From Umbelopsis ramanniana AG (lineage: Eukaryota > Mucoromycota > Umbelopsidomycetes > Umbelopsidales > Umbelopsidaceae), in assembly GCF_025399195.1 (NCBI RefSeq), contig NW_026252144.1, positions 102,416 through 166,415 of the forward strand: DNA of 64,000 nucleotides. Direction: 5' to 3'. The notes under the pieces are model-generated. The model was not told the origin of the DNA and searched no databases. It saw only the letters and a program-made list of their open reading frames with translations. Each line of letters starts with the position of its first letter. Positions within the stretch are counted from its first letter, which is position 1. Shown here in pieces: positions 1-64,000 of the stretch. A program made the translations under genes and the position numbers.

Positions 1-357
1 CTGCTCAAGCCTACCTATGTCCTCTAATGCGGTATTGCGAACAGGCTTGATGTCACCGCTATTGTTGAGAATTTGGTACGTCAATCCAAACGGCTGGCCG
101 ATCAGAGCGTTTGCCTTGAATGTACCGAACTTGCCAAGCGGTATTTTTCTGCAAAGCAACCACGTTAGAAGCGGGATCGCATCTCTGATCTAACCAACGC
201 TAACCTACGTGTCGGGCTTGAGTGTGATTTGCTTGACATTGCCACTAGGCAGTTGGAGAAACAGACACTGATCAGCTTTGATATGGGGGAAATCTTCCGA
301 AATGTCGTCCTCGGTGGTGATGGCAGGGACCGTTGCGGTCTCCAAGGCGGCGGACAT
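1..357 (-). CDS. TRM6: tRNA (adenine-58-N1)-methyltransferase non-catalytic subunit TRM6, 5' part
   Basis: This is the N-terminal part of the RNA-binding partner of Trm61; the complex makes m1A58 in tRNA, including initiator tRNA, in the nucleus. The ATG at 357 opens an acidic leader followed by LPSGNVKQITLKPDT. A 60-bp GT-AG intron (208-149) follows. Exon 2 reads PLGKFGTFKANALIGQPFGL, the family hallmark (GKFG-F-AN-LIG-P-G-TYE). A donor GTAGGC near position 14 suggests exon 2 ends there, so the rest of the gene lies off the left edge. Identification rests on this N-terminal motif only. A diverged Gcd10/TRM6 paralogue is the only real alternative. Confidence 0.85.
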
Positions 358-928
358 GTCAATGAAGTACAATGCTGGGATCAACTTTTTGGTATAGAAA
401 AAAAAAATTGTTGAATTTCAATGGAATCTCCGAGTAGGATTTCACTGCCAAAATTAAACACAAAAAAAGGGATGTTTTATATAAATTGGACCGCTAAAAT
501 ACACACATGAAGAGAGAGAGCAAGTTCATCTAATTCCTCACAGAGGAGAGGAGAAGAAAGTCGAAGATGGGAAGAGCATAGGTGCAGAAGAGACCATTCA
601 AATGTAGAAAAAGTACTTACATAAATCGTAGGTAACTCGCAGAAAGCGAAGGGAAAAAAACAAAGACGATAGAGAAAGGTAGAATTATGGGTAGATCAAA
701 TCAGCAGTAATAAGAGGATGATCCATTCTGTTTTTTTGGGGGGGGTTTTTTTTTTGACGAGTTGAAAATCCATGAAACGATTTGGTGTATGATCTCTAAA
801 GAGATCTCGTAAAAGAACAGTAATGATTCAAAGAAATAGTAGAAAAAAACGGACGAAAGGTAAACGAAGTGGTATCATGCATGAGGGAGGGTTTCAAAAT
901 GGTGGGGTGGGTGCGAAAATTTGACAGG
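358..928. other. Intergenic: TRM6 upstream and H2C2-protein 3' flank
   Basis: No coding sequence is supported here. The first part is the probable TRM6 promoter and 5' UTR, with AG-rich stretches. Around 731-755 there is a T/G homopolymer run. The right part should hold the 3' UTR of the minus-strand gene ending at 929. Confidence 0.5.
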
Positions 929-2359
929 TTACTGGAATAACCGGTGGTGTGACAGGAGGTCAACTCCCGCTACAGCCGTAGCTGATGCTGGACGACCCAC
1001 ACTGGAGAGGTCTTGAAAGCATTCATCCTGGGGTGGGACCCTCGTCATGCCCAATATATCGGTGTAAGGATTACCATAGGGCTGCTGATAACCATAGTTT
1101 TCCGACGAAGCAAATGGATGCATACCCATTTCTACCATAGCATAGGCCAGGTTGTTACGTTGCTGGTCATTGTGATCCTGCTGCTGTGATGAAGCTTGAG
1201 CATGACGTTGAGCAGCAAACGCTTGATGCGATGGCGGTTGCTGAGATGCATAATAGTAGTTGGTGTTCCCGAATGGGTCGGGAATATAGTGTTGCGAAGG
1301 GGATGCTGGACCATGGCAATTCGCTGCTGCCGCTGCTGCTGCCGCGGCGGCGGCTACGACGACGGATGAAGTGTTGGACTGAGGTCCAGTAGGCACATAA
1401 TCAAAATCCATTTCAGGAGTCAAGGTTTTGTAAGATAAATCATCGTCTTCAAACGGCGTTCGTAAGAAATGAGACGTTTGGGATCCATCGTAGACATAGG
1501 ATGGAACACCATTGTTTTCAGGATAACTGCTGGTAGGACTGGGCGTCTTGGGGGCACCGATGCTTGGGCTTTGGCTGCTATTTCGCCTCGATATACAGAA
1601 TGGACAATTCCGTACAAAGCGCGCAATCAATTCTTTGGGTATCCATGAATACCGACGGCGTACCTAGTGTAGAAGTGGAATGGAAGGAAATGAAAAAATT
1701 TAGATGAGGATTGTTGTTTGTTTGTGTGGAATGTGTGTAGGGTTTTTTCACTGTTACGGTACGGAATGCTACCCCTCTCCCCCCAAAAAAAATAATAGGT
1801 TGCTTACCAAAGCAGACGTTTTGTCTCGGCCGCCATGATGTGCTTCTCTATGAGCTCTAACCAGTATTTCATATATCTGTTCTCGCATTGCCACGGGTTT
1901 ATTGTCGTGACAAACAATATCGAGTGTGTCGGTAGGGGCAAGTTGAAACATTTTCTTAACCCAAAATCGGAATTGCGCAGTTGAGATGGCCGTATTGCGG
2001 GGATCCTTGAGTACTTGCAAGATTAATGTATAGCGGTGTTGGTCTACTAAAGCCTTGTCTCTCTTCTTTGGGCTCAAATTATCGAGATACTCTTGTACAA
2101 TACATTGAAAATCCTCATAAGTAGGGTATTGGTCATTGTCGTTGAACATGGCAGCAGCGGCAGCACTCATGACCGCTGCTTGATGGTGCTGGGATGGAGA
2201 TTGCGCTACTTGTTGCTGTTGTTGCTGGGCATGGTAATAGGCAGCTGCCGAATTATAGTTGTAATTGGCTTGGTATTGAGAAGACCCGTTGGTAGGGTAC
2301 CCCATGAGCACAGGATTAAGTGGCATGGATTGAGACGGATTGGATGTCTGCTGTGTCAT
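929..2359 (-). CDS. Integrase-type H2C2 zinc-binding domain protein, Gln/Ala-rich (domesticated)
   Basis: There are two exons: 2359-1808 and 1663-929, joined by a 144-bp GT-AG intron. The product is about 428 aa. I chose the ATG at 2359 (MTQQTSNPSQS) over the in-frame ATG at 2416, whose extra leader looks like translated UTR. The N-terminus is rich in Q, N and A, with QQQQQQ and poly-Ala. The centre carries a retroviral/Gypsy integrase-like zinc module: REAHHGGRDKT, then YSWIPKELIARFVRNCPFC, matching H-x-H ... C-x2-C. No reverse transcriptase, protease or DDE catalytic core is encoded nearby, so this looks like a host gene that kept only the zinc finger. The C-terminal half is low complexity with poly-Ala. 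A DNA- or chromatin-related role is inference; no specific function can be assigned. Confidence 0.75.
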
Positions 2360-3832
2360 GATGTGAATAGAAAGAACCGGGTTCAGCGAGGGGCGATCAA
2401 GAAAGAAGAGGTGCAATATTCAGGACAATGAAACAACTATATAAAAATATTTAAGGGAATGTTGCACAAAAAGATTGTCAGCTCTTTCCAAACAAAAGGG
2501 TAGGAAAGTGAAAATAAAGAAAGAGAAGTGAAAGAGAGATGTGTTTGTATTAATGCGAAGAGAAAGAAAATAGATAAGAGGATATGCAACAAGTAAAAAA
2601 CAGGAAAGGGTGCACTAATCGGAAGTTAAGGATCAGTCTGCAATATGATATGATGGTGGGCATGAAAGAAGTGATGTATGTAAAAAGAATCGAGTGTCAA
2701 CGTCTGGTAGGGACTACCTCATCCCATGCCATGGTATGAATTGAGCTAGATTGCTCACGCTCTATGCGACTTCCCATCGAGCATGTACATTACTCTTTTG
2801 CTTTTTGATGTCTGGCTTGTTAGATTGCATTCTCTTAATGTTTGAGAACCCTCGTTAGATTGTCATGTTTTCTGTCCATTCCTCGGCGCTATTGATAAAT
2901 ACAATACGCATGAAATCGGTGATGGGGGGGGGAGACGAACCAACACCCATGCCAGCCACTACGGTAAAGTGTGTGGCCTGGCTAATTTTTTATTTTTTCA
3001 ATTTACCCTAATCAAGGGCAAAGGTTGCTTCCAAACACATCTTTTCAGGATCAAAAATGACAATAATGATTTAAACAAACACTAACAAGATTGTGGCCAA
3101 AGTGTTCTTCCTTCCGAGTCCCCTCTGTCGTCGTCTTCCATGGTCTTTTGTTTCTTTACCAAACATATCCCATCGGTAACATAATAAGAATACTGACCAA
3201 ATATTTCAATTTGACCTGAGTGCGCCATCTTATGGTTCGTTTGTGATAGGTTTGTAGAAACGTCATGGGAATGGCCTACGAAAAACAATTGTCCATTGGG
3301 AACGAATCATTCGTGAGGTCAATCTCAACAGATTAGTACGTAACCTTCCATATGCAGAATATGCAGTGAATTGACACTTTGACTAGCTCTTGTGTCATCT
3401 TGCAGATCCCTTGGTAAAAGTGGAGTGGACACTGTGTGTTTCATGGCTTGGCTTGGTTGGTTGACAACATGTCACTTCTGACTCCTATTGGTGATGGATG
3501 CACGGTAAAGTCCTTTCTTTGCATCTCACATACTTGACGTCCATCAAGCTTGTCATCAGACTCAGTTTCCCATATCGAAAGGTCTATTGTCTATTTAGTG
3601 GCAAATTACTGATTTCACCGACAGTAGAGCCGTCCGTCTCTAGCACATTCTTTTTCCGTTTCTTAAACAGTGATAATATTTTTAAGTATTTTGATGCCAA
3701 CAAAGGGGAATGAGATCATTTGCAAACGAACCCTTCTTTTTTCTTAACTCAAAAAGAAAAACAATGGGAAAGAAAAAAATTATACTGCAATCTTGGTAAG
3801 AAAGGAGTGGACTCCAGACGTATTTTCCAGTT
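2360..3832. other. Intergenic region with a hairpin/T-run element
   Basis: About 1.5 kb without a convincing gene. Short ORFs at 3082-3288 and 3498-3713 have no recognisable domain or splice context. The left part is probably the promoter and 5' UTR of the H2C2 protein, the right part the 3' flank of the RapGAP gene. The only structured element I see is the hairpin plus oligo-T at 2951-2991. Confidence 0.5.
2930..2992. other. Possible small pol III-type element: hairpin, oligo-T and A/B-box-like motifs
   Basis: On the plus strand GCCAGCCAC (2951-2959) can pair with GTGGCCTGGC (2973-2982), giving a stem of nine pairs with one bulge, followed by TAATTTTTT. On the minus strand the same stretch contains TACCGTAGTGG, close to a tRNA A box, and GGTTCGTCTCC, one mismatch from a B box, spaced only about 13 bp apart. 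No tRNA cloverleaf can be folded. It could be a SINE head, a degenerate tRNA-derived element, or chance. Confidence 0.25.
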
Positions 3833-6800
3833 TTAGACGTTTTCAGATGGAGACCTGCCATCGAGTTCTTGTTCATCTGCATGAGGTCGGTAGGGTGAGG
3901 CATTCCAGCGACCTCCCCATTGTTGTAATGAAGCAAATAACGTCTGTGCACGGCTTCGAATCCCTACAGTGAAGAGTCAGTGATTCAATCCCAAAGTAGT
4001 GCGTATGCTGAAGCTAGCATGGCATACATGAAACGGAAAAAAATATGCTTACCATCGCGATCACCTTGTTCAGATGCATCCAGCAAAGTCACATCGTGCA
4101 CCGACTGCTCTACAGCGACGGGCAGATCCAATTCCGATCGACTCCGGCGATGTGTGCCTAGGTAGCATAATCGTAAATAGAAACCCTCATAAAAGCATGT
4201 ATGCCGCCGTTGCGTCTATTTACCTTGGTCTCGACCATAGCCCTTGCCTTTCTTACCGCGGGAAATCCACGGCTTCACACGTAAGCCACCGGCCTCGTGG
4301 GTACTGCGTCGACGGCTCATCCCCGGAAGTGCATTGGGTCGCACCTTGGCGGTTTTGTCAGGTAGGTTAAACTCCAGTCCTACAACAGAATCATATGCAC
4401 GTTGGCTGTTGACACTGGGGTCTGACAGAGTCGATGGAGACTTCGTATGGCGTTTCTTAGCAGCGGGCACCAGACCAATAATGCGCTGGATATGATTAAG
4501 AAGAATGCCTTCTCGAGCTCGTGCGTTGGGCGCTGCGAATTTAGGTGACTTCAAAGCGGCGTTTTCCGCGTTGATCACTAAGGAGAACACCCATGTCAGT
4601 AACAAAGACACTGCATGGTTCTAACATAGCTCAATGGTATCTTACATTTGACATGAATGAACGATGCTAGCTGGTCAGAATTGTAAAACAAGCCATTGGG
4701 TGGTAACGCTGGGCCAAACTTGCCAACATTCTCGTTGGCAACCACCTCCACACTATAAAGCAAGAATTAGGAACCGATCATCTTATTCTGACTCATGAAG
4801 AACCGGGTCTTACCGCCAAACAGGTCGATCATCAACCAGCTCCTCGTGAACAATGATAAAAACATGTAAAAACTGCGACTTAATGGCGGCTGGATTAAAA
4901 GGCTGTCGGCCATCGACGAAAATAACACACACAATGTCTGTTGAACACAAAAAAGTTACGTTAGGACCCCTCACGACATAAGCTCTGGACATATTTTCAA
5001 AGTAGACCCACCATTTCCAATATGACGTTTGCGTTGAATATGCTGCTTATCCACTGGGCGAGATGGTATAAGGGTGGAAACATGGAAAGCCAGGGTAGCA
5101 TCGTCTCGCATGCTGATATAGGTGTGGGTTCCAGAGTCACCACTTCGAGTGTCCAGTCCTGCTGACCATCCTTCGTAACCCTGGAGCTCAACACGTTTGG
5201 AGACAATATTCAAGAATCGCTCCAAACCATCTGGTGTTTCCGAATTGGCAAACCAATCTTCTTCCTTTGTCTGACCATCTTTCACCACCAATACACCAAA
5301 TTTGTAACGATTATGAACCTAGGGTATGTCAGTTAGACATGCGAGTTACAAATACTTAAAAGAAAAAATCGGATGGCTTACTCCAAGTTCATCCAAGCGA
5401 ATGATATTTTGTTCCACACCACTTGATTGTAGAGTTTTGGAGTGGACAACCTGAAGAACAGATGTATCGATGCTGGCATCCACGAGGGACACAATGGACG
5501 GCCAAATGCTGGTCAAGTCATTGTAGACACTGCTGGCTGAGGCCGTACTTGCAGCAGAAGACCCGACTTTCAAATGAGCACTGGAAACAAGCGTTCGACT
5601 GTCCGGTGGCTACAACCCAAAACGTCAATAATCGAACACTGCATACAGAGACCATGGGCCCCCCTCTACTTACCGTGGTTTTGCGCACAATGACACGATA
5701 TTGGGTATCTTGATCAGAAGGGGAGTCGTCCTCCTCCGAATCCAACTCTTTCAAACTGGCATTGGGCATTTCCTCAAGGATAGTGATGAGGACAGGGTTG
5801 TCCACGGAGCTCCCGCAGAGGGTCAAGTAATCCTGGCCTGCGAAATAAGTTCGGAACCAGGTTGCTTTGTGGTCATAATGCTCCAATTCACACGCATCGT
5901 AATCGGGCAGGGTTTCATCCGGCGTAGTCGATATGGATTTTGGTAGGTCGGTATACTTGTTGGTTCCTTCTATCCAAAAACCTTTGGCAGGAATGATCAT
6001 GGCATGTTCGTTAAATTGATAATGCTGACTTAAGCACTCGTTACCGAAATGCTTGATACCAAAGATCTACAGGACGGGGTGCATATGAGTACATGGTAAG
6101 GCAGTCATATAAAAAACCCCCCACCGAAAACTTACAAAGCTCTTGATATCCTGTAAATTAGATTGATATACATCTTCTTGTTCTTTCGTAGAAGGCTTGA
6201 CCGGCGAATTTTTAGCCTTCAAGTCCTGGAATTGATTGACTAAAGCTTCATAGCGCTGCTTGAGTTGGTCTTTGTAGCGGCTCCCTTCAATCATGTTGGT
6301 CATTTTCTTCAAGTCATCCAGAATGCACTGAAAGCTGTCCATAGGAAACGGAGCGTCTGGTTTCCCTTGTTGTTGTACAACAGATGCCAACAACTGGTCA
6401 CACTCGCTGCATACTTTACTATGCAGAGTAGTCAAGGTAGCAGTGATAAGAATAGAACCAAGACCCAGGTTGCTTGATCGTCTACGCCTGTCTGACCGCA
6501 TTTGGGCATACCGGTTCGTTAGCGTCGACGATGCATCCACTTTGCTCGTTGCTGTCCCCGTGAGAGCGAGCCTTTCAAGTTGCTAAAAGTGCAAATGCCA
6601 TTAGTACCACACCTTCAACCTTGAACCTCCGAAAACACTGTACCTGACTGGCATCCTGCACATCATTGATCTTGGGTTGGATAGTCGGATTGACATCCGA
6701 TGATATGTCTTCCATGTTTATGTCGGCGATCTCTTTCCCAAACAAGATTGTCCCAACTCCACCTGGTTTATCAGTAAATCCATGGTACTCGTCGATGTGA

Positions 6801-7801
6801 GTCGATATGATCCTATGGTGATTGGATTCAAGGGGATGCGGTAAGCGGTGGATGGATTGAAGATGTCTTGGATCCTGCACCTTTTGGGTATCATTCTGCT
6901 GTTGGTGGGTGATCGTGATTTTGGGAGCAACTCGACGATCGGTAGGTGAACCGTCGGGTGACGAGTGTCCATTGGAGCCTACATTATTCGCGGCAAAATG
7001 GTGGGGGCTGTTCGGTTTCGTAAATATAGTAGATAAGTCGATGATACTAGATGTTCTATGCCGGAAGCGTGATATCTTGGAGCCTCTTTGCGTAGGCGTG
7101 GAGATGGAATTAAACGTAGGCTGAGGTGAATGTTTCTCCTGAACGGATTGTAGCACGCTAGTAGATGAGCTTGCCTTGTCGCCAGGACGGAGACTAAATC
7201 TAGATCTTGATGATGTGGAAATTGACGCTGATCTTGATACAAACTGCTTGACTGAACCAAAGGAGGACTTCATTATCTGTGGAAATCGATTTATGCTTGC
7301 TCCTGATCCAAATATGGATGCATTGGAATAGTTGGATTGAATCGATTTAGATGATTCCCCCGATACCCTCCGCTTTCGTGGGGTAGGTGACGACGCTGTG
7401 GAATTCTGTTGGTCAAAAGGCTTTACGGAGTAATGATCTTGAATGGTATACTGATCTCTTTGACGAACAACATCCATGGACTGAGCCTTGGACAACGTAC
7501 TGGGTAAAGACGTGGAGGATCGTCGATAAGCCGATAGTTTGGGCTGAGAATGATCCAAGTGTTTTCGAACAGCGGTAGAGGGTATAACTATTTCCTCATC
7601 TTCTTCTTCTACAAAGCTGCGGCAAAAAGGTGTATTATCTTCGTTGATAGGATAGGGTATCTTTGACGATGGGTCCATAGATGCTGATGACCGAGATGGA
7701 GGGGATTGCCCTTGGCATGGTGAATAATCTGATGATGAATGTAAACTTAAAGGCTTCTCGGCTTCCTGAGCCTTGAAGAGGTTGGTGGAAGTACTTTGCA
7801 T
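3833..7801 (-). CDS. Rap/Ran-GAP domain GTPase-activating protein
   Basis: This multi-exon gene encodes roughly 950 aa and is predicted to accelerate GTP hydrolysis on a Rap/Ras-family GTPase. The ATG at 7801 (MQSTSTNLFK) was chosen; the ORF extends upstream but through translated T-rich sequence. The first ~380 residues are Ser-rich and probably disordered. The GAP domain follows with YKFGVLVV-type strands, then TLAFHVSTLIPS and KRHIGND-IVCVIFVDG. The Asn in HIGND is the catalytic Asn thumb of RapGAPs; that codon pair is rebuilt across an intron (exon ends AATG, next begins AC). The tail is basic (SRGKKGKGYGRDQ). The last exon reads GIRSRAQTLFASLQQWGG and stops at 3835-3833, by splicing phase; a longer overlapping ORF to 3682 is out of frame. 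The target GTPase cannot be told from sequence. Confidence 0.88.
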
Positions 7802-8280
7802 TAAATGCTTGTCTGATTGATAACTATAACTACAGTGACATGCAAAAACGTATAATAAAAGGACAGGACGGGAGGCAAGCGAGAGAAAAAAAGAGTGAGA
7901 AAGAAGCGAGAGGGAAAAAAAAAAAAAAAAAGACGATTGGATACCGGCGACCGAAATATTGCGTGCAGAGCAACCTTTGGGGGACAAGGCGAGGTTCCAC
8001 TCGTGAACAGACAAATCGTGCTGGTAGAAAACGTCGCATTGACAACGCGCGCCAAAAAATAAACACATTCATTTAGGTTTGCAGTGGAATATTTTTATAG
8101 AACATCATGGTTGATCAAGAAAAAATAGCGCGATGGTTTAAAAGAAAGCAGACAAACCCTGATGGGCGTGAACTTTTAGATGGGATGGGATGTGGTTGTG
8201 AAAGTTAAGTGTAGTGAGAGGCCATGAAAATGTATGCGAAATAGTGAGTATAACAAATGTAATACAGAGGTGGTTTTTTT
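7802..8280. other. RapGAP upstream region / BCS1-like 3' flank
   Basis: No gene seen. It contains an A-rich run at 7915-7931 and purine-rich repeats, consistent with promoter and 5' UTR of the minus-strand RapGAP gene and the 3' UTR region of the minus-strand AAA ATPase gene is at the right end. Confidence 0.45.
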
Positions 8281-10376
8281 TTAAGATTGAGCCAAGCAGA
8301 GGTGGCCGTTCTCTGCTACCTTCAGGACGATTTTTTTTAGATTTTGTAATTCATCGTCTGAAGTTGGGGTGGGTGGGGGTGTACCATCACTTGATAAATT
8401 ACCGTAGATGTCTCTCTTCTGCTTCATGCGTTCGGCATGGCGTCTAGCTTGTTCACGGTCCTTGCGAACTTCCTCGAGGAAATCATCCACACCGTCACAG
8501 ATGTTCTTCGTTGCATTTTGCAGCGAATACATCATGAAGAAGTTCTGAAGCTCAGCAGGAGCAATTTCCTCCTTGGGGAGTAGCTTGATAAGTCGTTCGA
8601 GGTCATGGCTGGCACTTTCGTCAAAAAATCGTTTATACATGTGGCGGATTTGAAACTCATCAGCCAACCCCATGTGCAGCTTCATGTCGATTCGACCAGG
8701 GCGTAACAAAGCAGGTGGAAGTTTGCTAGTATCGTTACACGTCATGAAGACCACCGACCCTTCTTGACCAACGATGCCATCCAAAGCATTTAGCAAGCTG
8801 CTTAGAGAGATTCCGCCGCTAGTAGTCTTGGTGGTATCGGACGGTTCATCGTTCGTGTTCATTTTAACCGAATCAACGTCTTCAATCAATAGAATGGAAT
8901 TGCGAGGCTTGTGTTGTAAGCAGGACAAGAACCGGTTATCATCAAGTTCATTGTTAAGACTAATGATGGACACGTTCATATGGAGCTCTCCCTGAAAATC
9001 CCATCCTATATCAGCCCAGGTCATTGTATGCACCTTGTCGAATAGGGACTTACCGCAATGGCTTCGATGGTAGACGTTTTGCCAGTACCTGGAGGTCCAT
9101 GGAGTAGGTAACCGCGACGGTATGGGATACCTCTCTTCTGGAACCATTCGCCTTGAGCAAGGAACGACTTGATGTCTATAAGAGGTTATTTAGAATTAAA
9201 TGGCCCAGTTCCAATTTTATTTCCCATGGATCTACCTTTTAGTAGCGCCTCCTTCTGACCCTCCTTCATCACGACGGTTTCAAAGCGTCTAGGCACCTTG
9301 ACAATGGAAGCGTCCCCTATGCATAGAAAGCGTAAGCCCATCCATTTACTGATGTTCACGGCATGGTCGATGGCACTTACATTCCCATTGACCCCAAGCT
9401 GTAAGAAACTGTTAGATTGGGTGTCAAGCTGTGGCACAGTCAAAAAGAGACTTACGTTGCAAAAGGTAACGATAGACAATGCACTACGGGAAAAATCACT
9501 AGGTTAACTATTTCAAACTCAATGTCATGCCCTGACTTTCTCGCTTACCTTTCCAAATTTTTTATCATAATATCTGTCCTTCCACTCTTCCAAGATCCCC
9601 TTTAGGGTGGCCATGCTACCAAACCGTATGCTGCTCCCCAAAAACAACAAATTAGAGTTAATCCACATGCGTGACCCAGTCCACCCCAGCCACTCACCGA
9701 ACACTGATATATTCCGTCTGAGGAAGGAAGCGGTTGAACATGTCATCGTAGTTACTACCGGTATCGCTGCTCTTGTAGCGACTGACCTCCAATCTATAGC
9801 CTTTGTAGGTGATGGTATTGACCTGGCCGAGGGCTGCCACCAACAGTGAGTTCAGCAGTTATAATAAACATAAATAAAATAAAAACACTCACGTGGGCCA
9901 AGGACAACGCTGGGCCTTTGAGGATTGGCTACATTTTCGTCATCACTCTCGTCGCCTTCCCATTGCGCACGGGCCACGGCCTCGCTGAGCCTAGGCAGTT
10001 GACTGGTCTTTTCCGATAAAAATTCACTGACACAGCCAAAGATAGGGTCACCATGCTCGATCATGATGGTGGCATAGAACAACGTGAAAAGCCAGTTCCA
10101 AGCGGCTTGGTACATTGCTAGGTAAACCTCATAAAGTACGGCTACATAGACCCATCAGTTTTGTAGATCCTTCGTAAACAAAAAAAGTCGATGAAGGTAC
10201 TTACAGTAAGCATAAACGCCAAAGCCGACAATGACCACATCGTTATTCAAATAGCGGGTTAGCATAGCAAAAAGACGAGGGCCAATAATTTGGATCCATG
10301 CTTCAGGTTCGCTGTAATGTTCGAGCGTAGTGATGGTTTGGTTTAAATACTGAGGTATATCGGCAAGAAGTATCAT
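8281..10376 (-). CDS. BCS1-type AAA ATPase (mitochondrial chaperone family)
   Basis: The protein belongs to the BCS1 branch of AAA ATPases. The founding member sits in the mitochondrial inner membrane and translocates the folded Rieske protein into complex III. The start is taken as [11 protein letters not shown] at 10376. The N-terminus has hydrophobic segments ([12 protein letters not shown] and [14 protein letters not shown]). Next comes the BCS1-specific region ([20 protein letters not shown]). The AAA core has Walker [17 protein letters not shown], split by an intron after IAI/IA, Walker [11 protein letters not shown], sensor [20 protein letters not shown] and the arginine-finger region [13 protein letters not shown] charged tail with [10 protein letters not shown] follows. 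About eight short introns interrupt it. The acidic insert GDESDDEN and unusual N-terminus suggest a paralogue rather than canonical BCS1. Confidence 0.85.
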
Positions 10377-10805
10377 GGTAGTAGAGAAATGGTAAGAAAA
10401 GAGCAACCCAGCTATGAAGCAGCTTTTATAAGGAGATCAAAAAGTGTGAAGGTAACTGCGCCAATGTGCTAAGCACAAACAAAAGCTCGGCTCGCGTCTG
10501 CTGATATAGATCGCGTAGTCATGGGTTCGGAGAACGGGTGCGATGAAGGGCTGCGGTGGATTGGGGGGGGAGGGTGTGCTTGAAGTCACATGACTCGGTT
10601 CGACCACAGCGAACGGACCTTCAAACTGAGTCTCTCTTTCTCTCACTTTTTGTTCAGACGCTCGTCATTGGGGCATTGTGTGTTTGACTGTGATCGAAGC
10701 TACTCCCCCCACCATTGCACTGCATTCCGCCATAACGCCAACCGAGGTCGACATAAGCCATCAGCCATTTAGATCTAAGCTTCTATATAGAGAGGACTGA
10801 AGAAC
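10377..10805. other. Divergent promoter region, BCS1-like / PP2A B56
   Basis: The space between two head-to-head genes. It has a TATATA at 10784-10789 close to the B56 start and a G-run at 10562-10570. No conserved ORF or RNA gene seen; small ORFs here overlap on both strands and lack domain content. Confidence 0.45.
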
Positions 10806-13669
10806 ATGATGAAAGGACTCAAGGGAGTTGTACGTGTCGCTGTTAGGCATAGACCATTCTGGGCAATATGTCGTAACCTTGAATCATCGAACGATTTTTC
10901 TAAACCTCATTCTCCATGCACAGCTTTCAAGGTCGAAATCCTCTTCGACGCCATCGCAAGTCAATCCGCCAGCCGCTACCACGAGCAGTGATTCAAAGCA
11001 ACGCTCTACTGGCGTCCATTCACCCGCTCAACGACAAATCACTGAGCAACCTTCTAACAAGCCAACCCTACCCGCTATCTCAATAACCAATACACCTACT
11101 CCTGATCCGGTACGTTGACCGCACCCTTATTTAATTCAGCCACACTCATTGACAGATCAAATTTTTTTTAACCTATATTCCCTTCGTTTAGCCAACGCAT
11201 TCTCCTTCCTCAAAATCTCCTTCCCTTGGAAAGCCTAGCAACGATCCCATCAAAAATGCTTCTATCAACAGAATCAAGGCTACACCAAAGGATTCCATTC
11301 CGGCTAGTAAATCCCCGAGAAGGCAAAAAAGCTCGCGATTCTATTCTCAAGAAAATATAGAATTGGAGAAATTACCCAATTTCAATGGTAGGTTCGACAT
11401 TGGAGGTGAATACGTGTGATACATTGTCTCACCTCCCTTCTACAGAGGTTCCTACTCACCAACGCCATGAACTGTTTTTGAGAAAATTGATACAATGCCA
11501 GGTGGTGTTTGATTTCAACGATGCATCATCCCAACTCAAAGGAAAGGAGATTAAACGGCAGGCTTTGCAAGAAATGATAGACTACATTGTCACTACCAAA
11601 GGGGCTATTGTAGATCCGATTTATCCAGAGGCCATTCGAATGGTACGCTTTGTGTAAACTCACTTCATACCTGTCAACGGTACTAACATCACTAAACTTC
11701 TTTTTTATTCTAAAAGTTCTCAATCAATCTATTTCGCACCATCCCACCGCAGGTCAACCCTGTGGGCGATGCCTTTGATCCAGAGGAGGATGAACCTGTA
11801 CTTGAAATGGCATGGCCGCATCTACAGTTGGTGTATGAATTCTTTTTACGATTTGTGGAGTCACCAGATTTCAACACCAGCATTTCAAAGCGTTACATAG
11901 ATCAAAAGTTCATACTTCAGGTAGAGATCAGTGGGTGTAGGGTTTTTCCTAGACGTGCGTCATACTAAACCTCGAACATCCTTTAGCTCCTTGAACTGTT
12001 TGATAGCGAGGATCCTAGGGAGCGGGACTTCCTCAAAACCACGTTACATCGCATCTATGGAAAATTTCTCAATCTTCGTGCATTCATCAGAAGGTCCATC
12101 AACAACATCTTTTTTCAGTTTATCTACGAAACAGAGCGACATAATGGGATTGCCGAGTTGCTAGAAATCCTTGGAAGGTGAGCACTGGATGGAAATGCAT
12201 GGGATCATGCCCTTGAATTCTAAACCCTATACTGTCAATCCTTTACAGTATCATCAATGGATTTGCCCTACCTCTTAAGGAAGAGCATAAATCATTCCTG
12301 ACGAGAGTATTGATACCTTTGCATAAAGTCAAGTCATTGTCATTGTACCATCCGCAGCTGGCTTACTGCGTTGTGCAATTCTTAGAAAAGGATCAAGCCT
12401 TGACCGAGGAGGTATAGCATGAAACGGGGAGCTGTGACGCAAGTGAAATATTAGGTCGCTCAACTAGTTTTCTAATTGGCAGGTTGTCATGGGTCTGTTG
12501 CGGTATTGGCCAAAGATTAACAGCCCCAAAGAAGTCATGTTCCTTCATGAAATTGAAGAAATATTGGATTTAATCGAACCTAATGAGTTTCAAAAAGTGA
12601 TGAAGCCGCTCTTCCAACGATTAGCCCAATGTGTTTCTAGTTCACACTTCCAGGTAGGCCGCAGTCGGTTTCCGTGGTTACCAATGAAATTGACTAACCG
12701 TTTTTTGCTCCAGGTTGCAGAGCGTGCGCTGGCATTTTGGAACAACGAATATGTTGTCAATTTAATGGGGGATAATATCGATGTGATCATGCCCATCATG
12801 TTTCCTGCACTCTATGAGAATACAAAGACCCACTGGAACAGGTAAAATCATAAATTTTTCTTAGCTTAGCATTGGCCCGCGTGACGTAGTAACCTTTTTC
12901 AATTTGTCCTCCTGCAGAGCTATACATAGCTCCGTGTATAATGCTTTAAAGATATTTGCTGACATAAGTCCAAGACTGTACGATAGCTGTACACTCGAGT
13001 ATAATGAACGAGTTCAAAAGTGAGTCATCCATCCATGTTCTCCCCCCCCCCCCAAAAAAAATGTTGACTGACGCTTGGCTAGGTCACAAAAACAAAGAGA
13101 GGATCGAACCTTGTTTTGGAAAATGATAGAGTCAGATGCAAGAGAACAGCGAGGAAAACGCTTGTCAACGGAAATGCCTAAACCAGTGTCCGCCGGCTAC
13201 CATCAAGGGTTTACAAGAGGTAAGGTTTGAGGAAATGCCCTATTCTGGATGATCCGTCGGGCTGATGTGGTTTCGCTTACACAGACAGTGCAAACGGAAA
13301 TTCAAACGATGGCGTGCAATATAGAGAGGAGGGCAGCGACGGTCTAGACCAGGATATGGTGAGTTGAACACACAATTGGTCTATGTGGACGTAAGTAGTT
13401 ATTAATAGTTGGCTGGTAGCGCTCATTTGATACAGCTTCCAACCCTCACTTGCGTAGAAAATCCAGGATACCCATGGATGCATCGGTAAGCTGAGCTCAA
13501 TCAAGTAGGATGGGTTTCCCGATCCACACAAAAAACTTATACTCTGTAGGTCCTGAATGAACTTCAACACTACCAGAGCCCAGACGATAGATCTATGAGG
13601 GTCGATGTCACCACCCCACCTTCTCAAGACACATTCCAATCCCATACCCCCACTTCCTTTACAGGATAA
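10806..13669 (+). CDS. PP2A regulatory subunit B56 (Rts1/Par1 type)
   Basis: B56 subunits give the PP2A holoenzyme its substrate choice (cytokinesis, stress response, centromeric cohesion). Exon 1 is tiny: MMKGLKGV, then a 98-bp-scale intron, then [12 protein letters not shown]; the MKG-K-LSRSKS start is typical of fungal B56 and fixes the start at 10806. The core is nearly complete HEAT-like B56: [88 protein letters not shown] and [17 protein letters not shown]. About ten introns of 50-80 bp occur. The tail ([11 protein letters not shown], then [10 protein letters not shown]) follows once acceptor CTGGTAG near 13415 is used, and stops at 13669. Confidence 0.93.
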
Positions 13670-13906
13670 TTTCCCTCGATCCATGGCTCACCGCGCGCCT
13701 CTCTAGCCTGCATCGGCATGTTCTTTCTGCTCGATCAGCGCCTCCTCCGTCATTCAACTGCGCTTTCCCATACAGTGTAGTCATTCCCTTTCAAATCGCT
13801 GTAACCTATCTGTTTATCGCAATTCATCCTTTTTGCACTCTAGTAAAAAAGTAAACAGCACATACCAAAAAATATTATTCTATGTACATTGGGGGGTAAC
13901 TGTAAA

Positions 13907-14246
13907 CTATTGGTTCTTGGACACTTGTTTTTCAAGCTGATTCTGCTTGGCTTTGTACGAACTAGTCACCTCGTTGCGGTCTGGTGCCCGGAAAAAAATA
14001 TTCGATCCATGCACTTTGCGTTCATATACAGCCTGCGAGGTGTGAGTGGAAATAGAGTGTGGTTTTGCGGAACTGGGTATACTTACTGCTGAGGGCTTGA
14101 GAGACGACAATTCGCTTTGAATCACTGCGATTTCCTTCAACTAGTAAGAAAAAACAATGAGCTTACAGTTCTATGATGTAGCATACTGCCCGTATTGAAT
14201 TCACATGTCTACATGCCTGTGATTGTACTTTTTGTTGGGATGACAT
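13907..14246 (-). CDS. ASDURF-like prefoldin-type microprotein
   Basis: Three small exons encode about 69 aa. Exon 1 (14246-14217) reads MSSQQKVQSQ. Intron 1 (14216-14141, 76 bp) would use a GC donor, CAG|GCATGT, and a CTTACTAG acceptor. Exon 2 reads LKEIAVIQSELSSLKPSA. A second intron with donor GTAAGTATACC and acceptor CTCGCAG leads to AVYERKVHGSNIFFRAPDRN, ending KNQ at 13907. The pattern LS-LK...VY-R...SNIFF-A-R-E, followed by a coiled coil, resembles human ASDURF, the upstream-ORF product of ASNSD1 and a prefoldin-like PAQosome subunit (family features recalled, not searched). Its size and alpha-helical coiled coil fit a beta-type prefoldin. The GC-AG intron is a prediction; without it the first exon runs into a stop. 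A convergent neighbour is the B56 gene. Confidence 0.65.
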
Positions 14247-14574
14247 TATTATGAACGGCAGGATAAAAGAAAATTGAGAGAGCCGGAGTTTGCAGTGTTG
14301 AACATTTTTTTGTTCAGAGCACTGCTTTCTTTCCTGGTCACCTGTAAGTTGATGAGAGGACAGGCACATTAAGGCACGCGGGATGGATTGAAATGAAGAA
14401 CAGCCAGCATACTATGGGCCATAGCTGCTGTCATAGCATGTCAAGAACACGAAGTCAAAAAAAGAATAGCACACAGTGATTGTTGTAGGCTGGGTGACTG
14501 CTCCCTGGGCAAGGCGCGAAAAGAAAAATCAACTCCTGGAATGTGGGCAGCCTTTTATCAGTCTGGACACCGAA
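14247..14574. promoter_or_regulatory. Divergent promoter between ASDURF-like gene and acidic repeat protein
   Basis: About 328 bp separates two start codons pointing away from each other, so both promoters must lie here. No clear TATA box is visible on either strand near the starts. No other gene seen. Confidence 0.4.
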
Positions 14575-16176
14575 ATGGCAACCGGTCGCAATCGCCTAGC
14601 CGCTCTCACTGGCGACGACACGTTCCAGTTTACATTCAGTGTACCAGTTCCCAAGTTCCAACCACCAACGTACCAGCGGTCAGAAAAGCCTGAGCCATCG
14701 TCTGATAATTCTACACCAGATTCCAGCTGCTCTCAGCTTTTGTTTTCGCTCATTCCAGAAAGCCATGACGGCGATGGAAGTGACGAAAGCGAGATCGCGG
14801 ACGAAGAAAAGGGTCAAGAGGAGGACGACCGTGCCCATCATGAATCGCATGCCAAGGAATCACCAGAGGAATTAATGACAACAGCTGCTCATCCCCCCAA
14901 AGCTTCTTCTGGACAAGTCGTCGTTCGCAGGTTGAGAACACGAAGCGTTATTGTATCCGACGATGCCGCACAAAAACCCTCCAGAAAGACAACCGCCAAA
15001 CGTAAGCCTATTCAGCGTAAACGCAAAGCAGACCCGAACGACGAAAATAGCCATCAGCATCTTTCAAACGCACCAACGACGGACGAGGATGACGTTCATG
15101 CAGCTGCTAAAGACGAAGACAAGGTGATTATTTTTTCTTCTTCTTTTTGTGAAAGTGCATTGTAGCCTCTTACTCAGACGCTATATAGGCCCCACCGACC
15201 AAGGTTCGACGATCTTGGAAATCGAGATACACAGATGAGTCGTCTGAGAGAGTAGGCTTGAAAGAAACAAACGACCGATACTCTTTTACCAAAGGCGCTT
15301 TGGCTGCTGCATCAGAGGTAAGCGAGCTTTGTGTAATTGTAGATTAGGGTGGAGCATTTGCTGATGGTTCTTGCTAGATCAAGCAAGATCACCATGACGA
15401 CCATAGCTATTCAACTGAAAACTCGCTTCTTGAGATGTCACACCATGAACACTCACGTCTTGAAATCTCACAACTTGAAGACTCCGGCATTGAGAACTCT
15501 CTTGAGATATCTCAACTGGAAGAGTCCAAAATCGAAACCTCCCACCTTGCGGACTCGCATCTTGAATTTCGAAGTGGATATGACTATTTCGTCGGTGTCA
15601 GCGAGGAAGAAAACGATGATTACGGCTATCATGGGTCGGATGAACATGAAGGCAGTGGAGTAGGACATATTTTGGATGCTTCGGATGCACTGAAGTTGAT
15701 CAAGCAGCGACGCCAGGAAAGGCTGTCTAAAACCACAAACCCACCACCCCAAGTTGACAGTTGTGAATCCTTACCGCCCTCCAGCCTCCCTCCAGCCAAA
15801 GCTGAAAGAATGGTCCCCACGTCCAAATCAGAAGACTTTTGTTATGTTGATTCTGACTGTGAAGAACCACCGCCTCCGGACGCGCGAAACGACGAGGATG
15901 GACGTAAACTTGTCTATGTATTGTAAGTAGTTGAAACAGTGTCTTTTTGAGCGAATGTGAATGTCTAATTTGATTTTTTTTTTTTGCAGCCGCGGGCAAC
16001 GCTATTTCACAGATGTCGACCTGACGGAAATCCCTTGGGCGGCGGCAGATAGCGAGGATGAAGATGACTTACAACAAATCCGGTTTAAGCCTAGGGTTCT
16101 TTGGCCTGATCATCCAGAGGACGCCAATAGTCGAATCAAGCTAAGAGATACCCCCGTGAACTCCAGGTTATTGTAA
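14575..16176 (+). CDS. Acidic, Ser-rich protein with tandem five-residue repeats, function unknown
   Basis: I do not recognise this gene. The start is taken as MATGRNRLAALTGDDTFQFT at 14575, 33 codons inside the ORF that opens at 14476; the upstream leader is poorly coding. Exons join at GAC AAG|GTGATT ... TATATAG|GCC, GCA TCA GAG|GTAAGC ... TTGCTAG|ATC, and a final exon after CTTTTTTTTTGCAG. The N-terminal half has acidic stretches and a basic, NLS-like patch (KPSRKTTAKRKPIQRKRK). The centre (15423-15569) is a run of about ten units of the form S-x-L/I-E-x, such as SRLEI SQLED SGIEN. The C-terminal exon is conserved-looking: FTDVDLTEIPWAAADSEDE, then FKPRVLWPDHPED. A nuclear role is inference. 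It is divergently arranged with the ASDURF-like gene (about 330 bp between starts). Confidence 0.7.
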
Positions 16177-16540
16177 AATATGTATATATCATCCTCCGTC
16201 AATGTCTGGCTCGCTCGCTCGATTGACAACGTTGTATTCCCCCTTGCTCTGCACTTTCTAGTACTTCTTCGTTATTTCCCCCCCCCCACCCAATTCACAC
16301 ACCTTACCATGACGCTTAGTCCATTGACTATGTTGTCTTTTTTGCTCCTTCTTGATCTATCACACTTGATTTGCATTAAACATTTGAAAAAAATAGGAAT
16401 GTAGTGGGCAAAATGGCAATGTGTTTATTGATTGGCACTAATACATTAAATCGTACACGTTATACTGTATAAGGCGGTCAGATCGGCTAGGACACTGCGT
16501 CAAGGACCAACGCAGGTTATATATAGTTGGGAGGGCAGAA
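16177..16540. other. Convergent 3' flanks
   Basis: Shared 3' UTR space between the acidic repeat protein (plus) and the mucin gene (minus). It holds a C-run at 16280-16288 and T-rich tracts. No gene seen. Confidence 0.4.
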
Positions 16541-19192
16541 TTACCACTGAGGAGTGAATCCCAAGGAATTTTCATTCATGATGGGGGCCGAGATACTGTG
16601 AGCAAACATGGCATTTTGTCTCGCAGCTTCGTCTGCTTGCCTAGCCTTGCGACGTCGGTAAGCGCGCACAGCGACCACCGTCATGCCGGCGTAGAGGACT
16701 GTAGCGCCACCCACCGAGCAACCGATGATCACGGCACGGGAAGGTCCGCCGCTGGTGGTTGTATTAGCGTTGGCTGCGCCCACGGTCAAGCCATTAGGAT
16801 CCGTAACAGTGTTGCCGCTGGAGGTAGCTACAATGGAGAAAAAAGAATCAGACAATGCATCAAAAGCATGTCATGCATGCGCCATTGCTAACTTACTGTC
16901 AGTGTTGTTGGTAAGTGGGTAAGTGGTGTCTAAAAGGGTAGCCAGCTGGCCGTTGTTGATGGAGTACAAGCTGCTGGTTGGGTCACGAATGGCCAATTGA
17001 AGATCACTGACTTGGTCACTGGGGATAGACAGGGTCGTGACAATACCACCGACGGTTGAACGACGAGCTTTTCGTCGTGTAGAGCCAACACCGCCGGCAC
17101 TGATAATGGACACTACAATGATTTGATCAGGTGTCAGATCCACCGCACTGGAAATAAGAAGCGGGATAGCCTGGACGAACTGAGCAGTCAACAGAGGGTC
17201 AGCCACCATTTGAACGTAGGAGAGCGAGTTGAACTTGAGCGCAACCGGAGTATTTCCATCTGTAAAAGGCGGGTTAATAACTTGCCTATCTTGCCGCTGC
17301 TGACATAAAATGCATGGTCTGTACCTGGAATAATGGCTCCAGCGTTGGGAGCAATGACAGCCGGCACATCTTGAGAACTGTTATCGACGGTACCGGTTGT
17401 AGTGGGGGCGGCGGCAGAAACATCGGTCGTACTGGGGATCAAACTCTCCGTGGCAACGCTGAAACTAGGAGGAAGCCATGAGAGAGTTTGGTAGTGGTAG
17501 GTCGATGATGGGGTCAGAATCACAGAGGGCGTTTGCACAACCACGTTCGATGTTGTAGTGACTGCATCCGAAGTTGTTGTAGGCAAGGCACTATGAACAA
17601 ATGAAAAGAAATAATGGTTAATTAAGGTCAATGCTGGGGATACTATTATATAAATACTATCTCGTACTCGGTGGTGGTCAAGACAGCTGTCTCGGTGGCA
17701 GTGGTAGACTCTGGAGCCTCGGTAGTCGTCATCTCAGGAGTAGTTGTGGGCGTTACGGGATCTACAGTGGTGGTCTCGGTCGCAGACTCGGTGGTGGACG
17801 AAGCCTCGGTTTCTGTGGTCGTGGTTGCGGCATCAGTAGTAGTGGCAGTAGTTTGGTCTTCCGTCGATGTGGTAGTAGCTGAATCACTGGTAGTAGTAGC
17901 TGCATCACTGGTAGTAGTAGCTGAATCACTGGTGGTAGTAGCTGCGTCAGTGGTGGTAGTATCTGCGTCAGTGGTGGTAGTAGCTTTGTCAGTGGTAGTA
18001 GTAGCTGTATCAGTGATGGTAGTAGCTGCGTCAGTGGTGGTAGTAGCTGCATCAGTGGTAGTGGTAGTAGCTGTATCAGTGGTTGTAGTAGCTTTGTCAG
18101 TGGTAGTAGTAGCTGCGTCAGTGGTGGTAGTAGCTGTATCAGTGGTGGTAGTAGCTGTATCAGTGGTGGTAGTAGCTGTATCAGTGGTGGTAGTAGCTGC
18201 ATCAGTTGTAGCAGTAGCTGATTTACTGGTGGTAGTAGCTGCATCAGTGGTGGTGGTGGTGGTAGCATCAGCAGTACTAGTAGTAGTAGTAGTAGTAGTA
18301 GTAGGATCAACTGTACTAGTAGTAGTGGTGGTCTCAGCATCCGTTGTGGTAGACGCTGTGGTGGACTTTGTGTCAGTGGTGGTGGTGGTAGTGGTGGTGC
18401 TATCATCTGTGGTGGTAGCAGTAGTAGTAGTAGACTTGTCCTCCGTGGTGGCAGTGGTAGCCTTATCATCCTCTGAAGATGCAGTAGTGGCCTTTGCATC
18501 ATCAGTGGTGGCTGCCTTGGTATCATCTGAAGATGTAGTAGTGGCCTTTACATCATCAGTGGTAGTGCTATCATGAGCAGTGGTGGTAGCATCCGATTTG
18601 TTGTCAGTAGTGGCTGCCTTGTCATCGTCTGAAGATATAGTAGTAGCCTTTGCATCATCAGTGGTAGTGCTATCATGAGCAGTGGTGGTAGCATCCGATT
18701 TGTTGTCAGTAGTGGCTGCCTTGTCATCATCTGTGGTAGTAGTGGACTTGTCGGCATCGGTGGTGGTGGTAGGGTGGTCAGAAGTTGTGGTATGGGTCAC
18801 TTCGTCGGTGGCGGTAGTAATATCGGCTTCAAGCTTTTGAATGGCTTTGGTATGGTATGCGGCTGCTGTCGAAATTACAACAGTGGCCTCGGTTTTTTTG
18901 GCAGTCAGCGTCACTACATGTGAAGAGTGTAAAGTGCTAGTATGCTTTTTGCTGAGGGTGATTTTGCTGGTGGTGGTTTTGCTGCCGGTGGTGGTATGGC
19001 TGAGGTGGGATACAGTTGTCTCTCCTCGCTATGAAAATGAAGGTTTTCAACAAGGTGCTCTACTATAAAAACACGCATCCGTGGAGTACCAATGTTTACC
19101 TTAAGCAAGCCGTCTGCGGCATAGGCCTGAGGGCTAATGAAAGCCAACAGCAAGCAAACAAAAAAGAATGGAATGAAGTGTACTTTAGTCAT
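16541..19192 (-). CDS. Msb2-like signalling mucin, single-pass plasma membrane protein
   Basis: The start at 19192 gives a signal peptide (KVHFIPFFFVCLLLAFISPQ, cleavage after AYA). A long Thr/Ser/Asp mucin domain follows, with ~15 copies of a 7-residue unit (TTTTDAA/TTTTDTA), surely O-mannosylated. Next comes a folded extracellular part: ALKFNSLSYVQMVADPLLT, then VDLTPDQIIVVSIISAGG, ITTLSIPSDQVSDLQLAIRD and LYSINNGQLATLLDTTYPL. This pattern (SY-fi-----a--if--lp ... YIPSDLVD-L--li--p-S-LY) matches the Msb2 conserved region above the membrane. One TM helix follows (VIIGCSVGGATVLYAGMTVV) with a basic stop-transfer RAYRRRKARQ and a short tail ending at 16541. Msb2 proteins sit upstream of Cdc42/MAPK pathways for filamentation and surface sensing; that role is inferred by family. 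Five or six exons. Confidence 0.75.
17880..18300. repeat. 21-bp coding minisatellite in the mucin domain
   Basis: Repeats of a roughly 21-bp unit, read on the minus strand as ACTACTACCACTGATGCAGCT and relatives, encode TTTTD[A/T/K]A. The units are imperfect, with TTTSD variants toward the 3' coding end, and are followed by ACC/GAT-type trinucleotide runs to about 18300. Such arrays commonly vary in copy number between strains. Confidence 0.8.
18551..18728. repeat. 102-bp direct duplication in the mucin domain
   Basis: The stretch at 18551-18626 recurs almost unchanged at 18653-18728, offset by 102 bp, that is 34 codons, so the frame is kept. The shared core reads (minus strand) KAATTDNKSDATTTAHDSTT. 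It looks like a recent in-frame segment duplication. Confidence 0.85.
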
Positions 19193-20004
19193 CCGATCCT
19201 CTGGATCAATGTCGAGATAACTGCATACGGCGACGGGAAAGGAGAGGTGCTGGTTCGGCTTCGATAAAAGAACGAAGGTGAAGAGGGAGTCGAGATGACG
19301 CGAAACCGAGAAAGAAGTTTTTGCAAGAAAGAAAAAGAGAGAATCTTAAGCAAAAGTCGTTTGTTGCCGGAATTCATCATGGTCTTCGTGCCACCTTGGC
19401 TTACAAGCCTGGACTCTATTTTTTTTGAATGCTTGAGAGGGGGGCCGATTGCTATATTGGGCAGCAGTTCAAGAAAAATGGCTTGCTGGCTTTATAAGCG
19501 GATGAATTTACACACTTCTTTAACGAACAACGTCAAGATATTAGCTTCATTGGTAAGCTCACGCTTTGACAAGCATTTTGAATGAATTTTCTATTACAGG
19601 CTACGTTGGTTGTAACTATTCAGCCTAGTCTAGTTATATTAACGTCTAGTAAGCTGTAATCGGACTTGGTCTAGTACGACTGTACAGAGCACGAGGAGGC
19701 GCTTCTTGAGAAACCGTTGCACAAGAGTCTTTTCAACAGCGAATCGCCGCTCAAGCAGAGGGTTGTGCCAGGCTCTGCTTCCAATGCTCTACCCAGTTTG
19801 CAGCTTGCTCTGCTCCGATCTACCGTTTTTGCACACAAAATAATACTTTAATATATATTTCTGGTTCACTATTTATGATCGGCAGTTTGTCAATTAAACT
19901 CCACATGGTTAACACGATTGGGAAGCATTTAACACGCTTTGAGTAAAATTACTATGGCATAATTTGCTGCAATATTCCTGAGTTTTTTTTTTTGCTTTCT
20001 GTCT
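19193..20004. other. Intergenic, mucin promoter and SR-gene 3' flank
   Basis: No coding gene supported. The left portion is the mucin gene promoter and 5' UTR. The stretch 19620-19690 carries several CTAG-containing motifs (GTCTAGTA, CTAGTCTAG). A T/A-rich area near 19840-19990 adjoins the SR gene stop. Short ORFs at 19295-19585 lack recognisable features. Confidence 0.4.
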
Positions 20005-21550
20005 TTACTCTTCGCTATCTCTACGTTCTGAACGTCTGCTGTTGCTGTCACGATCTCTTCTTGAAGAACGACGGTCATCCTCTTGTGAGTCAGAGCGACG
20101 TCGTCTGGTATCCTTTGAAGAAGATTTCTCATCGCGACGACGGTCTCTGGGAGAGCGTGAGCGGTATCGGTTACGAGGAGGAGTGCGGCTGCGGGAGCGG
20201 GAACGAACAGTAGATCGACGCTTTAAAATTTATATGAGATAATAATTTAGCATAAACAATCAGGGGAACCCATCCAATTGCACTGTTTAGAAAATTAATG
20301 TTTGCCTACCTCACGAACCGTCACGCGGGATCCTTTGAGATCAACGCCATCAAGCTCTTTGAGAGCATTCTTCATGCTGTCATAAGAAGAGAACTCCACA
20401 ATGCTAAAAATGAAACGATGTCAATGCTGTTATCATACATGCATTTTTCATGGCCCCCACTCACCCTTCACCATCACGGTCACGGCGGACATCAGCGTAA
20501 GAAACCTCTCCAGCCTTGCGCATAAAGTCCTTGAGATCCTGAGTATGCCCAGAGACAAAATAAAGTAGGAGAGGGAAAGGAATGATGAGAATACGGGAGA
20601 TAGACAATGCATGAATGAAGAGCTTGAAGTGAATCCAGAAAAGTTGAAAGAAAACGGTTGCTTCAGTTGAACGTGAATATCGATTCGCTTTGTCTCTCAT
20701 GTTGGCGCTCTTCTGTCCAATATCCTTATTTTCCAACGCACGCGATAGTGTCAATGGAAGCATAAGGAGTTCACCCCAAGGGCAGGGCAGGGCGACCAAG
20801 GTCGATCACTTGTCATATATGTGCAGCCAGCCGGTCAAAAACAAAAACAAGTATGCACACAGAGGTTTTTCGATCATCGTCGCGTAGTCGATATCATCCT
20901 CTCAAGTAACAGGCAATAGCAAAGAACCAAGATGAGTTTTAGAGGAGAGACCGCATACCTGCCAGCTAGTACCAACAGCAAGATTCTCCACAATGACACC
21001 GTAGCGGGGACTGAAATAAGAAAAGACAGAGCCAATGTTATTTCACAGCTCACTACATCCGACAACATGAACATCCACTTACCCATTATCGTTTCTACGA
21101 GGGCGGCGATCGTCACGGCGACCACGATCATCACGTCTATCGCGTCCGTCACGACCTCCATCACGGCCACCATCACGGCCGCCGTCACGACCTCCTTCAC
21201 GTCGAGTCCCTTTGGCAAGTTCAACAACAATTCTGAAAGGAACAATTAGGGGCCAGTTAGTCAACCGTAACGCCTATAGAAACAAGGGTACCTGATACGC
21301 GATACGCACTCCCACAACGTTTCGCAAATGCCAGTTTCTATTCAATGTCTCACCGTTCACCCAAAAGTTCCTTGCCGTTGAAGTTAGTAACAGCTTCTTC
21401 AGCAGACTGGTTATCTTCGAACTCTACGAATCCAAAGCCATTCTTGAGATTGACATCACGGATCTGTCCTGAACCTGTAAACAAGTCTTCGACATCGCGT
21501 TTTTGAGCATCTCTGCTGAGACGGCCAATGTAGATTCTGTTGGATGCCAT
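20005..21550 (-). CDS. SR splicing factor with two RRMs (Srp2/SRSF4-6 type)
   Basis: SR proteins bind exonic enhancers and recruit the spliceosome. The start at 21550 gives RRM1: RIYIGRLSRDAQKRDVEDLF (RNP2), then NGFGFVEFED (RNP1). The linker is Gly-Arg-Asp repeats (GGRD four times, then RDRRDDRGRRDDRRPRR). RRM2 is the pseudo-RRM kind: YGVIVENLAVGTSWQDLKDF, with the SWQDLKD signature, then GIVEFSSYDSMKNALKELDG. The C-terminus is an RS domain (RSTVRSRSRSRTPPRNRYRS) ending SERRDSEE at 20005. About six exons; the intron between GTSWQ and DLKDF is longer than usual, roughly 390 bp, and carries no gene that I can support. It is divergent from the CCHC gene. Confidence 0.92.
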
Positions 21551-21972
21551 GAGAAATAGGAAAAGGAGCAGAGAAAAAAGCTTGGGGACAAGGGAATTTT
21601 CTTGGGCGCGCGCCGAAAATAAAGTGGAAAAAAAAACTAAGCTTGAGGCTCCGCCGCTCACTGACCAACAGCGAAATATCTTCTCTGCCCACAGAAAAAC
21701 CTCGCATAATTTCACTTTACTGAAAGTTCACTGGGAAGAACGTGTTGAAATGCTCTGCTCCAATGCGCTATCTACTTTTTACGTCCATCCCATGGTCAGA
21801 TTCCCTTTTTTCATTTTTGCATTTTTTTCACCCGTTGAACCAATCACAGCCACCACCCTCGGTCACTCTGGGACTGTCATTTCACTTTCCTCTCGAAATT
21901 TTGAAATGACAAAAAGTTTTTGAAACTGGATCAAGCGAAACTTTCCCCCCCTTTGATCTATCCATCACAAAA
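21551..21972. promoter_or_regulatory. Divergent promoter, SR factor / CCHC protein
   Basis: Start codons lie 422 bp apart and point outward. The stretch is T-rich near the centre (21776-21830) with no unmistakable TATA. Both flanking genes are RNA-binding, so co-regulation is conceivable but not shown by sequence. Confidence 0.4.
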
Positions 21973-22896
21973 ATGTCTTTTGCTCCACGAAACAGAAACT
22001 GTTATAACTGCGGTGAAGGTATGCTGAATCAAATGCACCCACTCAATGGGATTGAATCTAACGCCCTTACTTTTCTGATCTGAAGGTGGTCACACTGCCC
22101 GCGAATGCACCAAGGGTCAAACTTGGTAAGCCAATTTGGTGCCATCTCATAATCACTTTACATCAACGCAATAATATTAACATACATTGAAATAGCTACA
22201 ACTGCAACCAGTCCGGTCACTTGAGCAAGGACTGCCCTAACGAACGCGCCGAAAAGACTTGCTTCAACTGCAAGCAGTCTGGTCACCTTGTAAGTTGCCA
22301 GGCGCTTTTATCAATGTTATGCCTTTCACCCAATCCTGATCCCTTTATTCTAGTCCAGAGACTGCCCTGAGCCCCGTCAAGGTGGTGGTGGTAGAGACGG
22401 CTACACCTCCGGCCCCGCTTGCTACAACGTAAGTTTGGTTTACAGGATCACATAACTATTGAGCATGGTTTGACTGACTGGGATTTTAGTGTGGTAAGAC
22501 TGGTCACTTCAGCCGCGACTGCACACAAGGAAGAGGTGACTTCTCCAGCTTTGGAGGAGCCAACAAGTCTTGTTACTCTTGCGGTGACTCTGGCCACGTC
22601 TCTCGTGATTGCCCTCAAGGTTCCAAGTGCTATAACTGCGGTGTAAGTATAGAAGAAGGGTCATGTATGCGGATCACCTAAGGAATCGTCAAATTGACAC
22701 GTAGATACTTTCTTTTAGAACTTTGGACACATGTCTCGCGACTGCACTCAAGAGCAAAGAAGAGCTTGCTACAACTGCAACCAGGAAGGCCATCTCTCAA
22801 GAGACTGCGTAAGTGAATGTGTGTTGATTGAGCCATAGATGGTGTAGACCGGTATCTTAACACTTTACGTCTTTTTAGCCTCAAGCTCAAAGATAG
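21973..22896 (+). CDS. CCHC zinc-knuckle protein, CNBP/Gis2/Byr3 type
   Basis: It encodes about 170 aa consisting almost wholly of seven CX2CX4HX4C knuckles: CYNCGEGGHTAREC, CYNCNQSGHLSKDC, CFNCKQSGHLSRDC, CYNCGKTGHFSRDC, CYSCGDSGHVSRDC, CYNCGNFGHMSRDC and CYNCNQEGHLSRDC. Between knuckles 3 and 4 lies a short Gly/Arg spacer (EPRQGGGGRDG). Seven knuckles and the small size match yeast Gis2 and human CNBP, which bind G-rich mRNA and single-stranded DNA and associate with ribosomes. The gene is broken by several 50-75 bp introns, often falling within or just after a knuckle. The start is MSFAPRNRNCYNC at 21973; the stop is TAG at 22894-22896. Confidence 0.95.
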
Positions 22897-23385
22897 ACAT
22901 GCACCTAATGTCGATGAAGAAGAAAACAGAAATTTCCGTGTTGTCAAAACCAACTCCTATCCTTTCATGGATTGTTTTCCCCCACAGATTCCTTCTACTT
23001 TGTAGTATATCGTAGCTTTTATACTTGTTTCTTTATTGTTTGCATATGCTACATTTTTTCTCACAAAAAAAAAAGACAAACATGAGCCTCGGTCAATGTC
23101 AAATTTGTAATATCAACCATGGAGAGTGATGAGAATCAAAACATACTTCATTGATCTGCACTTTGTTTGTCTGCCTTTATTCTGAATAATCGATTGTTCA
23201 CTCGTACTCTATATCCTTCGTATGAAAGGACTACTTATTTCTCTGTAATTAATGCTTCTGAAGAATTTTTGGTATGAGCATTTTAGATTCAAGGCAACAA
23301 ACACCATCCTCTAACTAACTATGCATGCATTCATGCATCGTCTGAAAAGCTTTTCTATATTCAAATGTTCGCTGCCAAAACAAGA
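22897..23385. other. Convergent 3' flanks
   Basis: The 3' UTR region of the CCHC gene and of the minus-strand ANK-HET gene. AT-rich, with an A-run at 23066-23075. No gene seen. Confidence 0.4.
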
Positions 23386-26300
23386 TTATCGCTTCCTTTT
23401 GGGGTGTACACTCTTTTTCCGAGAATTAGACTTGAGAGTGAGTCGTTTATCGCCAAGCCATATTCTTTCAAAACTAGCTGTGATACCGTAATCCGTTTCC
23501 ACGTCGTCAAATAGTCGCTCAAATTCGTCTTCTTCTATTTGACAGCATTGAAGCCGATAACACAATTTGACGGGTCGTCCTCCGCCTGTTTGCCAGTCTT
23601 CACCGTATTCCATTACAAGCATGATGGATCTGATATCATGCACAATGGCAACTTTTAAATTTGAATATTCTTGCTGTCCCGCCTTTGCCTCTTCGATGAT
23701 ATTGGTCAATCCTACGAATCTGCCTTCCGCAATTTTCAGATCCTTCCAGTCATTTAATATCTTTAGTATCTTGCTTACACCTTCATCTTCGACAAGCTGT
23801 ACTTCAAAACTTATGCCAAAATGACTGACCATCACCGGTGCTGATGACTGCCGGCAATTTGCAAGTTGGTAGTTGATATCGTCTGTACCTGGTAAGAGAT
23901 TTCCGAAAGAAGTTTCTTTACTTGGAAAGCTTAAAAAAGATAGATCGCCTTCTTGTATTGCCAATTCATGTAGTAGTCGTTCACGAGATTTGAGTCCCTC
24001 ACCATAGGCTAGAGGCAAGTATATGGAAAATATACCTGCCAGCGCATACGCTTTGTCTTCTTTCCGCGTTGTCTCTCGAGCGTCCATCCTTGCGAGTATT
24101 TCAGCAGCATTTCCCGGCCGGTAAGAGAAGTGGAGATCCAATGTACAGAGATTAACTTCTTGCTCTTTGGCTAATTGTTGTATTGAGAGAAGCTCTCCTG
24201 TGGGGGTTATCCCACACAAGATACCAGCCGCAACCCCTTCCTGCAGACACCATCCTCTCTCGCACCATCCGTTCTTGGTCTTCGTTTGGATACCAGTAAT
24301 ACTGTTATCTCCATTATTTCCCAACCGAGTTCCAGATTCTAGAACAACAGCAGCGCAATTCTTATACCATTTGTGCATTGAACGGATAGCTTCATCAAGT
24401 TCGGTCATATTCGACTTATCAATACAAATTGTGTCGAGCCATACATATTTTTTATATTTACGGAGGGCGGTCCGAATGTCTTTTAACTTTTTTGACTTTT
24501 TGCTGATGCTGCCTTGTCTGCCGCCTTTGCAATCCTTTACCCCCGAATAGTCGACTTCATGTTCAGCCCATGTATGGGTAATAAAGATAACATCTGTGGT
24601 CTTCTTTGCCGTCAACAATGTATCGCTTTCCAAATCCCACACCCGAGTTACAATTTCCTCTTCTCGAGTGTGCCATATATCAATCCCAACTGCTTTGGCA
24701 GCAGCTATGGGCGATAGTGGGCGATGCGTGAACTGCGACATGCATTGGCACCTAACTCGGTTTAAAATCCGCCAATCTGAGGATGCCTTCATCGACTTGT
24801 ATCCTTGAATATCCTCCACTTTCTCACCAAGAATGGCCTTTACGAGCTGATCAATATGTGCATCACTATCAGTAATACTCAAGATGCTCAAACCAGCTAT
24901 CAACATAGCATGTAAGTCCGTCGCAATATTTGCTTCAGACTCTCCAAGAATTTCAGAAAATGCGTCGTGATCTACTCGGTTAGACAATCTTCTACAAACA
25001 TAAACAGCCCTGATGAATCTCAAATAGGGACGTTCGAACTTGTTCCATCTTGGTAACAAGTCGTTCCTCTCGGGTGGAATCTGTACAAGCAAACGACCGG
25101 GTTCTCGAATAATTCCGTCCATTCTGTCAAATGGCAAGGCAATTTTTGGAGATCTAGTGTTGATTTGATCGTCCAATTGTAGCATGAAAAATTGATCAGA
25201 TATGAAGAAGTGAACATCGAAGATACGGAGCAAGGTCTCGATTAGTGTGTTAGCGCGCTCCTCTATAGATATGCTATGCAGGAGCTTCAATGTCTGCGAA
25301 GGCTCTTTTAGTGACTGTGATGTTGCAAGATAATTCATCTCAGGATATCGAAGCTTTCTAGACGACGGAAACCCATAACCGTACTTGTGTCTGATATTGG
25401 ACAGTCTCTTGGTAGGACGGGGTTTTGCTAACATACGGATGAAATAAATATTAGAGATGTCATAATGGCATCCATAGCAGAAAGATACTCACTTTTAAAA
25501 TTATGGATCCAATTGTCACTGAAGATTTTCAACACTACAGCAGATGTATCATGTTCGATATCCTTTTCTGCGTTCAAGCCTGCTGCTTCCATTTTGACAG
25601 CTTTTATGGTGGAATTCCTCAATGTACTTTGCCACAACAGCAGTTTCTGTTTCCATTCTTCGGATATTCGTAAGCATGTAACATCAGCGCCAGCTGTAAG
25701 TAATAAGACTACTACTTCGCGGTCATAGCGGAGAAATCTGTCATCTTTGAAATCCTTGTACCTATTTTTTCCTTGGAAGGCCATCACTAAGGGCGAAAAG
25801 CCATCGATATCTGTAATGTTAACAGAAGCTCCTCCATCTAGCAACATTTTGACCATAGTTACAGATTGATTTTCTACTGCTGAGAACAGTGGGGTTCGTC
25901 CTCCATTCGTCATAGCGTTTACATTTGCTCCATGTTTAATTAGTAACGCGGCCATTTTTGCTAGTTTGTATTGTACTGCAACATGCAGTGCAGTACGCCC
26001 CAGATACAGTTTGCCATTAACATCCGCATTACTGTTAAGCAAGAATTCAACGGCTTTTTCATTTCCACTTTTGACAGCGATCTTTAAGGCTGTTGAGAGG
26101 TTGAAGCTTTTGACTTCTAGATTGCTCCCATGATAAACTAGCAGTTTTACTAGTTCATGGAAATCCTTTTTGATTGCCAGATGAAGCGCTGTCTCGCCCT
26201 TACCGTTTACAGCATTAATGTCGATTCCTTTTTCTATAAGGAGAGTGGCCACTTGTGGTTGATTTGCAGAAATCGCAGTGTGAAGTGCTGTATATCCGTT

Positions 26301-28943
26301 TCGATAGGACTGTATATCATACCCATGGCTCAACAACACCGCTATTGCCTTATCTTTACCTAGACTAGCATAATAATGAAGTGCAGGTTCGTATTTCTTG
26401 TTTATGAAGGCTTGCATACTAGCTCCTCTATGTAAGAGCATTGCCATTATTTCCGGATACTCTCCTGCTAAGAAGAGCGATGTTTGTCCACATTGATTAC
26501 TGCTTTCGATATCTGCGCCGATGTCTAACAGATGTTTTACTAAATCAACATCACCATGTTGCGAAGATCTGAGAAGTGCCTTATTCATATAAAGGGTCTT
26601 TTGGTCGACATTGTCGATCGTATTTAGAGCCCTTAGCAAAAATTCTACTTTTCCAGTGTCTGCAATTGAATCTATGAGTGGCATTTGGTCGCCACCAGGA
26701 TTCTTTATGTCACTGTCGGCCTTTAATAGCAAACACATCAAATCAGCATTATCTTGCAAAATAGCAATTTGAACCGGTGTCTGTTTTTCTTGGTTTTCAT
26801 CATTAATCTCAGCTCCATGTTTGATCAAGGTAGTAGCAGCGTCGCTCTGATTGAATTTAACAGCAATATGAAGTGCAGTATCTCCGTTATTCGTCCTTGT
26901 GTCAAGTTTTGCACCTTTTGCTATCAACAAATCGATAAGCCTAACATTTCCATCTTTTGCTGCCGAATGCAATGCTGTTAAGGAATACATGTCGGTTGCT
27001 TCCATATCTGCACCATTATTTATAAACAAATCTATCAGTTCGAAAAGACTTGATTTCGAAGCAATCAGTAGAGGAGTTTCTCCTTTCTCGTTTGTAGTTT
27101 CAAGATTTGCACCATGGTTTAGTAACACATGCGCTATTTTGGAATGCCCGCTATGTGTGGCTAGCTCAAGTGCCGTCCTCGATTGCCCATCTTTTGCGTC
27201 TACAGTAGCGCTTCGATCTAATGAACCATCTTTTGCGTCTACAGTAGTGCACCGATCTAATAACAACTCTACTAATGTGTCCCATCCTGCTCGAACAGCA
27301 AAATGAAGCGCAGTATTTGAATTGCGGTCTTTCTGGTTAATAGAAGCACCTCCATCTAATAGAACTTCTACTATAGGCTTATGCCTGTGAATGACTGCAA
27401 AGTGCAGTGCAGTACTCGAATTTAAGTCTTCTGCGTCAACTGTAGCTCCCTTCTCTAGTAGCAGCTTTGCTATTGCCAGATTTTTGATGGAAGCAGCTGC
27501 ATGAAGAGCAGATTTCCCATTGCAGTCTTGCGTGTCAACATTGGCACCTCTTTCTAGTAGTAAACTTACTACATGCTGGTGATCGTTCCNNNNNNNNNNN
27601 NNNNNNNNNNNNNNNNNNNNNNNNNNNNNNNNNNNNNNNNNNNNNNNNNNNNNNNNNNNNNNNNNNNNNNNNNNNNNNNNNNNNNNNNNNNNNNNNNNNN
27701 NNNNNNNNNNNNNNNNNNNNNNNNNNNNNNNNNNNNNNNNNNNNNNNNNNNNNNNNNNNNNNNNNNNNNNNNNNNNNNNNNNNNNNNNNNNNNNNNNNNN
27801 NNNNNNNNNNNNNNNNNNNNNNNNNNNNNNNNNNNNNNNNNNNNNNNNNNNNNNNNNNNNNNNNNNNNNNNNNNNNNNNNNNNNNNNNNNNNNNNNNNNN
27901 NNNNNNNNNNNNNNNNNNNNNNNNNNNNNNNNNNNNNNNNNNNNNNNNNNNNNNNNNNNNNNNNNNNNNNNNNNNNNNNNNNNNNNNNNNNNNNNNNNNN
28001 NNNNNNNNNNNNNNNNNNNNNNNNNNNNNNNNNNNNNNNNNNNNNNNNNNNNNNNNNNNNNNNNNNNNNNNNNNNNNNNNNNNNNNNNNNNNNNNNNNNN
28101 NNNNNNNNNNNNNNNNNNNNNNNNNNNNNNNNNNNNNNNNNNNNNNNNNNNNNNNNNNNNNNNNNNNNNNNNNNNNNNNNNNNNNNNNNNNNNNNNNNNT
28201 GCGTCAACTGCAGCTCCCTTCTCTAGTAATAGCTTTGCTGTTATCGGATATCCCATGGAAACAGCTGCATGAAGCGCAGTTTCCAAATCACAGTCTTGCG
28301 TGTCGACAGCGGCATCCCTTTCTATCAGTAACTTAACTAAATCCTGGTGTTCATTCCATATAGCCAAGAAAAGTGCAGTACTCGAGGTATGGTTTATTTT
28401 GTCGACAGCAGCTCCTTCATCCATTAGTAGATTTACGACTTCCTTATGACCTTTAACGGCAGCCAAATGTAATGGAGTATTTGAATGGGAATCTTGTGCG
28501 TCAATATCGGCACCTACATCTAGTAGTATCTTCACTACCTCCTGATATCCGTCACTTGCCGCCATGTGAAGCGGAGTAATACTACAGTCATTTTTTCCTA
28601 CAGTAGTAATTTGGGATTGCTGCATCATTGAAATAAAAGCTGAATCGTCACATCTATCCACGCTAAGTGCATCGATTGGAGTGTATGCATTCGTGCCATA
28701 ATTGGAACCAACGCTTGGTAGAAAGTTGGCTAATTGCTGATACCTTTCACATGCAGCTAAATGATGTTGTACACTTGACTCGCCACACATTGCTTTAGTA
28801 GAAATATCATAATCTACTAATGAGCTTTGTTCCTCGCCTTGGCAGTTTGTGATTTTTTTCATAGTTACCATATCGAACCACCGAAGGAGAAAGCGCTTTT
28901 CGCTACTATAGTCTGTCCTGGAATATTCATCCTTAGACTGCAT
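23386..28943 (-). CDS. Giant ankyrin-repeat protein with C-terminal HET domain
   Basis: One gene of two exons, about 1830 aa. Exon 1 (28943-25493) begins MQSKDEYSRTDYSSEKRF and holds more than 20 ankyrin repeats (GYQEVVKILLDVGADIDAQD, NKKGETPLL-type units). The intron (25492-25428, 65 bp, AAA A|GTGAGT ... TTAG|CA) restores phase so that WIHNFK continues as TKPRPTKR; the ATG at 25434 lies inside the intron and is not a start. Exon 2 carries an uncharacterised helical region, then a HET-type core: TTDVIFITHTWAEHEVDYSG, YVWLDTICIDKSNMTELDEA, IRSMHKWYKNCAAVVLESG, CERGWCLQEGVAAGI and EDKAYALAGIFSIYLPLAYG. HET domains trigger incompatibility cell death in other fungi. Family membership is by motif; the target is unknown. 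A 610-bp run of N (27590-28199) interrupts the array but keeps frame. No NACHT or NB-ARC motif is visible. Confidence 0.85.
27187..27264. repeat. 39-bp tandem duplication in the ankyrin coding region
   Basis: The unit starting CCATCTTTTGCGTCTACAGT at 27187 recurs at 27226. It duplicates 13 residues (DRCTTVDAKDGSL / DRSATVDAKDGQS), inserting a partial repeat between two full ankyrin units while keeping frame. Confidence 0.9.
27590..28199. other. Assembly gap (610 N) inside the ankyrin array
   Basis: All bases are N. The flanks (27433-27589 and 28201-28357) are close copies of each other and of the repeat consensus, so the gap probably reflects tandem repeats that the assembler could not resolve. 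The real length and copy number are unknown. Confidence 0.95.
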
Positions 28944-30629
28944 TTGGTGGATTAAACGGACAGTTGTACTGCCTTCTACGGCAGCAAGCTTCCTTCAAGG
29001 GAGAGAGAGAAAAGGCTTGGTGTTGAATTTCGCAGTACTTTGCGCTTAATATACTGTCTGTGCGACAAACATTAAATCAGGTGAAACGGACAACGAGCAC
29101 TGCAGTAATCTCTTCACTTAGCATTAGATTTTACATGATGTTCTACACTTCAAGTTAAACTTTTAATGTATCATCAACAGCCAAACGCTCGTGACCCGTA
29201 TCATTGCGAATAATTGTCTTGAGCGATTAGTATAGGATGCTATAGTATATCAATCAAACAATGTATATGTTGCTATTAGCTTGTGGAATCAACAAGCATA
29301 CTTGATATCCAACTATTATCTGATAATGAGTCGCTTTGGAACGACAAGTCTAATAAAATATTTACACACAATTCTGGCTTCACAAAATTTTTTGTCGACA
29401 CCCCTGAAAGTGATATTTCGATGTCACTTTGAAGTCAAGCACGCTGACAGCCCGTCAATCTCTCAGAAATGTAATTTCTTTGACAGCATTTCGATACCAA
29501 AAACATGAACAACTTGCATGGCAACCACAAGCACATACTTCATTATGCGTTTGCCCAAAACTGTGATACAAATAGAAGACTCTGGCAGCTATCGGTCCTT
29601 CAAATAAGGATGTACCTTAAACACTGGCTAAAGCCTGCTGTAAGCATCATATGTCGATTGCCAATCAATAAAAGAGTATGATGTACGCTGTTAATGCTAT
29701 CAAAACATTTTCAAGACCATATAGGTGTTCTGCTTTTAGTAAGCTGGATGAAATCAATTTCTGTCTTGATAAAAGGCAACAAACCAAGCCGTTCCCGAAC
29801 TTTGCACAAAAGAAAAGATGGATGAATCACATAGTTTCCCACCTTCCGTGGTCTCGGATATAACGCAATAACCACCATGTGGACGAACTACAGCGTAAGA
29901 AAACGATTAAAGATGAAAGGAGCTACGAAATGGTACCTAGGTATGATTGTAGAACAGATCATACGGTTCGTAAATCTCGATAGACAATATGCCACTTGAT
30001 ATCCGAAAAAACCACTATAAGTGAATGGCAATATATAGTCGAATAAGCCTGGCTCAGGGTCTCCTTTGCGTAGGTTTGTTTAACATGAAGTAATATTGCT
30101 CGGGTACTTCGTTAACCTTGTAGTATCATTTACGTTCTTCCCATATATAGACTCCATATTGTATGCCGTATCTTGGATTGCTCCCTTGCGTCGGAGTAGT
30201 AGCTTGCATCGCCTTACTGCCAATGTTTCGATATGTCATGCAACGAACGTTGATTTACCATGAGTTGACACCTGTAACAACTGGAGGTGAGGATATCTTG
30301 AGGGATAGACTGATACCGAACAGGGTTCAACAGACTTCGACTAAACCTTACTTTATCACCTAGAATAGCAACAGACGGGTGCGTGTGAACGACCGAACCC
30401 TTCACATAAATGCTAGAGCCAATTGCTTCAAGTGCTACCTCGGAAACCTTTATTGTCTGTGACCATAATGCAACATAACCCCCCAACCCTGCAGATGTGT
30501 TACGTAAGGTATATGCCTGTAGCTCACCATCGTAGTCAAATGCGGAATAGTCTTGCCTGAACCCTTCAGGTATATATGATTCAGAGTGCGAACTTCCGCT
30601 GACCCTTGTATTATCCTAGATCCGCAAAT
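28944..30629. other. AT-rich gene-poor spacer upstream of ANK-HET and fucosidase genes
   Basis: About 1.7 kb between divergent genes. Short ORFs (29281-29508, 29678-29863, 30163-30363) show no domains, no splice context and no conserved look. Apart from promoter sequence for both neighbours I see nothing definite; a decayed element is possible. Confidence 0.45.
30571..30577 (+). promoter_or_regulatory. TATA box of the fucosidase gene
   Basis: TATATAT lies 53 bp before the ATG at 30630, a suitable spacing for a fungal core promoter with a short leader. Confidence 0.45.
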
Positions 30630-32435
30630 ATGCTCATATGTCTAGCTCTAATCGCATCCTTATTGGCAACCGCGTCTGCACTAAGAGACGATTGTCCTTC
30701 GGTCCACCCAAATTGGACGTTGGAGATACCGCCGAATGCCACAAATGCCGATATTTTGTGTGCAGCAAGCAAATTATGGCCAACAGAAGCACAGGTACAC
30801 GAGCAGGAGAATGAGATGATTGGGTTTACGCATTTCGGTGTCAACACGTACACTGGCCTCGAGAGTAAGATATAGCCTTTATCGCATGAAATTTTTGAAC
30901 CTGAGACTCATATTACATCTTAGTTGGTACTGGAGACGAGAGTCCCAACATTTTCCAGCCCGATAAACTCAATACCACCCAATGGGCACAAACGTTCAAG
31001 AAGGCCGGGTTCAAGAGACTTATATTGACTACCAAGCACCATGATGGGTTTTGTTTATGGCCAAGTCGGTATACCGCACATTCTGTCAAGTCATCCAGCT
31101 GGAGAAATGGTACTGGAAATGTGGTCAAAGAATTCGTCAACTCTGTTAGGGAAGCAGGACTTGAGGTTGGACTCTATCTGTCACCAGCCGATATATTCCA
31201 AAGCAAGCATCCAGACCCTGTTCAGTATCAAAACAAATCAATTGTGGACCCCACAGATAAACCACGTTTTGGCAGCGGCTCTCCGAACATGACTGTTTCC
31301 ATTCCAACTTTGATCGAAGGAGACGATAGAAAACCCAAAAAGTTTTACACATTTACCCTTGATGACTACAATCGTTACTACATGAATCAACTTTACGAAC
31401 TGTTGACTGAGTACGGAAAAATCTCTGAAGTTTGGTTTGGTGAGTTCAAAGTAAGGAAAAAGCCTGTCATAATTCACAGTTTTTTTTTAATGACATTCTG
31501 GCACAGACGGTTTCAATCCACTTGCTGGCGTATCGGAGACCCTTCAACGCCATGATTGGGCGACTCTTTCCAGAGAACTCTGTCCTGACTGCACTCTGTT
31601 CTCCTTGATTGACTCAAGATGGGTTGGTACTGAGAAAGGATTTGCGAGAGAAACAGAATGGAACACAATACCGCTACTGGGAACAGGCGATCAGTCGCTG
31701 CAGTATTATCAATTCGCTGGAAATGAATCCGAAGATGCATCCTTACCTGATGGCACCTTGCTTCCACTTGGATCCGACTACAACTTGACACATGCCAATC
31801 CGCAACAGCTGAGATGGATGCCTGCAGAGACGGATGTATCTATCCGTCCAGGCTGGTTTAACCACCAAGATGAAGTACCCAAAAATGCATCCACGCTAAA
31901 CGATATATACTACAATTCGGTGGGGCGAAATACAGTTTGGTTGCTTAATATTCCTCCAAACACTCTCGGACTGTTGAATGATACGGATGTTGCGTCTGTA
32001 GAAGAATTTGCCAGCATCAGGGACGCAACTTTCAAAAAGAATTTGGCGAGCAAAGCAAGCATCACCTCCATCTCACCAAAGGGTAAAAAACCTGCTTCCA
32101 AGACTCTGTTCGACACAGACAACTTGGATACATACTGGCATCCGGATTCACTGACAGGTAGCGTTGAAGCAAGTCTGGGTGGCAAAACAACGTTCAATCG
32201 CGTGGTTCTCCAGGAAAACATCAAGTTCGGTCAGCGAGTGGAGAATTTCACTGTGTCGGCGATGGCGAATGGCAGATGGACGAACATTGTTAATGGAACT
32301 ACAATTGGTTACAAGCGAATTCTACGTATCGACTCTGTCACTGCCAGCAGTATACGTGTTACCATTGGTGGGTCGAGAAATGGATTTTATCTTGCAAGCA
32401 TAGGTCTTTATTATGGGAATGATCGTGCTATGTAA
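30630..32435 (+). CDS. Secreted alpha-L-fucosidase, GH29
   Basis: The protein (about 559 aa) starts MLICLALIASLLATASA, a signal peptide, so it should act outside the cell on fucosylated glycans. GH29 hallmarks: NEMIGFTHFGVNTYTGLE, FKKAGFKRLILTTKHHDGFC, WPSRYTAHSVKSSSWRNGTG, and GKISEVWFDGF, in which the Asp after WF is the nucleophile. That Asp codon is rebuilt across intron 2 (31440-31506, 67 bp); intron 1 is 30865-30923 (59 bp). Further on, SVGRNTVWLLNIPPNT is the usual end of the catalytic barrel. The C-terminal ~130 residues (DTDNLDTYWHPDSLTGSVEA ... GFYLASIGLYYG) resemble an F5/8-type carbohydrate-binding domain. Many N-x-S/T sites. The start codon at 30630 is the first ATG; the ORF upstream lacks one. 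It is isolated from other carbohydrate genes. Confidence 0.92.
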
Positions 32436-34605
32436 TCCACGATAGTCATTATATTCTGTGTTAGCCTGTCAACATGACTTGTTCCTAAATACATATGCTT
32501 TATTTTGTTATTGTTTTTTAAATCTGCACGCGTTATAGATCAAAGCAGCTGAAAGAGAGACATATTCACTAGTGCTTGAAACATGCAGCTTTCATAGCAA
32601 ATGGGAACCCCTTATATCGATTGATTGTACCATTGAGAATTCAATTAAAATGGGTGTCTTGATGGCAAAATTATTTTGAAGCACTCAGTTGAAAAAAGTT
32701 TGCTTCAGTCGCTACTAATTGCTTAAATGAAGATACAGAATAGCTTGCAATAATGCAAGTCATGCAGCTTGTAACCCTTTGGCTTCATTTCCACGAATGT
32801 GCGTTACTAGTCTGCATAACTAGTACGGTTCGAGACAACATTAAGAATTCATGTCAGCAATATCAAGCCATATAAAGGCTGCATACTACTGATATTACAA
32901 GGGTAGTAAACGAAATTAATAAAGGTTAAAATCATTCAAACGGCTACAGAACAGCAGCATACAATGGGGCAGTAACGGAGATTCAAAAAAATCAACGAAT
33001 CAAAAATTCGACAACGGCAGGATTCGAACCTGCGCGCCCAAAGGGCACCGGCTTAGCAGGCCGGCGCGTTAACCACTCCGCCACGTTGTCATTTTCTGAA
33101 ACCGGAATTTCGAAATTTTACATTACCAGTGATTTTTCAGCACCTAGTCACCTGAAGCTAAAGCATGAATGCAAGGCAGTGGTCAATGCGTTTTCGAAAT
33201 TTTCTTCCATACTCATTGACTAAAGCAAAATGTACATCACTTGCTACCAGTAGTATTCTGAAATCATCTTCAAGCTATGCACAATGACGTCGCACTAGAC
33301 TTCGAGTGCAAGGTAGAAGGAACAAAAGAAGGCAGGACCGTTGCGCCTGATGAGCAGAGGAATCCTAGAAACTAAGAAGAAAGGTGCAGAAGCTGCTTGG
33401 GTGGTGTGAGCTGACTACCATTTTACGCGCTGCATCTGCATGTGAATTTACGCATTCCGCGCTCTGCAACAATGCCAGCTGAACTGTATTGAACTTTTAA
33501 AAAAATATCAAGTATGGCAACGGTAGATTTATCGTGCTGATTGGATTTCAAACATGCGGAACTTATTCTTATACTCCAGCTCTCTAGTCTGAAATGCCAT
33601 ACGCTCACTAGTGACATTCAGTCATGTGGGCCATCTCGACTTAACATGTGGCTTGTATACGTCTTTCTTGCGAGCGAGAGACCTTGTTGATTGCCGCTAT
33701 GAAAGTGGGAATAATGTGTATGAAATAGGTTACGTGCTCATGATTGTTCTGAAAGGGAATGTATATAGATGAGGGCATTTGTCATTTCAAGATGGTCATC
33801 CCAATGGGGGACTTGTTTACGAATCGCTCGAAAGCGCAAATGGTGGCGAAGCAAAAGGTTCAAGAGGTTCCAGTAAATTGCCTGAAATTTTAAATGTTGT
33901 CAACGCGAGAGGCAATATGGTCATATCCAGACGAAAAACGTAAACACATCAAGTTGTCTGAGATGGCGATCATCTCGGTTCCTGAAATGGCAGCTCATTT
34001 AACATGGCAGCAGCCGACAGCTGGCGAAAACAATATCTTAGCATTATTTGTAATTAGATAAAAGCTGAAAAAATCAAGAGAGCATCCTCGGTTCACAACA
34101 CAACGAATTAATGAATTTTTCTCTCCCGAAGCTTACGAATACGGTGCATGGCGATCATTTATATCGTTACAGCTAGCTGACCTGAAGGTACGCCTCTCCC
34201 ACTGTATGAAACTCTGGACCCTAGCGTCAGTTAAGTGCATTACTTGGGTTCACCTTTGCTTAATAGCAAAAAATCATAGGCGACTGCACATATGCAATCT
34301 GCACAGCCGCGTAGATTTACGGTGTTATTTGCGGACCCAATTGTCCTGAGACCGCATTTAAAAAACCGCCCGCCCAGAACAAATTTCTTTCCATTCAGTC
34401 AGACGTTTAAACATAGAACAAATCTCATTATTAAAAATAGTATTGACTAGGCAGTGTGACAAAAATACAAGGAAAACAGGAAAGATGTTATTCTGTATGA
34501 CAGAAACATGCCTATTGTAAAAAATTTATTTTAAGTGTACAGTGTGGGTATGTGTACTAGAGGAGATGTGGTGGTTAGATAAGAAGCAGCGAAACGACGG
34601 CGGCT
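32436..34605. other. Gene-poor spacer containing tRNA-Ser
   Basis: About 2.2 kb with no convincing protein gene. It holds tRNA-Ser at 33009-33090. The remaining sequence is AT-rich with only short ORFs (for example 33423-33617) that show no features. The last ~100 bp before 34606 is the 3' flank of the chitin deacetylase gene. Confidence 0.5.
33009..33090 (-). tRNA. tRNA-Ser(GCT)
   Basis: Read on the minus strand, the acceptor stem GACAACG pairs with CGTTGTC, leaving discriminator G. The D arm is GCGGAGTGGTTAACGC. The anticodon arm is CCGGC-CTGCTAA-GCCGG, with anticodon GCT for AGC/AGT serine codons. A class II variable arm (GCCC-TTT-GGGC) follows, then T arm GCAGGTTCGAATCCTGC. 82 nt, no intron; CCA is not encoded. 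A box and B box are intact, and a T-rich stretch lies just downstream. Confidence 0.97.
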
Positions 34606-35990
34606 TTAGAGGAGCATGAAAGCGGCAGCAGCGGCGGCGGCGGCAGTCACAACACTAGCGGTAGCCATGGAAGCACCAGAAGTAGCTTTGGTGGTAGCAG
34701 CTCCAGAAGCGGCAGCGTTGACGCCTGATGCAGATGCACCAGATGAGCCAGAGGCAGCAGCGGTGGTGTTGGCGGTGGTGGCATTAGCGGTGGTAACACC
34801 CTCCTTGTAGACGCTGGCAAGACCGGCGCAAGTACCGACGGGAATAACGTTATAAGCCTTCTTGAGGACAGGCAAGATGCGAATGGCAGCATCGACAGTT
34901 CCCTGGTACAAATCGTGTTCAAGGGAAAGACCACCGACAGCGGCAGTAGCAGCCTCAGCAGCCCAAGCAGTAGCGTTTCCGTCAATCCAGGTGGGATCGA
35001 AGCCGGCAGCTTCGCTGATCTTCCAATCGTCAGTATCGTGGTTCCAGATGACGGGAGTGTAACCCAACTGAAGGGCAATGTCACGGACACGGTTATCGAT
35101 ATCACCATAAGGCTAAACAAGGGAATTAGAGTGTGAGTTAGAATGGATGATGTTGCCAAAACAAATGTAAAAATTGGAAAAAAAAAAAAAACTTACAGGA
35201 CGGAAGAGCTTGGGAGAAACACCAATGACTTCCTTAATAGCTTCTTCAGTCCATCTGAGCTCACCAACGATTTGCTCGGTGGTCTGGGAGGTCAAGTAGG
35301 AGTGAGAGAAGCCGTGGATAGCGATTTCGTGACCAGCCTTGTATGCGCGCTGGACCAATTCAGGGAATTGCAAAACTTGTCCACCAATGACGAAAAGGGT
35401 GGCCTTTTGGTTAATGCTATCCAAGTAGTCATAAAGCGTAGGGCTGAAGCCAGTGGGACCGTCGTCATAGGTAAGACCCCAGTCACCCTTCTTGCACTGG
35501 TAGATATCATCAGCACGAGTGCAGCCACCGAAGGTCCAGTCGCAGTACGGATCAGATCCAGGGGTGGGGTTGACGGGAGATCCATTTGTAAGGGCAATAA
35601 CAGGAGCAGCAGCAATCTTGGAAGTATCCAAAGCAGCAACCCATTCAGGCTTAGGAACGGGCACAGAGCCAGGAGCAGGGTAGGTTTGCTTCCAGACGAA
35701 AGTGCCAGTAGGAACGTAGCTATAATAGTGGCAAATTAGTTGGGCATAAATTGAATAGCATTGTCGTGTGAATTGGGTGCTTACGTTGGTGCAGCAGTAG
35801 CAGCAGCTGAAGTGGTAGCAGGAGCTTTTGTGGTAGTGACAGCAGCAGGAGTGGTGGTGGTGGTGACGGGAGCTTTAGTGGTGGTGGTGTGAGTGGCTGC
35901 GGCCGTGGTGGTGGTGGTTGTTTCAGCAGTGGTAGTAGCTGCGTTCACAGAGGCAAGGGCGAGAGCGGCGATGAGGATAAGGGAGCGCAT
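34606..35990 (-). CDS. Chitin deacetylase (CE4), GPI-anchored
   Basis: It converts chitin to chitosan at the cell wall. MRSLILIAALALASVNA is a signal peptide (start at 35990; an in-frame ATG 21 bp upstream is less likely). A Thr/Pro-rich linker follows. The CE4 domain shows motif 1 GLTYDDGP (catalytic base Asp and metal Asp), motif 2 HGFSHSYL (metal His), motif 3 RPPYGDIDNRVRD, rebuilt across an intron, motif 4 DTDDWKI and motif 5 GLSLEHDLYQG. Before it sits YCDWTFGGCTRADDI, common in Mucorales chitin deacetylases. The C-terminus is Ala/Ser/Thr-rich and ends in a hydrophobic tail (VVTAAAAAAAAFMLL), a GPI signal. Introns near 35115-35197 and 35720-35784. Mucorales walls are chitosan-rich, which fits. 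Confidence 0.94.
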
Positions 35991-36652
35991 GGTGAAAGTG
36001 AGTGTAGGCAATGAATGAAAAGGGCTAAAGAGGGGAAAGATATAGTGTGAAGGATGTAATAAAAGGATGGTTTCATGGCGCGGGCAAGTTGATAAATTTA
36101 GAGATGTATGAAGAAGTGATTTGATTGGGAGGTTATTTTCTAATCCTCTGTGGATTCTGAAGAATTAGAAGAATATTGTGATTCAGTGGCTGTTGCAAAC
36201 TTGTTGGACAATGGTTGTTGAAAATAGGCACTGTGTAACGACTTTAGGAATTCCCGGAACTCAGAAAGAAGCAAGTAGACGATCATATTTTGAGAGAAAC
36301 GAGGCTCCGCCAAGAAATTTTCTGGATTCTTGTGTGAGCACAGGCACATATGAAAGGCGGTGCAGGACGCGACAAAAGTGCCTTCAGCCCATGAGTGGCT
36401 ATCATAGGGCTGATGGAGAATCCAAGCCTATCTGACGCAAAGCCGTGCCGAAACGCAAACAAGTAACAAGGCCTAGTTGCGTACATTTTGAACTGGTAAC
36501 ACACTCATAAAGCCATTATATGCAGAGAGGTGGTACGTTTCCATTTTTGAGAAAAAGGACTTGGAGGGCTATCATTTTTTATGTAGGGTACGCTTACAAG
36601 AAGTAAAAAAATAAATTACAATAATATAATGGATGGTATTTCATAAGTAGTA
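35991..36652. other. Intergenic, chitin deacetylase promoter and PLD 3' flank
   Basis: No gene seen. Left part: likely promoter with TATAG near 36041. Short ORFs on both strands in 36140-36504 overlap and lack features. Confidence 0.4.
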
Positions 36653-39600
36653 CTAATCAAAGATATCAATGGGAGCGAGTTTGTCAGTGTTAAATAAGAA
36701 GTCATTACGGTCATCTTCAGCCTCCATAAACTTGGTTGGAAATATGACCAAGTTGCCTCTGATTTCAGCGAGAATATCTTCGATACGGTGAACTTGTTGA
36801 TTGACCTGTTCTTCTGTTTTGCCAGTGGTTTCAACCAACGCTTTGCCACGAGGATCGACTTCGCCATCTTTGATATCACCGCCTTCTGCAACATTCGCTG
36901 CATGATGAGAGCCATGGAGGTCAGAGAGGTCGTGGTGTCCCATCAAACCTTTCTCCGTCATTTCCTTGAACTCCTTGTAGCGTGCCCATGTAGTTACATT
37001 ATCGTCTGGGACGGCCAAGAAGACTCGGCGGTAACAATCCGTGTTGTGATTAGCGGTACGCTGCCAGAGATGGATGAAGAAATCGTCATCCAGAGGGTCC
37101 ATAAGGAGATCAATATCAAGGCTGGGCAGAGGATCCGTACTGACATCATCCATTTGGACGCTCTTCCAGAATTTCTGTTCCTTTTCTCGGTCACTTGCTA
37201 CGCGTGCTTCCTGCTGCTGTTGTTTTTGCGAGGATGTGCTGCTGTTATCTTGGGTCAAGATGTTACTTTGATCCACGTTGATATGTGACACAAGTCCTGC
37301 TGCCGTTGAAGTGTTGCTAGGTACCGGAGATAGCGGTTGTGAGCTTGCCTGCTGTTGTTCAGAAGCTGGAGACTGGTCATTTCCTGGCTTGGTTTGAGAT
37401 GGTGCACTGGCGTCAGCTTCAGACTGTTCGTTGAAAGATGGGTCAGTTGGAGGCACAACACGTACAGCCTCCGACCGGTGCTCATTTGGTGCTGACATGG
37501 AAGATTGTCTGTCTGTTGGACCAGCTTGTGTACCCTGAGCCGAGTCCTTGTTTTCTGTTTCATGAGCAGGTCCCACACGTTTTCCAGCACCTGAAGCAAA
37601 CTGGTCGGACATTTTTTCTTGCTTTTCAGCTGTTCTTTCGTTGCTTGCTTTGGCTTCGCCTTCATCCCAATCGCCTTCAACGGGAACCTTGGGCCAATCT
37701 TCGTCAGTTGGTTCGTTCTCACCACGCTTTTCATGATCAAAGGCATCTCCAGAGCGGTCACTGCGGTTTTCACCGATGTCATGTAGAGACTTGTCCATTC
37801 TAGCTTCGTTTTCGACAGCTTCATCCTCCTGACCACGGCCATCATTGCCTTGATCCTCCTCGTCATCTTCCTCCTCCTCGTCGCTTCCAAATTGAACGTA
37901 ATCAATGTCACCATTTTGGATTTGTTCAACTTCGATGGCATCCACGTCCACACCCAAATGTTCTTGCATGAGACGAAGACGAAGGGTGTGAGCAAAGTGG
38001 CCGACTTGATAGGGCTTGCCACCCAGACGAGATTCAACCATGTTGGAGTCACGCACATAAGCGGCAATTTCAGAATCACGATTGCCTCTCTGAGAGCGTT
38101 CATTAATATTGGCAGATCCAATAATAACAATACGGTCATCAACAACCATAGTCTAATAAATGAAGAAATCCGTTGAGCAACAAGTAAAAAAAAATCCCAG
38201 AAATTCAGCACATCGCTGAGTAGCCAGTAGCTTACCTTAGCATGAATGTACACTTGTTCCGTAACGAACTCTCCACCGAGACTTCCCCAGTTGCGAAGAG
38301 AGTAGAACGTGATATAGTCGTCAGGATTGATGTTCTTAGCCTTCAAGCGACCATAGATAGAATGTTCGCCACGGCAAATGGATCTGTATTGGCACATCAT
38401 GATCATACGAATTGACATACCGTCAGGTTCGTCGACATTGGACTGGAAAGCCGGTACCAGGGGAATGACAATAATGGCACGCCATTTGTCACCCTGCTCG
38501 TGAGCACGAAGGATACGCTCCACCAAAGCATCACCGATCTTATTTTCAACCGTAGTGTTTCCAATGACGGTGGAAGTGACGAAGAACTGGTTCTCTATAT
38601 AGACCAGATGCTCTGATTCCTGAATACTCTTGACATAGGCATCATGGATACTATGCTCAACACGATCACGGTAGCCGATACTCCAGCTTGATGAGGAGCG
38701 TAGGATTTGAACTTCGCATGTACCCGTCAAATTGAGTTTTTTAAGCTCAGCAGGAGTGTAGTCAGGCTTAGGAAGAAGGTAAGGGGTTGGACGCTTGGGA
38801 GCTTTCTTGGATCTCAAGAAATTCCATCGTTGAACAAAGTGACGGGCCACATCTCGAGCAGGTTGGCCGACGACTTGCATTGAGATGTCGTGCCATGGCA
38901 TGCGAGGAATCTTGTCACGATCCATATTGTCTTCTTCAGGCTTGTCAAGGGTATGGAAGTCGAGGATTCTAGGGTTAGAGTAATCTTTGCCGTGCCATAT
39001 TTGGGGGTTTTTGACGTTCTTGTCCAGTTTGGCATCGCGTTCATCGACCAAGACGTGAGTAGGCGTATCCCAGCGACCAAAGCAAAGATCAATTCCGCCG
39101 AGAAAAGCAAGATGGTTATCAATCACACAAATTTTTTCGTGGTGAGCCCAGAAAAAGGTAGCAGTCTTGCCAGCTATACCAAGATGTGAAGGATGTCGCA
39201 TGACGAAGATATTTGGAGAGAGAGATAGCAAATGTTCTTTTGCATAGTGAGAGTAGAGAGGCAAAGTGATAGACACTTCCTTGTACATGATAATATAAAT
39301 CTTGACACCTTGCTTGGCCTTGCGCTGTAAAAGACGATCCAATCTCCATTTGAAGTTATGAGCAGCCGGTCGTCGCATGTAAAGTTCTGCAGACAACCAC
39401 CAGTCATGGATGTAGATTTCCTCCTTAGCGTTGGCAATGGCTTTTGCAACGTTCCAGAAATAATTTCTGCCATCCACGAGCCACTGTGCGTTACAGTCGT
39501 AGCGAATAGGCGCAAAACTATCGAAGCGCTGGTTGGGAGTTCTCCAGATACAGTTTGATTCGAGTTCTTTTAGAGAGTTGTAAAACTGGGTAGCTTGAGT

Positions 39601-41530
39601 TTCGTTTTTGGCCCGAAGATGCATGACTCGCTGTGAGTTTTGAACCTCAAGGGTATTAGCATGCTTTCTGTGGCGTTCAACTTTGAATTCGCTGTCCACT
39701 AAAAGAACATCATAAATGATCGACTAGGACAGGGTCAGTAAAAATAAAAAATAATAAAAAAAGGACTGGCTTCATCGAGCACACCCCATGTACCACTAGT
39801 CCAAAAAGTTTGAAACTTACAGAATCAGGCTCGTCCACACAAGCAATATAGCTATGTCTTGTCAAGAACCACTTGGGGGTCAGGCGTTTGTGAATATTCT
39901 TGAAGTGTACTCCACAGAAAGCAGCTCGATGCGCAGAAGGGATCTGATCACTACGACGCTCCACCATCATGTACCCTTCCTTTCCTTGATAACCACCATC
40001 CGCTGCTAGTTGAACACCAAGAGCTGAGATTTCAAAGAACTTGCAAAGACGATTGGCTTCACCACGGAACATGAGACAGCGAGTAAGATCTATCAAATAA
40101 CTCTCTAGCGTCTTTCTTTGTTCAGCGGAGAATTTGGCCTGTTGTACGGCATGATCACCCGAGTGGTTGGATCTGAACGAGAAAAACGAAGTATTATGGT
40201 GGTTGATGTTGGGTCGTCGAGGGTCGTCAGAGTCATTGTCGCCGGCATTAAGGTGACCCGCCAACTTCTTCAAAGCAATATTATCCTCGCTTCGTGATGC
40301 TCTGCGGGCAACGTCGTCATCCTCTACATCGTCTTCCAGATCTGAGGACGAGGCGTCATCGTCGTCTCGATAGCCGATAAAGTAAGGCAAACTGTGTTTG
40401 GGAAACTTGGGCAAACCCTTGATTCGAGTTCGGGTGGGATCGTAGCGGCGATAACTATAGTGAAGATTGAGGAAATCTCGGTACCGTCGCTGAATGACCC
40501 ATTTCATTAGCCCATCACCGTACTCAAGTTCGATGCGGAATGTCGCTCGGCTTCGGTTCAAGGGCTCTTCGGAATCAGTGATGCGAATTTTAAGTTGTGA
40601 TAAAACAACGGGAATTCTTGGCGATTTGTGTTCATCACGTTGCATAGCCATGCCGATAATCATGGCAGGCTGAATATTGAGCAAGTTTTCCGTAATAACG
40701 TCTGCTCCAGTTCTATTACGTTTGGCTTCACGAAGAGCGTCCGTGTTTGAACGACCTTTAGATTGGAGCTGATTCTGAAATCGGATGGTGTTTCGTAGTT
40801 TGCCCCATCTATTTGCCGCATTCTTTGATGGCTGAGTTGAGGTATCGTCAGGCTGATCCATGGTCTTCTCACTGAAATTGACAGCAGAGGAGGTCGAAGC
40901 ATCACCAGTAGCACCCTCATTTTTGTTGGGTTCCCTGTTGTCGACGTCCTTCTTCTCATTCATTTCTATCGAATTTGCATTCTCCGAGGGCTTGGAGCGT
41001 CCAGAAAGAGACGAGCGGAGAGAAGCAACACCAACGCTGTTTCGGTTGTCAGATCGAGCAGCGGCGTTGGATTTTTTGCGACGGGTTTGAGAAGTATTAG
41101 ACTTGGTTTTTCGAAGATCGCTAATGCTGGTGGTATCCATATCTTCCGAGTTGAGATCACTGTCCCAAAACGTCAAGTCTCTGGTATTCAGCTGTGGGCG
41201 TTTATTCTTTGAGAATCCTCCGCTCATCACTCCTTTCACTTTGTCCACCATGGACGGCCTTTCTGCTGTGTCATCGAAAGCGGCATGGGGAGCAGAGCCA
41301 TTCTCAGTAGGAGCCTTGCCATTGGTATTTTGATCTTGATGATGGGCTGGAGGTAGGCCATTTTGAGCCTGCTGGCCCTCGGTTCTTTGCTGTGTGGTAT
41401 CTACATTGTCTGAAGTCCCTGTTGATTCAGCGGCTTCTGACGGCGGCTGCTGGTTGTCTGGAGCGGTAGCGTTGACTTGTTCAGCTTCTGGCAAATGCGA
41501 GTTGGCATCGCCGGGAGTCAGCTTGAACAT
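36653..41530 (-). CDS. Phospholipase D, PX-PH type (Spo14/PLD1)
   Basis: Three exons (41530-39821, 39723-38236, 38152-36653) give about 1565 aa. The enzyme cleaves phosphatidylcholine to phosphatidic acid and choline, acting in secretion and membrane formation. The N-terminal ~270 residues are disordered and charged. The PX domain has FRIELEYGDGLMKWVIQRRY and RRYRDFLNLHYSYRR; an acidic insert splits PX from its end (LESYLIDLTRCLMFRGEANR). A PH domain follows (KRLTPKWFLTRHSYIACVDE). The catalytic half has HKD1 HHEKICVIDNHLAFLGGIDL and HKD2 HAKTMVVDDRIVIIGSANIN; the second intron sits between the Lys and Thr of HKD2. IYIEN-type motif reads LVYIENQFFVT. The ~230-residue segment after HKD2 is acidic and Gln/Ser-rich, longer than usual. 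The exact start codon is the first in frame. Confidence 0.95.
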
Positions 41531-41975
41531 CGAAGAATGCTAAAGCAAGAGGAAATTTTTTTTGGTTTTGCAATTTTGGAGATTCAAATGTGCCTGAAAC
41601 TGCTTTTCAAAAAAGGCAACTAAGATGGTTACAGCTTATTTACGTCATACCCCAGACTTGGAAAAATGAAAGAATTCAAGGCGATTCATGTTGGCGCGAG
41701 TGGGAAAATTCGTCGATGCATAAAATTTCAGATAACAGAATTTATCGGGTGAAATATGCCAGTCAACGGCCTGACAAAAAGTTATACTTGCATGTTGACA
41801 GCATCGTCATAACAAAATATCAGGTTGGAGTTACACATACGAAACAAACCATGATGTTTTGAAAAATAACCACAGCAAAGCAATCCATGATAAATATGAA
41901 CAATTTCTAGAAACAGTGTAATATACAAGTTGTATGAGAATGTTTGCATCTATGGCATAAAGGGCTGTTTTTTTT
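41531..41975. other. Intergenic, PLD promoter and URI 3' flank
   Basis: No gene seen. The plus-strand ORF at 41590-41862 has no recognisable content and lies in the expected PLD 5' region. Confidence 0.4.
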
Positions 41976-44097
41976 CTATTGAGGTCGTTGCGCTTTGGAC
42001 GCCAATTTGGCTGCCTTGAACTTTGATACTCGTTTAGGTTTTTCTTCGACTTCCACGGAAGGTACAGAACGTTTGGGATCATTACTAGGTAATGGGAGTT
42101 CATCATCGTACACCTGTCATATGCACAAGACTTTAGCAAAACAATGGCGTGCATGGAATCAAAATGGGGTCCTTTTTTTTTTTACCTCAAATTCAGGTTT
42201 GTTTGCATATGAAAAACCCCCCTGACTTGCGATCATGTTTTGTCTCTTGCGCTGATATTCTGCCGCCACCTGGAGAAAGGGGGACACAGGGTTAACATTA
42301 GTGAAATAGCCCGGCTTGTGAAAGGGAAAACTTGCCTCTTTTTCAAGCATATTGTCTTCAACCTCCTCCAAATCCACATCCTCTGTTTCTTTTTCCACAA
42401 CCGCACCTCGCATAGTGGAGGTATCCAGCTTACTTTGCTGCAAAGCGGGAGGAGAAGCTATGCTATCACTGGATCGATCCTGGTCTCGTTGCTGTTTGAA
42501 TCGAGAGACCTTCTTTTTTGGACTGGTAGTGACCTGCGGAATATCACGTTCCGATGGCATGTAAATGGTTTCTTTCATGATAGCAGCGTCTTTCAACAGA
42601 CTTTGTACGTCCACTGGTTCATTATCTGTTTGACTAGCTTGTTCTGCCATTCGTTGATCCAGCAACTGATGGTAAATGTCTGCCGGTGATCTGATATTGT
42701 AGACTGGTTCATTGGGAATCTGCTGGATTTCAAGCTCATCTTCATCAACTTGCTGAGAGGGTTTTGCTGCCTGGTGTTCATGAATGATATCTGGGCCCCA
42801 TGATACTTTTTTTGGAGACTTTTCTTCGTCGGTGGGAGCTTGTTGTTGTGCGAGATTTTGCTTGAAACGAGATACTCGGGGCTTTATGATGGGTTTTGTC
42901 CTTTTTTTACCCTTTACATCGCCAGGTACAATGAGCGTTGGTTCCTCCACTCGTTCTTTGACTGTATCAACGAGTGGTGATGGATCTGGCACGGGCATGC
43001 TTATTGGTGCATCTGCTGCAGCGCGGTCCATGGCATGTTGGACACTTGGTGTTGTTATAGTGTCCATAGCTTCCACATCTGACGCCGCTTCCTCTTCTTG
43101 GAAATCGTGGTATGTATAATCTTCCTCGTCCACCACACCGTCCATGGCGTATTCTTCGTCATCATCGAATTGGTCAAACATATTTTCAGCAATCTCTGTG
43201 TCATAGTCATCACTCAACATGTCGAGATCGTCATCGTCATCATGAGCAACTTTCTCTTCTTGATCTTCGTCTGAGATGTCGCCTTCCTCCAACTCCAATG
43301 CCTTGAGCTTTTCTAGTAACGCTTGATCGGCCAGCTTTTCCGCCTTTGATTTTTCCAATGGCTGGAGTTTTCTAGCTGCCTCCACAGAATTGGGAACACT
43401 GCTAGGACTAGTCTCGTCTTGCCCATTTTCATCCGGCAGTTCCTCTCTGATTTCCATGAACGGTAAGCCTTGCTCATTCAGCTAGATAACCATCAGACGG
43501 TCAATATAGGTTGGCGAGTCATACATAGCCATCCATATAAAATCCTTTACACTACTTACTCCGTATTGCTCTGCCTTGAACACACCAGGAGCAGCACCAG
43601 CTCTTGCATTGGTTTCATTTAGTTGAGTTTCCACCATGCTTAGATTTTCCTCCACCACTACACCGAATATTCATGTTCAGCACCGTCAGCCTCTAATTTG
43701 ATTCATCTCTAGTAAAAATTACCTTGTTGTCGTCTGGCGACAATTTCAGCTGCCTCTTTGGCTGAAACGTCGGCGAACCAGTTATCTCCCAACAAAGCAA
43801 GCACTTCGTTTGTGTGAACGATCCGACCAGGCATGAAGGCGAGCTTGCCGATGGGTACCTTCAAGGACAGATTAGCCAGTGAAATGCGTCCGTTCGTACT
43901 AGTTCATATATACGTACCATGATATCGTATGAAGTCTTGTCTGGCAGTGTAGACAGTAATTGGCCGAGCTGTTTGTAATCGTCACGGTATTCTCGCCATT
44001 GGTCGACAGAAGCTTCGAGTTCTTTCAAATGTTCACTGATGCGCGCAGCATACTGGGCGAGTTCATGAGGATCCACTTCAGGCTTAGGGGTTGCCAT
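41976..44097 (-). CDS. URI/Bud27 unconventional prefoldin
   Basis: URI binds RPB5 and scaffolds the prefoldin-like module that helps the R2TP/Hsp90 machinery assemble RNA polymerases. The start MATPKPEVDPHELAQYAAR is at 44097. The first exons form a prefoldin coiled coil: QYAARISEHLKELEASVDQW, YDIMVPIGKLAFMPGRIVHT, NEVLALLGDNWFADVSAKEA; the VPIGKLAFMPG...LLGDNWF signature is diagnostic of URI. An acidic stretch (HDDDDDLDMLSDDYDTE) follows. The motif VSRFK appears three times: PRVSRFKQNLA, KKKVSRFKQQR and PKRVSKFKAAK, the last near the C-terminus. The gene ends at 41976 after an exon starting VYDDELPLPSNDPK. Around seven exons. Conventional prefoldin subunits are ruled out by length (~550-600 aa). 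Confidence 0.92.
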
Positions 44098-45145
44098 TGG
44101 AGAGTAGTCAATATATGAATTGAATCGATCAATCGAGACTGTAATTTTTTTTTTTTTTTGGGATGGAGGCGACTGACTGCTCAAGCGGGGCTGGAATTTT
44201 GCCAGGCTGGCACAGCATTTTGGCCAGCATGGCCCTACCATTATGCAGCAGCTTGGAGCCATGCGCTTTTCACCATTTTACTAAAATATGTTAAAAATAA
44301 GATATGCTCATTCTTCTACTGTATGCCATGCCATCTCGAAGTCCGTCAACTTTGCTCATTCCTCTCCCTTGGCTTAACTTTATAGTTAGTGTGCAACATC
44401 GCTCAAAGAACAATTGGGGATCACAAGAAAAACTTTGAGCTAGGCGGACAGAAGATATCTCCCATAAATACCAATATAGAATGCTCTCAAAACTTTAAAC
44501 CATGCAGGCAATCAGCAACACTGCAAATAACTTTTTGCGTCAATGTTTACCTCGGTGAGCCCTGTTGTAAAAGAAGGCCACCGTAGCAAAGGAATTAACC
44601 GCTGTGGCGGACCAATGGAGAGTTGTCAGGTGGTCAACGCCTCTGCAAATTCCAAAGGTAAAAATACCGCATCCACATTCCAACCCTACGAACAGGCTGT
44701 AGGGGTGCCACTAGGTTTTTTTTTGGGGGAGGGGCCCTGAGATTTTACAGATCAGTCAGGTCAGGTCCGTCACAGGCGCCGCGCTGCCTTCTAAGGTAAG
44801 CAAATGAGATTACTAGAAGCCGAACTAATGTGGGTATTTACTCAAAATGGGCAGATGCCTCCGAGAAACATCCGAAAACGGGCTGGTCCTAAAGTAGAAG
44901 AGAGCATAGTAGAGAGAATATTTTATAAGATCATAGGTACAAGAAACCAGTATATCAGACAACTACAGAAAATACAGAAATAAAGAAGAGAGGGAAACAA
45001 GGTTGGGAGGGGAAAAAGATAGTAGCTAAGAGGTTGGTAGAGAGGTTAAGCTAGACAATGGGGGTTTGCCCAAAAAAATGCGGGACGAATGTGTTGCACC
45101 ACATCCTTTTTTTTTTCCTTGGCTCACTGTTTATAAAAAGACCCA
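44098..45145. other. Intergenic, URI promoter and MADS 3' flank
   Basis: About 1 kb with no supported gene. Near the URI start there is a T-run (44149-44159), then two near-palindromes, GCCAGGCTGGC at 44201-44211 and GGCCAGCATGGCC at 44222-44234. Plus-strand ORFs at 44158-44740 show no recognisable content. The 44935-45060 part is A/G-rich, likely MADS 3' UTR. Confidence 0.45.
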
Positions 45146-46315
45146 CTATTTCTTTTTATTAGGTTGGCCATAGGCAGGATTCTTGTCCTTGAGATTATCA
45201 GGCTGGTCACCTCCCCAGTAAGCTTGAGCTTGAGGCATGTACTGCTGGTTGCCATAGTAAGGCACTTGGCCAGGATATTGCTGCTGATAGGAAGGGTTCA
45301 TTGCATAGGGTGTATAGCCATTACCAGAATTAATCTGTTGCGGAGGGGGAGGGGCATACCCAGCTTGAGAGTAGGACATTTGGGGAGTGGGTTGCTCCTG
45401 TTTCTAGACAGCAGGTGAGCTATGGGTCATATAGGAAAAAAAAAAAAAAACAGGGGAGAACTTACCGGTCTCTCATCCGCATAAGCATTCTCCTGCGGTT
45501 CAGGTTCAGGCAAAGAACTACCACGTCTATCTGAGAACTCGGGGGCCTAAACCAGGGAGTGTGAGCTATGCAAGGTCTATGGTTTGGGGCAGGGTGTTGG
45601 TGACTTACAGGATTTTCCTGTTGAGGATCGGGTGCATTAAGACAGGCTTGAATCAAATTTTTGCCTTCAGGTTTCGTAACAATAGGTTGAAGCTTGACGG
45701 TGGTGAAAGTATAGACAAGCCCTGTTTCTGAAACGACCAATAGAAGGACTTGCGTGCCGGTCAGAGTCGAGAGCTCATACGCCTAAAAAGAAAAAGAAAA
45801 CCCATTTGAGGTGAACAATCGGAATACATATTTGTCACTAGCCTCTGAACTTTTTTAGAGATGGAGATACACGTTTATGGCAACTGAGTTAATTCCTGCC
45901 TGCCAGTCGAGTCAAATGGAGGGTCAAGACGTTCAGTGTCGATGTTGTTGCTGTGCCGTTGGCTTCAACACCTCCCACCCCCAGCTTATGCGTGCCATCG
46001 GTTCCAAGGCTATCCTCCACCGTAAAAGGACGATGCTTGCTTGTTCTAGATCGAAATGGAAATATTTACCTTTTTCATAATACCAGCTTTACGTTTAGAA
46101 AATGTGATATGTCTTCTGTTCTTATCCTCAATGTATTCAATCTTGATCTTGCGTCTTCCCGAGCGCTTGGCAGGTTTGTCTGAATCGTCAGAATCCTCCT
46201 CCAAACCAGTCTGATTCACCATGGTAGGGATAGCTCCTTTTCCAGACGCACCACGTTGTGATGTGTCTCTGAATGTACGCTTCTGGTCGCCAGGCATTTG
46301 TGCCAGATTATTCAT
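45146..46315 (-). CDS. SRF-type MADS-box transcription factor (Mcm1-like)
   Basis: The start MNNLAQMPGDQKRTF is at 46315. After an acidic leader comes the MADS domain: GRRKIKIEYIEDKNRRHITF, SKRKAGIMKK, then AYELSTLTGTQVLLLVVSET, GLVYTFTTVKLQPIVTKPEG and KNLIQACLNAPD; it is the SRF/Mcm1 class with its SAM extension. The first intron (46069-45783, 287 bp) separates the DNA-contacting helix from the dimerisation part and is about four times the usual length here. Two small exons follow (APEFSDRRGSSLPEPEPQEN; KQEQPTPQMSYSQ). The C-terminus is Gln/Pro/Tyr-rich, a likely activation or low-complexity domain, ending PNKKK at 45146. About 250 aa. Mcm1 proteins bind CC(A/T)6GG boxes with cofactors in mating, cell cycle and metabolism. 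Confidence 0.93.
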
Positions 46316-46632
46316 TTTAATGGGACGATTGGGTGGTGAGAAAAGGCAGAGCTCGGGCGGAGGCGCGGCTATCCAACTCAGCTGACAAATAAGGAAACAG
46401 CGAATGAGCACTCAGCAGGTGACCGCAAACATCGCTTCGGTTTTAGCACTCCGACGTTCGCGCTGGGGCACCCATTATCAGGCTCAGGGCAGGCCAAAGA
46501 ATGGAGGGTAGGTCAAAAAAACGTGAGCAACTTTAATTCTATTTACAGGGTATTCTGAATAGGTGATGGGGAAGAGGGGTAGGCTATCATCCTTTTTTTC
46601 TAAATCATTCAGGGTGGGGTTGGGTTTTTTTT
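46316..46632. other. MADS promoter / velvet 3' flank
   Basis: About 317 bp between two genes on the same strand. T-run at 46592-46602 and 46626-46633. No gene seen. Confidence 0.4.
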
Positions 46633-48128
46633 TCAAGGGTCACCAACATAGTAGGTACTGGACCTTCCAGGAGCCACAGGCCAATGGTAGGCGGTTGGCA
46701 CAGGTTCTCTCAATGAAGAATAGGTGTCGTTTCCCGTGAAAGGATGTGGAAGAGCTTGGAGAAGATGTTTGAGAGGCGGCAGTCGAACCTGATGTTCGGA
46801 CGGTGATATTGAACGTGTATTATGATGATGGTGTGTGGCGATAGGGTAATGGACGGGTGTTCGATCGGGTGTTACGCACGGTGGCGAAGGATGAGAATTG
46901 GATGTGACGGGACTAGGAGGTTGAGAACAGCTGGCGTCGTCGACTGAACCAACATCTTCAGAGCGTTTCCGCTTGCTATAAAATGGGGTAGTTTCAGTTT
47001 CAATTTGGCATTTTTGCAAGTCAGTTAACCAAAGTAGTTTGTACCTGAGTTGTACCCGGTTTTCTTTACGAATTCGAATTCTCATTCCTTGGTCAGACAA
47101 ATGGCGTGTCAAGAGGGTGGATTCTGAGATGACTTTGGTGAGACATGATATTCTCCGTGAGGCATTCCATCCCCATCCCATCCCATTCCTTTTTTTTTTT
47201 TTTTTTCCCTCAATCCCCTCCCCTCCGATCCGTTTGCTTACCTGCCATGCCAGGAAATAATTTGGGTGAATAAACTTGAAACACATCGGAAAGCGTGCTG
47301 GTAAGCCTTACAGCGCGGGTTCTGTGGATGGACGAAAATGAGAAAAAAAAAACTTAAATTACTGCTACCATTCCGGATAGTCCTACGCTGTTTCCGATGG
47401 CTGCCCCCAAACGCTTCCCATCCACCCCTTCGGCAACTCAGCTTACCCAACAATCTCGAATAAAGTAAATCGTAATCGAAAGTGACCTTCGACTCGGACA
47501 GATATGTCTGAAAACAGAAAGAATCCACCATCTAAACAATAAAACATCTCATTAGGATAAATTCCCATGTGAAATTTATGCTGCTGGTTTTTTTTTGGTG
47601 ACAATCTATCTTACCAGATCCATCCAAGTCTTTGAGCTTATGGAGAGACTGTACAACTGTTCCAGCCGTCGTTTGATTACAATCCACTCGACTGCCTTGG
47701 GTGTCATAGTCATTTGCATTCTGTAATGAGCATACGAGAAAAAAGAAGGGATTTTGCAGGAAATGTCTATTAATTTTTACATTTTTTTTTTTTTTGACAT
47801 TTGTTAGCGTTCGCACACGAGGGCATCTCCCGTTGGGGAAAGGAAAGCGGTAGAATTTTTTGCTTACTGCTGATCAATTTCAGGACTGTCGCATACAAGC
47901 TGAACGATGGGTGGTGGGTCAATTGGCCGTCTATCAACTATTTCAAATAATCGAGCGATCGATGAATAAATAAGGCGTGAAAGTCATTTCCTGGAATAGA
48001 AGTGGGTTTGTTTGATTACCTTTCTCCTTAAAGCTACAAAGCCTAGCATGAACTGGTTGCTGCCTAACCATCAGCCTAAGCCTGTGAGGGGGGTGGGTCA
48101 AGAAAGGTGAGTGGGTGAAGTTAGACAT
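46633..48128 (-). CDS. Velvet-domain developmental regulator (VosA/VelB type)
   Basis: Velvet proteins form dimers that bind DNA through an NF-kB-like fold and govern sporulation and secondary metabolism. The start MSNFTHSPFLTHPPHRLRLM is at 48128. The domain is assembled from six or seven exons: LMVRQQPVHARLCSFKEK, then LFEIVDRRPIDPPPIVQLVC and DSPEIDQQ, NANDYDTQGSRVDCNQTTAG, VVQSLHKLKDLDG, GFFLFSDISVRVEGHFRLRF, TLFEIVGTRAVRLTSTLSDV, FQVYSPKLFPGMAESTLLTR and HLSDQGMRIRIRKENRVQL. DRRPIDPPPIVQL and the KFPGM-like SPKLFPGM are diagnostic. SKRKRSED immediately after is an NLS. The C-terminal ~100 residues are Pro/Ser/His-rich, ending YYVGDP at 46633. VosA fits best because the velvet domain begins near the N-terminus and is uninterrupted, but VelB cannot be excluded. 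Confidence 0.92.
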
Positions 48129-48838
48129 TGAAGGGGCAGCTGATTCGATGTCGACGTGCGTACCAGCTGTAGTCCGGAGGTCGGCTGTATGGCGAGTTTT
48201 GCATGAAAATTGTGGCAAAGTGAAAGACGAAGGAAGGAGAAACAAAGGAAGAGAGGGACAAATAATTTCACAAGTGAACTTCTTGTATCGTAAATAGGAT
48301 ATGTTCCCAGAAAAAACGTAGGCAGAAAGTGGGAAATAAAAGTGGGAAATAAAAGTGGAAGAAAGCTGCTCAGTCATTCTGTTTCATTTATTGTTGGTAA
48401 GAAACGAAGTTCAGTCATCGGCAAATGGCCGAAAAAGACTGGCAAGTTGGGGGAGCAGAGCAGAGCATCGCAGTGCAGTGCAGTGGGGCAAGGGTGATAC
48501 TGCTGAGTATCATCCTATAACTTAATCTCAGAGTTAAATATGAGATCGTAAACCCGATCTATAATAGCATGTCATTTTAGCAGCAGCCAGTCCCTTTCAC
48601 TTTTTCCTTTTCTCATCGTTGTCTCTATCCTCGTGAACGATCGACATTGGAATGATACCATCGTTCGCCGATGGGGTGGCGAGCTGCTTTGGGGGAGAGA
48701 GGGAAGAAATGGTGGTATGAAAAAACTCTAATGTGCTGAAGAGAACTTTGTTTATTTGGTACTCCTTCGCAATAACATACTTTTCTTCCCCAAACTTCCA
48801 TTGGATTGGAAAGGGGGGGGAGGGGACACAGGTAACTT
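48129..48838. other. Velvet gene upstream region
   Basis: Promoter and 5' UTR region of the velvet gene; AG-rich on the plus strand with a short direct repeat, GTGGGAAATAAAA twice at 48329-48355, and GCAGTGCAGTGCAGTG at 48470-48485. Contains the uncertain exon mentioned for the 66-codon ORF. Confidence 0.4.
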
Positions 48839-49038
48839 CAGGCAAACCGCTTTAAATCCGAATGATTGGGTTGTTTGCTCATCATATTGATGATCCGCAG
48901 AATCCGGTCAGCCGGGCCGCCAAACCGCATTGGCAAAGAAAAGAAGGTGCCAATGTCCTTTATGTAATCATCAAGGCTAAATGTTTTCCTTGCAGGAGTG
49001 GAGTTTTTCATTCCTTGCTTCATATTATATTTCAACAT
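48839..49038 (-). CDS. Small hypothetical protein, 66 codons
   Basis: ATG at 49038 opens MLKYNMKQGMKNSTPARKTF, followed by SLDDYIKDIGTFFSLPMRFG and DRILRIINMMSK, ending at a TGA near 48840. The composition is protein-like rather than shadow-like, but I recognise no family. It may instead be the 5' exon of a larger gene: downstream on the same strand GGAGAAGAAAAG|GTATGT is a good donor at about 48780 and an acceptor CCCAAAGCAG near 48684 leads to a reading frame ending EDRDNDEKRKK. The link from the first exon to that piece is unclear. It lies upstream of the velvet gene and on the same strand. Confidence 0.3.
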
Positions 49039-49431
49039 TACAAAGCAAATATAAATAGGAAACCAGCAAGCAATGATAGACGTTAATAAAAAAAAAATTT
49101 TTTTTGGGGTGAGTTCAAAAGTATTGCTTGCGGTCTTTACAATGGGAGGTAATCATATTCTGCCCTTTTTCGTACAAACGTTACGAATTTTGCCACATCT
49201 CTCCAAATGTCTGGGTTTGTGTGTACCACCGTCTTCTCGCTTCACGGCACGCAATTAATTCGGTGGTCATGACGATGAAACAACGCAACTTTGCGCATTA
49301 CAGGAAGACCTTGGACCATGGAAACGATTGCTTTTTTTTGGTTTTTTCTTTTTTTTACAGAAACGAATTAAAATACTAGTACAGAGACAAGAAAGGACAT
49401 GAGAATTTACAAATACAGGAGAGAGGACCCC
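49039..49431. other. Intergenic, no gene seen
   Basis: Homopolymer A/T runs at 49088-49105 and 49333-49358. Short plus-strand ORFs here have no recognisable content. The right end is probably the 3' UTR of the membrane protein gene. Confidence 0.4.
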
Positions 49432-50169
49432 TTAAGCAACTTGAAGCTTAATGCTGTCAAAGCTATGATTATCCACTTTGCGGAACCGATCCTCATAATC
49501 CACTCGGTGCCAGCTTTCATCCAAGGATTTTGGTTCAAATGGAGTGGCTTCGTCCATATAGGATGACATGGGGGTTCGCTCAGCTTGATCAATGTCTCGC
49601 TTAAGTTTCATGCGAAGAGCTTGCAAAGGTAATATACTCAGAGACACAACGAGCTCGAACACGTGAAGGCCGACGTTGGTGAATCCGCAACCACTAATCC
49701 AAATCGAAGCCGTACATATCGTCCAAATATCATTGCCTTCAATAAGGTCATTCTTGGCCGCCGTGCAAGTTGCCGCCCAGAGGTCTTGTGGCTGACCACT
49801 CTTGACGTGGAAGACGGAAGTGGTGACTGCCCATACAATGATGAACCCCAATATCGTACTCCAATGGAAAAAAAATCGATATCGGTCTATCACATTGGCA
49901 GTTTTAACCCCGCCACGAGTACAGAAGTAGGATAGTATGACAGAGAGACAAAGTGCAAACGAGATGCTGGCCACAATGAGCACCATTATGGTTGGCCATA
50001 TTTCCAGTGGCTCTGGAAACTGGCTGGCATTTTCGCTATAAATCACGAGTGCTATAACACAGCTTGTCAGCGTCATAGCTGAACATAGGAAATACAACCC
50101 TCGAAGGACGACTCTTGCTTGGCGGATTCGTCGTTTTGCGACAGAGTCGCTTCTGTAGTCAGGCACCAT
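49432..50169 (-). CDS. Four-helix integral membrane protein, MARVEL-like, function unknown
   Basis: An intronless 245-residue ORF starting MVPDYRSDSVAKRRIRQARV at 50169. Four hydrophobic segments are visible: LRGLYFLCSAMTLTSCVIAL, TIMVLIVASISFALCLSVIL, WSTILGFIIVWAVTTSVFHV and VGLHVFELVVSLSILPLQAL. Two Cys-containing loops lie between helices 3 and 4 (ATCTAAKNDL; WTICTASIWISGCG). N- and C-termini are charged and cytosolic in the usual MARVEL layout; the C-tail has SSYMDEATPFEPKS and basic patches. The layout resembles fungal MARVEL-domain or Sur7/Nce102-like proteins of the plasma membrane, but I cannot assign one. Lack of introns contrasts with nearly all neighbours. Confidence 0.75.
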   Translation of the reverse strand: MVPDYRSDSVAKRRIRQARVVLRGLYFLCSAMTLTSCVIALVIYSENASQFPEPLEIWPTIMVLIVASISFALCLSVILSYFCTRGGVKTANVIDRYRFFFHWSTILGFIIVWAVTTSVFHVKSGQPQDLWAATCTAAKNDLIEGNDIWTICTASIWISGCGFTNVGLHVFELVVSLSILPLQALRMKLKRDIDQAERTPMSSYMDEATPFEPKSLDESWHRVDYEDRFRKVDNHSFDSIKLQVA

Positions 50170-50719
50170 AATGTGGTTTGTTTGGCTAGCTGAAATAGGG
50201 AGGGCCAGGTCGGCCTGTGTTTATAAAGAATCCAAAAAATACCACAGCCACGTCGTCTCGGCTTGACCAGAGGAGTGACGCCTTCTCTTCCCAGAAAAAA
50301 GGGCTTACAATGCAATTTATATATAGATCTTACAAGCCCTGACATTAACGGGCTTTCAAGTGTAGTGAAGGCTCAAAGATACTCGCATGAATAGAAACAG
50401 CTGACAGACACCGTGGGTTTAGTAACAAGTGATCTTCACTGTCTTGACGAACCAACTGAAACGAATGATCTCAGCTATGTATTTTTTGTTTTCTGTACAG
50501 GCACATATTTTTTTATATTTCTAGTAATACAATAAAAGAGTTTGAAGTATGTCTCATTCTTTTCTTCTCGGTTCTACTGTTGGATAAAGGGTTGGGGGTG
50601 GCGAGTGTATGTGATAGGGTGTGTGAAATTGGAATGGGGGGGTGTTGTGTATGTATGAAGTGCGACAAGAAAAATTTAAGCATCCAGTGATGAAGTCATT
50701 GTCCAAGGACACTTAAAAC
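50170..50719. other. Intergenic, membrane protein promoter and TRP5 3' flank
   Basis: No gene seen. TATATATA-like stretch at 50318-50327 lies 150 bp upstream of the membrane protein start on its strand. A T/A-rich area at 50476-50520 adjoins a possible TRP5 3' end. Confidence 0.4.
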
Positions 50720-53022
50720 TTAGAATCGGAGATCCCAGCCAATCTTGGGTCCAATGGTAGGTAGCACCTCGACCACAGTGTGCATATCCTTATCACCTCT
50801 GCCAGAAAGACAGACAAGGACATCCTGATCCTTAGGAAGCTCACTGGCAAGCTTGTGTGCAGCGTAGATAGCATGTGCAGATTCCAAAGCAGGAATGATA
50901 CCTTCGAGTTGAGTAAGCATACGGAAACCAATGAGAGCTTGAGTATCATCAGCAACAACGTATTCAGCACGACCGCTATCCTTCAACCAAGCGTGTTCAG
51001 GTCCGACACCGGGGTAATCAAGTCCAGCACTGACAGAGTGGGTTTCGAGAATCTGGCCCTTGCTATCCTGGAGAAGATAAGTACGGGTTCCGTGCAAGAC
51101 ACCAGGGGTACCAATAGTAAGAGTAGCCGAGTGGTGTTCAGTATCCACACCAGAACCACCTGCTTCAACACCAACGATACGAACATTCTTGTCTTCGATG
51201 TAAGGGTGGAAGAGACCAATGGAGTTAGAGCCACCACCAACGCAAGCGACAATGGCATCAGGCAATTTGCCAGCCTTTTCCTGCATTTGGAGTTTAGATT
51301 CTTGACCAATGACAGATTGGAAGTCTCGGACAATCATGGGGAAGGGGTGGGGTCCGATGGCGGAACCGACAAGATAATGTGTGGTGGACTCGTTGGTGAC
51401 CCAGTCTCTCATGGCTTCGTTGATAGCATCCTTCAAGGTACGAGATCCAGCTTCAACAGGAACGACGGTGGCACCCAACATCTTCATACGGAAAACGTTC
51501 AAAGCTTGACGACGGCAATCCTCAGCTCCCATATAGACAGTGCACTCCAAACCAAATTTAGCACAAACGGTGGCAGTGGCCACACCGTGTTGTCCAGCAC
51601 CCGTCTCAGCAATGATACGCTTCTTACCAATGCGCTTGGCGAGCAAAATTTGTCCAACGGCATTGTTGATCTTGTGTGAACCAGTGTGGTTGAGATCTTC
51701 ACGCTTGAGCCAGATTCTAGCACCGCCAGCGTCTTCTGTAAGTCGAGCAGCGAGTTGAAGTTGAGAAGGTCTTGAAATATAGTCATAGTACGATTCAAAT
51801 TCCTTGATGAACTCGGGATCGTGCTTAGCCTCGATATAAGCTTTCTCAAGCTGGGTGAGACAGTCGACCAAAGACTCTGGGACATAAGCACCGCCAAATT
51901 CACCATAGCGAGTGGGCATAGCATAAAATCCGTTGGCAGTATCTTCCGTGGGCACTACAATACCCTTACCAGCAATGTCGGTGATTTCAGGAGCATCGGT
52001 CGTATCATCAACAACAGTGTCCAATTCGATGTCCTTGCGACCGCTAACCTCTGCAGCGTATTGTTGAACAAGCTGTGCTCCAGTACCAGGTGCAGCTTCT
52101 CTCAGAAGAGTGATGATCTTGGATCCAATGACAACACCATCAGCGTGTTCACCAACGGTTGTAAAATGGTCGCGAGTGGTAACACCAAATCCAACAGCCA
52201 AGGGGGCATCGGTATACTTGCGGATACGTGCAATCATAGAAGGAAGGTTGGTGTTGACCTCAGAGGATGAGCCAGTGACACCCATCTTGGAAACAACGTA
52301 GATGAAGGAATCGGCGATGTTGGCCAGAAGTTGAATACGTTGCTCGGTAGTGGAGGGTGCAATCAATGGCACGTAAGAAAGTCCGTGCTTGGAGCAAATG
52401 CCACGGAACTTTGCAGATTCTTCCGGAGGAAGATCAACGAGAATATAGCCATTCACACCAGCATCCTTGCAGTCTTGAACGATCTTTTCTTCGCCATATG
52501 CAAGAACTGGGTTATAGTAGCCCATGAAGACGATGGGCACCTTAAGACCCTTTGAACGAGCCGTCTTAACCATGTCCAAGCACATGGGGATATCAGTATT
52601 GTACTTGAGCGATTCCTAATGTGTTATAAAGATTAGTTTAGTGTGTGGTACCAGACCAATGACCAGCGTAAGAGTAACACTTACAGTGTTTGCATATTGA
52701 ATGGTGGGACCATCGGCCAATGGATCGGTGAAAGGGATACCTATACGCCATAAAGGTTACTCCTGTGAAGTCTCATCCTCTTCTATTCATTCACAGTACT
52801 TACCAAGTTCAATGACATCGGCACCACCTCTCTCTAAACCAAGAAGGATATCGACAGTTTCAGCAGGAGAAGGGAAGCCTGCAGTAGTAAAGGCGACAAA
52901 AGCGGGACGATCTAGTGAATGGAGGGTGAGATCTTCAGGAAAAAAGGAATAAGGGATATCCAGAAGGTGTGCTTACTTTGACGCTTTGCTCTGCTAAAAG
53001 TTTTGCGTAATAGATCAGACAT
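50720..53022 (-). CDS. TRP5: Bifunctional tryptophan synthase (alpha-beta fusion)
   Basis: It makes L-tryptophan from indole-3-glycerol phosphate and serine, channelling indole between the two active sites. The first exon is [15 protein letters not shown] at 53022. Alpha domain: [39 protein letters not shown] (catalytic Glu in VIELG; Asp in FTDPLADGP), [20 protein letters not shown] and [19 protein letters not shown]-type [13 protein letters not shown] short linker with [19 protein letters not shown] leads to the beta domain: [40 protein letters not shown] (Lys after SH binds PLP), [36 protein letters not shown] and [11 protein letters not shown]. Introns occur only in the N-terminal 150 codons. 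It ends WDLRF at 50720. Alpha-first fusion is the fungal arrangement. Confidence 0.97.
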
Positions 53023-53088
53023 GATTAGGAAAAGTAGAACAAAAAGTAGTCGAGTTGACAGGGAGAGCCCAACCGGGAAATGAGAGGC

Positions 53089-53095
53089 TATATAT
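53089..53095 (-). promoter_or_regulatory. TATA box of TRP5
   Basis: On the minus strand ATATATA lies 67 bp upstream of the start codon at 53022, within a GC-balanced leader. No Gcn4-type TGACTCA site is visible in the 150 bp upstream. Confidence 0.45.
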
Positions 53096-53702
53096 GAAGA
53101 AAAAAAACTCCGCCAGGGTACAAAACCGGTCGCAAGGACTTAGTTGAGATCTAACGGATTTTATAATACAATTCTACAAGCTGTCCAGATACTCGTGCTT
53201 TGACGAGATGAATCTTGCGATAAACTGCAAATTTCTATTATGCCTTGATAGATCTTGATACGATTCACGTCGCCTGAATGCGGGGCGATTGTTTTTCCAT
53301 GTGTATGGATCCCAAGCTTGCTTGTAAACAACCGTCGTGGCACTCTTCCACGGTCAAGCCCGAACTTTAGAGTCATACAGGACCGCGGTCTGAAGGAGTT
53401 TTCCAAAAAAGAAAGGTTTCGTGCAAAGCAAAACCCTCTTTCTCCCCGCAAGCAGTATAAAAATTACTGGAAATGGTTATCCTAAACATTTCCCACTAAT
53501 CGCTACCTTTACAATTTGTAGTTGGATCGTGTTTCATTAAGCAGAGGCATGGTGTTTAAAGGTATATCTTATTATGATTATGTCTTCTTCGTCATTTATT
53601 GGTTGCATATGTAATGAAAAAGAGTATATTGTAAAGTGGACACAATCCACCTATCACTCGTTCCGCTTCTAAGCATTTAAGATGAGGTAGACCTCCACCG
53701 GT
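53096..53702. other. TRP5 upstream / EHD 3' flank
   Basis: No gene seen. Overlapping ORFs at 53161-53485 on both strands lack recognisable content. The right end (53520-53700) is AT-rich and should contain the EHD 3' UTR. Confidence 0.4.
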
Positions 53703-55769
53703 TTAAAGTTTTCTCCCGGGCATCATGGATTGAGGTAGCTTTTCGGGTAACGGCTCATTTCGCTGTGCAGCCTTGATCAGGTGCATAGCAACTGCAAATT
53801 CGTCCAAATCCATGTACCCATCGTTGTCCCAGTCAGCCAATCGCCAAACTTGAGCAAGGATATCGTTGGGTAGACCGGACTCCATCAGTACCGGCTTTAT
53901 CTGAGACCCACTGATCTTGCCATCTCGAGGTCCAATCTGATGGAAAACACCCGTATAGGATTCACGATCAACCGCGGCAAAGGTCCAAAAGTCTTCGGTA
54001 ACGTTGCCGGTTTGTGGATCGTACGATTCTAACCCGGCAAATGGATTACGTTGCTGCTCGTCCAACATGGGATTACCTTGAGGGAACTCAGACATCAATC
54101 TGGGGAGATCAACTGACAGAGCTTCATCCACTCTGGCAATGATATCCTCCTTCAAAGGCTTGAATTTGTCCATATTATACAGTGATAGATTCTGGCGGAA
54201 TCGTTCTGGGTTGGGGAAATCACCAGCAGGCAAGTGATGCTTGTGTTGAATCTTCACAAACTCTTTATCCAGATTGGCAAGGAGTTTCTCTTGCTTCTTG
54301 TTTTTTCCGAACATGGATGGCATCTCCTTTTTGAGGTGACCAATGATGAGAGCATGAACTCGTGCAAGACGGGCACGCTTGACAATTTCATTAATCTTTC
54401 GAATAGCTGCGTTTCTGCGAAGCTCTCGTAGATCCTTCAATAAGTCGTTTTGTTCAGCCTCCAGAAGTTCACGGCAATCTTCAAAGCAATTGGGTGGCTT
54501 TTCCGTCCAGAAAGAACCAAGATAGACTCGCATTACTTCCGGAGTCTGTACAACCTTTCCAAGAGACCACATCATGGCGCCATAGCTAAAAGTCCGAATG
54601 TGTAAACCTGAGCATGAGTGGTGCAATGAAAATCAAATGTCTTAAACCCGTATGTACTTACACTCTCATCAGCTGTTGTTGACTGACCATATCGCTCTTG
54701 TTCAAAATAACTCGGATCTTTTCTTCTTGTCCTCTCAAAGAATTAATGGCGAGTTTGAATTCATTGGAGATATCCAATTTATGAGAATCAAAGAGGAGAA
54801 TGATCAGGTCGGCACGGTTAGAAAACCATTCAATAATTTGCGTAAAGTCATATCCTCGTTCAGTACGCTGCTTGTCTCCAGCTAGAATACCAGGGGTATC
54901 GATGATGGTCATGTTCTCCAACACTGGAGAATTGGTTTGTGACACCTGAAACCTTGACAAGAAAGCTTGTCCAAACTTATTCAAGCCTCTGAGATGAGAT
55001 GGTAAACATGAATGACAATATCTTTTACTGTAGGTCACTTTGACATAATCCGTGGGCTCTGCTTACCTGAATGGAAGCTCTGCATTGACAGCGGCGGCAT
55101 TACCAGGAATCACGCGTTCCTCTGAGTTATGCATAACCGCTACAAATCGATCGGTGGTAGGCTCAACACCAATGTGTTCACCTGAGGTAGCAATAAGTAA
55201 CATCACCTAAGGAGTATACGGAGCGTACATGAAACCATTTCGTAATGATATCTTACCTGGGTATGCTTTGTCTAACAAATAACGTATAAATGTAGTTTTG
55301 CCCTAATTCAAGTGAAACATATCAGTATACTGAAAGAAGCAAACATATGCCTATTTTTCTGTCAACCACCATGATGCTTACTGCCGCTCTCATATACACA
55401 TTCACGCGGCTATATCCGGCCTCTCCAAGAGGACTATGTTCAAGATATGATGACATGATGAACAAAGAATACTTACAGTTGAATATTGGCCAATTAGAAG
55501 AACGATTGGTTTAGCTTCTATATCAGAATTAGTCAAAGGCGATGAGTGGAAACCTGTAAGGTTGTTATGTAGTCAGTAAAAAGTAGAGAACCCTAGTAAA
55601 AAGACATGCGCATGATAGAAGTGGGTTTACCTTCAAAGTTATAAGTAGTCTCCAACGGTTTTATTTTGGAATTGTAAATGTGTTTGAGGCCATTGATGAC
55701 TCTAGCATACTGATCACCATCTCTCACTGTTGGTGTTTGAGGTCTTGAATTGTTTTTGAAAACAGACAT
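53703..55769 (-). CDS. EHD-family dynamin-like ATPase
   Basis: EHD proteins tubulate and sever endosomal membranes during recycling. The start MSVFKNNSRPQTPTVRDGDQ is at 55769; introns are numerous in the 5' half. The G domain begins KPIVLLIGQYSTGKTTFIRY (P-loop), then IGVEPTTDRFVAVM (switch), PVLENMTIIDTPGILAGDKQ (DTPG) and ADLIILLFDSHKLDISNEFK, IRVILNKSDMV (NKSD). Helical domains follow (YLGSFWTEKPPNCFEDCREL). The C-terminal EH domain includes FHQIGPRDGKISGSQIKPVL and LAQVWRLADWDNDGYMDLDE, an EF-hand loop DWDNDGYMDLDEF, with the W that binds NPF motifs. The linker contains an internal NPF (QRNPFAGLE), as in animal EHDs. It ends MMPGRKL at 53703. About 535 aa, full length. Confidence 0.95.
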
Positions 55770-55881
55770 TAAGAATTCGAGCCTAAAGAGTCTACCGCAC
55801 GAAAATTAAAAAAATGTTCGGTTTTCGATTGAAAAATGATCGCCCAAAAGTAGCTTTTTTATGACGTAAACTATATCTTTT

Positions 55882-58800
55882 CTAAAACTTCTGCAATCGC
55901 TTGTCAATTTCTTCCAAATACGATTGCACTGAACTATTCCATCCGTTCGCCAATCGCTTGAGAATATCCGATAGTAAGCTTTGGTGGTCCTGAATGGAAG
56001 CTATGCTTAGTAGATGAAGCAGTTAAATTGTACATAGCTCCAACATTTACATACCTTGGTCTGGTAAAATTCTCCCAGCGTACCGTGTTCAGTCGATCTC
56101 TTTAACAGCAGCTTTTGAAGTTGAGGTTTGACTGTATCCTTACTCTGGCGAGTCTTCTTTTGAAGTTCTATAAATCCATCTTTCACCATATTATGAAATT
56201 GCTGAGCTGCTTTGACCTATAGGTTGTTAAAAAATAAATATACATCATTAGACCGAAATTTTGGCGGCTCTCGCCTCGTTCCCGATACTTACTGCGTCCG
56301 TAGTCTCAGCGGGATCCGATTTTTTCTTCTTTCCTAGCGAAAGCGTCCTTTTGATGACTTCGGAAAGGATTGACCCATACACCACACACTATATGCGCAA
56401 TGTGTCTTAGATTCATATTTCATCTTAGCTCCGCTGAGCCACTCGATTCATCGCTTACCTCAACTTCCGCTAAAGTTTGATGGAAGTAGTTCCATGAGAT
56501 AGTGCTATCGGTCATTGCTTTTTGACTTGAGACTATGGGTAGGTCAGCATCATTTATATACGCTCAACTACATGCTATTTTGAATTCCTTACTGAAAGCA
56601 GAGAGGTTACAGCTGTTCAGGAGCTCGATTCCCTTTTGTTGCTGGCTAGCTTCAGCATTCTTGAGATAGTTGATACCATCAACAACATCGGCAACAAAGC
56701 GTCCAAGGAATACGTCCTGTTCAGTCACCTGTTTGATGCCAAAAATAGATAATATATGAGTGACCATATTGCTATTATCGTTTGAGATACCAATTGGAGC
56801 CATCCACTTACGTCCTTGATGACCGCTTCATTGGTTACGGCAGCCTTTAGCTCCGAGGCAATTTCCAAACCTTCGCACTTGCTATCGCATACATTATGCA
56901 TTGTTCTCAAAATGAGAGACTGGATCTTGATCCAATTTGGCTAAAGGGAGGAATATAAATTAAGACCAGGGTCATCCAACTTTCTTCATACAGTATAAGG
57001 TTTGCACGTACATTTGTTCGCTTAGATGGACGAGACAGTTCCTCTATAGATGTGACCTCCTTAGGAGTGCAGTCGGTCATTACACCATAATCACGATTGT
57101 CAGATAGTTTCGAAAGTTTGTCATCTTGTAGAATATCAAAATTAGTTATAATGGCGACTGCAGTCCATTTCCTCTCCCACCTTGGATAACATACCATCGT
57201 ACGGATAAACACTAGGGTCAAGTTCCGCAAAGAACTGCACACCATACTTGGCAGCAAAGGAAGTCTGCAATGCCTCGACACGAGCAAGGTCAATGTTGAA
57301 CAAAGTATGCTGGATAGATTGATCCAATCTAGACCGGAATTCAATGAATTCTTGAATCTACGTTACAAAGTTAAATTAGGTATATTCTTATAGGCGAACT
57401 GCCAACTTCTGTTGGGTATTAACGTGGATATAAAGTTTACCTTGGAGAAAGTAGTATATTGGTAGGCTTTCACAATCATTTCCGGGGTCTCTATCTCGTT
57501 GGCTTTATATATGCTGCATGCCACAGACAAAGTTTCTGCCAACAGGTCAAATTGGCCAAGCGACATGGAGCCATCCGTCAGGTAATGGCTACAAGGGAGA
57601 AAAATAAGCAAACGATTTCAGCAGTATTGTTAAAAACTTCACTTACGTCAACGTATCAAACTGGATGTGCTTGACGTCCATGGTAGAAAAGATACGGTGT
57701 GCTTGATCGAAGGAACCTACAATTGACAGTTTAGAAACCACCCATCTAATTCTGCAAACAGAAAGGGCTATGCACAGCCAACGTAGTTGCTGACTGAACC
57801 TACCAATGATCAGATAAAGACGGATTAATAACATCTTGAATTGAAAGTTGTAAACGCTTTTCGCAAGTGCACCTTCTAACAACACAAGAGCATGTAGGAT
57901 GAAGGCCATGTCCTTGGTCTCTCTATATACTTTGAGTAGGATGTGTGATGCTAGCACTACATAGTCATCTCCATATTGCCGTTCAGTTTTTTCCAATGTT
58001 TTGCCTAGGGAAAGTCAAAAGAGTATTTAATATGGCGGCATATGACAAATTCAATCCCACTCAATCTGTACCTAGCGGCAAAGCGTTGTTGTAAGCTGCC
58101 CATAACTCTGTAACCTTTTTAACCGCATCCTGCTCTGTTTCACTACCACTTGTATTCAGATAGTGCTCCAGCTTATATACATTGATATCCTTTTGGATAT
58201 TTCTAATTTTCACGCCAGTCTAAGACGTAACATATCCGATTTAGATTTCCGTATGAGAAAATTCAGCTTCAAATACATTACTTACATCTTCTGTTTCAAG
58301 ATGAACCAGTGATCGTATGTCATTGATAAAGCTGGAAATTTCTTCGGTGTCGTCCAAAACAGCATTGACATAGGGCTGTAGATCCTCAAAGCAACACGGC
58401 TTGGTACCAAACCGATCAAAATAAGCCTTGATATGTTCCAGCATTGTTGCGCCGTCTATAACCATGCAAGCTATTAGCGACATACCCCACCTTACATCAA
58501 GATGCCTATCACCTTGTGTTGGACTGACCTATTTTGCTATCTTGCTTCAGTCTCAAATCTAATTCAAGTTCTGCCATGAAAGGACCTCGCTTCATAATGG
58601 ATGCTTCTAATGCAGATTTCTTGGTAGACTCGATGAGAGCCTTAGCCTCCTCAAGTTTTCTCTGCTCACTCTCTGGATCCTCAGCAATTTGCTTAAAAAG
58701 GGCATCAAAGTAGGTTTTCCAGCTGATCCAATCATCAGAGCTTTTTTACGCATGGTTAAACGTTAATAACTCACATCTCAACGCATTTTATGACACATTG

Positions 58801-59758
58801 TTCTTACTTTTGTTCTGACAAAACTTTTCTGCTCACTTCAAAAGCGCGAGTCCATTCGTTCGTTTCAGTCATTAGCTCCACGTAAATTTGGCGCACTTCT
58901 GGATCTAACAAACATTTTTGTCCGATGTCACTGTCAAGCAATACAAGTGCTTCCTTTCGCTTGCCTTGGCCAATGAGGATTAAAAGATACAGACGAATCT
59001 CTTCTGTCTGCTTTACTTTGCCTTCTTCCAAAGCCTTGCTCATCATACGCTCTGCCAGCGTATACGAAAGGTTTGGTGTAGTACCCTTGGCAGCCTCGCC
59101 TTGAAGTGCTAAAGACATGATTGCCCAAAACAAGTATTTGTTATTCTTAAATGATTTGTGAAGTTTGAGGGCTGCTTGCTGTTGACCCTTGAGATCCTTT
59201 CCTCGCACCATAGCCATGAACCAGTGGTTAGCAAATTCTTCGTTGTTAGGCTGTAATTTTGCTGCTGCTTCATACAGGTGTACGATCTGATCATCTACGA
59301 CAACGACAGCTTGTAAATTTGACAGTATAAGCGTAAAAGCAAATCAACCATACGTACGCTGCCCGATTTCTTTGTATGCCATGGTAGCGGCTTGAAGCGT
59401 AGGCTCATCGATAGGTTGTGCAGCCTTAACTTGAGCGCACAGGTCACTAGCCTCGTCCTCCTTCCCACTTCTGACAAGAGCAAGAGCTTTAAGTGCCTAA
59501 AAAACCGTCAGATGCACTTCCATGTGGATTGAAAATTGTGAAAATGCGAAGTTGAATTTTACCTTGACCAATACGAAATCAGGTGTCTTTTTGAGAATCT
59601 TGTTGGCTAGCTGCAAGGCTTCTTTACTATGACCCTCATCGATGGCCTCTGCAGATTAGGATTTCGAATTAGTTAAGTCAGCTGATGGTCATTTCCACTG
59701 AAGCCTCTTTGTTATTATTCTTCTCACCATACAAAGGTCGAAGTTTTCTGTCAGCCAT
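55882..59758 (-). CDS. NAA25: NatB N-terminal acetyltransferase auxiliary subunit NAA25 (Mdm20)
   Basis: The protein scaffolds Naa20 on the ribosome to acetylate proteins starting Met-Asp/Glu/Asn/Gln. The start MADRKLRPLY at 59758 is on a tiny exon (TAT G|GTGAGA ... CTGCAG|AG). TPR-like helices follow: EAIDEGHSKEALQLANKILK, TPDFVLVKALKALALVRSGK, EDEASDLCAQVKAAQPIDEP, YKEIGQHHQIVHLYEAAAKL, EEFANHWFMAMVRGKDLKGQ and KNNKYLFWAIMSLALQGE, typical of NAA25. Middle: SSDDWISWKTYFDALF, RGPFMAELELDLR and GDYVVLASHILLKVY-like YGDDYVVLASHILLKVYRET. C-terminal helices include SFDQAHRIFSTMDVKHIQFD, HYLTDGSMSLGQFDLLAETL and RSRLDQSIQHTLFNIDLARV. It ends EEIDKRLQKF at 55882. About 13 introns of 50-110 bp. Nearly all exons were assigned by reading frame and splice sites. 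Confidence 0.9.
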
Positions 59759-61770
59759 GACTATTATTAAGTGCCTGAAGGTGTTGTTAGACTCACTCGG
59801 GCCACAGGCCCACAGTTCGCTGATGTTTTATGTGACTGCCCTCAATGCCCGTACAGAAATTCCAAAACAAAAAGGCAGTTTGCCACCTGCCATAAAGCGA
59901 CCTCGACATGACACCTACTTTGGCGGTTTGACTTTCACGCAAGACACTAGAATTTAGTCCTTTGATTTCTTTATCACCTGAAGCTTTGACTGTATCGTGT
60001 ATCTGCTGGAGTCGAAGGGAACGGTTCAACCTGTGAGCCTGCATACCGCACGGTTGTCTAAGTTCATCGGACCTGTTTTCATTATAAATGTATAACCCTT
60101 TGTCTCACGAGTTAAATGAGATATATTCAGCACTGAGATTCCCTCCATCTATATATTCTTTGGTTTTCACTTAGAAATAGACAATTGCGAAAAATAGTAA
60201 GCAAAGGATCTGTGAGGGATAGGTATTTTACTCTGAGATGAATTCTGAATAACTCCTTCAGGACTGCTAAGTTACTTTAAGAGAGCCGTCTACAACCCAG
60301 CTTTGATTACTTGTTTTTTTAACAGCTCAACAGTAATAGGTATTACACCATTACAGCGGTTTTAGGTTGACAGTTGCAAATATCTTAATATTCACTTTCA
60401 TCAACGTACCCACCCGGCAATTGCACTATACTGGCTTGGACTCTGCATCCTCAACTCCCTCTTATATGCTGGGCTTCTCTCGTGCATTTATTTTTTGGTA
60501 GCCAAAGGAATCATTGACAGTAATGAATAATTGTAGAGATTATATTACTGTTGAAGATATGTTGATGGCCGAAGTCAGTCAGCCGCATCTGACGACTTGT
60601 CGGATTTTTTGTGTAATTTATATCAAGAGTTGTATTAAATGTCGCTTAAAATTATCATCTTGTTCTACCATCGCATACAGCAATGCACTCGCGTTTCTCT
60701 GTGTATTACTCATTACTGGTATTAGTCTTTTGATCTGGTATTCCAGCTACTGTATCTCGAGATGTAGGTCTACGTCTTCAAATGGTAGGTCTTCAAGTGG
60801 ATGAATGTCTAACGGGTCTAGCAAGTGGTAAAACTTCTCGTTTATGGTTCGTTGGACCGGCGTAGCGATTGTCATCATAAACGAGGAGACCCTGATACAT
60901 CTTGTAGGAAAGCGTAGATCAGTGGTTCAATTTTATAATATTCAATGATCGAAGCTTTTTTTTTGACAGATTTTCTGTTCGCCCAATGCCTTGATGGCCA
61001 AGTACAGTAATTCAGCACTTTCATGCCCGAAGGTGAGAATTGCAATGCGATTTCGGCAGATTTTCTTTTTGGCCGTAGTTTTATTTTTCGCCATTTCTTT
61101 CTGATTACATCAAAATAAGATACTGGGAATAGTCATACAAAAACAGACCACTTAGAGGAGGTATCTTCTTTGAATACATCGGAATAAGAGGGCTTCTTAG
61201 ACGGTACGACTTCTTTTGAGACTTCCCTTCCTTGAGATCGTCTTATTGCTCAGTTCTGGTTTCGCGTATGATTGTTGATTCCATTCATTATAGTGTTTAT
61301 TGTTTGTAATTCTGTAACAGTAGACTGGATGGTAGTGGCCTAATTGATAGCTTATCGAAGTATTGTTTCCAAACAAAGTGATGTTCGACTGATTTAAGAT
61401 CATGAAAAAATAAAAATTTCACGATTCCTCTCATGTCTCTAACTGTTCCTTCGCTGTAATTTTTTTTTTTCCCAAATTTTGTCACCATTTTCCCCAGGCT
61501 GGTATACTTTTCCATGATAAAATTTCACGCCTTGAATAATCTTCACCCGGTTCTTTTTGATGAGTAAACGAGTAGCTGTTGGAATGAGCCAAGGTTCTGT
61601 ATAGTGTGGCACCAAACTTTTTGTCTGGATTTAGTGAATTGTTTTATTTCCTGATTTTCAGAGACTGGAATACAGACTGGTTTCTACTGATTGCTATATT
61701 GTACGAACGTTTTTTATATTTGGTTTTTCTATCTTTCTACTTGAAATACCCTGTGCCTGAGTTCGGAACT
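59759..61770. other. AT-rich spacer between NAA25 and LINE remnants
   Basis: About 2 kb. The first 300 bp is likely the NAA25 promoter. The plus-strand ORF at 60514-60804 begins with TTG and lacks features. T-runs occur at 60957-60966 and 61459-61469. The rest may be old transposon sequence or LINE 3' flank; nothing else is supported. Confidence 0.4.
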
Positions 61771-62840
61771 TTATAAACTTAAGTCTCGCCATCGAGCTAG
61801 TAGCCAGTCAATGTCTTTTCTTTGCGTCGCTTTTGGGTCAGAAATGATCTGGAAAAGAATCACCAGTTCGAAGTTAGTAATCAGAGGTTCGTCTGGGAAT
61901 TCTTCCTCGTTTGGACTCTGGTAACATCTGCACATTTTCCATAAAGAAGCCTGGACTGTGCTTTGTGTTGTTCCTGTTTGTATTATTTCTATCCATGATT
62001 GTATACCTTCTTTTTCCTTCGGTTGAAGGAAACAGTCATTAGTGAGTTCGGTGTCGACTCATACATATTGAACGCAGCTTGGTCCAACCATGCTCTCTGT
62101 TGTTTGATGCAATTCCAGTGAGTTATCCAAATGGCGAGCATGAATCGTCCCATTTCCTCCAAAATATGATCATCTTGTAATTTGGTCTGTTGCAAGAAAA
62201 TCAAACTCCAAATTTTGTCTTTCGACCGTATTTCAGGCGTCATTTTCTTGAAATTCATCATTCTCATCCAGTATTTCCATTTTCGTTCACGTCCTACCCG
62301 GAAGTGCTGATTCATTTTCCTTTTGACATATTGTCCACGTTCTGCTATGTTCGCCAGGAAAAATGTTGTGTAATCGCTCTTTGTTTGGTATCTTATGCTG
62401 AAGGGTCCGGATGTGTATCACCTGTAGGGCTTTGTGCTGTGATGTAATATCAATCAAACCAATGCCCCCTTTGCTTGGTGCATTACACAATAGTTTCCTT
62501 GGTGGTCAAGTAAGAACGGCATGATATAGCTACACACTAACCTCCTACACCTATCTATCCAATCCTGTGGTGGGGTTATGACCCGCAGCAGGGTGCCATA
62601 ATCTGGATAACAGAAGTGAGTTGGCGACTATCGCTTTTCCTTTGATGGAAAGATTGCGTGTATTAAGAACATTCACATGATTTTGTAGTTTGGTATATAC
62701 GGTTTCGAGAAATTGTTGTAGTTGAGCTTGTGTGGAATATAAAGGATATCCCAAGTATATTAGCGGTTGCGCGCTGTCCTTATCATACCAAACAGTTTTT
62801 TCATTTCTCGATTGGAATTGCGCCATACAAGGTACATGTT
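61771..62840 (-). pseudogene. LINE-type retrotransposon ORF2 3' part, 5'-truncated and frameshifted
   Basis: Read right to left, three frames together give the end of a non-LTR reverse-transcriptase ORF. Around 62826-62551: PLIYLGYPLYSTQAQLQQFL, then NVLNTRNLSIKGKAIVANSL and LLSRLWHPA, the thumb-side region of LINE reverse transcriptases. Around 62490: APSKGGIGLIDITSQHKALQ, a common LINE motif. Then KDKIWSLIFLQQTKLQDDHI and LAIWITHWNCIKQQRAWL, followed in another frame by TTQSTVQASLWKMCRCYQSP and IDWLLARWRDLSL*, ending at 61771. Stops and frameshifts break it, and the catalytic FADD-containing domain is absent, so it is dead. The 5' truncation is typical of LINE insertion. Confidence 0.75.
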
Positions 62841-62884
62841 GGGACCATTACCACAGCCCTAAATTAAACAGACTAAGACTGTGC

Positions 62885-63568
62885 CTAACGAAAGTCGAGA
62901 TAACTCTGATGTATTTGCAATACCGTGATAATAAAAGTTACCACCAATACTACTACTATGTTTGAGTTTTTATGTTTAATATGACATGTATTTTTTTGAT
63001 GCCGATCAGCAGATAGTCTGGCTCTCAGATTCTCACACATTCGTTGTACGTCGGTAAAAACTTCGTTAATTGTGTTAGCACCGTTTTCCTCCAATATATC
63101 GATGTTCCATGCGTCTTCAGGTACATTATCATTGAGTCTCTGATGATCTGCAGGTGGATATGAGGGAGCGATGGTTCCAGATGACCTGTCAAGAGTGTAA
63201 ATGGATATCATCGTTCCAAATGCACTTATGGCATAGAAGATCTCAAGGGGGCATTGGTTTCCTATGCTTGCATATCTATTTGCTATTTGTTCATTTGCTT
63301 CCCGTCTCGCTGATAGGCTTTGTAGACTATCCGGACTTTTTATCTCCACGACAAGCACAGGAAATATCTTGTGACCAAGTTGCATGGTTACCATGTATTC
63401 AATGGTTTTGCGAGTACCTATAGGATGGATAACAGGCTCAACGGTGTATCTGCTATTCGGGGGAAATACGATTGATAACAATCTATTATATGGCGCATAG
63501 TAACTGTTTTCCCTGTTGCGATCTTCTTCAGCTATACGAAATCTTTCTACAGTTAATTCATCCCACAT
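62885..63568 (-). CDS. PD-(D/E)XK-like protein of unknown function with hydrophobic C-terminus
   Basis: A 227-residue intronless ORF starting MWDELTVERFRIAEEDRNRE at 63568. The core resembles a PD-(D/E)XK nuclease fold: YTVEPVIHPIGTRKTIEYMV, then FPVLVVEIKSPDSL with Glu75-Ile-Lys77 as the E-x-K signature. Glu57 or Asp80 might be the acidic partner; the usual PD pair is not obvious. Next, LEIFYAISAFGTMISIYTLD and YPPADHQRLNDNVPEDAWNI. The last ~35 residues change character: HIKHKNSNIVVVLVVTFIIT is a hydrophobic helix, then the ORF stops 59 bp before LINE sequence. I recall similar ORFs repeated in Mucoromycota genomes but did not search. It could be a selfish-element gene or a domesticated nuclease; activity is unproven. 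Confidence 0.5.
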   Translation of the reverse strand: MWDELTVERFRIAEEDRNRENSYYAPYNRLLSIVFPPNSRYTVEPVIHPIGTRKTIEYMVTMQLGHKIFPVLVVEIKSPDSLQSLSARREANEQIANRYASIGNQCPLEIFYAISAFGTMISIYTLDRSSGTIAPSYPPADHQRLNDNVPEDAWNIDILEENGANTINEVFTDVQRMCENLRARLSADRHQKNTCHIKHKNSNIVVVLVVTFIITVLQIHQSYLDFR

Positions 63569-63651
63569 GTCAGCTATTGATATGACAATAATTAGTCGCT
63601 CGGGTGTATTGTATGGGAGTTGTTATTTTTATTTTTTTTGGTCAAGGATGT

Positions 63652-64000
63652 ATTTTTTTTTTTTTTTTTTAAATGATCAAAATTGACTTTATTTATGACA
63701 TTGGTAAATTTTTCACTGAAATGTAAGGAGCAGATGCTAATGAGATGTATTATTCAGCAATATGTATACTTGGGTAGGTGATATGGACGTTCTGAGACGT
63801 CCAGTCCACTATCCCTTTGTGTATCCATATGCTGTTTTTTTTGTGTTTTTGGCTGTCATCTATTATGCGTTCAGATAAAGTTTTCCACATGGCATTCTTG
63901 AGGTGGTTGTATGTGAGACTTTGTGATCTGTCTTCTCGGAAAATGAATGACCAGTGTTGTTTCCAGACTGTCGAAATTGCCATACTTAAGATTATCATGG
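63652..64000 (-). mobile_element. LINE retrotransposon 3' end with poly(A) tail, extends beyond window
   Basis: The ORF end (63998-63750) reads MAISTVWKQHWSFIFREDRS, then NSIWIHKGIVDWTSQNVHIT and stops after PSIHIAE. This corresponds to the C-terminal tail of a LINE ORF2 and parallels LAIWITHWNCIKQQ of the neighbouring remnant. A ~80-bp 3' UTR follows and then an A-run of 18 (plus-strand T 63653-63670), the tail expected at a LINE 3' end. The 5' portion lies off the right edge, so coding integrity cannot be judged. Confidence 0.7.

Follow-up and report, generated by a model that had tools for sequence, protein, structure and literature searches.

A repeat-first ankyrin–HET gene of Umbelopsis ramanniana AG and its undescribed multicopy family of receptor-like proteins

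What kind of gene places a long ankyrin array in front of a HET domain, and what might its protein do? The original prediction, made from a 64,000-nucleotide stretch of contig NW_026252144.1 (hereafter the window), described such a fusion and suggested a Mucoromycota host; the window does come from one, Umbelopsis ramanniana AG of the order Umbelopsidales. We find that the gene is a real member of an undescribed multicopy, receptor-like family, which probably consists of immune-type receptors. Its parts—ankyrin array (ANK), a conserved segment between ankyrins and HET (ND), the HET part, and a conserved C-terminal part (CD)—are located in Table 1.

Table 1. Features of the ankyrin–ND–HET–CD gene, in positions of the window
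Feature	Position	Strand	Basis or remark
ANK-ND-HET-CD gene, whole	23386..28943	-	Frames, Pfam, paralogues
Exon 1: N-terminal segment of ~115 residues, then ankyrin array	25493..28943	-	
Putative intron, 65 bp, GTGAGT...TTAG	25428..25492	-	
Exon 2 (ND, HET, CD; includes stop)	23386..25427	-	
Ankyrin array, 22 visible repeats	25680..28577	-	Repeat model
Run of 610 N within ankyrin array, sequence hidden	27590..28199		Strand not applicable
ND, conserved, ~185 aa, between ankyrins and HET	24754..25308	-	Without Pfam match
HET part containing PF06985 match	23926..24753	-	
TIR-like predicted core within HET part	24151..24597	-	
Glu1547 codon (WCLQEG), candidate catalytic glutamate	24238..24240	-	Kept in 70/70 rows
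Loop longer by 16 residues, immediately before WCLQEG	24271..24321	-	
CD, conserved C-terminal part, ~160 aa	23446..23925	-	Without Pfam match

Gene Structure and the Ankyrin–HET Join

Removal of the single 65-bp intron that had been proposed leaves a reading of 1830 aa without an internal stop, and the exon-1 frame, if left unspliced, runs into a stop at 25428. The reading frame is the same on either side of the N run. We infer splicing at the 65-bp intron from these frames and from the relatives. In a splice-site scan, most paralogues have in-frame GT-AG candidates near the same position, which is weak on its own given the many possible pairs; two of them (L016 and L022) have no short intron candidate among their best three or four. 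All three motifs quoted in the original prediction, including CERGWCLQEG and DKAYALAG, are present in the translation.

Is the join between ankyrins and HET genuine? A search of the genome (22.8 Mb in 123 contigs) returned 22 matches to exon 2, comprising 17 near-complete copies and five short fragments; the gene does not stand alone but is one of about 17, the other 16 being 46–61% identical to it in exon 2. In 15 of the 17, the window gene included, a same-strand ankyrin frame overlaps the HET frame, abuts it (gap of at most 42 bases), or is one and the same frame. The remaining two, C11:166 kb and C14, have ankyrin matches upstream on the same strand: in the former, ankyrins and HET share a single open frame, 4707 codons long and spanning N, and in the latter an in-frame TAG occurs once within the HET part. 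Ankyrins therefore lie upstream in all 17 near-complete copies. One copy (L020, on contig C2) encodes ankyrins and HET in a single uninterrupted frame of 1942 aa. The order ANK, ND, HET is also kept in all 20 long relatives from Umbelopsis (P0001–P0020), although the search that retrieved them returned only proteins of ~1068–3398 aa, left out split models, and so leaned towards fusions. HET-only models lacking ankyrins are present as well—the six AG-strain proteins retrieved and several from other Umbelopsis genomes—and may be either split models or true HET-only genes. Judged by its frames and its paralogues, the join looks real.

The HET Part and Its Predicted Core

How secure is the assignment of the C-terminal half to HET? 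Exon 2 matches Pfam HET (PF06985) at 2.7e-8 and 34.7 bits, above the cut-off of 22.5, over profile positions 27–88 of 146, which bears out the predicted HET-type core. HET likewise exceeds the Pfam cut-off at all 18 genome places listed, the window's among them, and is matched in every one of the 16 members of alignment A1. Two structure models were well predicted (pLDDT 86; pTM 0.88 and 0.84), and the predicted core resembles TIR and nucleoside-glycosidase folds, at weak Z scores in a coherent list: the 50 structural matches listed for it include 16 TIR, 29 NDT/DNPH1/MilB, and 3 ThsA structures. The glutamate of WCLQE (E1547) is conserved in all 70 rows of alignment A3, and the loop that precedes the motif exceeds in length, by 16 residues, that of 64 among 71 aligned rows. 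Other searches returned nothing at their thresholds: the Pfam TIR profile on exon 2 (E ≤ 1), the 16-member profile run against the sequences of solved structures (E ≤ 1), Foldseek with both models (E ≤ 0.001), and PADLOC on exon 2 (E ≤ 0.1).

Domain Order and Relation to Known Systems

Two further conserved segments flank HET. Exon 2 opens with more than 200 residues free of any Pfam match. ND occupies its residues 40–224, between ankyrins and HET, and is present in every one of the 20 long relatives. CD occupies residues 501–660, after HET, and occurs in 18 of 20, the other two ending inside HET. No Pfam match covers either segment in the window protein, and their profiles match none of 12 distant HET proteins (P0021, P0022, and P0100–P0109).

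The predicted reversal of the usual domain order holds: in the five ascomycete relatives scored (P0021, P0022, P0103, P0105, and P0108), HET begins at residues 17–27. The ascomycete HET-ANK and HET-STAND-ANK proteins P0103 (Cadophora) and P0108 (Cladophialophora) combine the same two domain families, but with HET at residues 17–264 and 27–241, respectively, ankyrins at the C terminus, and, unlike the Umbelopsis family, no match to the ND or CD profile. The HNWD proteins of Podospora anserina (HET-E, HET-D, and HET-R) also join a HET effector to a repeat array and, like some Umbelopsis members, have highly similar repeats. Their architecture is an N-terminal HET, a central NACHT NTPase, and WD40 repeats (accessible text of PMC4986451), whereas the Umbelopsis family has ankyrins first, no NTPase match, and HET near the C terminus. 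The family is closer to animal SARM1 (ARM-SAM-TIR) than to HET-E, whose repeats come last, in a likeness of layout only, with repeats first and TIR or TIR-like domain last: ankyrins stand in place of ARM, ND in place of SAM, and HET in place of TIR, with CD as an addition, and Pfam matches neither SAM nor ARM at E ≤ 1 in the two exons.

Could an NTPase be concealed in the gene? The statement that none is visible stands: outside the ~203 codons hidden by N, neither exon matches Pfam NACHT or NB-ARC, the NTPases of NLR/STAND receptors, at E ≤ 1. An exon-wise six-frame search of the whole genome, with prokaryote controls and of a kind that does not prove absence, found no NB-ARC, TIR, or TIR_2. 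NACHT gave one match, under its cut-off and containing a stop, and NPHP3_N gave two marginal matches flagged over the cut-off of 24.8 (one at 26 bits; the other at 24.4, or 25 with its neighbours).

Is the family new? The original prediction saw novelty in a HET gene outside the Dikarya, and that does not survive. HET proteins of Mucoromycota are published—52 in Lichtheimia corymbifera, with function and origin called unclear (PMC4133162, as available), and multiple copies in Apophysomyces, with function said not to be clearly known (PMC5604411, as available)—and HET outside the Dikarya is therefore not new. These expansions resemble Umbelopsis in being multicopy; the available portions of the two descriptions name no ankyrin partner, and neither Lichtheimia nor Apophysomyces occurs among the partial names of the relatives listed. 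Across the titles and openings of abstracts searched, with few subscription papers among them, we recognized no description of a HET protein from Umbelopsis or of an ankyrin-first HET protein. As far as this literature reaches, the ankyrin–ND–HET–CD family is new.

Family History

Where did the copies come from? Relatives retrieved numbered 22, of which 20 are labelled Umbelopsis and two (P0021 and P0022) are weak ascomycete matches. The partner of the window gene in a 45-row tree is P0095 of Umbelopsis vinacea (support 100/100), and several other copies also pair across species with starred support; much of the expansion therefore predates the species. The U. vinacea model matches window residues 1–118 (54% identity) and then 1561–1830 (87%), and the orthologue model P0099 of AD052 matches residues 1–115 (52%), 1561–1615 (87%), and 1679–1804 (82%), so that both are without array and HET core. 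Either the locus lost these parts in the ancestor of the two relatives or both gene models skip them.

The Ankyrin Array and Its Divergence

Is there a signature of recognition in the repeats? The array consists of tandem 33-residue repeats, and exon 1 matches Ank_2 at 8.5e-124 (404.9 bits, 12 stretches), above the Pfam cut-off. The claim of more than 20 N-terminal repeats agrees with the count from a purpose-built repeat model, which found 22 in the visible sequence, of which 20 score 1e-3 or lower; the 610 N hide ~203 codons of array and would leave space for about six more. NCBIfam gave just ankyrin-type matches on exon 1, under their own cut-offs, which we judged generic.

Array and HET half differ in their rate of change in the one pair compared. 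Between L020 and U. vinacea P0002, scored in 100-residue bins, identity is 84–93% in bins 1401–1900 (most of ND, HET, and CD) and 62–81% in the ankyrin bins (101–1200), where gaps of 40 and 8 columns also fall inside the array; the linker bin 1201–1300 has 47% identity and 57 gap columns. Near-identical repeats—those whose nearest neighbour shares at least 80% of bases—occur in four of 15 genes (L017, 13/30; L018, 10/24; L019, 6/19; L020, 6/29) and in none of the 18 repeats visible in the window gene, whose visible part contains no recent tandem repeat duplication other than a 39-bp double. A check for colinearity of the repeats between genes, starting at the C terminus, revealed no clear identity gradient.

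Similar repeats, compared in 34 pairs, have a pN/pS of 0.59, and positions 3 and 13 change most. Mean pN is 0.211 at the seven repeat positions that contact targets in designed ankyrin proteins, against 0.107 elsewhere (shuffle P = 0.0013); the excess persists at P = 0.025 among positions outside the hydrophobic core. These substitution patterns hint at a binding surface under diversification.

Proposed Mechanism and Alternatives

How might such a protein work? We put at about even the chance that the window protein is a single-chain intracellular receptor, from a lineage-specific Umbelopsis family, that senses through its repeats and responds through a TIR-like effector. The ankyrin array would bind a protein, either an intruder's or a guarded one of the host; unbound, it would keep the C-terminal HET part silent, and binding would free or cluster that part. 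The TIR-like core would then act through Glu1547, probably cutting NAD+ or a similar nucleotide at an N-glycosidic bond, and its activity would start a defence or cell-death response. We favour this mechanism because the anatomy, the conserved glutamate, and the divergence of the repeats support it, and the sensor-plus-effector role first suggested fits both the domain order and the faster repeat divergence; enzymatic activity and cell death are put forward here as presumptive. A bolder extension, which we regard as possible and on balance doubtful, is that this NTPase-free class, with a TIR-like HET N-glycosidase, serves as the main NLR substitute of Umbelopsis, ND replacing NACHT as the oligomerization or relay module; it is prompted by the 17 near-complete family copies set against the scarcity of NLR-type matches in the genome. 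If the receptor reading is true, fungal receptors can adopt a repeat-first, TIR-last layout like that of animal SARM1. A compact ankyrin–HET chain without an NTPase would serve as a one-protein test case, and the paralogues form a large resource on what the ankyrin sensors of early-diverging fungi recognize.

A protein of the same anatomy could instead be a regulator of stress or development, with an ankyrin scaffold and HET signalling in the absence of non-self sensing. We consider this somewhat unlikely. Most HET genes are without a known role in allorecognition (PMC10197012 and PMC10890737, in their accessible text), and similar repeats taken together show a pN/pS under 1, both as such a regulator would have it. 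Recognition is the better fit for a family that is large and multicopy, with some copies clustered and others fragmentary, and for ankyrin repeats that outpace the HET half in divergence in the single pair examined.

Could the recognition be of the ascomycete kind, with the gene acting as a determinant of vegetative incompatibility? HET is the domain common to HET-E, TOL, PIN-C, and HET-6 (PMC10197012, in part), and the U. vinacea and AD052 models are without array and HET core, as null alleles might be. Against this, het loci are a small fraction of HET genes (5:125 in P. anserina; PMC10197012, in part), and heterokaryons from somatic fusion are reportedly absent in Mucorales, though Umbelopsis belongs to a different order. 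We consider such a role improbable.

Less probable again, and very unlikely in our estimation, is that the receptor-like gene is a decaying, functionless copy: the N run in the array, the truncated models in two relatives, and the family fragments elsewhere in the genome would be in keeping with decay, but both exons read open where visible, and the gene keeps the family's invariant residues, the window row being among those that define them. That two adjacent genes, one for ankyrins and one for HET, were wrongly joined is highly improbable, since the HET-only models of public annotation and the separate frames of most paralogues are outweighed by the uninterrupted frame of L020, by the fused long models in other genomes (20 of 20, in a search favouring long proteins), and by the ankyrin frame that precedes HET in all 17 near-complete copies.

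Possible Copy-Number Dynamics of the Ankyrin-First HET Family

Near-complete copies of the family are clustered by contig, with five on C11, three on C52 and two on C64. Fragments also occur in the genome, and one copy among the fragment loci listed in the table carries an in-frame TAG; these fragments and this interrupted copy suggest that family members have been both gained and lost over time.

Coordinates of family loci, N runs and neighboring genes in U. ramanniana AG
Feature	Location or length
Cluster of near-complete copies	C11, 165-335 kb
Family fragment or TAG-bearing copy	L025 (C11, 296.6-297.2 kb)
Family fragment or TAG-bearing copy	C14:27048-28976
Family fragment or TAG-bearing copy	C85:45462-45614
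Family fragment or TAG-bearing copy	C11:268566-268658
Paralogue with C-terminal extension	L024:6285-9899 and L022:3-3032 (C52, ~89.7-94.2 kb)
N run, window gene	27590-28199
N run, L015	6754 N
N run, L019	3878 N
Loop before WCLQEG, window protein	24271-24321
Phospholipase D motifs adjoining PX frame	window 36656-41539
Tryptophan synthase alpha and PLP-enzyme frame	window 50723-52615
Polysaccharide deacetylase	window 35116-35874

Variation among Copies and Relatives

Three members (the window gene and those in stretches L015 and L019) have N runs inside or adjoining their ankyrin arrays, and the open frame carries on across or up to these runs. In the window protein, the loop directly preceding the WCLQEG helix exceeds that of 64 of the 71 aligned rows by 16 residues, and three distant rows have a loop that is longer still. 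One of the C52 paralogues has a 1515-aa frame that continues, with no stop, and lengthens the C-terminus by several hundred residues; the scanned part of this extension has no Pfam match and, past its first ~120 residues, no second match genome-wide.

In the orthologue models from U. vinacea (P0095) and Umbelopsis sp. AD052 (P0099), the N-terminal segment is present together with portions of the final ~270 residues; the entire ankyrin array and HET core are absent from both. A HET protein of another kind is encoded on contig C4 (stretch L023; HET score 33.1 bits), in an 824-aa frame that has no ankyrin match. Around the window gene, the phospholipase D/PX, tryptophan synthase alpha/PLP-enzyme and polysaccharide deacetylase neighbours look ordinary.
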